From: Antedon mediterranea
Taxonomy: Eukaryota; Echinodermata; Crinoidea; Comatulida; Antedonidae
DNA length: 64,000 nt
NCBI RefSeq assembly: GCF_964355755.1
Contig: NC_092672.1
Span: 32,298,501 to 32,362,500 of the forward strand
Reading direction: 5' to 3'
Below, in pieces: positions 1 to 64,000 of this stretch. The notes under the pieces are model-generated. The model was not told the origin of the DNA and ran no database searches. It saw only the letters and a list, made by a program, of their open reading frames with translations. A program made the position numbers and the translations under genes. How positions within the stretch are numbered: the first letter of the stretch is position 1; every line of letters begins with the position of its first letter.

Positions 1-237
1 AAGTTAACTTGCTAAATAATTTATAATTAGGCTTAAAATTTTAATAACATGTAGTTCTGCAGAAACTGCAGTAGAATAATGTTCACATGGTTATTATTGA
101 TCGTATTTAAATAATTATTAGTTAGTGCAAATAATGACTGTTCAATATAACGTATTATACACATAGCAGAAGTATAAACTGTATAGGGGTTTTTGAAAAT
201 ATATAATTTGCAATTTTCTGTCAATGTTAGTGAGTTA

Positions 238-361
238 AGCTCTGTCTACACTGTGATGTGCCCATATATGGACATGATGACTAACATATTTGGGCATATC
301 ACTTCAATATTTGAGCATATCACATTTTTTGTCAAACTAGTTTGATAGCGTAGACAGAGCT
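238..361. mobile_element. MITE family A, copy 1
   Basis: Terminal inverted repeats AGCTCTGTCTACACT and its complement bound a 124-bp element, flanked on both sides by TTA (235-237 and 362-364). The interior has a second palindromic layer (ATGTGCCCATATATGG against a GGGCATATCAC-like arm). There is no coding capacity. Related copies lie near 5.7, 33.4, 46.6 and 49.5 kb. A three-base TTA duplication suggests PIF/Harbinger-like mobilisation, which is inference. Confidence 0.85.
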
Positions 362-954
362 TTATACAATGTTAGTTAATGTAAAAATATTTGTCACATT
401 TAAACTTTTAATCTGAAATACATTTTATACAATTATAAGACAATTAATACAGAATTAATAGATATATTATTGTACTGACGTATAGGTGCCTGGAGAATAC
501 AAAAATAACCCCCTAAAAATAATTTACAGTCAAAATGTACCACAGTAAACAACGACCAACCCTAAAGTGGGAACTATGATTTAAATTCCATACCAGTATT
601 TATATATTTTTTTAAAAATACTATACTATTTGGAATAATAACACAATTTACAAATGACTGTATTTATAAATATTCAAAAAAACATGTTACAAATATTTTA
701 ACATTGTACATTTAGTCACATGTTACCAAAAACAATTAAAAAAAACATTTCTATCATATTTATATAGATTCATCGAAAAATTTCAATTTTTGGTTAATTA
801 TTATTTTTTCAAACGTTGCAGTTCAAAAAATGTTTCAATTTGTTGTATGATTTTTTTTTTAAATCATAAATTGGTGTAAATCTTTGATTTTAATTTATTT
901 TCAGTATATAATATATTTTATTTCTTTACAAGCATGGTTGACTTGAGAATAATT

Positions 955-1238
955 TTGTGAGGGCGTGTGTCGCAGTGTGTTGGATTACCGATCATAGGTT
1001 TGAATCCAACTCTCGCCGCATTGCTTGTATCCTTAGGCAAGAAACTTTACTTACATTTGCCTCTCTCCACCCAGGTGTGTAAATGAGTACCCGGTTAGAT
1101 CAAGACGCAGCTTTGCGCTGATTACTAGCTGCATTATGGGAGTATGTTTCTATGTGTTTGATTTTTTTAAATGGTTAATAATGTGAAGCGTTTAGAAGCA
1201 TTGTGCAATAAGCGCTACAAATATTATTATTATTAGTG
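955..1238 (+). mobile_element. tRNA-derived SINE (family 2), copy 1
   Basis: The head has a pol III B-box-like segment (GGTTTGAATCC) following a diverged A-box region. The body (CCTTAGGCAAGAAACTTTAC and onward) is followed by a tail ending in a GCGCTACAAATATT-like motif and (ATT)n. A diverged reverse copy lies at about 51.8-52.0 kb. The short ATT tail is typical of SINEs mobilised by a partner LINE. Confidence 0.7.
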
Positions 1239-1475
1239 ATTGTTCTTTCATAGTACAGGTTTAGAATTTTATATTTACTTATTCATTTTGTTCATCTAGG
1301 ATTCTTTCAAATTTTTTTTTTTTGTGAAATGGTGGAGGTTCATTTATAGATTGGTTGATTATTGAAATATAATTTTAAAAGTTTGTAGCCAAGCGATATT
1401 CTAACAAAACCCTCTTTCCTGAAGTGCCCTTTTCAGATTAAAGATCAGCTGAGCAAGTATGGTAAATAATATAGG

Positions 1476-1736
1476 CAGTGGCGTAACACAGAGGCCTGAG
1501 GCCCCTGGTTTAGGAACCCTACACTGGAAGCCTCAGACCTTTTTAGCCTTTTTCAACATATTTTAATGCCTGTTTTTATTCGCATGCAACGCGACTCTAC
1601 AGCTCACTATGTTGGTTGGTAAACACTAACTCAAATTTGAGTACGCGACTGCAGTCATGTAATGGCCTTGTTCCACTGCACACTGCTGAGACGAGATGGG
1701 TTTAGCCAGTGAGCGCTCATAGCCGTTACGCCACTG
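1476..1736. mobile_element. Short hAT-like non-autonomous element
   Basis: The ends are CAGTGGCGTAAC and its complement GTTACGCCACTG, a terminal repeat typical of hAT elements. The flanks are AATATAGG and ACTATAGG, an 8-bp target duplication with one mismatch. The element is 261 bp with no coding capacity. Confidence 0.75.
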
Positions 1737-2287
1737 ACTATAGGCCTAACTAGCCCAGCTCATGACAATTTTTGGCCTCTGGCTACAGGCTTGTGTAACT
1801 TATTACTCTAATAAATATTGTTATTTGTAAACATAATGTATTTTAACCATGTTATAATATAGCAAATATAGAACGTTTAAGGAATAGTGTGTAAAAAGAA
1901 GAATAACTTAAATATTATATGTTTATTCTTTATCAACTGTACTTAGACATGAATTTTACACCAAAATTGATATATAGCATATAAATATATATATATTGTC
2001 TATAAATAGTAACAGTGTGTTAAACTGAATCTTAAATACTTTATAAACATTAATCAGACTTAGTTACATGTTTGACCGCTTGAGATTCTGTTAAACCATG
2101 GAGAAATAGACTTAAACTTAATTAGTATACAGGTTTTCCTCAAATTAAAAACCACCTTGAGTTCTGTGGTGTTTAGACTTAATTACAGGTTCCCCTCCAA
2201 ATTAAATACCAATGCAATAGGAATAGGTGGTAATAAAGCATTGTACTGTAATATTGAATGTTTTACAATTGAGCTCCTGGTATAAAT

Positions 2288-2495
2288 TTTAGGTTAATCC
2301 CATCCTAATTTCAGGCTAATCCTAATTTTAGGCTAATCCCATCCTAATTTTAGGTTAATCCCAACCTAATTTCAGACTAATCCCATCCTAATTTCAGACT
2401 AATCCCATCCTAATTTCGGGCTAATCCTATCCTCAGTTTAGGCTAATCCCATCCTCAGTTCAGGATAATCCCATCCTCAGTTCAAGCTAATCCTG
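2288..2495. repeat. Degenerate tandem repeat, about 22 bp
   Basis: About nine to ten diverged copies of a unit resembling CTAATCCCATCCTAATTTCAGG are arranged head to tail. Unit length drifts and the later copies change to TCCTCAGTTCAGG. No coding sense was found. Confidence 0.75.
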
Positions 2496-2981
2496 AGTTT
2501 AGTATGTGGGGAGCCCTTGGGCACTATCAATTGTGAAAAGTGCTATTAAATTTATTGTTCTATCTTTTTTAATTGTATCCCAGCCTATGCCACCCACAGG
2601 AGATTTTATTTTCATGCAGCTGTTGGTATAATCTGCATAATTTGCAGATCAAGTCAAGTACAAATCTGCATAAATATTATGCAGATTTATTCAAGTAATT
2701 ATATTCAAGTAAATCTGCATAAATATTATTTCATCGCTAATTACAAATGTTTACAAATCTTTAATATTTCATTTGTTTTTTTTTAATATTTGTGTGTTAT
2801 TACTAATTAATTGAAACTGAAAATATTCCAAAAATGTTAAGTTGATTGAATAATTGCAATATAACTGTATCTGTAATTGTAATTTTGTCTTTTTTCTTTC
2901 ATTTGTTTAAAGCGTTTCTGTATTAATAGTTTTTGTAGTCAGTAATTAATGAAGTAACATATTTGGCACTGTTGTTTACGG

Positions 2982-3173
2982 CAGGCCTTGTCTTTTAAGG
3001 CGAGCAAGTGTGATCACTTACCTAACACACTCCTAAATTGCCCTTGAGGAGTGCGATTTACAAACTTGGTAAACTTATACACACCAACATACAAACAGCA
3101 CACCTACAGTACCCCTGAATGTATTGAGGAGGAATTTGTAGCACACATATGATTTTCAAAAAGACAAGGCCTG
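2982..3173 (+). mobile_element. MITE family C, copy 1
   Basis: Terminal inverted repeats CAGGCCTTGTCTTTT and its complement enclose about 190 bp. A reverse-oriented copy lies at 43.9-44.1 kb inside an ILKAP intron and shares the interior, including the CACTCCT and GTATTGAGGAG segments. The flanks TTACGG and TTACAG may be a 6-bp target duplication with one mismatch. A short direct repeat (TCTATTGAGATCC, twice) follows at about 3184-3245. Confidence 0.7.
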
Positions 3174-3609
3174 TTACAGTATCTCTATTGAGATCCAGTC
3201 ACTGTTCCACTGGCTGTTGTTTAGTAGCTCTATTGAGATCCCGTCACTGTCACCCACACACTGTTAGTAGTATACCTATCTCTATTGAAGTATTTACACT
3301 TACCTACCATTATGCATTATATACAAATAAGATTATACAGCTTTTTAAAAAAAATTACGTCACCGAATAACATTTCCACTTCACATTCCCTCTGCAAGGG
3401 ATTATTTTAACCACACCCTATCCCCACCCAACGCATGCAGTTTCTCAAAATACAGTCAGCACTCACAATATGCATCCACCAGTGGAAAGCACATAATTTT
3501 CTTTAATGGCCCAGTTTCACAGACCATCACCCCCACCCCACAATTTAAGAACTACATGTCTTTTTAATTGTTGTTAATGTTTAGATGGACATAATCAGTG
3601 ATGAATCTA

Positions 3610-4078
3610 TATATAAATTTACGTAAGGGCAAAATTCGGTAAATCGCGCGTTATTTCTAGAATGTTTACTCGATGGTATATAAAGTTGGTTCGTACTTTC
3701 GATACTGATTTTAACCACCTGATGTAACCCTGTTTACTAATTAAATTGAGTTCGATAATTAGTTATTGAAAAGTAAAACGAATTTAGGTTCAATGATTTG
3801 CCCCAAATAGGGGTGTTTTCCGATCGTGGTGTACACTGTCTAATGAATGTCCATCTTGAAAAATACCCGCATACAATAATACGAGGATGATTCGCATTTT
3901 CCTATCTCCTCCTATGATAATTGTTTTTATTGACTGAAAACTGGTTGAACAGCTCGAGTACAGTATCATAATGTTGAAGACAGGCTGATCCTCTTTAAAA
4001 AATACTATTTTGATAGATTTAATATACGTTTATACAAATGTATTGATTTGCAATGAATGGAACATTCCAAATTATTTG
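3610..4078 (+). repeat. Dispersed repeat of about 470 bp, copy 1
   Basis: This stretch aligns by eye over most of its length with 54715-55145. Shared landmarks include AATTTACGTAAGGGCAAAAT, GTGTTTTCCGATCGTG, ACACTGTCTAATG, GAACAGCTCGAGTACAG and AATGAATGGAACATTCCAA. A fragment of one end recurs in reverse near 27.40-27.43 kb. I do not recognise the family and see no ORF. It could be a non-autonomous DNA transposon or the tail of a larger element. Confidence 0.65.
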
Positions 4079-4110
4079 CTTTAACCATGCTTGCATACCT
4101 CTATGGTTTA

Positions 4111-4257
4111 AGCTTGGTTCCCACTAGAACGTAACGAAAGGACGTAAACGCAACGCAAGCGTTTTAACCAATGACAAGCGAAGTTATAGACAGTTAGCAA
4201 TCACAAGCGAATAAGCCATTGCTTTTGATTGGTCAATTCACTAGTGGGAACCACGCT
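4111..4257. mobile_element. MITE family B, copy 1
   Basis: It begins AGCTTGGTTCCCACTAG, ends with the near-complement CTAGTGGGAACCACGCT, and is flanked by TTA (4108-4110 and 4258-4260). The interior carries GACAAGCGAAGTTATAGACA and AATCACAAGCGAATAAGCC, which recur in the other family B copies. This copy lacks part of the right-hand inner arm. Confidence 0.85.
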
Positions 4258-4794
4258 TTAACACAAGTAGGTAAATTTATGGGCCCTTGGAGAATAAACA
4301 TAAATAGTATTGTAATGCTATGCAATACTGTAAGGTATTAACCACTTTTGATCGCCATATTGAATCGCAAATTTCTTATTGTGTGTGTTGGTACTGTTAG
4401 ATATAATATAAATAAATAAACTTTCTGTGAGTGTGGGTAGCCCCTACTTTTAGATTATAAACACATAGTTGCTTCTCAACGTTTGTATTAATTAATAATT
4501 ACAAAAAATATAAACGTCGTAGTGGTGTATCGTTACACATACTTTACTATTTCAATCAACTATGACAGTGACAATTTTAACAGTTATTAATTCTTTAAAT
4601 GTTTTACTCTATTTAGTGGTATATTATTTATAGGCATATAAAAAAATATTTCGTTACTTAGTGGATAATAAAGAAATATAAAGAATATTTTAATATAAAG
4701 AATATATTTTTAAAAATTGTTCCTCTTTGTATCTATCCTCATCCCCAACCCTCAACCCTAATGTTAGATACAAAACACAAATTGGGTTTGTTTA

Positions 4795-4825
4795 AATGAG
4801 TCCAAATCAAACATTTGGACTCATT
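4795..4825. repeat. Perfect 13-bp hairpin
   Basis: The arms AATGAGTCCAAAT and ATTTGGACTCATT are separated by five bases. It sits in a stretch related to the foldback element at 27.0-27.2 kb, where the same hairpin is imperfect. Confidence 0.7.
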
Positions 4826-5405
4826 TTGTGACAAGTTTCTCTTTTGGAAGTAATTCGCAGGGAGATAATTTTGGTTGACTACATAAATCATTGTGTCTAT
4901 TTATTTTTTTCTGTAAACGACAATGTTTTATATTCATGCGGTACGTACATTTGCTCGATCCTGATTTTCAAGATACTAGACTTTTCAACTATCATTTTCA
5001 TATTCTGTGAAACGAATATATTTTTTACTTTGGCATTTCCAGTCCAGTATACAGTACTAGCATGTATCATTAAAAATTGATTAATCACATAAATGTCAGG
5101 GGAAAATAAACATGCAGAATTAAATGTTACAATGTACTCAAGAAATAAGAGGGTAGCAACACATGCTCTCATGTTTGATTTTTTTCATGTATCAATAAAA
5201 CATGACCACGTAAAAATCTTACGTAATAAAGTATCACATTTTATAGGCAACCTGGGATGGTTGGCTACAAAAAGCCTGTGTAAAAAACCCCCCAATACAT
5301 GTATACATATTCAGTCAGGCATAGAGGAAACTCTAAACCGCCCTACAGTGAACTGGAAAATTAATTTATGAATGGTAAAGATGAGGAAATCTGTAAGGAT
5401 GAGAA

Positions 5406-5490
5406 AAAGCTACCCAAACTGAGATTCGAACCCGTAATCATTTGCTTGATATGCAGACATCCTACCATTACACCAGATATATAATGGATA
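5406..5490 (-). repeat. tRNA-like remnant, probably a SINE head
   Basis: Read on the minus strand there is an A-box-like GGTGTAATGGTAGG, then at normal tRNA spacing a B box GGTTCGAATCT. The T stem and acceptor pairing are poor, so this looks like a degenerate tRNA-derived sequence rather than a working tRNA gene. Confidence 0.5.
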
Positions 5491-5627
5491 CCCTTGGAAG
5501 ATAACCCCAGTGATTGTCATGATCATTGTAGTTCCTCCTGTTCATATCAAAATGATTTTTTGGTAAAACAATATTTTAATAAATTTGCTTTTTTTCTTGT
5601 AGCCCACAAGGAAACCTTCAGTAAAGT

Positions 5628-5749
5628 GTGATGTGCCCATATATGGTAGTGATACACCCAAATATGGTAGTTATATAACATCATCATGTCCATACATGGG
5701 CACAACACATTGTTTTTGTCACATAAAGTTTAATAGTGTGGACAGAGCT
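5628..5749. mobile_element. MITE family A, copy 2 (left end lost)
   Basis: The right end (GTGTGGACAGAGCT followed by TTA) and the ATGTGCCCATATATGG interior are clear. The left terminal repeat is missing, so the copy is truncated or diverged on that side. Confidence 0.7.
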
Positions 5750-5942
5750 TTAGGAAAGGATTTCTTCCCTGTTTAGATTTGAGTGTGAAAATAGGCTTCA
5801 AGCAACCATACATTTACAAAAGTAATGTCATGTATATTTCATCTATTAACATTACTGTATCATTCTGTAATACTAGATAAATCTCATTGAAAAATCACAC
5901 AGTAGGTAAAAGTTTTATTTCTTAAATATAATTAAGATATAT

Positions 5943-6262
5943 GGGTGAGTGGCCGAGCGGTTAAGACAGTGGAACCGTAATCACGTAGCCATAACATCGG
6001 CAGGGGTTCGAGGCTCACTCACTCCATAGTTCTGGTGGTAGAACGAGTCTTCTCGGATAAGGACTATAAACCGTAGGTCCAGTGTACACAGCTTGCTCGT
6101 GTGCACTTTAAAGAACCTAGTACATCTTTCGAGACGAGTAGGGGGTTACCCCGGTGTATTAGTACATCACAGCCACTGATCACCAACTGGGCCCTCTGGG
6201 AGATCAGTCTTTGACTGAAGAGGTCACCCAGTATAAAGATAAAACAAACAAACAAACAAACA
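5943..6262 (+). mobile_element. tRNA-derived SINE (family 1), copy 1
   Basis: The first 80 or so bases resemble a class II (Leu/Ser-type) tRNA. They have an A box GTGGCCGAGCGGTTAAGAC, a long variable region, a B box GGGTTCGAGGC, and a 7-bp acceptor pairing GTGAGTG with CACTCAC. A 230-bp body follows, then a (CAAA)n tail. Two reverse copies occur, one in a SEC62 intron and one in an ILKAP intron. Confidence 0.85.
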
Positions 6263-6611
6263 ATTTTTAACCATGTTAAAATATATTGATACAAATATAC
6301 AATACTTATTTTAGAGATCAAAGATCATATCTTTTATCAACTGTTTTAAAAATACATAAAATTGGGACACAACCAATCGAGTGTTGTGATACCTTCAGAA
6401 ATGACAACAAATTTCGGTAGTCATTGAAATACCGGAACACATACAACAGACAGGTTTTTGAGCATGTGCAGATGTTGGATACACTTCACTTCTTGGGAGT
6501 CTTTGGTGCTGTACCAATTTTTATTTCTTATCCTACTAATGCAAATTACATTTTTCTATTCACACATTTTATCAGCTGCTTTATTCAGTACAGTATAATG
6601 TATTTACACTC

Positions 6612-6685
6612 AAACCTCTCTAGACCACCCCCCCCCCCCCCACCTTAACCCTAACAACCAACCTCCCACCCCTACAGCCAAATTG
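6612..6685. repeat. Poly-C/C-rich low-complexity tract
   Basis: A run of about 15 C residues is followed by CCTTAACCCTAACAACCAACC and other C-rich sequence. No gene is seen between here and 7614. The short ORFs of 6.4-7.4 kb have no recognisable domain. Confidence 0.6.
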
Positions 6686-7583
6686 TAGTGCAGGAGTTCA
6701 CAACAGTTTGGGCTTTAATGTGTTACAGGTGTTTAAAAATAATATTGTTTGCCAAATCCCCATAATTACAGAGTCATCATCCTTGGAAAGTCAACGGTTT
6801 GGTTAAATCTTCGCAGGGCATATAAAATGTGCTCATGTACCTGATTTGGCCAGCAGGCTGCGAGGACCCCGTGTGGTTGATCATTCTACATTTAAATAAT
6901 TTCAAACTGAGTACCCGTTATAAATGGACATTAACATTCAAGAATCACTGTATTGTGGTAGGCTTATTTCAATCCTGTACATTAATACTCGAGTACTGTT
7001 ATCCACAAAATATGGAATAAAACAATTATTTTCCATAAAATTATTAAATTTACTTTTTTAAAAAAAATGTTCAAAATTATCATTGAAACTAATAGTAAAA
7101 TAGTAGTTTTTAAAAGCTTTTGTTTATGACACAATTTATGTACATAATTAAAATGTATGCAAATGTGCAATCTGCATATATTTTTAAAATGTATAAAATT
7201 ACTACTACACATTTGATGAGAGTAAGGAAAAATTGATAAGACAATTAACTGATTTGGAATTTTAGGTAAAATATTAAAGTACTGCAATGTTAGCCCCATT
7301 TTTAATTGCACGACTGAAGAGCAGAATTTGGTGTTGAAGCAATTACCTATCACAACAGCAACTTGTTTCTAATCATGCTCAGATAATCTGAATACTTAAT
7401 GCTCTATTACCCTATTAACATTTCAACAAGCTACACCATTTCACAACGACTGGTTTACTTACTCGGACTGCTGACCCTATCAGCACACAAATATTATAAA
7501 TATAATTTCACCTATTACATAATGGAATAACCCTGTTTTTATTTAATACCCTGTCTTTCAATATATAAAAATATATATTTTTC

Positions 7584-7589
7584 TTTATT
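7584..7589 (-). promoter_or_regulatory. Poly(A) signal for the SRCR receptor gene
   Basis: AATAAA on the minus strand lies about 25 bases past the stop codon of the SRCR gene. Confidence 0.5.
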
Positions 7590-7613
7590 AATAAATAAAT
7601 TTAATTGATTTGA

Positions 7614-10368
7614 TTATTTTGAGTTGGAAGAATGTGGATCTGTTGATGATTGTCCGTAATTTTCATTAACAATGCTTGTTCCGTTCTGCGCTACGAAGGT
7701 ATACGGAGGTGGAGGTTCATCTATTATTTGAGTTGTTGGTATAAGTAGCAAATTATTGCTGTACAGTGATTGGTTCGCACTTGGCAACGATGAAGTCCTA
7801 TTGGATGGGTAGTCATCACCCATGACTTGGTGAAAGTCAACAGTGCCTCCAACGTTCAACTGGTCCTGCATGCTCTGCGAAGCACTTCGGTCAAGTGGCT
7901 GGAATCGAACGTTTACGTTTTGTCTTCTTGCACGACGCTCGGCCTTCCAACGCTGATAACGGCGCAAGCCAAAGTATTCGACGACGAGCAAGAAAACTAA
8001 AACTATTATACTAAGAGCTGTAATTAAACTCGCTGAAACGCTTTGTCCGCCAGAAATTACGATATCTGAAATGATATAATACAGTAACAATCTTAACTAT
8101 TAGTTTTTAATTTTTATATCATGTTAAAGGCTGCAGTAGTGAATTGGTTGTTTATGGATTTGTTGTATGTACAATTTATGTTGTAAAACTTATTTCTGGC
8201 GTTACCATTTTATTTTTACCATTGTTTAAAAGCAAGAAACTCATCATTATAAACAACTCTAATTGGAAAAAAAAATAAAAATCAAAATTTGGTCTTTTAT
8301 TAGAGGGAAAATACATTATCGTAACAAATTACACTTACTAATTTCACAGTCTGCCCAGACTTCATCTGTATGTGAGCAATCATGTGTTTCTTCCAACCCT
8401 TTAAATGCACAGTCCAAAATATTTTTTTCCATACCCGTGCAACTAATATCTTCTATAAATATCGGACGTTCGACATCATTGTTGTCTTGCATGCTTTTAT
8501 ACGCATTAATAGCTTGCGAGTTTAAATATGTTTTGCAGACGATATTTGCATCTGCCATCGTCCAGTCCCTATCGCAAATTGTTCCCCATTCTCCATCGTG
8601 ATATATTTCGACGCGGCCTTGCTCAAAGTGAGCTCCTCCGGTGAGCCGTAATTTTATTTCTAAAAAAAACATAGAAAACTGATAAAGCAACTATTAAATT
8701 ATATAGAAATGCCAAGGGAATTAGATGACTCGTTGCCAATATTGGTACTTTCCATTCAATAGAAAACTAGTGAAGCGTGTTAATTTGAAAAGGCCTAACC
8801 AATATCTTTTTTAGGCAAGCACCATTATAAAAACAATAATCAACAATGGCCTTGCAATCTGTTATTTAATCTACCAAGCTGTAGTTAGTTCAGAGTGATT
8901 TAAAATCAATCCCTTTTTTCTTATTTTGTGTAATGGCTTGTTGATTGCACACACTGTAGATCTTCTGTATAGACAAAGGTCCCTCCTCAATGTGCACATA
9001 TACTATTGTTGACTGGATAGCAGTTAATGGAACACACCAACATCATACCATGGAGTTTACCCAATCATCATGTTAGGCCAAGTTGTTACACTGGGCCTAT
9101 ACAGTACCAGCGAGCCTAATTGAACAATAAATCCATATAAAATGGACAGAGACAGATCCGGGAATGCACTCCCCTTTTGACAGTTGAAATGAAATTATGA
9201 TAGATAGAAATTTTTGATAGACTATATTATTTATGTTAGTAATCCTGGATTATAATGAATCTTCCCTTGATGGATATTGATAATGTTTTAATGTTAAGTT
9301 TATCTTTTAATAATGTACCGTCAAATCCTGAACATTCCAGCCACAATCGGTTATCATTTGAGCAATTTGTTATTGAAATGTATGGACACTGTAGAAGAGA
9401 ATCTTCATTTCCAATGCAAGCAAATTGAGTTGATGATGATGGTGCTTCCAGCAGGCTACTGTTCCAGTGCATGTTCTTCTTGGGTAGGCCTAGGTCAAGT
9501 TGACGACACGCTACTGCAGCATTCTCGTTGTACGACCCTGCCCAGCTTTGCTTGCACACTGATATCCATTCAGTATCTGGGGCTAACCTCATTATCAGAT
9601 ACCCATTCAGGTCAGAAGTACCCTGGGTAAGAGCGACCAATGGATCTAAGGGAGATTTAAAAAAAGAATAATTTAATCAAAAATTAGGAATTAATCTAAA
9701 AATAGATGCATTGATTATGTTTAAATAACAGAATCTCCAAATAATATTGGATGATCAAATAAAGATTAAAACGTTTAAATTATTCATTCCCTCTCATTTG
9801 GAGTTTTATTAGGCCTATATAATTATTCTATATTTATACATTTATTATAAAAAGGATCTCCAGTCCAACAAGGAAAAAAAAAGATGCAGTCGTATCGTAG
9901 TGTCAGTATACTATAAATATAATGGCAAATGGTAGAATTTATTACACGCCTGGGCCTAACAAAAATAATCAATTATTATTAATAATAATCCGATCTTTTA
10001 TGTTTTTTTAATATAATGATTGCAATAAAGATTATTTTTAATATATTATTAATATTGTGTATTGTTATTAATTTTATTATTTAAACAAAATTAAATATTA
10101 CTTTATAAGCATAATAGAGGTCTAGACATTACATGTTGTTCTATTATTGGATTTATGCCCACCTGATATATTATAGTATGCAAAGCATGTATAATAATGT
10201 AACCCGAAAAACCTAGGCCTATAGCTTAGCTAGCGTAGGCCTAGACTCAAACTTACTCTGAAAATATTCAGCAACCGCCGATTCAGCATACCACCTCATC
10301 AAACAAAACCAGCAAAACAGCCACGGTAAGGAAAATACTTTCGCTGTTCTTCTACAGTCCAAATTCAT
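7614..10368 (-). CDS. Two-SRCR-domain type I membrane receptor (four exons)
   Basis: Exons: 10257-10368, 9319-9645, 8339-8659, 7614-8065. All splice sites are GT-AG and phases agree, giving 403 residues. Exon 1 encodes the ATG and a hydrophobic signal peptide (LPWLFCWFCLM). Exon 2 encodes a divergent SRCR-like domain with WISVCKQSW, VACRQLDLG and LLQCP. Exon 3 encodes a canonical group A SRCR domain with six cysteines (GRVEIYHDGEWGTICDRDW, ILDCAF, HDCSH, WADCE). Exon 4 encodes a single transmembrane helix (LITALSIIVLVFLLVVEYFG), a basic stop-transfer segment and a cytoplasmic tail of about 110 residues containing EPPPPYTF, a PPxY WW-domain ligand. SRCR receptors bind microbial or endogenous ligands and are greatly expanded in echinoderms. 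The ligand of this one cannot be told. The exon structure is inferred from signals and domain continuity. Confidence 0.85.
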
Positions 10369-13116
10369 TGTTTTACTAGACTACCCTACTAGTAGCCTAA
10401 ATCGACCCAAGGAAATAACATCGTAGGCCTATATTATACACCAATACAACAAGTAGTAAATACAATTACACAAAATCAAATGTAAATTTCATTTACGCCA
10501 TAAATATAGGTCAAATCTCAAGGTTATTGCGAATTGCTCGGTCTGCATGTGTGGTTGTCTTCGTGTTGATAAATACGTGACCTTGTGAATCTCCCGTTGT
10601 TTTGTTTTGTATAGATGATTGACATTTCCGGTGGTCCTGGTGATCAATGGAGCGTATCGACTTCTCGCGCTGGTTTTAAAAATTCTTTCTTTTTAATTTC
10701 AATTGTTGTATATTAATTTAAACATAGAGATACTATAGTTCACTATAATATCTCTATGATTAAACATTATCCAATCTCCAAACATCTCTACTATTAGTAT
10801 TACTGCATCGATCTTTTAATAACATCAGTGACATTCACTCACAATTTGTCACGTCATAGTCTATATGGAGGTTATACCTCCATGGTCTATTGATGATGAT
10901 TAAGAATTGTGTTGTACATTGTAATGTATGTAAAGACATAGAGGTAGTATAGTTCACTATAAATATCTCTATGATTTAAATATTATCCAATCTCCAAACA
11001 TCTACTATTATTACTGCATCGATATTTTATTAACATCAGTGACATTCACCATGGATTAAAGTTAGGCCTACATGCATTCACTCACAAGTTGTCTATTGAT
11101 AATGAGGAATTGTTTAACATTGCAATATAGTTTGTAAAGACATAGAGTGAACTATAATAATATCTTTATGGTAAAGAATATTAGTAGGGCCTACTTTATG
11201 AATTTTATCTTGAAGCTAAATGTTGCTGTCCGGCTAAAGCCCGTTTCACACTGGATTGGATCAGTGTTTCGCCCACGTACAAAATTGTTTTTTTAATTAG
11301 GCTAATCTTAAATAAACATAAATATTAATTGTACTTAAAAATAATATAAAGTACGATAGTCCTTTATATTAAATGAATTTTCAGATGAAAATGTGCTAGT
11401 CGGGTTCAACAGATACAATATAAAAATATATTTCTCCGGCCCTTTTTTAAGATAAAATTAATTTATTATTAGTAAATATTAAAATGATATTTTTGTACTT
11501 TAAAGTACTTCAAGTCCATTTTGAATTTTAATAATAATTAATAAATCAAATAATTACATTTAAAAACCTATTTATCATGACTGATCAAAATGTCCCGTAC
11601 CGTACTTAACATGCCCCGTACGCCACAGGAGTATGTTTTGCTAATTTTTCATTACGGTACATAATCACTATTATTTTATATTTGCATATGGTAACTTGAT
11701 AAATGTAGCATGCATGTACCTCATCAATATATTCAATGCCCTCTTACTTTCAGAGACCTTTGACTGCAATTTCCTCTGGTACCGTACGGTCACAAATATG
11801 TTAATTAGCAAACAATTTCGTTAATGGATGAAAAATTATTTGTATATATTTCGTATATATAAAGAGGTACCAATAATAAGTATAAGTAAAGTTTAAGTGT
11901 TGCAAAAAAAAAACAGACTAGGGATGATGTTGACTGGATAAAAGCATATTTTAGTCTTTATATCCCGTACGTCACACCGTTCAAATAGCTTGGATCTGCC
12001 ATTCTAAGAATAGGCCCTACTGTTATTTGAAATAAAGAATGATTAAACTTGAAGAATACTATTTAAGGGACCACATTATTATCATTGTGATGTGATAGCC
12101 TTTGAAGATGGGCAACAAACAGGTAAGCATTTGTCATTTCATTACAATTATGGGCTCCTTTGAAAGGGGGAAAAAACACATTACAATATAAATTAGGAAC
12201 TCCAAAACTCTACCTAAATTTCGTAAGTATAGATTTATTTTAACAATAACAATTTTTTTATGTTACTTATAGTTAATGTTATTTTTTATTTAAATCAAGA
12301 AAAAGTGAACTTGCTGGGTTCATCATTCTAGGTCTTGCTTACTTACTTTTTGCATCTCTTTGAAACCTCACTCGGTTGAACATCAATTTTTACACATGAT
12401 TTTAAATTGGGAATTGCGGCCTTATAAGCAAACGTGTATCAAAATCTGGCCTATTTTTCTACCAAACATATTGTAATCTGACATTTTCAGAGTGCTCTAT
12501 TTAAAAAAATATTCTTACCTCAACCTCAACCGCATGGTGGGGCTGAATTCCTGGAAACTCAACTTATGTCATATTGTTTTTTTCGTAAGTGAAGAAGATT
12601 TTGAATTCACAATTTAAACTGTACAATAATGTTTTTTTTTAAAAGAGAAATTAAACTAATGGCTTACCATAAAAAATGTATTCTTGTACAAACATCAGTT
12701 CTCCTTTCAACTAAAAACTATACTATCTACTAAATTTTAAAAAATTAAATTCAATCATTATTTTTATATCCACCATACTAAATTAAAAAATACAAAATAG
12801 CTACAGTAAATTATATATGGCGATTAATTTTATTTAATTTTTTTGCCTTTTCCCCTGAAAAAAAATTAGGTAATAAAAAAAAAATTAAAATGTGAAAAGA
12901 AGCTTATTTTAAGAGGAAAATGAATAGAATGTATACAAGGAATCTATACAGTTATGAAACAATGTGTTACATTAGTGTTGTATATTTGCAACTGGTAACA
13001 AAAATGTTTTTTAAACATAATATTTTTGGACAAAATTGGACTGGCAGTTATAGTAAAGCAAACAACGGGCTTTTACATGATTAGGCCTACTGAGATGAAT
13101 TGAATCTATTGTGGCA
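10369..13116. other. Intergenic, no gene found
   Basis: This AT-rich stretch lies between the SRCR gene and the TRIM-like gene and contains the three-unit repeat of 10.7-11.2 kb. Many AGGCCT-type words occur. A lone ATG followed by a donor (12109-12123) is discussed under rejected items. I see no exon set with family resemblance on either strand. Confidence 0.6.
10724..11172. repeat. Three spaced copies of a unit headed by a hairpin
   Basis: Units begin at about 10724, 10937 and 11138. The first two start with a palindrome (CATAGAGATACTATAGTTCA paired with TATAATATCTCTATG) and continue with a shared 70-base tail containing ATTATCCAATCTCCAAACATC and AACATCAGTGACATTCAC. The third keeps only the hairpin head. 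Spacing is roughly 200 bp. There is no coding capacity. Confidence 0.65.
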
Positions 13117-14889
13117 TTAATAGTTAAATATTTTGACACATTTTCTTTCGTATTTTATTCCTATGACTTTTACACCTTGGACATTTGTTTTATAGTTTAA
13201 TACTGCTACTCGTCTTGGTTTGGTTGACATTACTGTGATTCCTCTAGGACAGTTTAACCCATCATCTACATCATCTATTCTTGTTATGAAAACTCCATTT
13301 TTATCAAATAATTGAAGTTTTTGCTCACTTGATACTATTATGTTTTCATCCATATCCATTGTGATGCTATGAGGGCGCCAAACCTTCCCATCTCCATGAC
13401 CACACCTAACAACAGTTTTTACTAAGGTGCCGTTTGGATCAAACATTTGTATTTTATTATTCCCAGTATCAGTAACCAGCAAATTTCCTTCTTTGGTTAA
13501 GGTGACATCTTGTGGTTCTATGAGTCCATATAAAAAAACACCCTTTGGCCCTATTTTACTCATCAATTTACCATCTTCAATATTAAATTTAAAAACACAA
13601 TGAACTTCACTGTCAGCAACATACAACATGTTGGTTTCATCGTTTATTACCAAACCCTCTGGAGACTTCAATATTCCTTTACCAAACTCAGTAGACGCTC
13701 TCAGCGTCCAAACACACTTTCCTACTTTATCACTAAACATAATGTCACCATTACTCATTGAATACATTCTGTTGACGTCATGTTCACATTCTGTTTTACC
13801 TACAAATTTACCCGATTGATCAAACTTCAATAACTCTTGACTACAGCTTGAAACTAAGATACAGCCATCTGAATCTAATTCTACATCGCATATTCTGTCT
13901 TCGTTATCGGCTGCTTTGTGGAATGCAATAGTGTCAATGAAATGCACCAGTCCGGGCGATTCCACGTTGATGTTTACTGGAGAACCTTGGACATTGGCTA
14001 AATCAGCAGTGACCTCCATCTTCCAGTCACCTTTCACATTACATCTACCTTTCATCTTATACTCTCCACATCCCATGTACTCTATCTCATCAATGGATCT
14101 TTTTTCACCTGACGGAGTTATCATGGTAGCAGCTACCTTACATGCATCATTTTCATCCAGAGTTTTTACCTTGATTGCCAATGATTGTCCCTTTGTTACT
14201 GTAATGGATCTATCATCTTCATCAATGATGTAACTGTTGTTGACACTTTGAATTCTACCAAGACCCCTCATGATAACATCATCCAGTTGTGTATTTATTA
14301 CGAACGTTGGTGTAACTGTCAGACATTTGATATTTCTTGATTTAATGTCCTTGTTATTTTCTTTAACTTCATCGATATTCGACTTGAACTCATCTAGATT
14401 GTTTACCTTTCCTGGGAAATCTCTCAGTGCTGTAACTGATGTCTTCAAACTTTGCACTTCCATTTGGTGTGTTTCTAGCTCTTCCACATGACTTTTAATG
14501 GCGTCATTCTTTTGTTTACATTTCTTTTCAAGATCCAACAATAGTTTTTTACCTTCTTCTCTAACTTTCCTAACAGTAGCCTCTGTATGCGTTTCAATAG
14601 CTGTTTTTGTGTATTCTGAATGTAATGTAAATTTTCCCTTATTTTCCATTATTGAATTGTATGTCGCATCTAATTCCAGTTTGATGTCATTCACGGCTGT
14701 GAGAACTTCATCTACTCTTTGGTTACAATTATCTATGGCAAGCTCTATCGGTTCTGTATTATGATTATCATAACAATTCATGAAATGCTCACATTCCTTG
14801 CATGCACATTTGCTACAAGTTGTACAAAACATGTTTAACTTGTGTTCTGGATGGTGTTGGCATCTGCGGTGTATTTCTTGACTTGACAT
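13117..14889 (-). CDS. TRIM-like B-box/coiled-coil/filamin-like/NHL protein
   Basis: A single 590-codon exon. Residues 10-43 fit a B-box zinc finger (C10, H13, C22, C25, C30, C33, then H35/H43). Residues about 55-180 are charged heptad-rich coiled coil. Residues about 205-310 look like an Ig/filamin-type domain (AATMITPSGE, GEYKMKGRCNVKGDWKMEV). Residues about 320-575 are NHL-type propeller repeats, clearest in GNLLVTDTGNNKIQMFDPNG. This is the order of TRIM2/3/45/56-like proteins, but there is no RING finger at the N terminus, so E3 ligase activity is doubtful. ATTTTTACAG immediately before the ATG is a strong splice acceptor. A plausible donor at about 15188 (AAAG then GTTAGT) suggests a 5' UTR exon, although an upstream RING-coding exon cannot be excluded. 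Such genes are numerous in echinoderms and are often intron-poor. The target is unknown. Confidence 0.85.
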   Translation of the reverse strand: MSSQEIHRRCQHHPEHKLNMFCTTCSKCACKECEHFMNCYDNHNTEPIELAIDNCNQRVDEVLTAVNDIKLELDATYNSIMENKGKFTLHSEYTKTAIETHTEATVRKVREEGKKLLLDLEKKCKQKNDAIKSHVEELETHQMEVQSLKTSVTALRDFPGKVNNLDEFKSNIDEVKENNKDIKSRNIKCLTVTPTFVINTQLDDVIMRGLGRIQSVNNSYIIDEDDRSITVTKGQSLAIKVKTLDENDACKVAATMITPSGEKRSIDEIEYMGCGEYKMKGRCNVKGDWKMEVTADLANVQGSPVNINVESPGLVHFIDTIAFHKAADNEDRICDVELDSDGCILVSSCSQELLKFDQSGKFVGKTECEHDVNRMYSMSNGDIMFSDKVGKCVWTLRASTEFGKGILKSPEGLVINDETNMLYVADSEVHCVFKFNIEDGKLMSKIGPKGVFLYGLIEPQDVTLTKEGNLLVTDTGNNKIQMFDPNGTLVKTVVRCGHGDGKVWRPHSITMDMDENIIVSSEQKLQLFDKNGVFITRIDDVDDGLNCPRGITVMSTKPRRVAVLNYKTNVQGVKVIGIKYERKCVKIFNY

Positions 14890-14989
14890 CTGTAAAAATA
14901 CAGAATCTTTTTCAAATAGTATTTCGGCATATTTTTCTATTGTGTTTTAATCAACCAGATTATCAAAACATTCTTAACTTGACTTTATT

Positions 14990-16320
14990 GTTTTAGGAAT
15001 CACATGATACTGCAAACCTTTACATTATGCCTATTATTAATTACTCCTTTTTTGTCACACAATTTTTATGGTACAAATTCGCATTCCAAAATCAGATATC
15101 CAGAACTTACTCAAAAATGCATTCTGACACTATTTTGCTACATATACACTATGTTTGAGTGGAAGAACTTATAACTTTGTAAACTAACCTTTGTTTTGTC
15201 GATAGTAAATAATTCCTCTTCGTATAGTTTATAGTTCTGCAGGAGTATGTGGTTGTTGTATGCGATATGCGCAACTTTACATTCACGCACAACTCAACCT
15301 TTACAACTAGCAACTTTGTTATGATAACTATGTATTGTTGAACGTGGAAAATGTATTTTTGAAAATCAATTCCTTTTGTTCAATTCCAGTTAATTCATTG
15401 TTAATTTTATTTGTCCCAAAAGAAATCGTATTGACATACGATCGATCGATTTATTTTTCAGACAAGGAACTTGATGAAATATCTGTTTGTGTAATGCGTT
15501 GTTAACGACCATTCAATGGGGTGTTTCGAAAACCTAAAACTGCTCAATATTACGTTAAGGCCCGTCTCTGTTTCCGATTTTTTTCAAACATGTAATTCGT
15601 TGGGATCGTCGGCATTTGTACCTGATTTTAAATCCCATATCTCTTTAAATTAAAAGCGCAGGAGAGTGCAGGAGTATTTGGAGGAATCCCGTTCTGATAT
15701 CGGATCGTCGTATGATCCGATCTCAAAAAGACATGCCTGGTGCAACGTTTAAAGATATTTGTCCCCGTGAACAAATATTTTTGTTGAATGCCATTTAATC
15801 ACTTTGACCAAAAATTATTTACCTGAAAAACTGTAATAAAACAAAAAAATAGTAATATTTGACTGGAAATAATGAGTTTTTGCTCCTTTTTTTGTGAAAA
15901 CTTTATTATTTAAAATTGATTATTTATTATTCTTTATTTCCTGTTTTTAGGGGACAAAACATCTTTAATGTAACGTAAATATCTTTGACCAAAAATTGGA
16001 ACCCCGTAATTTAAAGAAAAAAATCAAACTGAATAAAAATTATTATTATATTATTATTTTTTTTTTTATTTTGTTTATCCGAACGTCTGAGTAAGAAACA
16101 TAGTTTGTACTTTGTACTACTTTTTTTCTTTACACCATTATGAAAGGCAAAAATATTACAGTAATTAAATATTACGCTTATTTTACTTCTAAATCAATGG
16201 TTTAATTTTATTTTATGAGAAATACTGCACGTATATAGATCAACCCGTCTGTCGACGACACCTCTTAATTTAGAGTAACTACCCGCCCTCTCTAGTCCGC
16301 CACCGTACAACGTCAACAAC
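14990..16320. other. Intergenic region between divergent genes
   Basis: The TRIM-like gene (minus) and SEC62 (plus) diverge from here, so both promoters should lie inside. The segment just before SEC62 (about 16240-16320) is locally GC-richer. No TATA box is obvious. The 15.8-16.1 kb part is T-rich and shares the phrase GGGACAAAACATCTTTA with about 42340-42356, possibly a small dispersed repeat. Confidence 0.5.
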
Positions 16321-19300
16321 ATGGCTGATCGAGGAGGAGTGAGAAAACGTACCAAGAAACGAGAGGTAAAAACATAAAATGCGATGAATAATATTAAAAT
16401 TGAAGATAATAATGTTTATTTGAATTACTAAGTTAAATAAAAGTTATCACAGAATGTTTTATAATAACTTTGACTAGGAATTGCACAACAATTTATATCA
16501 CCATCTGTGATTTCCCCACAAAAACGAGACGAATCGACGTCGTATTCTCCAAACGGGTTCTACCTAACTATGTCTCACTAACTAGTCAACTCGTACCACT
16601 TACTAGTCAATTCGTACCACATTATCATCAATTAAAATATGGCAATTCAGTGTCTAAAATCGATCTGAGGAGTGGATATTTTTCTTTATTTTAATTTCAT
16701 TAGTATTAGTATGCCTAATATTTATTTCAGGAAACTGACCATGAAAAGCCCACGAAGGAAGAGACGAAAGTTGCTAAATATTTAAGATTTCAACTTCCAA
16801 CAAAGAAGACAACATTCATGCAGGATACGGTAGAGTACTTCACAGGTACAGAATCTATGTCATCATATAGATTGTTTGTATTGGTTTTTCTTTTCTTAAG
16901 GCCTAGCAAGTGTAGGAATGCAAACTTCCCAACGTTAGAGATCCAACACTCAATTTTATGCACTTGTCAATTAATGACCAACGACCCCCAGGAGAGGTGC
17001 ATCATGGATGCTTCATTTACAAATAATTGACGTCACCTAAAAGTAAGTCTATATTTTTTACACATGGGTGCTTCATGGTATTCATGACGAATTTTGGACA
17101 AATGACGCATCTCTCCCTGGAGCAGTCCAAAAATGCCTCTAGGGACCTCAAAGATGCCAGTCAGTTTTAAAATTGGTTATTGTGTTTTATTCATTAACTA
17201 TTCTATTTATTAGGTTCCAAAGCTGTGGATTTTCTTCTTGATTCAAAATGGGCAACTAGTAAAAAGGGTACCGATGCACTATTCACCAACAGACAATCCG
17301 TTGTTGCTTACATGAACAGGTAAACAAATTGTTTTTATTTATTTAAGTTAATTTATCACTGAATTGTCAGTTCAGTTTGTTATCTTAGCTTGAAGCAAAA
17401 AAGGAAACCAACCTGATGTTTCACCTCCAGTCAATTTAGAAGCTTTCAATTTGCAATGACCCGACCTAGAAGAAAAGCTAGGTCAGGTTAATCTATGTGT
17501 CATCAGCCAGTCATTGCCTGGACTAAGAAACCATCAAAACTGTCTTGAGGTGGTGAGCGAAGAAGCGCATCCCAACTATAACAAATGCCCACAATGAATT
17601 GACATGACCTAGATGTTGTCGGTCATCTCAAATCAAAAGCTCCCTAGTAACAACTGACATCTTCACCTTGTGTAATTACAGCAATCATTTAAGTATGGTT
17701 TTGGGAATGTATTAAGTGTCTATTCCTATAAAGAGAACGCATCAGGTTTTACAGAATTATTTTTTTCAAAGATGGAATTCTTTTAAATTTTGTTTTTGAT
17801 AGGTTGTTAAAGAAACGGATGTTCTATAGGACGATAAAAACAGTGAAGAGAAAGCGAGAAAAAGATGCCAAAAGCAAGGATAAGGAAGGGAAAGAGAAAG
17901 ATGGAAAGAAAAAAGAAACAAAATCAAAAGATAAAGAAACAAAATTGAAAGATAAGGAAACAAAATCAAAGGATAAGGAAGCAAAATCAAAAGATAAAGA
18001 AACAAAATCGAAAGCTAAAGAAGCTAAAAAGAAGGAAGAAGTGGATGAAAAGAAAGAAAAAAAGCAAGAGAAGAAGAAAGAAGACAACAAGGAGGAGGAA
18101 GAAAGTAAAGTAAGTATGCAAGCTCGTAGCTAAGATTTTAAACTCTCTCCAAATCATCCCCTCCCCACCACTTTAGATAAATTGAAATATTTTATTTATA
18201 CTGGGCGACCTCTTCAGTCAAAGACTGGTCTCCCAGAGGGCCCAGTTATGATCAGTGGCTGTGATGTACTAATACACCAGGGTTACCCCCTACTCGTCTC
18301 GAAAGATGTACTAGGTTCTATAAGGTGCACACGAGCTAGATGTGTACACTGGACCTACGTTTTATACTTCTTATCCGAGAACCACCACCAGAACCATGGA
18401 GTGAGTGAGCTTTGAACCCCTGCCTATGTTATGGCTACGTAATTACGGTTCCACTGTCTTAACCGCTCGGCCACTCACTCTCTCACATACTCAATAAAAT
18501 AGTTCCTTATATTTATTCAATCATTATTTATAGGAAGAAAGTGAAACAAAGAAAGGAAAGAAAAAAGTGGTTTTGGACTGGACAGATCAACAGATCTTCA
18601 AAGATAATTTAGACGTGAGTAATTTACCTTTTATTCTAACATGCATGTGAAGCCAGATACAATATACATATTTATGTATACTCGATTTGATTTTTGTCAT
18701 GCTATATATATATAACTATAAATTTTTTCATTTCAGGCATATGTTTGGGTGTTTGACCCTATTAAGACCTCCCATTATATACTTGGTTTTACTCTAGGTA
18801 AGTGTAAATTTGTAATTAAAGATTATTTAATGAAATCAGATTTGCAAAGAGCACTCATTGCAAATGCCATAATGAATGAGTTATCTGTAAAAGAGTACAT
18901 AAGGCCTATAGGCTTAGTTTACCCGCTAAATTGGCTTCATGGACCAAGTATAGCCTGAAGGGGGGGCCATAATGTGGTTTACTTCAGCAACTTAAGGGTC
19001 TATAATGAGATTTTTTTCAGCAACTTAAGGGTCTAAATGTGATTATTTTTCAGCAACTTTAGGGCCTATAATGTGATTTGTTTTCAGTAACTTAAGGGCC
19101 TATTATGTAATATTTTTTCAGCAACTTAAGGGCCTATAATGTGATTAATTTTTTTCAGCAACTTAAGAGATCTTTTTATTTGACCAATTGTATTTTCTGT
19201 TATTGTAACTGCTCTACTTTATAAAACAATTTTTTTAAATGAAACTTTATGGAGAGATATGTAATACGTAGAAACCATGTTTTGTTTATTAGTGATCGCT

Positions 19301-20177
19301 GCAATTGGTATCTGTATTTACCCACTGTGGCCACCGGAGATAAAAATTGGAACTTACTACTTGAGTTTGGTTGGCGTTGGATTAGTTGGAAGTATTGTTG
19401 TTCTTGGTATTTGTAAGTATTTTTTTCACTTGTTTTTCCAACTTATATGATCATTTATGCATCATATATTTTAAGCACATATTCTCCGCGGTGCGCAGGA
19501 TTTGTTAAGGGGTGTGGAACTGATTGTGTCGCAGCCACAGATAAACCCTTTTCTTCAAAAGCAATGTGGTAGCCTTTCGTTTCCATGAAGCAGCAAGTAA
19601 CTAAAGTGTACTGTCAAACTATCATTCTGCTCATACTCAAAAACATGTACGCATGTGTAAAAAGCTACTGACAAGCATCACTTAATGTAAGCAACCTCCT
19701 GTAGCCTACATCCCATAATAACATGGACATTTTTTCCATTTTCTTTCACTAATTTCTATATTTGCAGTTCGTTTGATACTTTTTTCAATTCTGTGGGCCG
19801 TTACATTTGGAAAACTTTACTTTTGGCTGTTTCCAAATCTGTTTGAAGATGTCAGTGTACAGGAATCATTCCAACCAATTTACACGAAAGAATGGCGTGC
19901 TAAAAATAAAGAAAATGACCAAAAGGATGATGAAAAAGAAGATGAAAAAGAGAATGAAAAAGACGAGGAAAAAGACGATGAAAAAGATGATGAACAAGAT
20001 GATGAACAAGAAGATGGTGCTGAAACGCAGGAAGATAATAACAAAGAAAAAGAAGACTCCAAAGATGAAGAAGGGGATAAAACTGAATCGGAAGAAAATA
20101 ATGGATCAGAAAAAGAAGGAAGCCAGAATGATTTTGAAGTTATCGAGAAAGAGGAGATTTCTGCTGTTGAAGAATAA
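16321..20177 (+). CDS. SEC62: Translocation protein SEC62 (eight exons)
   Basis: Exons: 16321-16365, 16731-16845, 17214-17319, 17803-18109, 18534-18614, 18737-18797, 19293-19412, 19768-20177. Phases agree and give 414 residues; human SEC62 is 399. The N terminus is a cytosolic basic domain (KVAKYLRFQLPTKKT, FLLDSKWAT). A Lys/Glu-rich KDKETK linker follows in exon 4. Then come VLDWTDQQIF and AYVWVFDPIKTSHYILGF, two transmembrane helices (IAAIGICIYPLWPPE, then LILFSILWAVTFGKLYFWLF) and a long acidic tail. SEC62 works with SEC61 and SEC63 in post-translational import of small precursors at the ER membrane. The tail carries NDFEVI, matching the LC3-interacting motif (FxxI, residues about 401-404) that makes SEC62 an ER-phagy receptor. 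A SINE sits in the intron after exon 4 and a tandem repeat in the intron after exon 6. ORFs on the other strand over the Lys- and Asp/Glu-rich tracts are composition artefacts. Confidence 0.95.
18201..18482 (-). mobile_element. tRNA-derived SINE (family 1), copy 2
   Basis: A reverse-oriented copy of the SINE at 5943 lies in the SEC62 intron between exons 4 and 5. The tRNA-like head is at the right end (CCGCTCGGCCACTCAC). The body, including GGTTACCCCCTACTCGTCTC in this orientation, matches closely. The (CAAA)n tail is absent or eroded. Confidence 0.85.
18967..19165 (+). repeat. Tandem repeat with acceptor-like motif, SEC62 intron
   Basis: About five to six head-to-tail copies of a 40-50-bp unit contain GGGCCTATAATGTGAT, a T-run ending in TTTTTTCAG, then CAACTTAA. 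Every unit therefore presents a pyrimidine tract plus CAG, like a 3' splice site. The array ends about 130 bp before the real acceptor of exon 7. Confidence 0.8.
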
Positions 20178-20213
20178 CATTGAGCTATTATTGTTTTTAT
20201 TTATTGTATCTGT

Positions 20214-20219
20214 AATAAA
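20214..20219 (+). promoter_or_regulatory. Poly(A) signal for SEC62
   Basis: AATAAA lies 36 bases past the SEC62 stop codon, followed by T/A-rich sequence. Confidence 0.6.
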
Positions 20220-21728
20220 CTGCAATGAAAATGTATATAAAAACAATAGACAAAAGGTATAACAGAGATAGTAGTACAGTAATTATTTATTATTCACAAG
20301 ATATCTGTTGTTATCTGATATGTTAATTTCAATCTATACATTTCCAAAAATGCAATTAGAATTTGTTCATGTACCAAGCAGCCAGTCTAATTTAAATTTT
20401 AAATCTTTCAAACACTAAAAAAATCTACTGTATTTTCAAAAATAGATGTCTAAGTAATTAAGTTAACGTTTAAGAGCCTTAAACACTTTGTGGATATGTG
20501 CGCTTTATAAATCGTATTATCTTATCTTATCTTATGCTATATTTTTCAATCTATTAAAATAATTATGATAATAATAATTGTTTGTTCCATGTGTTTAAAA
20601 ATCGTGAACATTGTTTGAAATATCAGGTTTGTATCTGTGTATCAGGTTCAATCTTCCCTGGTAGAACTTTTGCGATCCCCACATCCAAAACATTTTAAAA
20701 TTAAGGCTGTATATTTCCTGATACGCCTGTGTGCTCATTTATAGCGCTCGAGTTTTAGTTAATGCGTCTTTCTCATAATTTCTTTTACCATATTGGCTAT
20801 AACTTCTATTGCATCTATTAAGTCTTTGCTACCTAAAAATAAAGAGTACATTTATGTTTTACTGCATTTTGCGTCGATATGTTGCATATACGTCACTGCG
20901 TTGCGTCTAGTGGGAACCAAGCTTTATTCTGATCAACGTTTCGAACGTTTTTTCTACATAAATAAAGCCAACACTGATGGGATTTCATGTTAATAAAGTT
21001 ATAAACAACAAAATCTTTCAATTGAAAGAAAACTTTAAATTAGTAATTGTAAATTAGTAATTGTAAAAATAAGTTTCTTACAAGTGTATATGATTACAAT
21101 AGCTACGAAAGTCAAATTACAATTTATTTTTATAATATTTGTTAATATTACTTACAATTACACATTTCATTCATTTTGTTTAGTATTTATAAATATGAAA
21201 GTATTTAGTAAACATATTCTCTAGTTTTACCCAAACTAACTTGTCAAAATACCGTTTACTGTATTCGTATATTTAAGCAACTAATTATAAATAATTATAA
21301 ATGTATATAATACCACCGTCTATAAGATCACGGCGCTTACTCTAGAGTTTCCAATTGTGCTATAGTGAGTGGTAAATAAATGCTCGAAGATGACAAACTA
21401 TATCATATTTTACGCTTAATTTTGTTATACAACACTATACTATACAGTACTACAGTATAAATATTTTATTTTAGATATTATATAACACATAAATAAATTC
21501 CTGTCATTTGATTGGACGATTGTGGGTCACATGGCGTGCAATAGTACGCACTATTAAACGATCGTTTTATAGTACTTTTTTTCGTGTACAAAAAAAAATT
21601 CTGTTCGCGTCGCCTCGTTGATATTGTTGTGACGTCTTTACTCTTTTGTTGTACGCAATGACTTATTTGCATATTTTACGAGTAATTTGTTGCCTAAGCA
21701 TAACAATAACGTTTCATTATTCACCTCA

Positions 21729-21960
21729 TGCCATTATTTGTACCATTACACTCATAAACATTCATTATTTGTACCATTACACTCATAAACATTCATTATT
21801 TGTACCATTACACTCATAAACATTCATTATTTGTACAATTACACTCATAAACATTCATTATTTGTACCATTACACTCATAAACATTCATTATTTGTACCA
21901 TTACACTCATAAACATTCATTATTTGTACCATTACACTCATAAACATTCATTATTTGTAT
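21729..21960. repeat. 31-bp minisatellite, about seven copies
   Basis: The unit is CATTATTTGTACCATTACAC followed by TCATAAACATT, almost perfectly repeated; one unit reads GTACAATT. The paralogous position in copy 2 (about 28609-28645) has a single unit. The array therefore expanded after the duplication, or contracted in copy 2. Confidence 0.9.
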
Positions 21961-22258
21961 ACTATTTTACGATATCAATTATTCTACTGCAGTAACTACA
22001 TTCTTTAACCTGATTATGCAATTAGCAAACATTTGTTAATAATCATACTGTGTATTGCATTGATTGACTCATACATTTCTAAACAAATTAAATCATACGT
22101 TATTCCAGGCATCATTCCACTTAATGCTCGCAAAAACATTCCACCGTAACAGAATACCGCGCAAATTGACGGAATACCGCACAATACCGTACAAACTGAT
22201 TTGTTTCCTTAATGAAAAACCGTCCAAGTTAATTGCAATTCAGTAACAATGTCCCTAA

Positions 22259-22437
22259 AGCGTGGTTCCCACTAGCGACGCAACGCAAGGACGTAACGCA
22301 ACGCAAATGAATTGACCAATCACAAGCGATGGCTTATTCGCTTGTGATTGCTAACTGTCTATAACTTCGCTTGTCATTGGTTAAAACGCTTGCGTTGCGT
22401 TTACGTCCTTGCGTTACGTTCTAGTGGGAACCAAGCT
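22259..22437. mobile_element. MITE family B, copy 2 (with empty-site paralogue)
   Basis: The ends are AGCGTGGTTCCCACTAG and CTAGTGGGAACCAAGCT, with inner arms around GCAACGCAAGGACGTAACGC. The flanks are TAA on the left and TTA on the right. The paralogous locus at 29505-29520 reads GTCCCTTACAGCGC without the element, fixing the insertion site and the three-base duplication; the left copy has one substitution. Confidence 0.92.
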
Positions 22438-22499
22438 TTACAGCGCCTTCCTTCTACTTGCATAAAATATCCCATATCGTAGAGTACCAAGAATACCAA

Positions 22500-23511
22500 A
22501 AAATAAAAGGGTAAAAAATCGGCCATTTTTCGAAAATTTCCCTGTACTATAGTACAGGTATTTTTCCGAAAAAATTGCCAATTTTCGACCTTTTTATTTT
22601 TCGAAAAAACTGGTTACTATAGCACAATTAGCATGCGCAGAACCAATTAGTCGACTCTGCGCATGTTTATTATGCTATAGTAACAATTTATGTCAAAACT
22701 GGTTACTATAGCACAATTGACATGCGCAGAGTCGAATAATGGGTTCTGCGCATGTCAATTGTGCTATATTTATGTCAAATATGGTTATAATAGCACAATT
22801 GACATGCGCAGAACCCATTATTCGACTCTGCGCATGTTTATTATGCAATAGTAACCATTTATGTCAAAAACTAAAAGGGTAAAAAATCGGCCATTTTTCG
22901 AAAATTTCCCTGTACTATAGGCCTCCTAGTACAGGGATTTTTTCGAAAAAAAATGGCAAATTTTCGACCTTTTTATTTTTCGATAAAACTGGTTACTATA
23001 GCACAATTAGCATGCGCAGAACCCATTAGTCGACTCTGCGCATGTTTATTATGCTATAGTAACCATTTATGTCAAAAACTAAAAGGGTAAAAATTCGGCC
23101 ATTTTTCGAAAATTTCCCTGTACTATATAGTACAGGGATTTTTTTTTAAAAATGGCAAATTTTTTAGCTTTTTATTTTTCGTTAAAACTGGTTACTATAG
23201 CACAATTAACATGCGCAGAACTCATTAGTCGACTCTGCGCATGTTTATTATGCTATAGTAACAATTTATGTCAAAACTGGTTACTATAGCACAATTGACA
23301 TGCGCAGAACCCATTATTCGACTCTGCGCATGTTTATTATGCAATAGTAACTATTTATGTCAAAAACTAAAAGGGTAAAAAATCGGCCATTTTTCGAAAA
23401 TTTCCTAGTAGTATATAGTATAGTATTTTCAAAAAATGGCCAATTTTCGACCTTTTTATTTTTCGATAAAACTGGTTACTATAGCACAATTAGCATGCGC
23501 AGAACCCATTA
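22500..23511. repeat. Nested-palindrome satellite array
   Basis: Four long units begin at about 22500, 22867, 23075 and 23362, each opening with AAAAGGGTAAAAAATCGGCC. Each has an outer TTTTCGAAAA/CTGTACTATA palindrome and then one to three copies of a roughly 73-bp inner palindrome (GGTTACTATAGCACAATT to TATGCTATAGTAACC). The inner palindrome itself contains CATGCGCAGA and TCTGCGCATG arms. The fourth unit is split by the LINE, and its other half resumes at about 26889. A further inner palindrome occupies about 26943-27008. Confidence 0.85.
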
Positions 23512-26500
23512 TTTTTATTTTTTTTTTTTTATTTTTATTTTATTCAATTAAAACCAACAGCGATAAATACCGCCACTAACAGGTTTGAAACATAAAACAA
23601 TACAACATCAAAAACGGTTAACAATAAAATACAGATAAAATATATAAATATATATATAAAACATAGATTGGCATGCCATAAAAAATTTCAATTAAAACAG
23701 GTTATGCAGACTGTTCAAGAAGTGAACACATCATCGTCCTCTTAAAATAACCAAGTCTATCATTAAAAATATCGATATGATTGCTATTTAGATTATTAAA
23801 TGTATAAGGTAGTCTATGAAAAAGTCCCCTCTTAGTACAGTCGACACGGCTAAAAGGAATATGCAATAAATGTCTATTTCGTGTACGACCAGGAACAAAC
23901 TAAATAGTGAAATTAATGAACAGTCATATTTAGAATTTAAAATATTATATAAAAAAACCATATCAGATATCGTTCGACGATTGCTGACAGAATCAATGGA
24001 AAAGGCAAAATTAACACAGTTATAAGACAGGAATCGAACAAACTTCCGTTGAACAGTGTCGATTCGACGGGCCTGACATGGAGAAATTGAATTGAAAATT
24101 GCGGAACAATATTCAAGGTGAGGACGTATAATAGATTTGTATAAAGATAAAAGTGCCCTGCCGTCGTTCATAAACCTACAATTTCTCCATATTAAGCCCA
24201 TCATTCTATTAGCTTTTGACAACACATGATTAATATGTGAACAAAAATTTAATTTACTATCAATAAAAATACCTAAATCTTTCCATACATAAACCATCTC
24301 AAGATCATGTCCACTCAGATTATAATTGAAGAGCACAGGCCTTTTTTTAAGTGTTATAGATAAATATTTGCATTTATTAGCATTAAGTTTTATCCCCCAC
24401 TTCTCCGTCCATTCCACGAGACCATCCAGATCCTCCTGAAGTGAAAAAGCATCCTGTGGAGTGGTAATCACTTTAAACAATTTCAGATCGTCAGCAAATA
24501 AAAGAGACTCGGAATGATTAAATTTTAAAGGAAGATCGTTGATAAATAAATTAAACAAAAGCGGGCCCAGGATCGAGCCCTGCGGAACGCCCGATAACAC
24601 AGGGAGCCAATCAGATGTCTCTCCCCCAATGACAACACGCTGTTGTCTATTAGTTAAATAGCTTTTAAACCAACTTAACAGTGAACCGGATAAACCAAAT
24701 TTTGAAAGTTTAAAAATAAGCAAATCATGGGAAACGGAATCAAAAGCCTTAGAGAAATCAGTGTAAATCACATCGCACTGCTTCTTGCTGTTAATTGCAT
24801 CGTATGATGTAGCAAGAAGCAGTGCGAGGTTGGTTTGACATGATCTCCCAGAGACAAAACCATGCTGCCTAGGACTTAAAGCATTAGCAACATGTGATGA
24901 CAAACCATCATGCACAATGCGCTCAAAAATCTTAGACATAGTAGGCAATAACGAAATAGGACGATAGTTACAGATTAGTTTTTTGGGACCACTCTTGTGA
25001 ATTGGGACAATATTAGCGTGTTTCCAAGATGAAGGAAAAACCCCAGAATTAATAGATAGCTGAAACAATTTGCAAAGCGGATAAGAGAGTGAGGAGGAGG
25101 CACCCTTTAAGACAACGTTACTAATCTGATCAATGCCAGTAGCTTTATTGATATCAATGTTACTAAGTGCCTTTTCCACAGAATGCTGATTCACAGACAG
25201 AGAACTTAAGTTATCCACCGCATAGTCAGGAAGACCTGGATAGTCCCGGGGAACGTCCGGAGAAGGCTCACTGAAAAAAGAATGAAAATAAGAATTAAAT
25301 GTGGTAGCTTTGTCATAATTAGACTGGAATGAAATGTTATCGTGACTCATGACAGAAGGAAGATTATTTGACTTGTATTTAGTTTTCATCCAGCTCCAGA
25401 ATCTTTTACTGTTAGTGACAATTTGCTTAGCCAAAGAGTCCAAGTAATCTTTGTACTTTTTATTGCACATTTTTTTAAAAGACGCGCGAGCAAATTTGAA
25501 ATTACTTTGGGCTAACCGATTATTATTTTTTTTCAGATATCTATAATACTTTTCTTTGAGTTGAAGCGCACTTCTCAACTCATTGTCAAACCACGGAGGA
25601 AGCTTTCTGCGCTTTCTAATTTTAGGCACTGTGTCATTGACGGCAGCATTTAACAAATTATAAAACATATCCAAAGCTTCATTTAAATCACCTTCAAAAT
25701 CAATTAAGACACTCCATGGAACACAGTTAAGAGTATTACATAGATTATTGACATCAAGTGCTTTAAAATTGTAAATTATACTTTTACGATTCAAATTATC
25801 ATTACTACATTTAACATCAAAATTTAAACGGAAATCAATTCTCAAAGATGAGTGGTCAGATAAAAAAATATCGTTAGCAGTATAGACTTTGTCGGAAATG
25901 TTTTTACTACAAATAACAAGATCAAGCATTTTATCCATTCTTGTACAGTACGTATTGCATTGAAATAGGCCACAGCTAGAAAGCAATACATCAAGTAAGT
26001 GTTCTCCCATGGACTGAGCTGGAGCAGAATAAGGGTTACTACTCCAATTAATTTCGGGCAGGTTGAAATCTCCAAGAATGAGGAATTCACTGTTTTTGTA
26101 GTAGAGCATAGCGATTTCCACAGACGAAGTAAAACGACGGAGGACATCGGGTGTAGCGTTTGGTGGTCTATAGAATAATCCAACAAGTAGGCTACTACGC
26201 CGCTTTAGCTGAATCTCTATCCACATGAACTCCGTTGAATCACTTTCTAGGCGTTCCACTCGGTTACAGGTAAATTTGTTATTCACTAGCATCAGGATAC
26301 CACCACCGCGTTTATCAGTATCTCTATCGCGTCGAAATAAAGTGTAATTAGAAACGGAAAGTTCAGAATCGAGCACGTTGCAGTTTAACCATGTTTCCGT
26401 AAGTGCAACAATATCCAAATTGCTCTGAATTAGGTGTGCATTCAGATCTGAGTTGTATACGTCCATTTTATTCTTCAGGCTACGTACGTTTTGATAGTAT

Positions 26501-26613
26501 ACCTTAACTGAAGATGTCTGAGTATTACCTGGACCTGGATTCGATTCAACATCGCCACTTAAAAGAATACAGAATGTAACAATCTTCCCTGATAGACCTT
26601 TTGCGGTCCCCAC
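23512..26613 (-). mobile_element. CR1/L2-like LINE with N-terminal 2A motif
   Basis: The main ORF runs 26613 to 23788 (941 codons as read). An N-terminal 2A motif, DVESNPGP, is encoded at 26530-26553 after a hydrophobic stretch. Next is an apurinic-type endonuclease domain (YQNVRSLKNK, LTETWLN, GLFYRPP, GDFNLP, SDHSSL), then reverse transcriptase with NYRPISLLP, FVSGRSCQ, YTDFSKAFDSV, GVPQGSILGPLLF and the catalytic FADDLK. Near 23900 the frame breaks. The family-typical C terminus (PGRTRNRH, PFSRVDCTKRG) continues in the next frame to a stop at 23702-23704, consistent with loss of one base. The 3' end is an A-rich tail (23512-23550 in reverse). No ATG lies in frame at the 5' end before a stop, and the nominal first codon is GTG. 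The copy is therefore nearly full length but probably inactive. It inserted into a satellite unit. Confidence 0.93.
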
Positions 26614-26888
26614 AACATTTTAAAATTAAGGCTGTATATTTCCTGATACGCCTGTGTGCTCATTTAAACAAAATTTTTTTATTACTGTATAGCGCTCGAG
26701 TTTTAGTTAATGCGTCTTTCTCATAATTTCTTTTACCATATTTTTTTTCCAATGTGGCTATAACTTCTATTGCATCTATTAAGTCTTGGCTACCTAAAAA
26801 TATAGAGTACATTTATGTTTTTACTGCATTTTGCGTCGATACGTTGCGTCTACGTCCCTGCGTTGCGTTCTAGTGAGAACCAAGCTTT
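26580..26888. mobile_element. Partial repeat fused to the LINE 5' end
   Basis: From CAATCTTCCCTG onward this segment is nearly identical to 27514-27822 and similar to 20649-20930. It ends with a family B-type terminus (GCGTTGCGTTCTAGTGAGAACCAAGCT then TTA). It lies between the LINE 5' end and the resumed satellite unit, so it appears to have entered with the LINE. It may be genuine LINE 5' UTR or a transduced piece of a DNA transposon. Confidence 0.6.
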
Positions 26889-27021
26889 ATTAGTCGACTC
26901 TGCGCATGTTTATTATGCTATAGTAACCATTTATGTCAAAAACTGGTTACTATAGCACAATTGACATGCGCAGAACCCATTATTCGTCTCTGCGCATGTT
27001 TATTATGCATATAATAATAAT

Positions 27022-27222
27022 TGTTCTTCCCATCCTCTTCCCCATCCCTCAACTCTAATTTTATGTACAAAACACAAATTGGGTTTGTTTAAATGAGTTC
27101 AAATAAAAAATTTGGACTCATTTTTAAGACAAGGTCTAATTCCCAGGATGCTAATTTTACATAAATCATAGAGTTTTAACATAAAATTAGAGTTGAGGGA
27201 TGGGGAAGAGGATGGGAAGAAC
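27022..27222. repeat. Foldback element, perfect 44-bp arms
   Basis: GTTCTTCCCATCCTCTTCCC and onward (27022-27065) is the exact reverse complement of 27179-27222, separated by 113 bp. A relative without the second arm occurs at about 4720-4830, with the same CAAAACACAAATTGGGTTTG core. Perfect arms imply recent formation or gene conversion between the arms. Confidence 0.85.
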
Positions 27223-27432
27223 AACTTTTAAATATATTCTCTATCCACTCAGTAACGAAATATTGTTTAAAATGTTTTATAGGCCTATCAATAATATACC
27301 ACTAAACACAGTAAAACATTTATGATTTATAATACTTTTTTAAAACTGTCCCTGTTATAGTCGATTTAAATAAAATAAATAAAAATTCTAGAAATAAACC
27401 GAGATTCATCGAATTTTGCCCTTACGTCGCTA

Positions 27433-29563
27433 GTAATAATAATTGTTCGTTCCATGTGTTTAAAAATCATGAACATTGTTTGAAATATCAGGTTTGTATC
27501 TGTGTATCAGGTTCAATCTTCCCTGATAGACCTTTTGCGGTCCCCACAACATTTTAAAATTAAGGCTGTATATTTCCTGATACGCCTGTGTGCTCATTTA
27601 AACAAAATTTTTTTATTACTGTATAGCGCTCGAGTTTTAGTTAATGCGTCTTTCTCATAATTTCTTTTACCATATTTTTTTTCCAATGTGGCTATAACTT
27701 CTATTGCATCTATTAAGTCTTGGCTACCTAAAAATATAGAGTACATTTATGTTTTTACTGCATTTTGCGTCGATACGTTGCGTCTACGTCCCTGCGTTGC
27801 GTTCTAGTGAGAACCAAGCTTTATTCTGATCAACGTTTCGAACGTTTTTTCTACATAAATAAAGCCAACACTGATGGGATTTCATCTTAATAAAGTTATC
27901 AACAACAAAATCTTTCAATTGAAAAAAAACTTTAAATTAGTAATTGTAAATTAGTAATTGTAAAAAGAAGTTTCTTACAAGTGTATATGATTACAATAGC
28001 TACGAAAGTCAAATTACAATTTATTTTTATAATATTTGTTAATATTACTTTAACAATTACACATTTCATTCATTTTGTTTAGTATTTATAAATATAAAAG
28101 TATTTAGTAAACATATTCTCTAGTTTTACCCAAACTAACTTGTCGAAATACCGTTTACTGTATTCGTATATTTAACCAACTAATTATAAATAATTATAAA
28201 TGTATATAATACCACCGTCTATAAGATCACGGCGCTTACTCTAGAGTTTCCAATTGTGCTATAGTGAGTGGTAAATAAATGCTCGAAGATGACAAACTAT
28301 ATCATATTTTACGCTTAATTTTGTTATACAACACTATACTATACGGTACTATAAATATTTTATTTTAAATATTATATAACGCCTAAATAAATTCCTGTCA
28401 TTTGATTGGACGAGTGTGGGTCACATGGCGTGCAATAGTACGCACTATTAAACGATCGTTTAATAGTACTTTTTTTTGTGTACAAAAAAAAATTCTGTTC
28501 GCGTCGCCTCGTTGATATTGTTGTGACGTCTTTACTCTTTTGTTGTACGCAATGACTTATTTGCATATTTTACGAGTAATTTGTAACGTTTCATTATTCA
28601 CCTCATGCCATTATTTGTACCATTACACTCATAAACATTCATAATTTGTATACTATTTTACGATATCAATTATTCTACTGCAGTAACTACATTCTTTAAC
28701 CTGATTATGCAATTAGCAAACATTTGTTAATAATCATACTGTGTATTGCAGTGATGGACTCATATATTTCTAAACAAATTAGCCTAAATCATACGTTATT
28801 CCAGAATAACAAAATAGAATTGATACTAAATTTGATTGTTAGACACAACTCAACAATTTATTTTGCCCTCAACAGGCCTATACAATTTTATGATTAAAAA
28901 TCAAATATAAAATTATGGCTAAACTAAAAAAAAAAAAAAATGAAATTTAACAAACGCAATGTTACTGAACATTACTGTTGTAGCATAACATGATTTAACC
29001 ATCATTTGTTTACTAAAGTCTGTAAATGAAATCTTAGTTCCATATTAACTTAAGTACTAGGCAGGTCAAAATGTAACAAGCGTACCATACCGTGCTTATG
29101 AACCGTACCATACCGTACTTATGAAGCGTACCATACCGTACTTATGAAGCGTACCATACCGTACTTATTCACATTAATGATGAACAAGTTTACTTGCATT
29201 TGCTTAAAGTCATCCCCAAATATGGCAAGTATAACCTCATGAGTGTCAACACTTGGCAAAGGTCAACAGACCACACTACTGTATGTTACTAGGACCTTCG
29301 CGTAATCTCATAAAAATCAGCACATTGTGTCCTGGACGCACGCTAAAATCGCACGGAAGAAAGACATCATTCCACTTAACGCTCGCAAAAACATTCCGCC
29401 GTAACGGAATACCGCGCAAATTGACGGAATACCGCACAATTCTGTGCAAACTGATTTGTTTCCTTAACGAAAAAACCCTCCAAGTTAATTGCAATTCAGT
29501 AACAATGTCCCTTACAGCGCATTCCTTCTACTTGCATAAAATATCCCATATCGTAGAGTACCA
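27433..29563. repeat. Direct duplication, copy 2 (glutamate receptor 3' flank)
   Basis: Paralogue of 20567-22492. It includes the presumed 3' UTR and downstream flank of the glutamate receptor gene; an AATAAA on the minus strand lies near 28857. It contains one unit of the 31-bp repeat and the uninterrupted MITE target. About 560 bp (28804-29366) is absent from copy 1. Confidence 0.85.
29081..29169. repeat. 23-bp tandem repeat, four copies
   Basis: The unit CGTACCATACCGTACTTATG AAG is repeated four times with one or two changes, within the probable 3' UTR or flank of the glutamate receptor gene. It lies in the segment missing from duplication copy 1. Confidence 0.85.
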
Positions 29564-29583
29564 AGAATACAACTAGCTCCATT

Positions 29584-32500
29584 TCAAGCAGTGGTGTCTG
29601 CATCATGATGGTTGAAACCGTAGTGGTTGCGTTCTCCATCGTAATCATTGCCAGCGTACACTGGTGTGGTGTTTTTAGGATTGCCATAATCTCTTTTGCC
29701 AGATGATGTCTTCATTGGTATATCTTTTGCATAGTCAGCATCGTCATCGTAGTCATCTCTTGTCTTGCAGGATTTGAAAACGTCGTTTTTGGTGATATGT
29801 ACTCTACGTCGAAGTGCTCCACACGCGGAGATACTCTACAAAAAAACAAAGGTAGTTACAATAGTTACATAATACCAACAGTAGAAGAATATTACATAAT
29901 TATCATTTAATTGTACCTCTTTTATTCATTGTACACACAACCTAAAAGGAACTACAAATTGATACACACTGTCTTCTAGAATGTCATAAAACGTCTTGAA
30001 AACTTACCCAATTTGATGCCCTATAGATTTTAGAATGCTGAAGAAACTGTTGGACATGTTTATGAGCAAACTTGTTTCACCGAACATTTTTAATTTAAAA
30101 CTGGATTTGTATGCCTAGAATGTACTGACGTCCTTTATAAACCTTTGTGTTTGTCCACATTATAAAACGCCATAGGTCTATTTTAGGCCTACTCTACTCT
30201 GCCAAGTTAATGGTTATGAATGTATTTCTCAAGATCAAGGAAAATAGAGAAAAAGTGGAAGAGTTCACACCAGCTCCCAAACTAAAGTATGATTCGCTAA
30301 CCAGGGTGAATGATGAAGTAATGAACTGAAGTATGGTTATATTTACTTACATTTACACTTGTGCTTCGGCGAGAGTTTCTAGCTTCTTTTAATGACGCCA
30401 CGATCCAGTCAATAACCAGAAGAACGATTGCGATACCAATTCCAACGAACAGAAAGTAAAACACTCCTAGCATCTGACTTATACCAATCTTACTTGGAGT
30501 TGCGTTGCTTGCTGAAATTAACGAGAAGTGTATTCTAAAAGTGTTTGCACTAACAACCCGATTGATGAAGGGAAATGGAAAGATTTAGGAGGAGTTCATG
30601 TGGTAACAATCATGGAAAGAGACACGTAAACAAGAGGAGAAAAAGAGTTGGTACGCTTGACTGCTTCAATAATGATAAAAACTGCTATGACCACCTAACT
30701 GTAGACCACCTAAGGAAACTAAGCAATTGGTAGACATTATACAGTAGGTGAGGTCTTGAGATTTTCGACCTTATGATCTAGGAACTACTGTAGGAACAAG
30801 TCATGTAATTCAGTGTGCACGTTTGGACATGGTTCATCAGTGATGCTGGACTTGCATACACCCGACTCCTTGCGTTTCTAATTGAGGAAATAATATGTGA
30901 TAGAAAGGACCTACCAGCACCGCCGTCGCATCCACCAGAGAAGTATCTCTTCTGTAATCCGTCCATGAAGTCTGATTGACGAAGCTTCAATATCTCCAAG
31001 CTAAATGGTTCCGTGTAAAGTGAGTTACGAGCAAGACCCAACCCGTAACCAATCTATGAATAAACAACATGTCAGTTTTATATAAAAGGTAACAGAATGA
31101 TAACAATAGTAGGACATAGATTGGACATCTTCCATTGATGAGAAAGCTTATTAGATCTGGTGAAGGAATATTTTTATTCTACTTCTATTAGTTGTTTATT
31201 GAACTCTGTCGGCACCAGTCCTGGAAATTTCAAGCACACTTTTCAATATATTTACAAGAAACTTGAAAAGTATTTACTTTTCCAAATAGTCGTCCGACAG
31301 TTCGAACGTCGCACGGTTCAACGTTGGCCTCATAGTCAAGAACGGCTGAATCAAATATAAAAGCGTAATTCCCATCGCGGACCGCTTTTATACCTTCCGC
31401 TGCTGAGGTCACGTGTGATTGCTGACTATTCATGTAACGAGATGCTCTCTGGAACGGGTCTACTTTGGCGTTTTCGAAGTACGCCTGAGGCTGACTGTCC
31501 TCCACTGTGCCATATTTCACTGCAGTCTGTCTTGATAGATCATCTATTGAGTTGATTCCTGTTGAGAAATTGCAACAATACATTACATCTTTGTTATTCC
31601 CCAAACAAACTAACCTCCGTGTATTGTCACAAGATATTACCTTCACTAGCCTTTGAAACGGTAAGAAATGCAGCCAAATTGGCCGTGTACGTTGCGATGA
31701 TGATGGTGACGCCCAGCCACCAGAACGTGGCAACCACACGTCCTGCCAACGACTTTGGATTGTTTTCTGCCCCCTAAAAATAAAGAAATAAAGGTTGGGT
31801 CTGTCGGACTATTACCAATGATTGAAAGCAGAATAATTATGTCTTCTTCACAACTTATCAACATTAAAATAACTTATTCTTTATACCTGTTGTACACCTG
31901 CCGCGAACGACCACCACATGGCGTTATATAAATTCATACTGTTCCGATCGACGAATTCATCTTTCCTCTTCTCCGGACTTTGTATGTATTCACCGCAATA
32001 TCCATTGGGGCTGAAGTAGCTGCAACCAGCGACAAGAAATCCAACAAGTACAACAGTTAATATCACTAAAAAAAAGTAAGGATGAGTGAAAATCATGGTT
32101 TAATATGACTTCAGCGGCTTGCATGTTGTTTCTCTTTCAGCAAATTTAAACCCGGTAAAAGTTGGTAGAAAAATGAATATGAAATGCAGGGTTATTGCTA
32201 CTTTACGTCAAATGTTTATGTTGGTTGGTCAAGCAGATCCCTGCGGAAGCCGTGGGTTAGGTGGATGCGGCTCATTGTGAAGCTTTTGATTCGTGAAACA
32301 TACCAGCAAACATCAACCGAGTAAAAGTTGGTACAGAAATGTATAGTAACTGTGAGCTTATTGTTGCTTTATGTTTCACAGTAAAGTACTGGTAGTCGAT
32401 TAAGCAGGTCCTTGCAGAAGCAACGATTTCTGTCGATGCGACTAAATAAGCAGCAGCTGAATACTTACCAGCAAGCCACAGATCCATGCTAAAAGGATCA

Positions 32501-35500
32501 AGAAATGCAAATAGTCCACTTTCCTTCTTAGATTTGCTCATTAGTATCGTCAGTCCCAAATCAAGATAAGGCTTTGTAAAATCTATCACTTGCTCTCGTT
32601 CATAGCTGATAGTAAACGGTGCAACAGCTACGTCAGCGTTCTGTTAAGTGAAACAAATTTATGATAAACCTAAAGCTAAAAAAGTCTTAGCAAAGTCAGT
32701 AATTTTGTGATCAGTGATTCTAGGTCATGAAAATGACCGGTGTACAGGTATATTGATCGAAACGTCGAGAAACTGAACCAAAGGCAATATTTCTATACAC
32801 TTTTGTTCTTAGATAACGAAGTCGATTCCATGAGATAAAAAGAACTGGTGCTTTGGTAAATGAGTTTCAGTTTTTCACTTAAGCACTTCCTAACTATTTT
32901 AAGCAAAAAGAAGTCTTTTATTTACGTCAAAAAAGGGCCAATTTAAATGCTTATAATTGTATTAAAACAATAGAGTTTAAATCTGTTCTGCCCTTTAAAC
33001 TTACCCCCTCCAAAAGCTGCTTAACCATACCGTTCCATTCGTTGGTAAACGGATCAATATTACCATAAGAACCATCTGGAACTACCTCAATGACGTATTC
33101 AAATTTCATGTTCTTTTTTAGTTCGTTGAGTAGGTCAATGCAATAGCCATAAAAGCGGTCGCTCGAGTTTGGGTTAATGTTCGGACCTTCTAACTCCATT
33201 ACAAAGGGCTTTTCCTACTTGAGATAAAATATAAAATAATTAAGTGATAATGATAATACCCAATTTACGGTACATTAAATAAAACATTACAGACAGTTAT
33301 AATTAGGAGCGAATATAATTAATTAAAGACAGTTTTGATTAGAAAAGGTGTTTCTTCAATCATAAAGCTCTGTCTACACTATCAAACTTTATGTTACAAC
33401 AAAATGTGATGTGCCCATATATGGACATAATGATGTCATATCACTACTATACTAGTATTTGGAAATATCTGTACTATATGGGGACATCACAATTTTTTTG
33501 TCACATAAAGTTTGATAGTGTAGACAGGACTTTAGTATTACTATTTACACGGATCATAGATAGTACTCACCAAAATAGTAGTAATACTAAGAGTAATGTT
33601 TGTGAGATCATTTGAGCTGTCCTTTGGCAAATCGGCAGATCTTCCCATAAAGCTGATTTCTTGGTCATCAAAAAACGTATAGTTGTCATCTGAATACCAT
33701 TCTCCTATCTAAAAGATTTGATCACGTTTAATTTGTCTCCCAATATCTCTTTAATCTGGTGGCATTTTGTGATTTAGTGACATTTTACGATTTGGTGACA
33801 TTTTACGATTCGATGACATTTTGCGATTTGGTAACATGGAGATATGTGACATTTTGAGATTGGATGGTATTTTGAGATTCAATGGAATTTCAGTAAATGG
33901 GCAAATAATATTCTGCCTTGACAACACACTCATTATAGTTGATACAATGAGGTTGATGTAACCAATCCAAAGAAAGTAATTGCGTAATATAAGATGACGA
34001 TATACCTTTTTGAACCCAGTTGAGTGCATATTAACGATATCGTATCCTCCAATATCAGGGGTTCGGTATTTGTCAAACGCTATCATGTTCATAACACCAG
34101 GACCAGAGGTCTGTAGAATCAAAATGTTTATGTAATATTTATTCATAAATACTTTCCCATCCTAACCTTTTTACTATGTTGTTTATTTTCTTTTACAGTG
34201 GTTTATACTTTCTGTTCTTTCTGATTCTGTTCTGAATATTATTCAAATAAATAACATTATTTTATTTAAACATCAACTGCACTATAAAGCCATGTTCAGT
34301 TTGTTTTTTAATTTCCTTCTCTCTATCACCGATACTCTCTTGAACTTTGACCCCATCTTGTGAATACCACTTTATGAATTGGAATTATTTATTTGGATGT
34401 AACTTTCCACCTCACATTGAATATACAGATAATCCTGAATATAGCTTCATGTACTTACATTACTAATATATTCCATTAGCAATTCTCCAGATTCCCATGG
34501 TTCAACATCTTCCATTGAGCATAGTCTGTTTGGAAATTGCCTCAGTTCGATTTTGTTGCCAGCATTGACAAAATCGTTAAGACCGTAGGCTAACGCAATC
34601 ACAGCATCGTAGAGCAACATTCCATCCACCTACAAAGTGAACATTATTAAGGACTTTCTAAAATTTGAGTAGACATATACTCTGTGGAAAATCTGAGCAG
34701 CCGTCCATATGTAAGAAATCAAATCAGAGAAAAGCAATGCTTTTTTTTATTTATGCAAATGATTAATAACGGGACTATCATTACCAGACCTCAGACCTGG
34801 ATGCAATGTTCACAATGGGCAAGGCACAAGGTTTTTTTTTTGGTTTGGTAATTCGTTTCGCACGACGTCTAGTGACAGTCAGTGCTGGTGACGTGAAAGT
34901 TTATGTGTATAAAACTTGCTTACTGGATAATCTAAAGTACAATTAGGCAGAGTGTTATCGACTTCTAAAACAGTTGACCAATCTTCAGAAAACTTCTCGT
35001 ATAACTCGCCTTCAGATATCGTAGGTCGTGTTCCAATCAAGCCAATCAGGTGAGCTCCTGGCTTGTCACATGTTTCATCAAATAGAAGATTCTGTAATGA
35101 AACAATTTGGAAGCGAGGATCTTTGAGTTAGCAGTAGGTGTAAAGCGCCGAGGCTCTGAGAACACACAATAAATTGACACTTTTCCAAACATAACTTACG
35201 ATAACCTGTCACGATAGATGATACACGATCTGAACAACAACAAAAACACTTACGTCTGTTGTGATACCATCTGTAACTAGCCACACCCATCCTCTTTGGG
35301 TCATGCCTTTGTTCTTAGCCTCAGCCAATACAATTCTTGCATGTTCTGCTAGGCAACTAAGGAGGATTATTCTAGCCCCTTTGCTCCTTATTGATCGTAA
35401 TTGACTGTCAGCGTCTACGGTTTCTGTGTATGTGTCCTGCGGAGCGTAAAACTGCTCATGCGCTACTATCTTCCAGTTTCGTTGAATTGCAATTTTCACA

Positions 35501-38500
35501 AATTCTCGAACTGAATTTATTCCTTGGAAAAAAAATGTTTAGTTCAGGATTAGCAAGGATAACTGTGTTTATAAAACCAGTTTAGTTACTCGTGTTGATA
35601 ACTAAGTGTGAACGTGCCCGTATTATGACCATTGTGCAGACTTAAGCTTGGTTCCCACAACGACCCAACGCAAGGATGTAACGCAAAGTGATTTGACCAA
35701 TCACAAGCGATGGATTATTCGAACAGTGGCAATTCGCTTGCGTTGGGCGTACGTCCTTGCGTTGCGTCTCTAGTGGGAACCACGTTTTAGATGATAGTAT
35801 CAACAACATTGTTATTGAAGATAGGAATGGATAATTTACATAAATTACCATAATCACTCGATGACGTCAGAATTGCTAACTTCTCCCAGCCAAAGTGATT
35901 CATAATGTCAGCCAGTGCTCTGCTCTGAACGTTATCTGGAGGTAGCATCTTTAGAAGATACTTGTACGATGAGGTCGTCGTTGAAAACGTAGGATCCGTA
36001 GCCATTGGGGCAATCATGGGTATGTGTACGCCCTCACAGATTGGATAGACAGCCTTTACTGGAGTTGAACTCATCGGTCCTATTATTGCACCAACCTTTT
36101 TCGTGAAAATTTCACATACTGCAAAAGGGTAAAAAGGGTCAAAATATTGGATTTTTAATTATATTGAGTTAACATGCGCAGAAAACAATGTGATTCTGCG
36201 CATGTTAATTATTAAAAAGTGTCGAAATTTGGCAATTAAACAATATTTTGGCCATTTTTCGAAAATGTACAGAGATTTTTTCAAAAATGGCCAAAATATC
36301 CACTTTATAAAATTCAATAAAAAATTTGCAATAATATTGACATATGCACATATATTGCGTCATTATCACCTTATAGGGTCATATAACCAGTTATGTCAAA
36401 AAATAAAAGGATCGAAATTTGATAATTTTTCGAAAATTTCTCTGTACTACTGTATAGGACAGGGATTTAAAAAAAAAATATGGCCAAAATATTGACGTTA
36501 TAAAATTCAATTATTTTGCAATAATATTGACATATATGCACATATATTGCGTTATTATCACCTTATAGGGTCATAGTAACCAGTTATGTAAAAAAATAAA
36601 AGGATCGAAATTTGGTCATTTTTCGAAAATTTCTCTGTACTAGGCCTATAGGACCGGGATTTTTTCCAAAAAATTCCAATATATCGACTTTTAATTCAAT
36701 TATTATGCAATAATATTGACATATATGCACATATATTGCGTTATCACCACCTTATAGGGTCATAGTAAGCAGGTTTGTGAAAAAATAAAAGGGTCAACAT
36801 TTTGTCATTTTCCGAAAATTGCCAAAATATCTTTTTCGAAAACTTTTTTGTCCATATTTCAAAAAAATCCATGTACTACAGTAGAGGGATTTAAAAAAAA
36901 AACTAAATTGCGACCCTTAATTTTATTTTTCAACATAACATAACTATGGCCCTATAAGATAATGATAACGCAATATAATGATTATAGCAGAATTATCGCT
37001 TAATTGAATTTAAACTTGATATTTTTGGAAAAAACATTTCTGTACTATGGCTAAATTACAAATGAGCAACTCTCATTTACACAAATCATATCTTCAACAT
37101 ATATCTCTCGATATAGGCCCAATTAGACTTGCCCCAAGTCTGTATTCATTGTCTTTTTTTTTATTTATTTGTTTATTTTTACCGCGATTTTTGTTTAAAA
37201 TTGCCCCAGGTAGTATATGTATGAAACGCCATGTGCCAAAATATTTATCTTTTTACTAATATGGACAAAACTCCGTCTGGAACCCAGACTAAGGCCCAAT
37301 CTATACAGAAGTAGATGCACTCTCTGGGTCACTTATTGACCTAGCGAACGGATACCATCAGCTTTTAAACTTACCCATGACATCTTCGATCAATTCGTAA
37401 TCTAATTTCTCAATTGGTATTTTAATATGACCACGTTACCACCGACAGCGCCACCTGTCGTCTATAGGTTTCAATTTGTTATTTTGATTCCGGGAACCAT
37501 AGCGAATATTATTCATTATAAATAAAGTACGCGCAAATACGTCACATGAAGCCATATTGAGTAATAAGACAACCATCTGACCTACTTTAATTAGCATTTG
37601 TCAACATTATTATTTATTTTGTTATATCAACTTTTGAACGTTGACAACAAGTATTGGGTGGATTACTCTGGTAACAACTGAACAATCTCGTTAAATATAT
37701 TGCCTTTAATCAAGGAAGAGTGAAATTAATCCACTCTTTCCTGCTTTAATCAACACGCTACGCGTCGGTACAACGATATGGATAAACGGTACTAAAGCTC
37801 GGTTTGTATTTGTGGGGTATCAGTATTAGGCCTATAGTACGAAAAAACAGTCTAACCTGAAATATTTACGCTTACAAATATTAACAGATACAGTTGAAAA
37901 TAGACAATTAGGCCTACACACACAAAAAAATCGTTTTAAAACGATAAATTTGAAATAAAAATATATTCAAAAACTTACAATTTTGAATATTGCCAAAAGC
38001 ATCTAAACTGGAATGGGTGTACATTTGATGAGGAACCATTCTATACCCAGGTAAAATATCCGGATCTAAATTAACTTTTGAAAACGCCAACTCTACTGCT
38101 CGTAGTTGAAGAGGTGGATTTTCCTGCGTTAATAGAACCCCTGTATTGAAAAATAAAACAGTCACTGGTAAAGTTTTACAAGTTTGCTGTGTGGACACAA
38201 GCTATAGTTTAAAATATATTTACCGACATCTACGCATATTTTAGTTTAAAAATTCGATAAAACTCAGAGTTTAACAAGAAAAGATTTCTAAACTTTGCTA
38301 GTGTAGTCGACCAGTTGAAAAACTTTGGCAAACTGCAGAAAACAAGTTTGTAGTTAAGTTTAGTTTGCAAACTCCGGCGAGTTTGTAAAGGAAACAAAGT
38401 TTGTAAGTGTGGACGAGTTGATAAACTTTGGAAAATTGCAAAGAAAAACATGTTTACAGAAATTTACACTAGGATTAGTTTGGAAATTCGAGTTTGTTCA

Positions 38501-40493
38501 GAATTTATTTCTAAAGTTTGTTAGTATAGACCAAACTTTGGCAAACTGCAAAAAACAAGTTTGTAGAAAGTTGACACTAGCGAACTTTAGTTTGCAAACT
38601 TCGAGCTTCTCAAGAAATTGTTTTCAAAGTTTGCTAGTGTAGACCAGTTAACAAACAAAAAATAAATATAGGCCTAATTATATTTTATTATTTCGCAACA
38701 TTATTTTTTTTTTTTTTAAGTTTGCAAAGTCCAAGCTTAGAAAGAAGCATGTTCCAAAGTTTTCCAAAGCGTAGATCTCGTCAAACTGCAGCAACGATAG
38801 TTTGCAGCAGAAGTTAGGGTATGTTCCTTCTTGAAGCTTGGTTCCCACTAGAACGTAACGCAAGGACGTAAACGCAACACAAGCGTTTTAGCCAATGACA
38901 AGCGAAGTTATAGACAGTTAGCAATCACAAGCGAATAAGCCATCGCTTGTGATTGGTCAATACACTTGCGTTGCGTTACGTTCTTGTGTTGCGTCGCTAG
39001 TGGGAACCACGCTTGACAAAATGAAGCAATAATATCAATAATGTAATACGAGAGATATGGAGATAATGGCAGTGACAATAGAGTAGATAGGCAAGAAACA
39101 GTGACAAAACCCCGAATTTAAACCATAGCAAAGATAATTTTCTGGTGAATTATGTTCGTGTTCGTGTACATGTTATAAAATTATTATTGTTTAAATAGTT
39201 TACATAACTATACGTACATGCACCCCTTCAAGTGAGTAAACTATCGTACACTCAACAAACGTGTGAACATAATGCGACACGCGCCACTCACGTGGTGTTA
39301 ATTCACTCCCTGGTGTGAACTGGTGCCTATCAGTGCAGTTACAATTTTCTTTGATAATAATTCACAATAAATTAGTAGGAATTCATGTGTAGAGAAATAG
39401 CGATGCTATAGGAAATAAATAGTTAAGATATCCACCAGAATAACATTTTTAATAATATTGTAATGTTTCTAAGCAGATTATCACGGGATCTATAGGATTA
39501 AATCGAGGGATAAGTAATTAAGACTAATTCAGGACAACATTTTCTGATGACAGGAGAAATATTATAACGACGTTTTATCCGCATGAATTTCTTTTAAATA
39601 TTTAATAAGTTTCATTTTTTAGGACCGATTTTGGCAGTACGGATTGAATCTTTCTTTTTTCAGCTTCTCCATGATATACCGTATGGAAAGAGATGGTGTT
39701 GTTGAATTACATCGCTCAATGTATCTAGTTCTCTAATGAGTTAGTACTGGCAGATATATCCAGCAAAGATGTGAAAACAAAACCTATATCCCGAATGACG
39801 TGATACAAGTTACCCGCGTAGTAAAATGTCGCACATTGGATGTACGATACTTCACCAAGAGAAGGGGGTCGAGCAGGTGAAAGTAACGTTATATTTGTCG
39901 ATTATGCGCGTCTTATTAATAATAATAACTGTCTTATTCATGTTGAATATTTCAATAAGAAATCTCAGCTTTCGATGCATAAAAGTGGGCGTATGTATTT
40001 TAACTGCGTGAGTGTATGTTAAATACGTGCAAAACGTGAGAAACTTTTTTATGAAACTATGCGAGAACTTGCGCTACAGAATACTTTATACCACGCTTTT
40101 TGATATTGCTAACTAAATTTGTATAGACACAAAATACTCAAAATAGTTATTAAGCAAGGGCCTATATAATCCTAATAATTAACAGTAAAATATAGAAAAA
40201 TACAGTAATGTGTTTAATTCAAAAAAATACTGTACAAAATCTTTGTTCCTTTAGAGGCTTAGACCTCGTAAGGTTTTTGGTTTTCGGTTTTCATTATTAA
40301 ATATCTTCATATATATCTAAAAAGAAACTAATTAGATAAATAAGTAGGCAAAATATACTTATTGTCCATGTTTAAATAAAATAAATGATAAAATGAAAAA
40401 AAAAATTGTGTACTCACCAATTGTAATATTTTTATCCTCCGACTTGATGACAAAAGGAAGAAAAATCAAAGACAAAAGTATTGATATCTCCAT
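29584..40493 (-). CDS. Ionotropic glutamate receptor subunit, atypical (16 exons)
   Basis: Exons: 40418-40493, 37979-38140, 35849-36118, 35254-35522, 34924-35091, 34459-34629, 34006-34110, 33571-33708, 33005-33214, 32469-32640, 31887-32065, 31641-31773, 31278-31558, 30915-31053, 30351-30511, 29584-29835. All junctions are GT-AG with matching phase; the product is 961 residues. Signal peptide about 1-19; amino-terminal domain to about 435. S1 ligand half includes TTILEKPFVMEL, DRFYGYCIDLLNEL and APFTISYERE, where R538 is the family's alpha-carboxylate-binding arginine. The pore loop ends AAGVQQGAENNP (Q639/Q640), and TM3 has the gating motif TYTANLAAFLT. S2 has D754 (AFIFDSAV) in the ligand-acid position and Q707-P708 where AMPA/kainate receptors have Ser/Thr. 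TM4 is in exon 15; the acidic tail is exon 16. The QQ pore is AMPA/kainate/delta-like, while the S2 segment around D754 resembles NMDA GluN1. It may be an epsilon- or delta-class subunit; the exact class needs a tree. Confidence 0.93.
33366..33531. mobile_element. MITE family A, copy 3
   Basis: The ends are AGCTCTGTCTACACTATCAA and TTTGATAGTGTAGACAGGACT, flanked by TAA and TTA. It lies in the receptor intron between the exons ending at 33214 and beginning at 33571, about 40 bp from the latter. Confidence 0.85.
33757..33890. repeat. 18-bp tandem repeat in a receptor intron
   Basis: About seven diverging copies of a unit like GACATTTTACGATTTGGT occur in the intron between the exons at 33571-33708 and 34006-34110. 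The period is a multiple of three, which leaves a spurious open frame on the minus strand. Confidence 0.7.
35645..35786. mobile_element. MITE family B, copy 3
   Basis: It runs from AGCTTGGTTCCCAC to GTGGGAACCACGTT, flanked by TTA on both sides (35642-35644 and 35787-35789). It sits in the receptor intron 35523-35848, of which it makes up nearly half. Confidence 0.85.
36120..36960. repeat. Satellite-like array related to that at 22.5-23.5 kb
   Basis: Four units of about 180 bp contain AAAAGGATCGAAATTTG, TTTTTCGAAAATTTCTCTGT, an AT-rich middle, and CATATATTGCG with TCACCTTATAGGGTCATA. The first unit has a palindrome with ACATGCGCAGA and TCTGCGCATGT arms like the 22.5-kb array. It fills the 5' side of the large receptor intron between exons 2 and 3 (36119-37978). 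Confidence 0.75.
38255..38820. repeat. Degenerate repeats in the first receptor intron
   Basis: Three or more diverged copies of a unit of about 110-120 bp share AACTTTGGCAAACTGCAAAA, CAAGTTTGTAG, TAGTTTGCAAACTTC and TTTGCTAGTGTAGACCAGTT. No coding capacity. It ends next to a family B MITE. Confidence 0.6.
38835..39013. mobile_element. MITE family B, copy 4
   Basis: Full-length copy with AGCTTGGTTCCCACTAG and CTAGTGGGAACCACGCT ends, flanked by TGA on both sides (38832-38834 and 39014-39016). It shows that the target is TNA rather than strictly TTA. It lies in the first intron of the glutamate receptor gene. Confidence 0.9.
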
Positions 40494-40716
40494 AATGTAT
40501 TGTAGTACGTAGATGAAAATGCTTTCTCGTTTGATGTCTCTTCTTCAATGGTAGGAGACGAACCCAACATTCTTCTTCACACTTCCAAGGTCAAATGCGC
40601 AGACACAATGACGTCACTGAATAAACAGTATAGTTAGTTGTTGCAAAGCTTCATTCACAGGAATTGTTCCGTCTCACGAAACGGTGCGGTTCGATTCTTT
40701 ATGAACGTTTTAATCT

Positions 40717-41314
40717 AGCCTGGGTGCAGTACAAATTTTGCGGGAAAAAAGTATAGGAACATTTTTTTCTTTTTTTTCTGATAGAGTATACCATATAGAA
40801 TGTCAGAAAAAAAATCCCCATCCCAGGGTCTTGGGGAAAATTTGTTATGGCACTTTTAAATTTTGGCCTATATAACACACAAATTCCTATTAACACACAC
40901 AAATACCTATATATAGGGGATAGGGAAAACCAATTCACGTTTTTTTTTACTTGGAGTTGTGTTATGATGATTAAAATTTGCCGAGCCTTACTTTAATAAC
41001 TACTTCTCATAGTAGTTGATAAATCGAGTCGATAACAATGAAATCATCATGCCAGAATCCAATATGGCGTCCAATTTGGCGGAAAAAACAGGGTATTGCT
41101 AAACCCCCGCAAACTCTTGCAAACCTAAAAAAAAACATAGCAAACCCCACCGAACCAACATAAAAGTGATTGAATCATGTAGTGTACGACCCACTGGGTA
41201 TATCCATGTAAAAAAAAATTAAATTTCTACTGTTAACTACTTATTTTTGGGGTAAAACATAATTTTCCTATACTTTTTTCCCGCAAATGTGTATAATTGT
41301 TCTGCACCCAGGCT
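40717..41314. mobile_element. Non-autonomous DNA transposon of about 600 bp
   Basis: The terminal inverted repeat AGCCTGGGTGCAG extends with gaps to TTTGCGGGAAAAAAGTATAGGA on the left, mirrored at 41266-41314. The flanks carry AATCT on both sides, or TAATCT if the last T is counted as target. There is no transposase ORF. It lies about 220 bp upstream of the glutamate receptor start codon, where the promoter should be. Confidence 0.75.
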
Positions 41315-41319
41315 AATCT

Positions 41320-42520
41320 GATTTTCCACTAGTAGGCGAAATTGTTCGCGATCGAATCGAAAACGTCAGCTTATACGCACGCATGCGTATTTAAGTTTCC
41401 ATCTTCCAAATCCTTCATGCTCTAATAAGACTGTTTTCTCTCTGTCATGGAGAAAGAAGTATGTTCCAATTTACTTCTCCATTGGGTGGTATGAGATGAT
41501 TGGACTTGAACAAAAGGCAACACTCCATATTATAAAATACAACTAATTTTACGATTTTAAGCCATTTTATTTGTTCCTTTATTTCATTATTCTGACACCG
41601 GCTGTCTTCAGGTCTATTTAGAGGTTTTTTTTCAGATTCAATTGAATTAAAATCTTCAATAATTATGTTCAATAAATATGTATATTATGTACAAAGTACG
41701 ATAGGCCCGCAAGGTCAAACTTAAGTTATAACTACTTCTTAAAAAAAAGAATTAAAATAGTTAAAAGTTCAGTTACAACGATTCATAGAAATATTTCCAA
41801 TTCTTCACATTTCTTATTACCTGGGGTGGCACAAAAACGTCCACAAGTCACAATGCTTTTTGATTCTCAAGAAAATCGTTGTTTTTGGTCACAAAACTCT
41901 CTACCTTACATATGGGCCGAAATATTAATTAGCACGCCCTCTGTCGCATTTTATCGGGTGGTGACACGAAATATCTACTCATTATCGGGAGAGCTAAAAG
42001 GTCTCAATGAATACAAAACCAAAATTATCACGTCATCGAATAAAAAAACTTAGGATTAATTAGGATTGTTTACAACTCATCACGGTTGAGAAGGTGTTTT
42101 GACACGGATCGCGAGGAAGTTTTATGATTATGCATACAGAGTAGCCAAACAAGCGCATTGCATTATGGGATATGTTTTGATTGAAAACTTTGACTGGAAG
42201 TCAAAGTTATTTTTTGAACAAAAAAAAATTTTTTTTGTGACTAATTTTTGGTGAAAGTTAACTATTATGACACTTCAAAATGACCCACTTTTTTTCGAAA
42301 TTAAAAAATAAAAATTTTTTTTGGAATTAGTCAAAGGGACAAAACATCTTTAAAAACTCCAGATATCGATGATGTGAAAGTACTTAAAGGTAATGTTACA
42401 TTCTGAAGAGGTATAGTGAATTCAGTAAGTTTTTGAAAAATGTTTGAATTGTTATTTAGAAAATGATTACTTCAACCATTCAATATTTAAAAAGTGCATT
42501 TGAACTTCACCAAATATCAA
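41320..42520. other. Intergenic, no gene found
   Basis: This lies between the glutamate receptor gene and the 3' end of ILKAP. Short ORFs at 41445-41672 and 41826-42053 have no family resemblance or splice context. The 42.18-42.36 kb part is A/T-rich and low in complexity. Confidence 0.5.
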
Positions 42521-42523
42521 ATA

Positions 42524-42840
42524 ACTTTTTAAAGAACCTCTGTGGTCTAGTTGTTAAGGCACTTTTTCTATAAGCGACAAGATGTGGTTTGAATCCAACC
42601 AGAGGACTCGGAGCTATTAATTGATATCGATTTAAGTTATGTAACTATTTTGTGCATGGCAATTAACCTTTATTGATTTAAATTTAAATAACTTTTTAAA
42701 GAACCTATGTGGTCTAGTTAAGGCACTCTTCCTATAAGCGACAAGATGTGGGTTTGAAACCAAACTGGGAACTCAAAGCTATATCATTTAGATATGTAAC
42801 TATTTGTGCAAATTGTGATTAACCTTTATTGACTTAATAA
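42524..42840 (+). repeat. Two tandem copies of a tRNA-like (SINE-like) unit
   Basis: Units of about 160 bp (from about 42524 and 42686) share AACTTTTTAAAGAACC, an A-box-like TGGTCTAGTTGTTAAGGC, ATAAGCGACAAGATGTGG, a B-box-like GGTTTGAATCC, and end in GATTAACCTTTATTGA. The second unit abuts the last codons of ILKAP. Confidence 0.7.
42825..42830 (-). promoter_or_regulatory. Likely poly(A) signal of ILKAP, supplied by a repeat
   Basis: AATAAA on the minus strand begins 15 bases past the ILKAP stop codon and belongs to the tail of the SINE-like unit. The same hexamer occurs in the sister unit at about 42670. Confidence 0.5.
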
Positions 42841-42844
42841 AAAA

Positions 42845-45800
42845 CTATGTCGTTATACTAACAAGCATAACAGTAACATTATCCGAACTACCGCGTCTGA
42901 TAGCCTCCGCAGCCAATCGGCTGCAAGCAACTTCAAGCTTAGCGTCAATGTTTTCAGTTTTATTATCTCCCGTATCGTCAGTCTGAAAGAAAGAAATGGA
43001 CATAAACATTGATTTACCAACATCAGATATTTAACAAGAAAATTGGAGACATAAGACAAAGTTTAACCTTCAATATATTGTTAATGAATTCCAGAGCGCC
43101 CTCTATAGTGAATCCTTTCCATAAGCCATCACAGGCCAGTAGTAAAAATCTATAAAAAGATTTAAAAAGTTTTTGTAGTGGCAAAAAAAATTAATTACAG
43201 TACTTTTTGAAAGGAAAGGGAACATTTGTTAAAAATAAACATTTTTTAAACAAGGAAAGAGGTGTACAGTACACACAACTTTATAAACAAAACATAAGAG
43301 TGTTTAAAATTATGGTCACAGTTTAGTGCGTACTGCTCCTTCTCACTTACTTATCTTTATCAGTAAGAAGACATTTCTTAACATCAGGAATACAAGTGAC
43401 TCCACAATGTTTAAATCGGCCATCTCCTATTGAACGAGACACCTCAAGAATTCCCATTATACGTCCATCTCTAAATAAGCAATCAGAAATGTTTTACAAA
43501 AAACTTAGATGTTACACTATTTAACTACATGCTTCTCGCGTCATGTCGGTGCTGCCAACTACAGCGCTGTTTTGTCCACAACAGTGGCTGTGCGAGCTAG
43601 TACATCAGGGTAACCCCCTACGCCTCTCGAAAGATGTTCTAGGTTCTAAAAAGTGCACATGAGCATTTTGTGTACACTGGACCTACGGTTTGTAGTCCTA
43701 ATCCACCATAACCATAAAGCGAGTGAGCCTCGAACCTTGCCATAATGCAATAGATTACGGTTCCACTGTCTTAATAACCGCTGGCCACTCACTCCCTAAA
43801 TGTTTGTATAATATGTTCTTGGTATGATAAGATATTTGTACAACACAACAAGACACATTTCAGGCCTTGTCTTTTGAATATTATAGGTGTGCTACAAATT
43901 GCACTCCTCAATACATTCAGGGATGCTGTAGGTGTGCTGTTTGTATTTTGGTGTGTAGAAGTTTACCAAATTTAGGCGTGTTGTAAATCGCACTCCTCAA
44001 GGGCAGTTTAGGAGTGAGTTAGGTAAGTGATCGCACTCGCTCGCCTTAAAAGGCTTGACATGTTTTCTAGGCCCAACTTACGTAACTTTGCCTCCAGCCT
44101 TCTGAATCCTTATACGTTCCTCATACTGTGTGGGGCTGTGGTCTCTAGACAACGGCAGGAAGTGATCAACTTTAGAGTCTTCATTATAACGACATAACAA
44201 AGCCTATCAACATAATAGCATTATTGTGTTTAATTTACAATTATTATGAAGTTTATTAAGCACACAGATATTTATAACAATGATTAATTCCTGTACAAAA
44301 TAAATTGGTCATTAAGGATCAAACTAATAGTAATACACTGTACAGTATACATTCATTGTTTCATAAATAAAGCCTAGGGAAAAAACAATTTATTTTTAAA
44401 TTATTTTCTCACATACATTAAGGTATCTATATTATATACTGTTAACTTGTTTATTTTTAAATCGTAATAAGGTACACAGTTAAACCCCTAGTAAGGGAGC
44501 TCTTTGGGACCCAACAAATTGTCCCCTGAATAGAGAGTGTCCCCTAAATAGGGGTACCCTAAAACTTAATTAAAAATTAAACACTAATTGATCTGGACTC
44601 AAGGAATTGAGATAAATTGAAACTTTAGCAGCCAACGTTTAACAAATGAAAACTGTCAAGTTAGAGAAAGTATCATCATTTTTGGTATCAATAACTATAT
44701 AATTATTTTTTGGTCTTTTTTTTGATGGAAAAAAAATTGTTTATTTATATAAAAATTGTATGTAGGGCTGGGCTTGGGTAGTGGGGTATAAACATTGTCC
44801 TGGAAAGGATTTAAACTATTTGAATGAATATTGTCATGCTTATGAAGTATATATTCTAGGCCTAGTACTATTGCATCATCATATATAAAATCGTTCCCTT
44901 TTTTTGGATATTACTAATAATGTAAATGTGGTTTTCAGAATTCTTGTAATAATTGTAGGACTGCCAGTATGCATGGACATATATTAGTCAGATAAGTATG
45001 TTAATAATGTTATTAATGTTCCTAAATTGGTAATGAAATCAGACAATAAACAAAGAAACCAAGGTACATCGTGGTAAACTTGGTTTTGTGAAACTATGGG
45101 ATTTCCACTCCTTCCTGGAAACACGTTTGACATGACACAAAATTTAGTTTTCATACATTCATTCATTTCCTTTGCATTTAGGTAACATAATTTGGCAAAT
45201 AAAGACCTTTCATACCAAACGACAGTACTTTGAAGACCTTTCAAACCAAACTACAGTACTTTGAAGATCTTTCATACCAAACTACAGTACTTTGAAGACC
45301 TTTCAAACCAAACTACAGTACTTGAAGATCTTTCATACCAAACTACAGTACTTGAAGATCTTTCATACCAAACTACAGTACTTGAAGATCTTTCATACCA
45401 AACTACAGTACTTGAAGATCTTTCATACCAAACTACAGTACTTGAAGATCTTTCATACCAAACTACAGTACTTGAAGATCTTTCATACCAAACTACAGTA
45501 CTTTGAAGATCTTTCATAGTACTTTGAAGATTCAAGAATATCGCCATCTATTGTTATTAAAGTTGTTTTTAATTTAAAAAATTAACATTTAATTGAAAAA
45601 CTCTAAGAGATGTATAATTCAAGCCGTGGCAATTGGACAATTTCTACTTCTTATAGTAGAAAAATGTATATTGAACCTGAAAATATTCATTTTTTAAGTG
45701 CTGGACTGACAAGCATCATTAGTTTAACAGGAATATTTGAAAACCTGATTGTTATTTTGGCTGTTTGCTGCATTTGTCAACTTCGGAAGAAACCGAATAT

Positions 45801-48800
45801 CTTAATCGTTAACTTGGCCGTCGCCGACTTTTTAAGTGCCGTTTGTAGCTTCTTTTTCATGTTCGCATGGTCATATGAAATGGTTGAGGACATTATATTA
45901 ATAATGATAACCATAATGACTTGTTCGTTAATATTTGTTCTTGCTGTGAGTATGGAACGCTTCATAGCTATTGCAGCTCCGATAAAATATCGATACATTG
46001 TTACCGGAAGAAGATTAGCAATTCTATGTACTTTCTTATGGGTACTGGTCGTGTGCGTAATTGTTAAATTTTGTATAATGACTAGTTATTTCACTGTGAG
46101 GCTCAGTCTCGCATTGACTGTCATTGTGGTATTTGTGTATATATTGATGTACTTTATTTTAAAACATTCAACTAACCAACATTCAACGGCTGGATCTGCT
46201 AGACAGGCTAGATTACGATCAGTATTTATCACGTTTAGCATTCTGGTGTTTTCTCTGTTCCTGTGTTTGATACCAAACCAGATATTGTTGTTAATTCATT
46301 TAGAATGTATGGATTTATCAAATATGTCAAGTTGTTCCTGGAATGATTATTACTATCAGATTACTTTGCCGCTTCTGATGATGAATTCGGCTTTAAATCC
46401 CATCGTATACTGGTGGCGCATTCCAGAGCTGAGAGACGGAATCAAACGTGTATCATGCTTCATATTATTATGTTCTGAACCAGAAAATAGAAACAACGAA
46501 TGTAACCAGGGTGTAGATGAGCAACAGGTGTAAGATATCCAATCTCAAACTTCCAAACAGCAGAGAAATTGACTCTACACAATCAAACTAGTGTGATGTG
46601 CCAAATATGGTAGTGATATGACATCATTGTGTCCATATATGGGCACATCACATTTTTTTTGTCACATAAAATTTGATAGCGTAGATAGAGCTTTAACATT
46701 CAAATACACTGGACATAAATAGAGATCCTTATCACAACCACCAACCTGGACAAATGAAGAAATTAAACCAATCTATTGAATTTTTAAGTTTAAAATTGAA
46801 ATCTTACTAAGACTGATTATAGACGTAGAGCTAAAATCTAGAAGTAAGAAAGTAACTTCTGTAAAATCCAATTACCAGGCAGGTTTCAGGTGATCGTGCA
46901 TTTTTCAAATATGGCCCTGTGTTCTCGAATGCTCTTCCAGCACAAATTAGACTGACTGAAACAATAGTTTTGTTTAAACGCCTTTTTAAAACGTATTTAT
47001 TTCCCAAGTAGTTTTAATATCTGAGACTTCTATATTTTTATATTTTTTAATATTCCTATTTGCATATTATCTCACAATGGTTAAACTGTTACTACAAAAT
47101 GAATATCCTGAAACAAGACCGATCATTGTGCAAAGACCTAGTTTTCACGAAAATGAAAAAATAATAATAACAGGTTTATGAATCTATTCTGCAAAAAGAG
47201 CCAAGCTCAAATTATTATTATTATTATTAAATTATTATTATTGCATAAACAAATAAAGACATACACACTATGTATTTATTTGTAATGTCAGTAATTTTTT
47301 TTTTCTCTTTTGTGGGGGAAACCCACATTTATTTCCAATTTCAATAATGTCTAAAAAGATAATCATACCATATTAATATTATATTATGTCAGCAATTTAT
47401 GTTTATCACTTTGTATGTATTTTTTATAATTTTTCCTAATAAATTCAAAATGTTTGGAGAAAATTTAGTACCAGCAGTTTAATACCAAGTTTCTGTTAAA
47501 TAATTAAACACTGATTTTTCTTTATTGTTGGTAATTAAATTGCGCATGAACCTGAAATAATATTACATGGTACAAAAAGATCCCAATGTTAAAGTTTAAA
47601 GCCTCTTAAAGTAAATATCTATAACTTGTTTCATCTAGAATAACATCATTAAAGATACCTTTTCTTAAAACTGGTGATCTAATCTAAAATGAAACTATAT
47701 ATACATTGTGTCAACTTGTTTTCTGTGAATCGTGGAAGTTCCATGATTTCAACAAACCAAGTTTGACGTTAACAACATTAAATTTAATGTACGATATTTT
47801 GGTTATAGAATATAAAGAAGCATTCCTGGAATTATTATACCAATTATCTGCTGTGCAGATTTGTAAGTCAGTCCATTTCTGAAACCTATACATAATATAA
47901 TATTTGTTATCTATCAACATAGTAAACACTCCTAACAGATGGATTACTCAAGCTACAATTGGACAGAGTATCCTTATTATTCTTGGGAAAATATTCATTT
48001 TTTGAGTGCCGGTTTGACAAGCATCATCAGTGTTGCCGGTATATTGGAAAACCTGCTTCTTATATTTGCTGTGTGCTCTATCCGTCAACTAAGAAAGAAA
48101 TCTAATGTCTTACTTGTTAATCTTGCTGTCATAGATTTTTTAAGTGCGCTTTCAAGCTTTATTGTTTTATTTGCACAGCCATATCAGGAGATTATGGCAA
48201 TTGTAATGATGATGATAATCATAATGACTTGTTCGTTAGTATTTGTCCTAGCTGTGAGTATGGAACGCTTCATAGCTATTGCCGCTCCGATAAAATATCG
48301 ATACATTGTTACAGGAAGAAGATTAGCAATACTATGTACTTTCTTATGGGTACTGATTTGTATATATATCTTAACATTTGGACATTCAATCCTACTTGTT
48401 CTCTTAAGCTCAGTCTCGCATTGACTATCATTGTGAGGCTCAGTCTCGCATTGACTATCATTGTGAGGCTCAGTCTCGCATTGACTATCATTGTGAGGCT
48501 CAGTCTCGCATTGACTATCATTGTGAGGCTCAGTCTCGCATTGACTATCACTGTGAGGCTCAGTCTCGCATTGACTATCATTGTGAGGCTCAGTCTCGCA
48601 TTGACTATCACTGTGAGGCTCAGTCTCGCATTGACTATCATTGTGAGGCTCAGTCTCGCATTGACTATCATTGTGAGGCTCAGTCTCGCATTGACTATCA
48701 CTGTGAGGCTCAGTCTCGCATTGACTATCACTGTGAGGCTCAGTCTCGCATTGACTATCATTGTGAGGCTCAGTCTCGCATTGACTATCATTGTGAGGCT

Positions 48801-51800
48801 CAGTCTTGCATTGACGATCACTGTGAGGCTCAGTCTTGCATTGACTATCATTGTGAGGCTCAGTCTTGCATTGACTATCACTGTGAGGCTCAGTCTTGCA
48901 TTGACTATCATTGTGAGGCTCAGTCTTGCATTGACTATCACTGTGAGGCTCAGTCTTGCATTGACTATCACTGTAAAGCTCAGTCTTGCATTGACTCTTA
49001 TTGTGGGATTTGTGTATATTTTGATGTACTTTATTTTAAAATATACAACTAACCAACATTCAACGGCTGCTAAACAGAAACGATTACGATCAGTATTTAT
49101 TACATTTAGCATTCTGGTCTTTTCTCTGTTTTTGTGTTTGATACCGAATCAACTATTAATGATAATTTGTTATAACGCTGAATATACAGGTACTAAGGAT
49201 TATTATTTTCAGATTTTTTTACCACTTCTGATGATGAATTCGGCTTTAAATCCCATCGTATACTGGTGGCGCATTCCAGAGTTGAGGAATGGAATCAAAC
49301 GTGTATCATGCTTCATATTATGTTCTCGTTCTGAACCAGAAAATAGAACAACGAATGTAACCAGGATGTAGATGAGCAACAGGTGTAAGACATCCAATCT
49401 CAAACTTCCAAACAGCAGAAAAATTTACTCTACACAATCAAACTACTGTAGTGTGATGTGCCCAAATATGGTAGTGATATGAGATCATCGTGTCCATATA
49501 TGGGCACATCACATATTTTCGTCACATAAAGTTTGATACTGTAGACAGTGTCATAATAGATTTCATTATCACAACCACAAACTTGAAGAAATCAGAGGAA
49601 CCAATCTATTGAATTTTTAAGTTTAAAATTGAAATCTTAGTAAGATACTTTCACTGATTATAGAAAATCTAGAATTAATCAAAGTAACTTCTGTACAATC
49701 CAATTACCAGGCAGGTTTCAGGTGATCATGCATTTTTTGTTTAGCTCCTAGAAAAGAGTTCATCGAGACATGGGAATGGTGGCAGATAATCTCACAATGG
49801 TCTGTTATTACAAAATGAATATCCTGAAACAAGACTGAAAAGACTTAGTTTTCACGAAAATGAAAAAAATAACAATAACAGGTTTATGGATCTATTCTGC
49901 AAAAAGAGCCAAGCTCAAATTATTATACTGTAGACACTAATAAGTTTTTTTCTCCTTTGTGGGGGAAACCCACAGTTATTTCAAATTTCATTAATGTCTA
50001 AAACAATAATACGATATTAATTATTAATATATTATAATGTCAGCAATTTATGTTTATCACTTTGTATGTAGTTTTTATAATGTAGTTTTTCTTGATAAAT
50101 TAAAAATGTTTAGAGATAATTTAGTACCAGCAGTTTAATACCAAGTTTCTATTATATAATTAAAAACTCGATTTTTCTTGATTGTTGGTAATTAAATTGC
50201 GCATTAACCTATAAATAATATAGTCACATGGTATAAAACGAGCAACGATCCCAATGTTAAAGTTTAAAGCCTCTTAAAGTAAATATCTATTACTTGTTTC
50301 ATCTAGAATAACATAATTAAACATTAGCTTTTCTGAAATTGGTGATTTAAACAGACAATATAAAAGAAACCCAGTATAAATTGCGGTAAATTTGGTTTTG
50401 TGAAATCGTGGAAACAAGTAACTATTTTCATTTCAATGGACTGATCATGTACCTATAAATGTCATTGAATTGTAGAGAACTTGGAAAAATAAGCATTCTG
50501 GTATACTGATTACAATCTATTTTTCAGATGCGAGTAGATTTATTGTAGTCAATTGTTTTTCTGGGACTTCTACATCATTCAATAAAAATAGTTTATCTGA
50601 TAAAGGTGAACACCTTTTGACAGATGGATAACTCCAGTTACTATAATTGGACACAATCAACGAATGATTTTTCTATTAATTTTGTAGATGATAATTTTAT
50701 CATTGTTTGCATGACTAGCATCATTAGCGCTGCAGGAATATTCGAAAACCTGATTGTTATTTTAGCCGTTTGCTGTATTCGTCAACTAAGGAAGAAATCT
50801 AATGTTTTAATTGTTAACTTGGCAGTCGCTGATTTTTTAAGTGCCATTTTCAGTTTTTATTTTTTTTTTGCATCTTTAAAATTCTATTGGTTTCTTGCGA
50901 ACGTTGTATTAATGATGATAACCATAATGACTTGTTCGTTAATATTTGTTCTTGCTGTGAGTATGGAACGCTTCATAGCTATTGCAGCTCCAATAAAATA
51001 TCGATACATTGTTACAGGAAGAAGATTAGCAATACTATGTACTTTCTTATGGGTGTCGGTCTCCTCCTGCGTAATCTTTCAATTTTTTACTACAACTATT
51101 TTTTTTGCTGTAAAGCTCAGTCTTGCATTGACTCTTATTGTGGTATTTGTGTATATATTGATGTACTTTATTTTAAAACATTCAACTAACCAACATTCAA
51201 CAGCTGCTAAACAGAAGCGATTACGATCAGTATTTATCACGTTTAGCATTCTGGTCTTTTCTCTGTTCCTGTGTTTATTGCCAAACCAGATATTGTTGTT
51301 AATACATTTTAAACTTGAATTTATATCTTTTGAATTGGACTCTTGCTACTGGAAAGGATATTGTTATCGGATTACTTTACCGCTTCTCATGATGAATTCT
51401 GCTTTAAATCCCATCGTTTACTGGTGGCGCATTCCAGAGTTACGGGACGGAATCAAACGCGTATTATATTTTGTGTGTTGTCGTTCTGTAGCAGGAAATA
51501 GAAACGACGAGGAGAACCAGACAGATGAGCAACATGTGTAAAGTGTGTTTCGTTTTCCCGACGATTTATGCACCAATCATTTTACTCGATATGAGAGTAG
51601 CCGCGTCGTAAAAAGGAAAAGTTGCTGCTGCTGTAGCTTAATTTGACCTGAATTAGAGCTGAACCGAAGCAGGTGCGGAAGACCCTTTAGATACCCAAGC
51701 TCAATCTTTCGAAGCAAAAAAATATGTATATAACACCAGTAATTATAAACATTGTTGTGGAACTCTAAGCGCTGTACATAATATACTCAGGTCATATTTG

Positions 51801-54800
51801 GATCAAACACGTATGGAAACATACGCTCATAATGCAGATAGTAATCTGTGTCTTGTATATTGATAATAATTGTGTACACAAGGGTGGAGAGAGGCAAACA
51901 GAAGTAAAATACCTTGCCTAAGGATACAAGCAATGCAGAGAGAGTTTGACTCGAACCCACAATCATTAGCCCATCATCCAACAAAGCCATAATAAATAAA
52001 TTCTGACACAATTGTTGAATGCCAATATTTAAAAAATTAATTTACTATTTACCATGTTACATTAGGTTTAGATTTATATATTACCAGAAAAAAAGTGATT
52101 AAATGTGGTGTTTTAAGACAACAATTGTAGTTGTCGTTCTTGTTATCCTTTTTAAAGTTTTTTTATTATATATTTAGGCAAATTGCCAAGGATAACCATA
52201 AGCAAATTCATTCACTATCCTTCTTAAAGGTGGCAATCCTGTTCACAAGACAAACATATACACAAGATGCTCTACATAAACAAAGTCTTATTACAAGTCT
52301 TTGGGAGTGGAGTTGTAATTTCTTATTAGAAAAATCCTGACATATGACAGGACTTGAACCCAGGACACTTGAATTGGTAGCCAAGCATCATAACCACCAA
52401 GCCACAACTCCACTTTTCTTTGTGACAAGGAACATTGTTTTCTTCTAATACAGGATCTCCAATAATGGTTTTTAAACTAAGTCATGTATTGATATACATA
52501 TCAATACATGTATTGATTATTTTGCCATTAATGACATTAATAAATGTGCTTGTTCTTGAATTATACCAGCAGTTCTATTACTGGATGACTTGGTACCAAG
52601 CTTCTATGAAATAATTAAACACTGCCTTTTCTGGAATATTGGTAATAAAATCACACATAATTTATGCATTGTCAGTATAAATAGTATGTATGGTATTTGT
52701 AAATGTAAAGTACAAGGACGTCAATGTTAAAGTTTATATCCTCTTTAATAAAGTAATTGAATACCTAGTTTCTTCTAAAATAACTTCATTAAATATTGAA
52801 TCAGATAATATATTTAGGAAACCCTGTACATATTGCGGCAAACTAGGTTGTGAAATCATTTGACACAAACACAAACTTTAACTGGAATGATGTGACTATG
52901 TTTTTGAAACATGCAGCCTACAGTATTTGGGTTTAGAACTTGGTGAATAGGCATTGCTGGTAATTTTATACCAATGACTTATTTTGCAGATTTGTGATAT
53001 TACAAGTCTTTCTGGAAACTCTACATTTTTAAAAACTTTATCTATAAATCGACAAAGTTAACATTGATGGATAGTTCAAGCCAAACTTGGTTGTTGGAGT
53101 ATAATAATTCTTTACTTAATCGCTCTGAATATAATGATATTGATATTAATTTTATCAGTGCTTGCATGACAAGCATTATTAGTGTGGCAGGAATATTTGA
53201 AAACCTGATTGTTATTTTGGCCGTTTGCTGTATTCGTCAACTACGAAGGAAATCAAATATTTTAATTGTCAACTTGGCCGTCGCTGATTTTTTAAGTGCC
53301 GTTTTTAATTTATATTTGCTTTTTGCATGGCAGTATTCATTTGGGTTTATTGTAAACATTGTATTAATAATGATAATCATAATGATATTTTCGTTAGTAT
53401 TTGTCCTAGCTGTGAGTATGGAACGCTTCATAGCTATTGCTGCCCCAATAAAATACCGATACATTGTTACAGGAAGAAGATTAGCAATACTATGTACTTT
53501 CTTATGGGTATCGGTTTTGTACGTTGTAATTGTTCAATTCTTCAAACCGTCTATTTTTGTTGTAAAGCTCAGTTTTACATTGACTATCATTGTGGGAATT
53601 GTGTATATTTTGATGTACTTTGTTTTAAAATATGCAACTAACCGTGGACACTCATCAGCCGGATGTGCTAAACAGAAACGATTACGATCAGTATTTATCA
53701 CATTTAGCATTCTGCTCTTTTCTCTGTTCCTGTGTTTGATACCAAACCAGATATTGCTGTTAACTCATTTAAAATATAGAAATTTAACTTATATGTTCTA
53801 TAGTTGTTACTGGGAGGGACATTGCTATAATATTTCTTTACCGCTTCTGATGATGAATTCTGCTTTAAATCCCATCGTATACTGGTGGCGTATTCCAGAG
53901 TTGAGGAATGGAATCAAACGCGTATTATATTTTGTGTGTTGTCGTTATTTACCAGAAAATGGAAACAACGAAGGGGGTCAAACTGCTGAAACCTATGAAC
54001 TCTGAACTTTGCTTACAACTTAAAAATACACTGTATATATAAATATAAATAATTATCTGTTGTCCTTAAGTGGAAAACATCTGTCCTGATTCAGGGGAAA
54101 AAATGATTGGTAGGCCTAAGCATTTCTTGTGAACACTCATTTGAACTGGCTAGAGAGAGGCCTACATACAGTACAGACCAAAATACAGGGACTATACCCA
54201 GGGATATGACTGTTCTTTGTGAAAGCAGACATAAAGTAGAGGGTGGGACTATATACTAGAAGTGGGATTACACCCAAGGATATGGTATTAACATTAAAAT
54301 TCCAGGCATAAAAACACTCGTTATCTGGACTAGTAACATGTCATTAGCCATATAACAAATTCTGACCATACTTATCGTATGTCATTATTTAAACAAGATA
54401 TATTTCTTACAAAAAACGACTTTTTGACGTAACAGTTTTAATTATTGTTCTTTCTTCATTAAATTATGTTTTTTTATAAAATTGATATTCTATTTAATAA
54501 TTTAAATAAATTAAATAATGATTTATTATCATTTATTATCATTTATTTTTGTCAATCAGTAGGCTAACATTTAGTGTAACCTAAAATATAGTCTGAAATG
54601 CTCTATTTAATCATAAAGCAGGGCCTATTAAATATTACATTATTAAATACATATTGTTTTGAGAATGTAGATTATGATTGGATTCAGTGTCTTTCTGTAG
54701 TTGATTTAGCTTCTATATAAATTTACTTAATGGTAAAATTTGGTAAATCGCGTATAACTTTCAAAATGCTTACTCAATGGTACTGTATAGTAAAGTTTGT

Positions 54801-57800
54801 AGTTATTTTTGGTACCTAATGTAACCTTCTTTACTAATTAAGTTTAGTTATTGACGAATAAAATGAATTTAGGATAAACGATTTGCCCTGAAAAGGGATG
54901 TTTTCCAAATGTGTTATACACTGTCTAATGGTTGTCGATGCTGAAACATACTTGCACGCAATAATACAAGGCTGTATCTATCTCCTTCAACAAAAATTGT
55001 TTTAAATTGCTGAAAACCAATTAAACAGCTCGAGTACAGCATCATAATGTTGAAAACAAACCAACTTTATTTAAAAAGTACTATTTTAATAGATTTAATA
55101 TACGTTTATACAAACATATTTTTTGGCGATGAATGGAACATTCCAATTTCAAGTGTCAATTTCCATAGGCGTAATAAATCAGTGCCCAACAAAAACCAGT
55201 ACACTGCATTACCAGTCCGAGTTTACAAATTCTCATTCCTGTCAAGCCGTAGTACTATAGGTTTCGCGTGATAAAGTTTCCTAATTCTTTTCATCCTCTT
55301 GAATATAACTGCCCAAAGGCACGTCGCAAAAATTCATTTACTATTTAGCATGTTAGGTTTGAATTTATGTGGTATCAGAAAACAAGCCATTAATGTGGTG
55401 TTTTGAAACAACAATTGTACCAGCAGTTTATTACTGAATAACATGGTACCAAGTTCATATTACAGTTCTACACCATTAAAAATTGATGATAGAATATTGT
55501 TAATCAAATACTTTATGCATTAGCCTATAAATAGTACGGTACATTGGTAAAATGTACAAGGATGCCAATGTTAAAGTTTATAGCCTCTTTAATAAAGTAA
55601 TTGAATACCTAGTTTCTTTTAAAATAACTTCATTAAACACTGAATCTGACAATATATAAAGGAAACCATGTACACATTGCGGCAAACTTGGTTGTGAAAT
55701 CGTGGAAACAAGTTTGGCATGCAACAATCTTTAACTGGAATAATACATGGTGTGATTATTTTTTTTGCAACAGCCTACAGCATTTAGTTAAAAACTTGGC
55801 AAATGAGCATTGCTGGTACCAATAATCTATTTTTGTATTTCTGAAACCTTCTCTAAATTATTTAAAATTTAATCTATAAATCGACAAAATGAACAGAGAT
55901 GGATAACTCAAGCAAGGACTATGATTATTTTGATGATATTAATGTTATCTCTGTTTTTGTTACTGGCATCATTAGTGTGGCAGGAATATTTGAAAACCTG
56001 ATTGTTATTTTGGCTGTTTGCTGTATTCGTCAACTACGGAAGAAATCTAATGTTTTAATTGTTAACTTGGCAGTTGCTGATTTTTTGGGTGCCTTTGTTA
56101 GTTTATATTTTCTTTTTTTATGGCCAGATGGGTTTATTGCAATCATTGTATTAATAATGATAATCATAATGACTTGTTCGTTAGTATTTGTCCTAGCTGT
56201 GAGTATGGAACGCTTCGTAATTATTGCTGCTCCGATAAAATACCGATACATTGTTACAGGAAGAAGATTAGCAATACTATGTACTTTCTTATGGGTATCT
56301 GTTTTGTGTGTTGTAATCGTTCAATTTTGGATATATACTATGTATGTTGTAAAGCTGAGCCTCACATTGACAATCATTGTGGGATTGGTGTATATCTTAA
56401 TGTACTTTATTTTAAAATATGCAACTAACCAAAGACATTTGGTGGCAAGATCTGCTAAACAGAAACGATTACGATCAGTATTTATCACATTTAGCATTCT
56501 GGTCTTTTCTCTGTTCCTGTGTTTGATACCAAACCAGATATTGATGTTGACTCATTTAGAATTTCACCATTTATCTATTATGTTCTACAGTTGCTACTGG
56601 GAGGGACATTGCTATAATATTACTTTACCGCTTCTGATGATGAATTCTGCTTTAAATCCCATCGTATACTGGTGGCGTATTCCAGAGTTGAGGAATGGAA
56701 TCAAACGCGTATTATATTTTGTGTGTTGTCGTTATTTACCAGAAAATGGAAACAACGAAGGGGGTCAAAGTGATGAAACCTATGAACTATGAACTTTGCT
56801 TATAACTTAAAAATACAGTGTATATAAATAGAGATAATTATCTATCGTCTCTAAGATTAAGTGGAATCTGTAGCCTGGTGAATACTGGATATGGTTGACT
56901 TTTAACATCAGTAATGTAGCCACAAGAAATAAAGTGATCGCAAGAAAAGGGAACAATCTCTGTTCAAGCCACTGGGTTGTCAAAGGCCTCTGTGAAAAAG
57001 TGGTCAGATTCAAACCTTACTAACAGTACTGGTGGCTACGGCCCTGCCTATTCTACTTTCAACTACTGTATCTTATTGATACACACCCGCCAAGTTTAAT
57101 AGCAATAACATGGCTCATTGTGATTTGTTAGGTGATAATCTTTAAGTGGAATGAACCAGTACCAATGGTGGAGTACTTTTGTTTTATGGAATTATGGCAG
57201 TCTGAAAACAAGTATATAAAGCTTGGTTTCCACTAGCGACACAATGCAACGACGTATTGACGCTGACGCTGTATTACGTAATCAAAAGTGCGAACCAACA
57301 TGGCAAAAGTGCTGCAAACACTGCAGGTTTGATTTCACACATGCGGAGGAAAACACAATTATTGGAAGGGCATTTTCTTATGTTGCCATGGTTGGCTTAC
57401 GTTGTGTCGCTAGTGGGAACCAAGCTTCATAAACGATTTCTGCTGTTAAATAGATTAATTAAGAATTGAATCACAACAAACCAAAAACACAAAACGCCAA
57501 ATATGGTTTCTTCTATAGAAACCAAAAATAAAAGGGGTGGAGGAAGACCACCAATATGGTGACCATACTTTTTCTCCATTTCTACAATTAATAGTCAAAA
57601 TGAATTTATAAAAAATGAGAACCTTACTATCTCCTAAGTTAGCAATATAGAGGGCGCTGTCCACAACGAGAATGCAGATTGCTGTTGATCCATCTTTCCA
57701 AATTGGTTTTCTATTAAAAAAAAAAGACAAATTATTTCAACCTTAGTACCAACTCGACTTCGGTTTTTTCATTTTGATAGTCAACAAATATAATTCCTAA

Positions 57801-60800
57801 CTTAAGCCTGTTTTCCTGTCAACTTTAGTCGACGCTACCGTTAACAATAATCGGCGATCTTCTACGTAAACATTGAAATGTTAACGATTTACAGGAAAAG
57901 GTACTCGCTATTGTTATCATTTAAACTTAAAACGATCGTCTTTGAACTGTTAACGATCAACAACGATATCGTCGAATAACGTCGACAGGAAAACAGGCTT
58001 TAGCCTCCACAAGACTCTGGTATCATATGAATTGGATGGATGGATTTTTCATAATTTTCTAGTTGAAAATTTCAAAACTAGCTAATGTTTACTGGTTTTA
58101 ATTTTTTTTAGTCTAGCAAAGGTACTTGAGACTTGATCTAATATCTGTAAACTTTTTGTAGAATTAATTAATTAACAAAATTAATTTTCATGCTGTTGGG
58201 TTGCTTATTTTGCTCGTTTGATTTTAACAAATACCAAAGGTTTGCTAGTAAATAAAAAAGTAATATCTAGCCTGGTGCATTGCTATTGATACCTCTATCA
58301 AAAGGGACTTTTATGGTTCCCTAAGGTGTCCCCTTAATAGGGGATCTACTGTAGATTAATAAAGTATATTAAATAATACACACTGTGCCGATGCCTCTTT
58401 AAGAAACTGTTCATCCGTCAATTTGAAAGAATCAATAAGACATCGTTTAACCTCTTTATCCAAACTGGTGACATCTGTTTTCGGAAATTTCTGAATAATA
58501 TGGCTGTGGAGCTTACTTGCAGCGAACGTTGAAGCTCTAGCGCCCCCATGGCCATCGAACACAGCATAGTAGGCTATCCGTGATCTAAGATAATAAAAGA
58601 AACAATAGATAACAAGAAAAGAAGGGGTTATAAGGAGGAATGATAATGGGGAACAATGAGTGTTGAGAAAAGCCAAATCTCAGATGGATCCATGCTCTGC
58701 AGGGAGTTTGTAAATGTCCAGCTGTCAATTTTGATTATTTTCAGCCTGAAAGTGAATCCTCCACCAAAAAAACATATCTCATTCAATCTAATTAATGGTA
58801 ATGTAATTTTCTATTTGGTAAAAGATTTTATAGAAGCTGTACCCTAATTAAGGAATGAAACTCTCCTAAGATTAATAATGGAAAAATCCATTTAGCAGGG
58901 TGGATCCGAGTTTTTCTTTTTTTTTTTCTTTTCACACAATAATTTCCAATCTGCTTCATGCTCTTTAAAATTTTGTCCAGCTAATATATTCTTTAAAACA
59001 TTTTTAAGACACCTAACCCTGTAACATATATTCCCTTTTTTAAAAACACTAGTTGACCCATTCAGAGTGAATAAATGATAATGATGTCGATACTAACATG
59101 CTGGATGGGAGGCTATCAAACTGAGAGGTCATGTCATCAATGATCACATGTGCATCCTGCATTTCTTCACGTTCACCTTTCATCTCCTTCATATGACCTT
59201 TCAACTTGTGAATCCCTGCAAAAATAAGAATGAATTACTGGTCCAGTCATAGCAGATTATATTTTAAAAAACTAGCCAATGCTCATCCATTTATTTAGAC
59301 CATCGTTTAGAAATAAGCTTAGAAGATAGAGCAAAAAGTCTTTGGGAATGAAACCATTATATAACAAATATTACAATATCATCAATGGTCAACATGGTAA
59401 CATGTTGGTAGGTGGTGCTATATTCACAAAAAAAACCTAATTCTTCCCTCCTCCTTTTTCATATGTTGCCATTACACACCTAACCTAAGGATTAAAAGGT
59501 AACAAATTAAGTTCACTTGTGAGAATAAGTTCAATAATACAAAATGTTATTTACACTTTATGATATGAAATTATAAAAACCGATCTATTTGTCACTGTAT
59601 GGCCATGGTATATTGATGAAATAGGTTCACGTTAGCTGCTCATGTGCGCTCAAACAAAAAATAATAATATAGTTTTAAAGAAGAAATAAAGAAACAGCCC
59701 CAAACTTCTCCTGGCACCCCCTTTTTCATATGTTGCAATTATATCTAACTGATCGGTGAAATTAAATAAATCTTTTCATTTCTTAATGTATATTTTTACA
59801 ACACATCACAAATAAACAATCAGTCATTTGGAAAAAAACGACTTATACTGACAGATGTAACGCGCTGAGACAGTTTGCGTGCATGATCGGTCGATTAAAA
59901 TCTGGTGATGACAATTTTGAGAGAGCGCTGACGAGTCTGAACCACATAATTATTTCTTTCCAGCCTAATTACCATGTTCTAATTTCATTGCCTTTTTATC
60001 TGTAGATGCATCTTCTTTTCTTGCAATCGCGCATTCTAATTTTCGTTTTCTTTCCTCTGGTGTTTTCTTGTTGCTTTCTGTAGAAGGTACAACTTGTTCA
60101 TGTAGTCTGTCTTGTTCTGTCTGATGTGTATTATTATTTGTTGTACTTGTAACAGAACTACAACTAACATTAACTTCAGCTGGAATAAAAAAAAAATCAC
60201 AATATGTATACATGAAACAGACGACACTAAATAATCTATATATCGTATTTGGACATTGTATCTGGGGCGGATCCAGACATTTTTGAGAGGGGGGGGTCCG
60301 CCGATAAAAAGGGCACATCAGATATTGAGTATTTGAGCCACACCCCCCCCCCCCCTCCCATGGTGGGGGTTGTGGCGAAGCGAATTTTGTTACAGGACAC
60401 ACTTAGATGGCCGGAAATGGCACTCTCGCACGCAAAATCCATGATAAATGGCACCTTTCTAGTTCGCCGGAAATGACACTTTATTAGCAGGGATAACGAT
60501 GCAAAATTAAAAGTTGTTATTTTTCAACCAATTTAAACATTATCTGTTGGTATTTTGTTTCAATATTCCAATAAAGAAAGAATTACGAAAATCTGACTTG
60601 TAGTTTTCGAAATATAGGGTCTAAAACATTGCCGAAAATGATCGTTTTTAGCCACGAGCGTTGTAAACAAATTGCGCCATTTTTCGCTAAAATAATTACA
60701 TATAATTACGTTTTATAGTAATTTCTTTTATATATCAACATTGGAAATATCAATAAAATATGTTATTAAATGTTTATAAAATATATAGAGTTGTTTATTT

Positions 60801-62389
60801 AACGGAATTCGTACAAATTCATTGCTCTAAATTTGTGTAGTACCGTTCAGTACAGAGTGATCACGTGACTTCTTGGTACACGTACGCGAGAGAAAACATT
60901 CCGCTGTGGGTGATTCGCGTCCACCAATCAAATAGCCAGAATCCAAAATCATTCAACCGTGAGCTCTGCCGATCCCGGGAAAGCTCAGCTTTGATTGGCT
61001 TACGATGACATCATATCACAAAATGGTGGTTTTGTAGTTGAGCCTCACGTAATTTTCACAAATATTGTTTCAAAAATGAAATAAATGAACCTTCTTTATG
61101 GTATGTGTGATTTTTCTTTAAAAGATTTGAATAATAAAGGCTTGATATCGAGAAAAAAACATTTTTTTTGCACTTATAATAAATATTTCTCAGAGAAAAA
61201 AGCACATGGCTTGTAGAACTATATTATCTTGGCGTAGGAAGTCAAACAAATCCCAGGTCATGAGAGGCTCAACTACAAGAACAAAGTTGAATAGTGTAGG
61301 ATGACCGTTCGATGATTTTTGAGTAAACAATCTACCGCGTATGGTCGTACGCGCTAGATAGTACGATATTTTAAATACATTTTTTACATGTTTGGTTGGA
61401 TGTAATGGAAATAAAAAATAGTTGATCTGATGGAATGATATGTAAATAAACAAATACTCAAAAGAATTATGTTTACAGTTCAATTATTTTCAGAATAATA
61501 ATACATCAAAATGTGTTTACCAATGGACAAATAATCGCGTCAATGACATAGCGCGCATGGTAACGTACGCGGAGTTGAATCGTAAAAAGTTTACATGCGC
61601 CCTCTGTAGTATGTGAAACGATCTATTTTTAGAAGTTTAAGTAGAGATCATCACGCGTCACCACCTCTCACGATGCTCTTTGATCGGCCGCCGTAACTTA
61701 ACATCGCGCTCATTGTGATAAATTTCTGTTTTTATTTTTGGGGTTAGTGTAGCCTACTCTGTGCATACTAATATACACACAAATATGTCACACGAATAAA
61801 ATATTGAACCTCTAAAAAAAGGGCACCCTTAAAATTTAGGGGGGGTCCGGACCCCGTGGACCCCCCCCCCCCCTCTGGATCCGCCCCAGTTGTATGGTTT
61901 TTTTTATTTTATCTAGCCTATAGGCCTATATAGGCCTATATACTTAATAAATAAAGTATTATTAATAAATAAACACTTATGTTTTGTTATATACTTATAG
62001 GCAGAAAAATTTGCATTCAAACACATAATTGTTTAGTTCAAACATCTTTGAAAACTTGATGAACTAACATGTATATCAAAAGTGGACGTGTTGGCCGCTT
62101 GTGGAATGTGAGCCGAACGTCCCTGATTCAGGCCTGTATGTATGCCATTTATGTGTGGGCATGTGTTGCGTGAAAAATGAATCAAAACAGAAAGGAGGAT
62201 TGCCATTTATTTGGCCTAGGCCTGCGCCTAACTAGGCCTAGGCCTTGGCTAGGCTTAAGTATTGATTATTAAAAACCCTACTAGCTAGGCGTCCCTAGCT
62301 AGGCCTAGCCTAGGCCTAGTCCCTAGTAAGTTAGTATCAGCTACAACTATACCTCTATCTGGATCTGGCAGATCTGAAAACAAATCCAT
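42845..62389 (-). CDS. ILKAP: ILKAP, PP2C-family Ser/Thr phosphatase (nine exons)
   Basis: Exons: 62353-62389, 59973-60179, 59098-59215, 58384-58584, 57623-57710, 44082-44203, 43351-43470, 43068-43149, 42845-42982. Junctions and phases agree; the product is 370 residues (human ILKAP 392). The first residues, MDLFSDLPDPDR, closely match the vertebrate start. After a variable basic linker come the PP2C motifs in order: KGEREEMQDAHVI, YYAVFDGHGGARAS (metal-binding Asp), KDGSTA, YIANLGDSK, EERIRIQKAGG, GILEVSRSIGDG, LLACDGLWK and RRGSSDNVTVMLV. ILKAP is a Mg/Mn-dependent phosphatase that binds integrin-linked kinase and restrains its signalling to GSK3beta and Wnt. The fifth intron (44204-57622, 13.4 kb) contains five receptor genes on the opposite strand. 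Intron 1 contains a 1.6-kb DNA element; the intron 43471-44081 holds a SINE and a MITE. Confidence 0.95.
43580..43794 (-). mobile_element. tRNA-derived SINE (family 1), copy 3
   Basis: A shorter, more diverged reverse copy in an ILKAP intron. The tRNA-like head (CTTAATAACCGCTGGCCACTCAC in this orientation) and GTAACCCCCTACGCCTCTCG body are recognisable; the distal end is truncated. Confidence 0.8.
43861..44057 (-). mobile_element. MITE family C, copy 2
   Basis: Reverse-oriented relative of the element at 2982. It starts CAGGCCTTGTCTTTT and shares GCACTCCTCAATACATTCAG and GATCGCACTCGCTCGCCTT. The right end lies about 20 bp from the ILKAP donor at 44081. Confidence 0.75.
45203..45535. repeat. 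30/31-bp minisatellite before the first receptor gene
   Basis: About eleven copies of GATCTTTCATACCAAACTAC plus AGTACTTGAA. The outer units have 31 bases (CTTTGAA) and the inner ones 30. It lies 75 bp before the start codon of the first receptor gene and is open in several frames on both strands because of its period, so those ORFs are spurious. Confidence 0.92.
45610..46533 (+). CDS. Rhodopsin-class orphan GPCR, paralogue 1
   Basis: Intronless, 307 residues, with N-glycosylation sites in the short N terminus (NSS, NWT). Seven hydrophobic segments are visible. TM1 carries N45 (GIFENLIVILAV); TM2 carries D73 (NLAVADFLSA). TM3 ends in ERF (116-118) in place of DRY. TM4 has W144. TM6 reads LFLCLIPNQ, so the usual CWxP Trp is Leu. 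TM7 ends in NSALNPIVYWW with NPxxY at 263-267. These are class A hallmarks. The closest relatives are the four neighbours, and ligand and G protein are unknown. It lies inside an ILKAP intron on the opposite strand. A block shared with the other upstream regions (about 45062-45100) is pushed to about 510 bp upstream by the 30-bp minisatellite. Confidence 0.9.
   Translation: MYNSSRGNWTISTSYSRKMYIEPENIHFLSAGLTSIISLTGIFENLIVILAVCCICQLRKKPNILIVNLAVADFLSAVCSFFFMFAWSYEMVEDIILIMITIMTCSLIFVLAVSMERFIAIAAPIKYRYIVTGRRLAILCTFLWVLVVCVIVKFCIMTSYFTVRLSLALTVIVVFVYILMYFILKHSTNQHSTAGSARQARLRSVFITFSILVFSLFLCLIPNQILLLIHLECMDLSNMSSCSWNDYYYQITLPLLMMNSALNPIVYWWRIPELRDGIKRVSCFILLCSEPENRNNECNQGVDEQQV
46568..46692. 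mobile_element. MITE family A, copy 4 (3' flank of GPCR 1)
   Basis: The right end GATAGCGTAGATAGAGCT and the CATATATGGGCACATCACA interior are clear; the left end is eroded (GACTCTACACAATC). The same element occupies the same relative position after GPCR 2, so it predates that duplication. Confidence 0.8.
46880..47011 (+). pseudogene. Fossil LINE ORF C terminus
   Basis: The plus-strand frame reads GDRAFFKYGPVFSNALPAQI and LFKRLFKTYLF then stop. This fits the widespread LINE C-terminal pattern GDRAFxxxxPxxWNxLPxxIR...FKxxLKTxLF. Only the last 40 or so codons remain. A shorter remnant sits at about 49705-49740 after GPCR 2. Confidence 0.65.
47580..47654 (+). promoter_or_regulatory. Conserved upstream block, GPCR 2
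   Basis: TCCCAATGTTAAAGTTTAAA, GCCTCTTAAAGTAAAT and TTTCATCTAGAATAAC are shared with the blocks before GPCRs 3, 4 and 5 at nearly equal distance; here about 285 bp from the ATG. It may be core promoter or simply duplicated flank. Confidence 0.5.
47939..49371 (+). pseudogene. Rhodopsin-class GPCR paralogue 2, decayed and expanded
   Basis: It opens in frame at ATG 47939 and encodes TM1-TM4 like its neighbours (GILENLLLIFAVCS, NLAVIDFLSA, VSMERFIAIAAPIKYRYIV). The spacer between TM4 and TM5 is 56 bases, against 57 in paralogue 1 and 60 in paralogue 3. The frame is lost and the original frame stops at 48424. The correct frame resumes (open to 49371) and encodes a TM5 start repeated 20 times by a 30-bp minisatellite, then normal TM5-TM7 (LFLCLIPNQ, NSALNPIVYWW). 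Near the C terminus another base is missing relative to paralogue 1, so the tail ends early. The part just after the array (CTGCTAAACAGAA) resembles paralogue 3, while the ends and 3' flank resemble paralogue 1. It is therefore a mosaic and almost certainly not a working receptor. Confidence 0.85.
48405..49004 (+). repeat. 30-bp minisatellite, 20 copies, inside GPCR 2
   Basis: The unit AGGCTCAGTCTCGCATTGAC plus TATCATTGTG encodes RLSLALTIIV, the start of TM5. Units 1-13 read CTCGCA and units 14-20 read CTTGCA. A second variable site alternates ATT and ACT. The first and last units start AAG. The period keeps several frames open on both strands, so the overlapping long ORFs, including the minus one, are spurious. 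Confidence 0.95.
49424..49545. mobile_element. MITE family A, copy 5 (3' flank of GPCR 2)
   Basis: Counterpart of the copy at 46568. The left end is similarly eroded (ACTCTACACAATCAAAC) and the right end reads AAGTTTGATACTGTAGACAG with the last bases altered. Confidence 0.75.
50246..50320 (+). promoter_or_regulatory. Conserved upstream block, GPCR 3
   Basis: ATCCCAATGTTAAAGTTTAA, GCCTCTTAAAGTAAAT and TTTCATCTAGAATAAC as in GPCR 2, about 300 bp before the ATG. A TATAAAA lies just upstream at about 50232. A second shared block (ATTGCGGTAAATTTGG, about 50388) follows. Confidence 0.5.
50624..51541 (+). CDS. Rhodopsin-class orphan GPCR, paralogue 3
   Basis: Intronless, 305 residues. It has the same landmarks as paralogue 1: GIFENLIVILAVCCI in TM1, NLAVADFLSA in TM2, ERF after TM3, LFLCLLPNQ in TM6 without the Trp, and NSALNPIVYWWRIPELRDG in TM7 and helix 8. 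The N terminus has NSS and NWT sequons. The extracellular ends and the TM2-TM3 loop differ most between paralogues, as expected if ligand contacts are changing. CCTTTTGACAG just before the ATG could be a splice acceptor, so a 5' UTR exon is possible. The tail ends with an acidic/polar stretch (NDEENQTDEQ). Confidence 0.9.
   Translation: MDNSSYYNWTQSTNDFSINFVDDNFIIVCMTSIISAAGIFENLIVILAVCCIRQLRKKSNVLIVNLAVADFLSAIFSFYFFFASLKFYWFLANVVLMMITIMTCSLIFVLAVSMERFIAIAAPIKYRYIVTGRRLAILCTFLWVSVSSCVIFQFFTTTIFFAVKLSLALTLIVVFVYILMYFILKHSTNQHSTAAKQKRLRSVFITFSILVFSLFLCLLPNQILLLIHFKLEFISFELDSCYWKGYCYRITLPLLMMNSALNPIVYWWRIPELRDGIKRVLYFVCCRSVAGNRNDEENQTDEQHV
51793..51978 (-). mobile_element. tRNA-derived SINE (family 2), copy 2
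   Basis: Diverged reverse copy of the SINE at 955. Shared landmarks are CCTTGCCTAAGGATACAAGC, GGTGGAGAGAGGCAAA and the B-box region GACTCGAACCC in this orientation. Confidence 0.65.
52333..52415 (-). repeat. tRNA-like remnant with B box
   Basis: On the minus strand GTGGCTTGGTGGTTATGATG is followed by GGGTTCAAGTCC at tRNA-like spacing. A stretch at about 52307-52318 (GTGGAGTTGT) complements its left end. Probably the head of another SINE; not a functional tRNA. Confidence 0.5.
52720..52792 (+). promoter_or_regulatory. Conserved upstream block, GPCR 4
   Basis: GTCAATGTTAAAGTTTATAT, CTCTTTAATAAAGTAATTGA and CTTCTAAAATAACTTCATTAAA, about 270 bp before the ATG. The second shared block (ATTGCGGCAAACTAGG) is at about 52838. 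Confidence 0.5.
53064..54005 (+). CDS. Rhodopsin-class orphan GPCR, paralogue 4
   Basis: Intronless, 313 residues, starting ATGATGGATAGT; the second ATG (53067) aligns with the starts of paralogues 3 and 5 and may be the one used. The N terminus has NNS and NRS sites. TM1 has GIFENLIVILAVCCI, TM2 NLAVADFLSAVF, TM3 ends SMERFIAIAAPIKYRYIV, TM6 LFLCLIPNQILLLTHL and TM7 NSALNPIVYWWRIPELRNG. The third intracellular loop carries an extra GHSSAGCAKQKR segment compared with paralogue 3. Closest to paralogue 5, sharing the C-terminal YLPENGNNEGGQ sequence. Its ligand is unknown. Confidence 0.9.
   Translation: MMDSSSQTWLLEYNNSLLNRSEYNDIDINFISACMTSIISVAGIFENLIVILAVCCIRQLRRKSNILIVNLAVADFLSAVFNLYLLFAWQYSFGFIVNIVLIMIIIMIFSLVFVLAVSMERFIAIAAPIKYRYIVTGRRLAILCTFLWVSVLYVVIVQFFKPSIFVVKLSFTLTIIVGIVYILMYFVLKYATNRGHSSAGCAKQKRLRSVFITFSILLFSLFLCLIPNQILLLTHLKYRNLTYMFYSCYWEGHCYNISLPLLMMNSALNPIVYWWRIPELRNGIKRVLYFVCCRYLPENGNNEGGQTAETYEL
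54715..55145 (+). repeat. Dispersed repeat of about 430 bp, copy 2
   Basis: Paralogue of 3610-4078, more diverged. It lies between GPCR 4 and GPCR 5. Shared landmarks are AAATTTACTTAATGGTAAAA, GGGATGTTTTCCAAATGTG, ACACTGTCTAATG, AACAGCTCGAGTACAG and GATGAATGGAACATTCCAA. Confidence 0.65.
55562..55636 (+). promoter_or_regulatory. Conserved upstream block, GPCR 5
   Basis: GCCAATGTTAAAGTTTATAG, CCTCTTTAATAAAGTAATTG and TTTTAAAATAACTTCATTAAA, about 263 bp before the ATG. The second shared block (ATTGCGGCAAACTTGG) is at about 55675. Confidence 0.5.
55899..56792 (+). CDS. Rhodopsin-class orphan GPCR, paralogue 5
   Basis: Intronless, 297 residues, the shortest of the five because of a shorter N terminus (MDNSSKDYDYFDD). 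TM1 GIFENLIVILAVCCI, TM2 NLAVADFLGAF, TM3 ends SMERFVIIAAPIKYRYIV, TM6 LFLCLIPNQILMLTHL, TM7 NSALNPIVYWWRIPELRNG. It shares with paralogue 4 the second-half loop SCYWEGHCYNITLPLLMMNS and the tail YLPENGNNEGGQ, so the two are the youngest intact pair. The acidic/aromatic N terminus differs strongly from its sister, which hints at altered ligand contacts. Confidence 0.9.
   Translation: MDNSSKDYDYFDDINVISVFVTGIISVAGIFENLIVILAVCCIRQLRKKSNVLIVNLAVADFLGAFVSLYFLFLWPDGFIAIIVLIMIIIMTCSLVFVLAVSMERFVIIAAPIKYRYIVTGRRLAILCTFLWVSVLCVVIVQFWIYTMYVVKLSLTLTIIVGLVYILMYFILKYATNQRHLVARSAKQKRLRSVFITFSILVFSLFLCLIPNQILMLTHLEFHHLSIMFYSCYWEGHCYNITLPLLMMNSALNPIVYWWRIPELRNGIKRVLYFVCCRYLPENGNNEGGQSDETYEL
57220..57426. 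mobile_element. MITE family B, copy 5
   Basis: The ends are AGCTTGGTTTCCACTAGCGA and CGCTAGTGGGAACCAAGCT; the flanks are TAA and TCA, so the target duplication has eroded. The interior differs from other copies (AACATGGCAAAAGTGCTGCA), suggesting a distinct subfamily or internal replacement. It is in the large ILKAP intron. Confidence 0.8.
57805..57999. mobile_element. MITE family D
   Basis: Terminal inverted repeats AGCCTGTTTTCCTGTC and its complement, flanked by TTA on both sides (57802-57804 and 58000-58002). Inner GTCGAC and GTTAACGAT words repeat in both orientations. It is in the ILKAP intron between the exons at 57623 and 58384. Confidence 0.85.
60262..61889. mobile_element. 1.6-kb DNA element, hAT-like ends, ILKAP intron 1
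   Basis: The ends CTGGGGCGGATCCAGA and its complement TCTGGATCCGCCCCAG are flanked by TTGTAT on both sides (60256-60261 and 61890-61895). Long G and C runs sit just inside each end. The end sequence resembles hAT termini, but the visible duplication is six rather than eight bases. No transposase ORF is present. An internal inverted pair (TTGTAGTTGAGCCTC at about 61032 and its complement at about 61263) spans about 230 bp. Confidence 0.8.
62200..62340. repeat. CCTAGG/AGGCCT word cluster near ILKAP exon 1
   Basis: A cluster of overlapping palindromic words (AGGCCTAGGCC, CTAGCTAGGC, CCTAGCCTAGGCCTAG) lies just downstream of the first exon in intron 1. AGGCCT-type words are scattered through the window, but this is the densest patch. 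Confidence 0.6.
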
Positions 62390-63190
62390 TTCTGCAAAGC
62401 TTTTATTCTTTTTCAATATAAATACAGTAGTAGTAGACCAGTCGTATTTGAGGTATAGGTGTCACTTTTTGCAGAATTTACTTCATCTATTTTAGACAGA
62501 TTATTACAGTTTGTATCACATTTTCAACAGAGCATGGATGCCCGCCCTCACACGAGCGGATAAGACACACATGTCACCAATCAAATAGAATTACTGTATG
62601 AATCATGATTGATAAAATATTTTGCAATTGTAAAAGATAATTTATACAGAAAGGCTTAACAGCAACAACACCATTTTTGTTATTACCTATTGCCGAGTAG
62701 GCTGACGCTCAGTAATGTTTTTATGATATAATTAAATTACTATAATTTGAAATACATGTTATATAGGCTAAAATATTAAATTCAATGTTTCTACCAGAAA
62801 CAAGTTAAATAATACAGTATTGAAATATTAGTATCCTTCGTCATCAACAACGCGCTCGCTAGCGTCCGGTACGTGGAGGCGGAATGTCTAGTCTGCAGTT
62901 TTTTACTAAAAATAAATTGCATCAAACAATTAAATATTAAAATAGTATTTAACATGATGTTAACGTGTATAGTTTATAACAAAATGATAAAAACTCTACC
63001 GGTCGTCCAGGCTTATATGTGAATGCTGATCGAGTCGTAGCATATATAGGCCTACTTAATTAAGAAGCAATCACCTTCATCTGATAGTTTAAGAACAGTT
63101 TTTTTCTCTGTTTAAGAATAGTAACATAATTTCTGTCTTCATTAAACTCCTCAATTATCTTTATTTTTTAATTATTACAAAGAAAATAAG
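62390..63190. other. ILKAP upstream region
   Basis: The promoter of ILKAP should lie here. I see no TATA box close to the start. A somewhat GC-richer spot (GCGCTCGCTAGCGTCCGGTA) is at about 62850. No gene is seen on the plus strand. Confidence 0.4.
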
Positions 63191-63471
63191 TATAGGCCTA
63201 ATTGTCTCGGACCTTGAACACAAAATTCGAGATGTGGGCGTACATAATGCTTGTAGATGACGTTAAAACAATCCTTATCCATATATACGAAAGTCCTTCT
63301 GATGCTTCTTAAACAGTTCATGGCCCGCTGAGATACTTTGGCGAAGTGTTGGCTTGGTTTACAGTCATTAGTAATTAGTACTCCTAGGTCCTTTATTTTC
63401 TCAACTGTTTCCAGTTCAACTTCATCTATTTGGTATTTAAAATGAACATTTGAATGTCCGAAGTGCATCAA
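63190..63471 (-). mobile_element. Truncated LINE reverse transcriptase fragment
   Basis: The minus frame encodes VEKIKDLGVLITNDCKPSQH, VSQRAMNCLRSIRRTF and YVRPHLEFCVQ. These are the conserved segments downstream of the RT palm in Jockey/CR1-like LINEs (KDLGV, RPxLEYC). Both ends are lost; after FCVQ the sequence leaves the family. It differs clearly from the LINE at 23.5 kb. Confidence 0.8.
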
Positions 63472-63499
63472 TCAATATTCCTTTCTTATTAATATCGTA

Positions 63500-64000
63500 T
63501 CTTCTCTTATTATTTTTAAAACTTCTTTCAATTTACATATTTCATATTTTCATCTAAAAGGCAAATGTAAATTCTTATCTAATAATGAGTTCATTTAAAA
63601 CATATTCGTACGTACTACATCTGTTCAGCTTGTTTCATTCAAGTTGCTGGAAAGTCGATAAGGGTCCGTGCACTTACTTTCAGTTGAGTTACATTCAGTT
63701 CATGGTCGACATAAGCCTATACGGTTACTTTATGATGTTGGTGTTGGTAAAGATAAATCCGCCTCTATTTGTGTAATTAACTAAAACATTTATTTTGTTT
63801 TAATCTTACAGGAAAAAGAGAGCCATGGTAAAGGAAAAGTCTCAGTATATTTTATTTGTATTTTAATATTAATTTACTAAATATATTTACATACTATCGA
63901 TCAATCATTAATAATTTACGTTTGCATCATAATCTACGTACTAGTAGTGAACCTTTATATCTCATTTACGTACTATTTAATATTTATATCTCTCTCTCTT
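63500..64000. other. Window end, no supported gene
   Basis: AT-rich sequence ending in a CT repeat. An acceptor-like site at about 63811 precedes a short segment with an ATG and a donor-like GTAAAG, but nothing follows in the window to support an exon. Confidence 0.4.

Follow-up and report, generated by a model that had tools for sequence, protein, structure and literature searches.

Five homologous GPCR genes stand in a row on the plus strand, and the second of them (g2) carries a 30-bp minisatellite of about 20 copies in its TM5 codons, and its reading frame is broken just upstream of that array. We consider it probable, at roughly 80%, that g2 became a pseudogene recently, within a receptor cluster that evolves by birth and death, and that its array is an ordinary minisatellite grown from its own TM5 codons. 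Read this way, g2 would be a clear snapshot of turnover in a tandem receptor cluster, combining hybrid flanks, average constraint, a frame break and a minisatellite of transmembrane codons. A repeat that stays in frame in the raw sequence is not enough, taken alone, to infer that the protein is expanded. The features of the row are collected in Table 1; the window is the whole 64-kb stretch of DNA that was analysed, at 32298501-32362500 of contig C3.

Table 1. Coordinates, within the window, of the five receptor genes and of the array and lesions of g2
Feature	Position	Strand	Evidence or remark
g1, intact paralogue, 307 aa, single TM5 unit at 46099-46128	45610-46533	+	single open frame, Pfam
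g2 5' part, ATG to TGA, 161 aa, TM1-TM4	47939-48424	+	Pfam 7tm_1, E 2.2e-15
g2 stretch from the FLWV codons (TM4) to the first array codon, 53 nt	48353-48405	+	frame changes here
g2 30-bp minisatellite	48408-49005	+	19.9 copies; unit (K/R)LSLALT(I/L)(I/T)V
g2 3' part, last unit, TM5-TM7 and early-ending tail, 131 aa	48976-49371	+	Pfam 7tm_1, E 4.8e-8; Srsx, E 1.3e-8
g2 tail, one nucleotide short of g1 within a short A run (second deficit)	49335-49388	+	comparison with g1
g3, intact paralogue, 305 aa	50624-51541	+	single open frame, Pfam
g4, intact paralogue, 312 aa	53067-54005	+	single open frame, Pfam
g5, intact paralogue, 297 aa	55899-56792	+	single open frame, Pfam

A receptor cluster with one broken member

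The four intact genes are class A GPCRs by profile, with Pfam 7tm_1 E values from 6.1e-25 to 7.2e-20, and the Srsx profile is also matched by all four and by both parts of g2. MERF and NPIVY, which we take to be the E/DRY-like and NPxxY-like motifs, are present in g1, g3, g4 and g5 and are found across the two frames of g2. Among solved structures, g1 is closest in sequence to MC2R (1.8e-12), with the alpha-1A adrenergic and adenosine receptors next. A genome search with g1 gave 126 matches, and among the best 30 of these the nearest ones outside the row lie on C10 and C9 and three rows contain an internal stop. The same best 30 of 126 matches correspond to 29 distinct loci, two of the 30 being the parts of g2, and only in g2 does an array (period of at least 10, at least three copies) lie within the GPCR match itself.

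The g2 array spans 19.9 copies of a period of 30 bp, with 96% matches, 0% indels and a score of 1056 in TRF, and is thus a minisatellite, its head-to-tail unit falling within the usual range of ∼10 to 100 bp. Laid out unit by unit it fills 20 positions, each differing from unit 1 at 0 to 4 of 30 bases. Position 24, in an ATT/ACT codon, varies in eight units and is the sole site of difference from unit 1 in units 1 to 13. Units 14 to 20 share a silent change at position 10, with one further silent change in unit 14, and the most divergent units are 19 and 20, with 4 of 30 bases changed in each. The TM5 counterpart of the unit is present once in each neighbour, as RLSLALTVIV in g1, KLSLALTLIV in g3, KLSFTLTIIV in g4 and KLSLTLTIIV in g5. 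Across the 354 Mb and 18 contigs of the genome searched, the full array occupies a single locus; it has two further matches, one to the single unit of g1 (38 bp) and one to that of g3 (35 bp).

The first-pass annotation had described a GPCR in which a 30-bp unit from the start of TM5 is repeated 20 times, codon-aligned with the helices that follow and separated from TM4 by an independent frame break. The TRF count and the Pfam 7tm_1 match agree with the first point; for the second, the array and TM5-TM7 form one frame, open to 49368, which differs from that of the ATG. The break itself was also confirmed. Only 53 nt separate the FLWV codons from the first codon of unit 1, against 54, 57, 54 and 54 in g1, g3, g4 and g5 (counted from their translations), and as a result the ATG frame, open from 47939 to 48421, ends after 161 aa at a TGA (48422-48424) within unit 1. 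The second 1-nt deficit, in the tail, brings that tail to an early end (TNVTRM), while a stop of the g1 type is still present in another frame at 49386-49388. This second lesion, the cluster of five, the hybrid flanks of g2 and a further 30-bp array upstream of g1 are additions to the first-pass annotation.

In the assembled allele no single open frame therefore crosses all of the TMs, since the frame that begins at the ATG reaches its stop in unit 1 and a different frame holds TM5-TM7, and the repeat falls outside the reading frame of the gene, as it would not in a coding VNTR. A frame break with a stop and a second 1-nt lesion, in a copy whose paralogues are intact, are the disabling lesions by which a pseudogene is recognised.

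Two ORFs on the minus strand and one more frame on the plus strand also stay open through the array, as the unit has no stops in those frames. As candidate genes these were rejected: their whole-protein Pfam matches were to PARP and Death_2 (below cut-off) and to pentapeptide, zf-C2H2_16 and MYB-CC (above cut-off), and since no stretch of these proteins passes Pfam alone, we read the matches as repeat artefacts.

Origin of the copy and of its array

We compared 600-bp flanks of the five genes, with scores set against the best shuffle. The 5' flank of g2 resembles that of g3 (84% over 392 columns, score 456 against 35 for the best shuffle), whereas it is barely above shuffle with g1 (40 against 36) and above shuffle, though weaker than with g3, for g4 (83 against 34) and g5 (95 against 33). 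The 3' flank resembles that of g1 (80% over 374 columns, 384 against 32) and shows no match to the 3' flanks of g3 (22 against 45), g4 (24 against 32) or g5 (22 against 36). Between 46091 and 51054, one block after another of the g1-g2 spacer has its homologue in the g2-g3 spacer. Judged from these alignments, the hybrid flanks, g3-like on the 5' side and g1-like on the 3' side, suggest the trace of an unequal crossing-over between g1 and g3.

The coding sites speak against g2 being a simple g1/g3 hybrid gene. Where g1 and g3 differ, g2 sides with g1 or g3 at 32 and 28 sites in the 5' part and at 27 and 26 sites in the 3' part, and at sites polarised by g4 and g5 it favours g1 over g3 in both, by 10 to 2 and 12 to 4, respectively. 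No significant breakpoint was found within the g2 coding sequence (permutation p 0.10). The exchange may have taken place close to the start codon of g2 or ahead of it, or its position may have been blurred by later conversion. We also considered the array as the crossover junction and ruled this out, given the lack of a significant coding breakpoint and an array that looks far younger than the copy. The latter follows from comparing the 0 to 4 differences per 30 bases among its units with a g2-g1 dS of 0.61 in the 5' part and 0.36 in the 3' part.

The array is closest to the single unit of g1 for units 1 to 19 (31 to 35 of 36 nt) and to that of g3 for unit 20 (35 of 36). Expansion of the unit that g2 itself possessed suffices to explain this, as the derived coding sites of g2 are mostly shared with g1. 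Around its single unit, g1 has two 8-nt words, 7/8 alike, that stand exactly 30 bp apart. As a seed for slippage this direct repeat is only a hint, since 170 of 3335 placements across the four intact genes match equally well at an offset of 30 and an offset of 24 also gives 7/8.

The sequence of events that we propose would begin with g2 arising as a copy by unequal crossing-over between neighbours in a cluster of class A GPCR genes, each a single exon, that lie in tandem. On average over its branch, g2 would then have evolved under constraint. At a later stage, 30 bp of its own TM5 codons would have multiplied to ∼20 copies, by slippage or by unequal exchange, and a change of 1 nt immediately before the array would have broken the frame, before or after the expansion. 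The assembled g2 could then encode, from its ATG, only a TM1-TM4 fragment of 161 aa, with a presumed loss of receptor function.

Minisatellites are common in this genomic background. Counting arrays with a period of 10 to 100 and at least three copies, we found 16 in 100 kb of control sequence (ten 10-kb stretches) and 11 in the window, the g2 array included. Among these 27 arrays, again including that of g2, 15 have a period divisible by three, which makes an in-frame period weak evidence for a coding role. Such periods are perhaps over-represented among minisatellites here (15/27; window and controls L031-L040). One control stretch, L040, consists almost entirely of a single 87-bp array. Another 30-bp tandem array, of a different unit and 10.4 copies, occupies 45202-45518 and ends ∼90 bp upstream of the g1 ATG; it has one matching place in the genome.

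Constraint on g2 and competing explanations

Pairwise dN/dS between g2 and its four paralogues ranges from 0.27 to 0.54 in the 5' part and from 0.38 to 0.60 in the 3' part, and the pairs of intact genes give similar values (0.32 to 0.59 and 0.35 to 0.53). Under a branch model (263 codons, seven genes), the g2 terminal branch has an omega of 0.53, against 0.41 for the rest, which is not different from background (2dl 0.77) and is below 1 (2dl 4.74); this value is an average that includes the time before the break and gives no date for it. It is consistent with constraint on g2 over much of its branch and a late break. The power of the test is limited, as intact g4 and g5 do not reject an omega of 1 (2dl 0.75 and 0.77), whereas intact g1 and g3 do (2dl 9.74 and 12.53). 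In the tree, g4 and g5 group with a support of 99 and the remaining groupings have supports of 31 to 65.

When the two parts are analysed separately, the 5' part of g2 has, on its branch, an omega of 0.36 and rejects 1 (2dl 6.13), whereas the 3' part has an omega of 0.82 and does not (2dl 0.22; 2dl 3.58 against background). A constrained 5' part runs counter to the pseudogene reading, as it is what a surviving truncated product would show. g2 might then be a selectively maintained TM1-TM4 receptor, for instance a regulator of its full-length paralogues, with relaxed sequence downstream, and the absence of such a contrast in intact g3 (0.30 and 0.29) fits this. However, the contrast recurs in intact g1 (0.22 and 0.72), which is free of such a lesion, so that it is not attributable to the lesion of g2, and the 3' part of g2 still retains 131 open codons. 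We therefore regard a maintained truncated receptor as unlikely. As proof of either function or death in g2, selection is ambiguous, given the contrast in g1 and the failure of g4 and g5 to reject an omega of 1.

The first-pass annotation went further in proposing that alleles lacking the indel, should they exist, would encode a receptor with a very long, variable hydrophobic insert. In such a translated coding VNTR, some alleles would lack the frame break and carry ∼190 additional residues where TM5 begins; most of these would be hydrophobic, with every tenth charged, and the length of the insert would vary between individuals. The single open frame shared by the array and TM5-TM7 and the hydrophobicity of the unit (Kyte-Doolittle mean 2.04 or 1.52) are as this would require. 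The assembled allele, which stops in unit 1 and has a second lesion, does not support the proposal; added hydrophobic length at TM5 should also disrupt the fold, and the array with TM5-TM7 scores just under the Pfam 7tm_1 cut-off (30.1 against 30.5 bits). An AlphaFold prediction of the array frame with TM5-TM7, from the single sequence, gave two helices of more than 100 residues with a pLDDT of 69 and a pTM of 0.33, and is uninformative. We consider a translated VNTR very improbable, and harder still to credit is a locus that segregates for the TM4-TM5 frame break and whose frame-intact alleles encode a length-variable hydrophobic insert of this size. Were that the case, it would be a coding VNTR inside a transmembrane helix, and intact alleles, if they existed, would test how much extra hydrophobic length a GPCR helix tolerates.

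Alternatively, g2 could be a live gene in which misassembly produced the frame break and possibly altered the copy number as well. Because the array would persist in such a gene, this explanation overlaps with that of a translated VNTR. Sequencing errors commonly take the form of single 1-nt differences, and g2 was seen in one assembly. Two separate 1-nt lesions in the same gene argue against such an error, as do the unit variants interspersed through the array, which do not resemble a simple block copy, and we hold this explanation to be decidedly unlikely.

Birth-and-death clusters of chemoreceptor-type GPCR genes include pseudogenes. A recent pseudogene would fit such a setting, as the row g1-g5 likewise consists of tandem single-exon paralogues with a hybrid-flanked copy and a broken member. 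It differs from such clusters in that the broken member carries a 20-copy TM5 array, and any ligand or sensory role of g1-g5 would be putative. The DRD4 gene, which is functional, offers the closest parallel for the array that we found. Its exon 3 is described as containing a 48-bp coding VNTR, from which a portion of the third cytoplasmic loop is encoded, and that loop is regarded as disordered (PMC3877354). From that description, both are codon-aligned minisatellites inside a class A GPCR gene, whereas the repeats of g2 copy a transmembrane segment instead of a cytoplasmic loop and its frame is broken. Within the titles and opening lines of abstracts that made up our partial coverage of the literature, we found no minisatellite within a transmembrane segment of a GPCR, nor one within a pseudogene of this kind.

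Other features of the window

Shortly after g2, at 49452-49513, lies an inverted repeat whose 20-nt arms stand 22 nt apart. Its 19-base core has 10 matches in the window with at most three mismatches, two of them being these arms, against 0.02 expected; others lie, for example, at 253, 5628, 33406 and 46633. The inverted repeat is perhaps a small mobile or structural element.

Several further ORFs were observed on the minus strand. A non-LTR retrotransposon-like ORF at 23788-26619 matches endonuclease and reverse transcriptase in Pfam and contains in its N-terminal part DVESNPGP, presumably a 2A-like motif. The 609-aa open frame at 13117-14946 is TRIM-like: it has NHL repeats, and its match to the B-box falls below cut-off. 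Exon-like ionotropic glutamate receptor ORFs, with glutamate-binding and ANF_receptor domains, are found at 32272-32643 and 35787-36158, and an ORF with a scavenger receptor cysteine-rich (SRCR) domain is found at 8316-8690.
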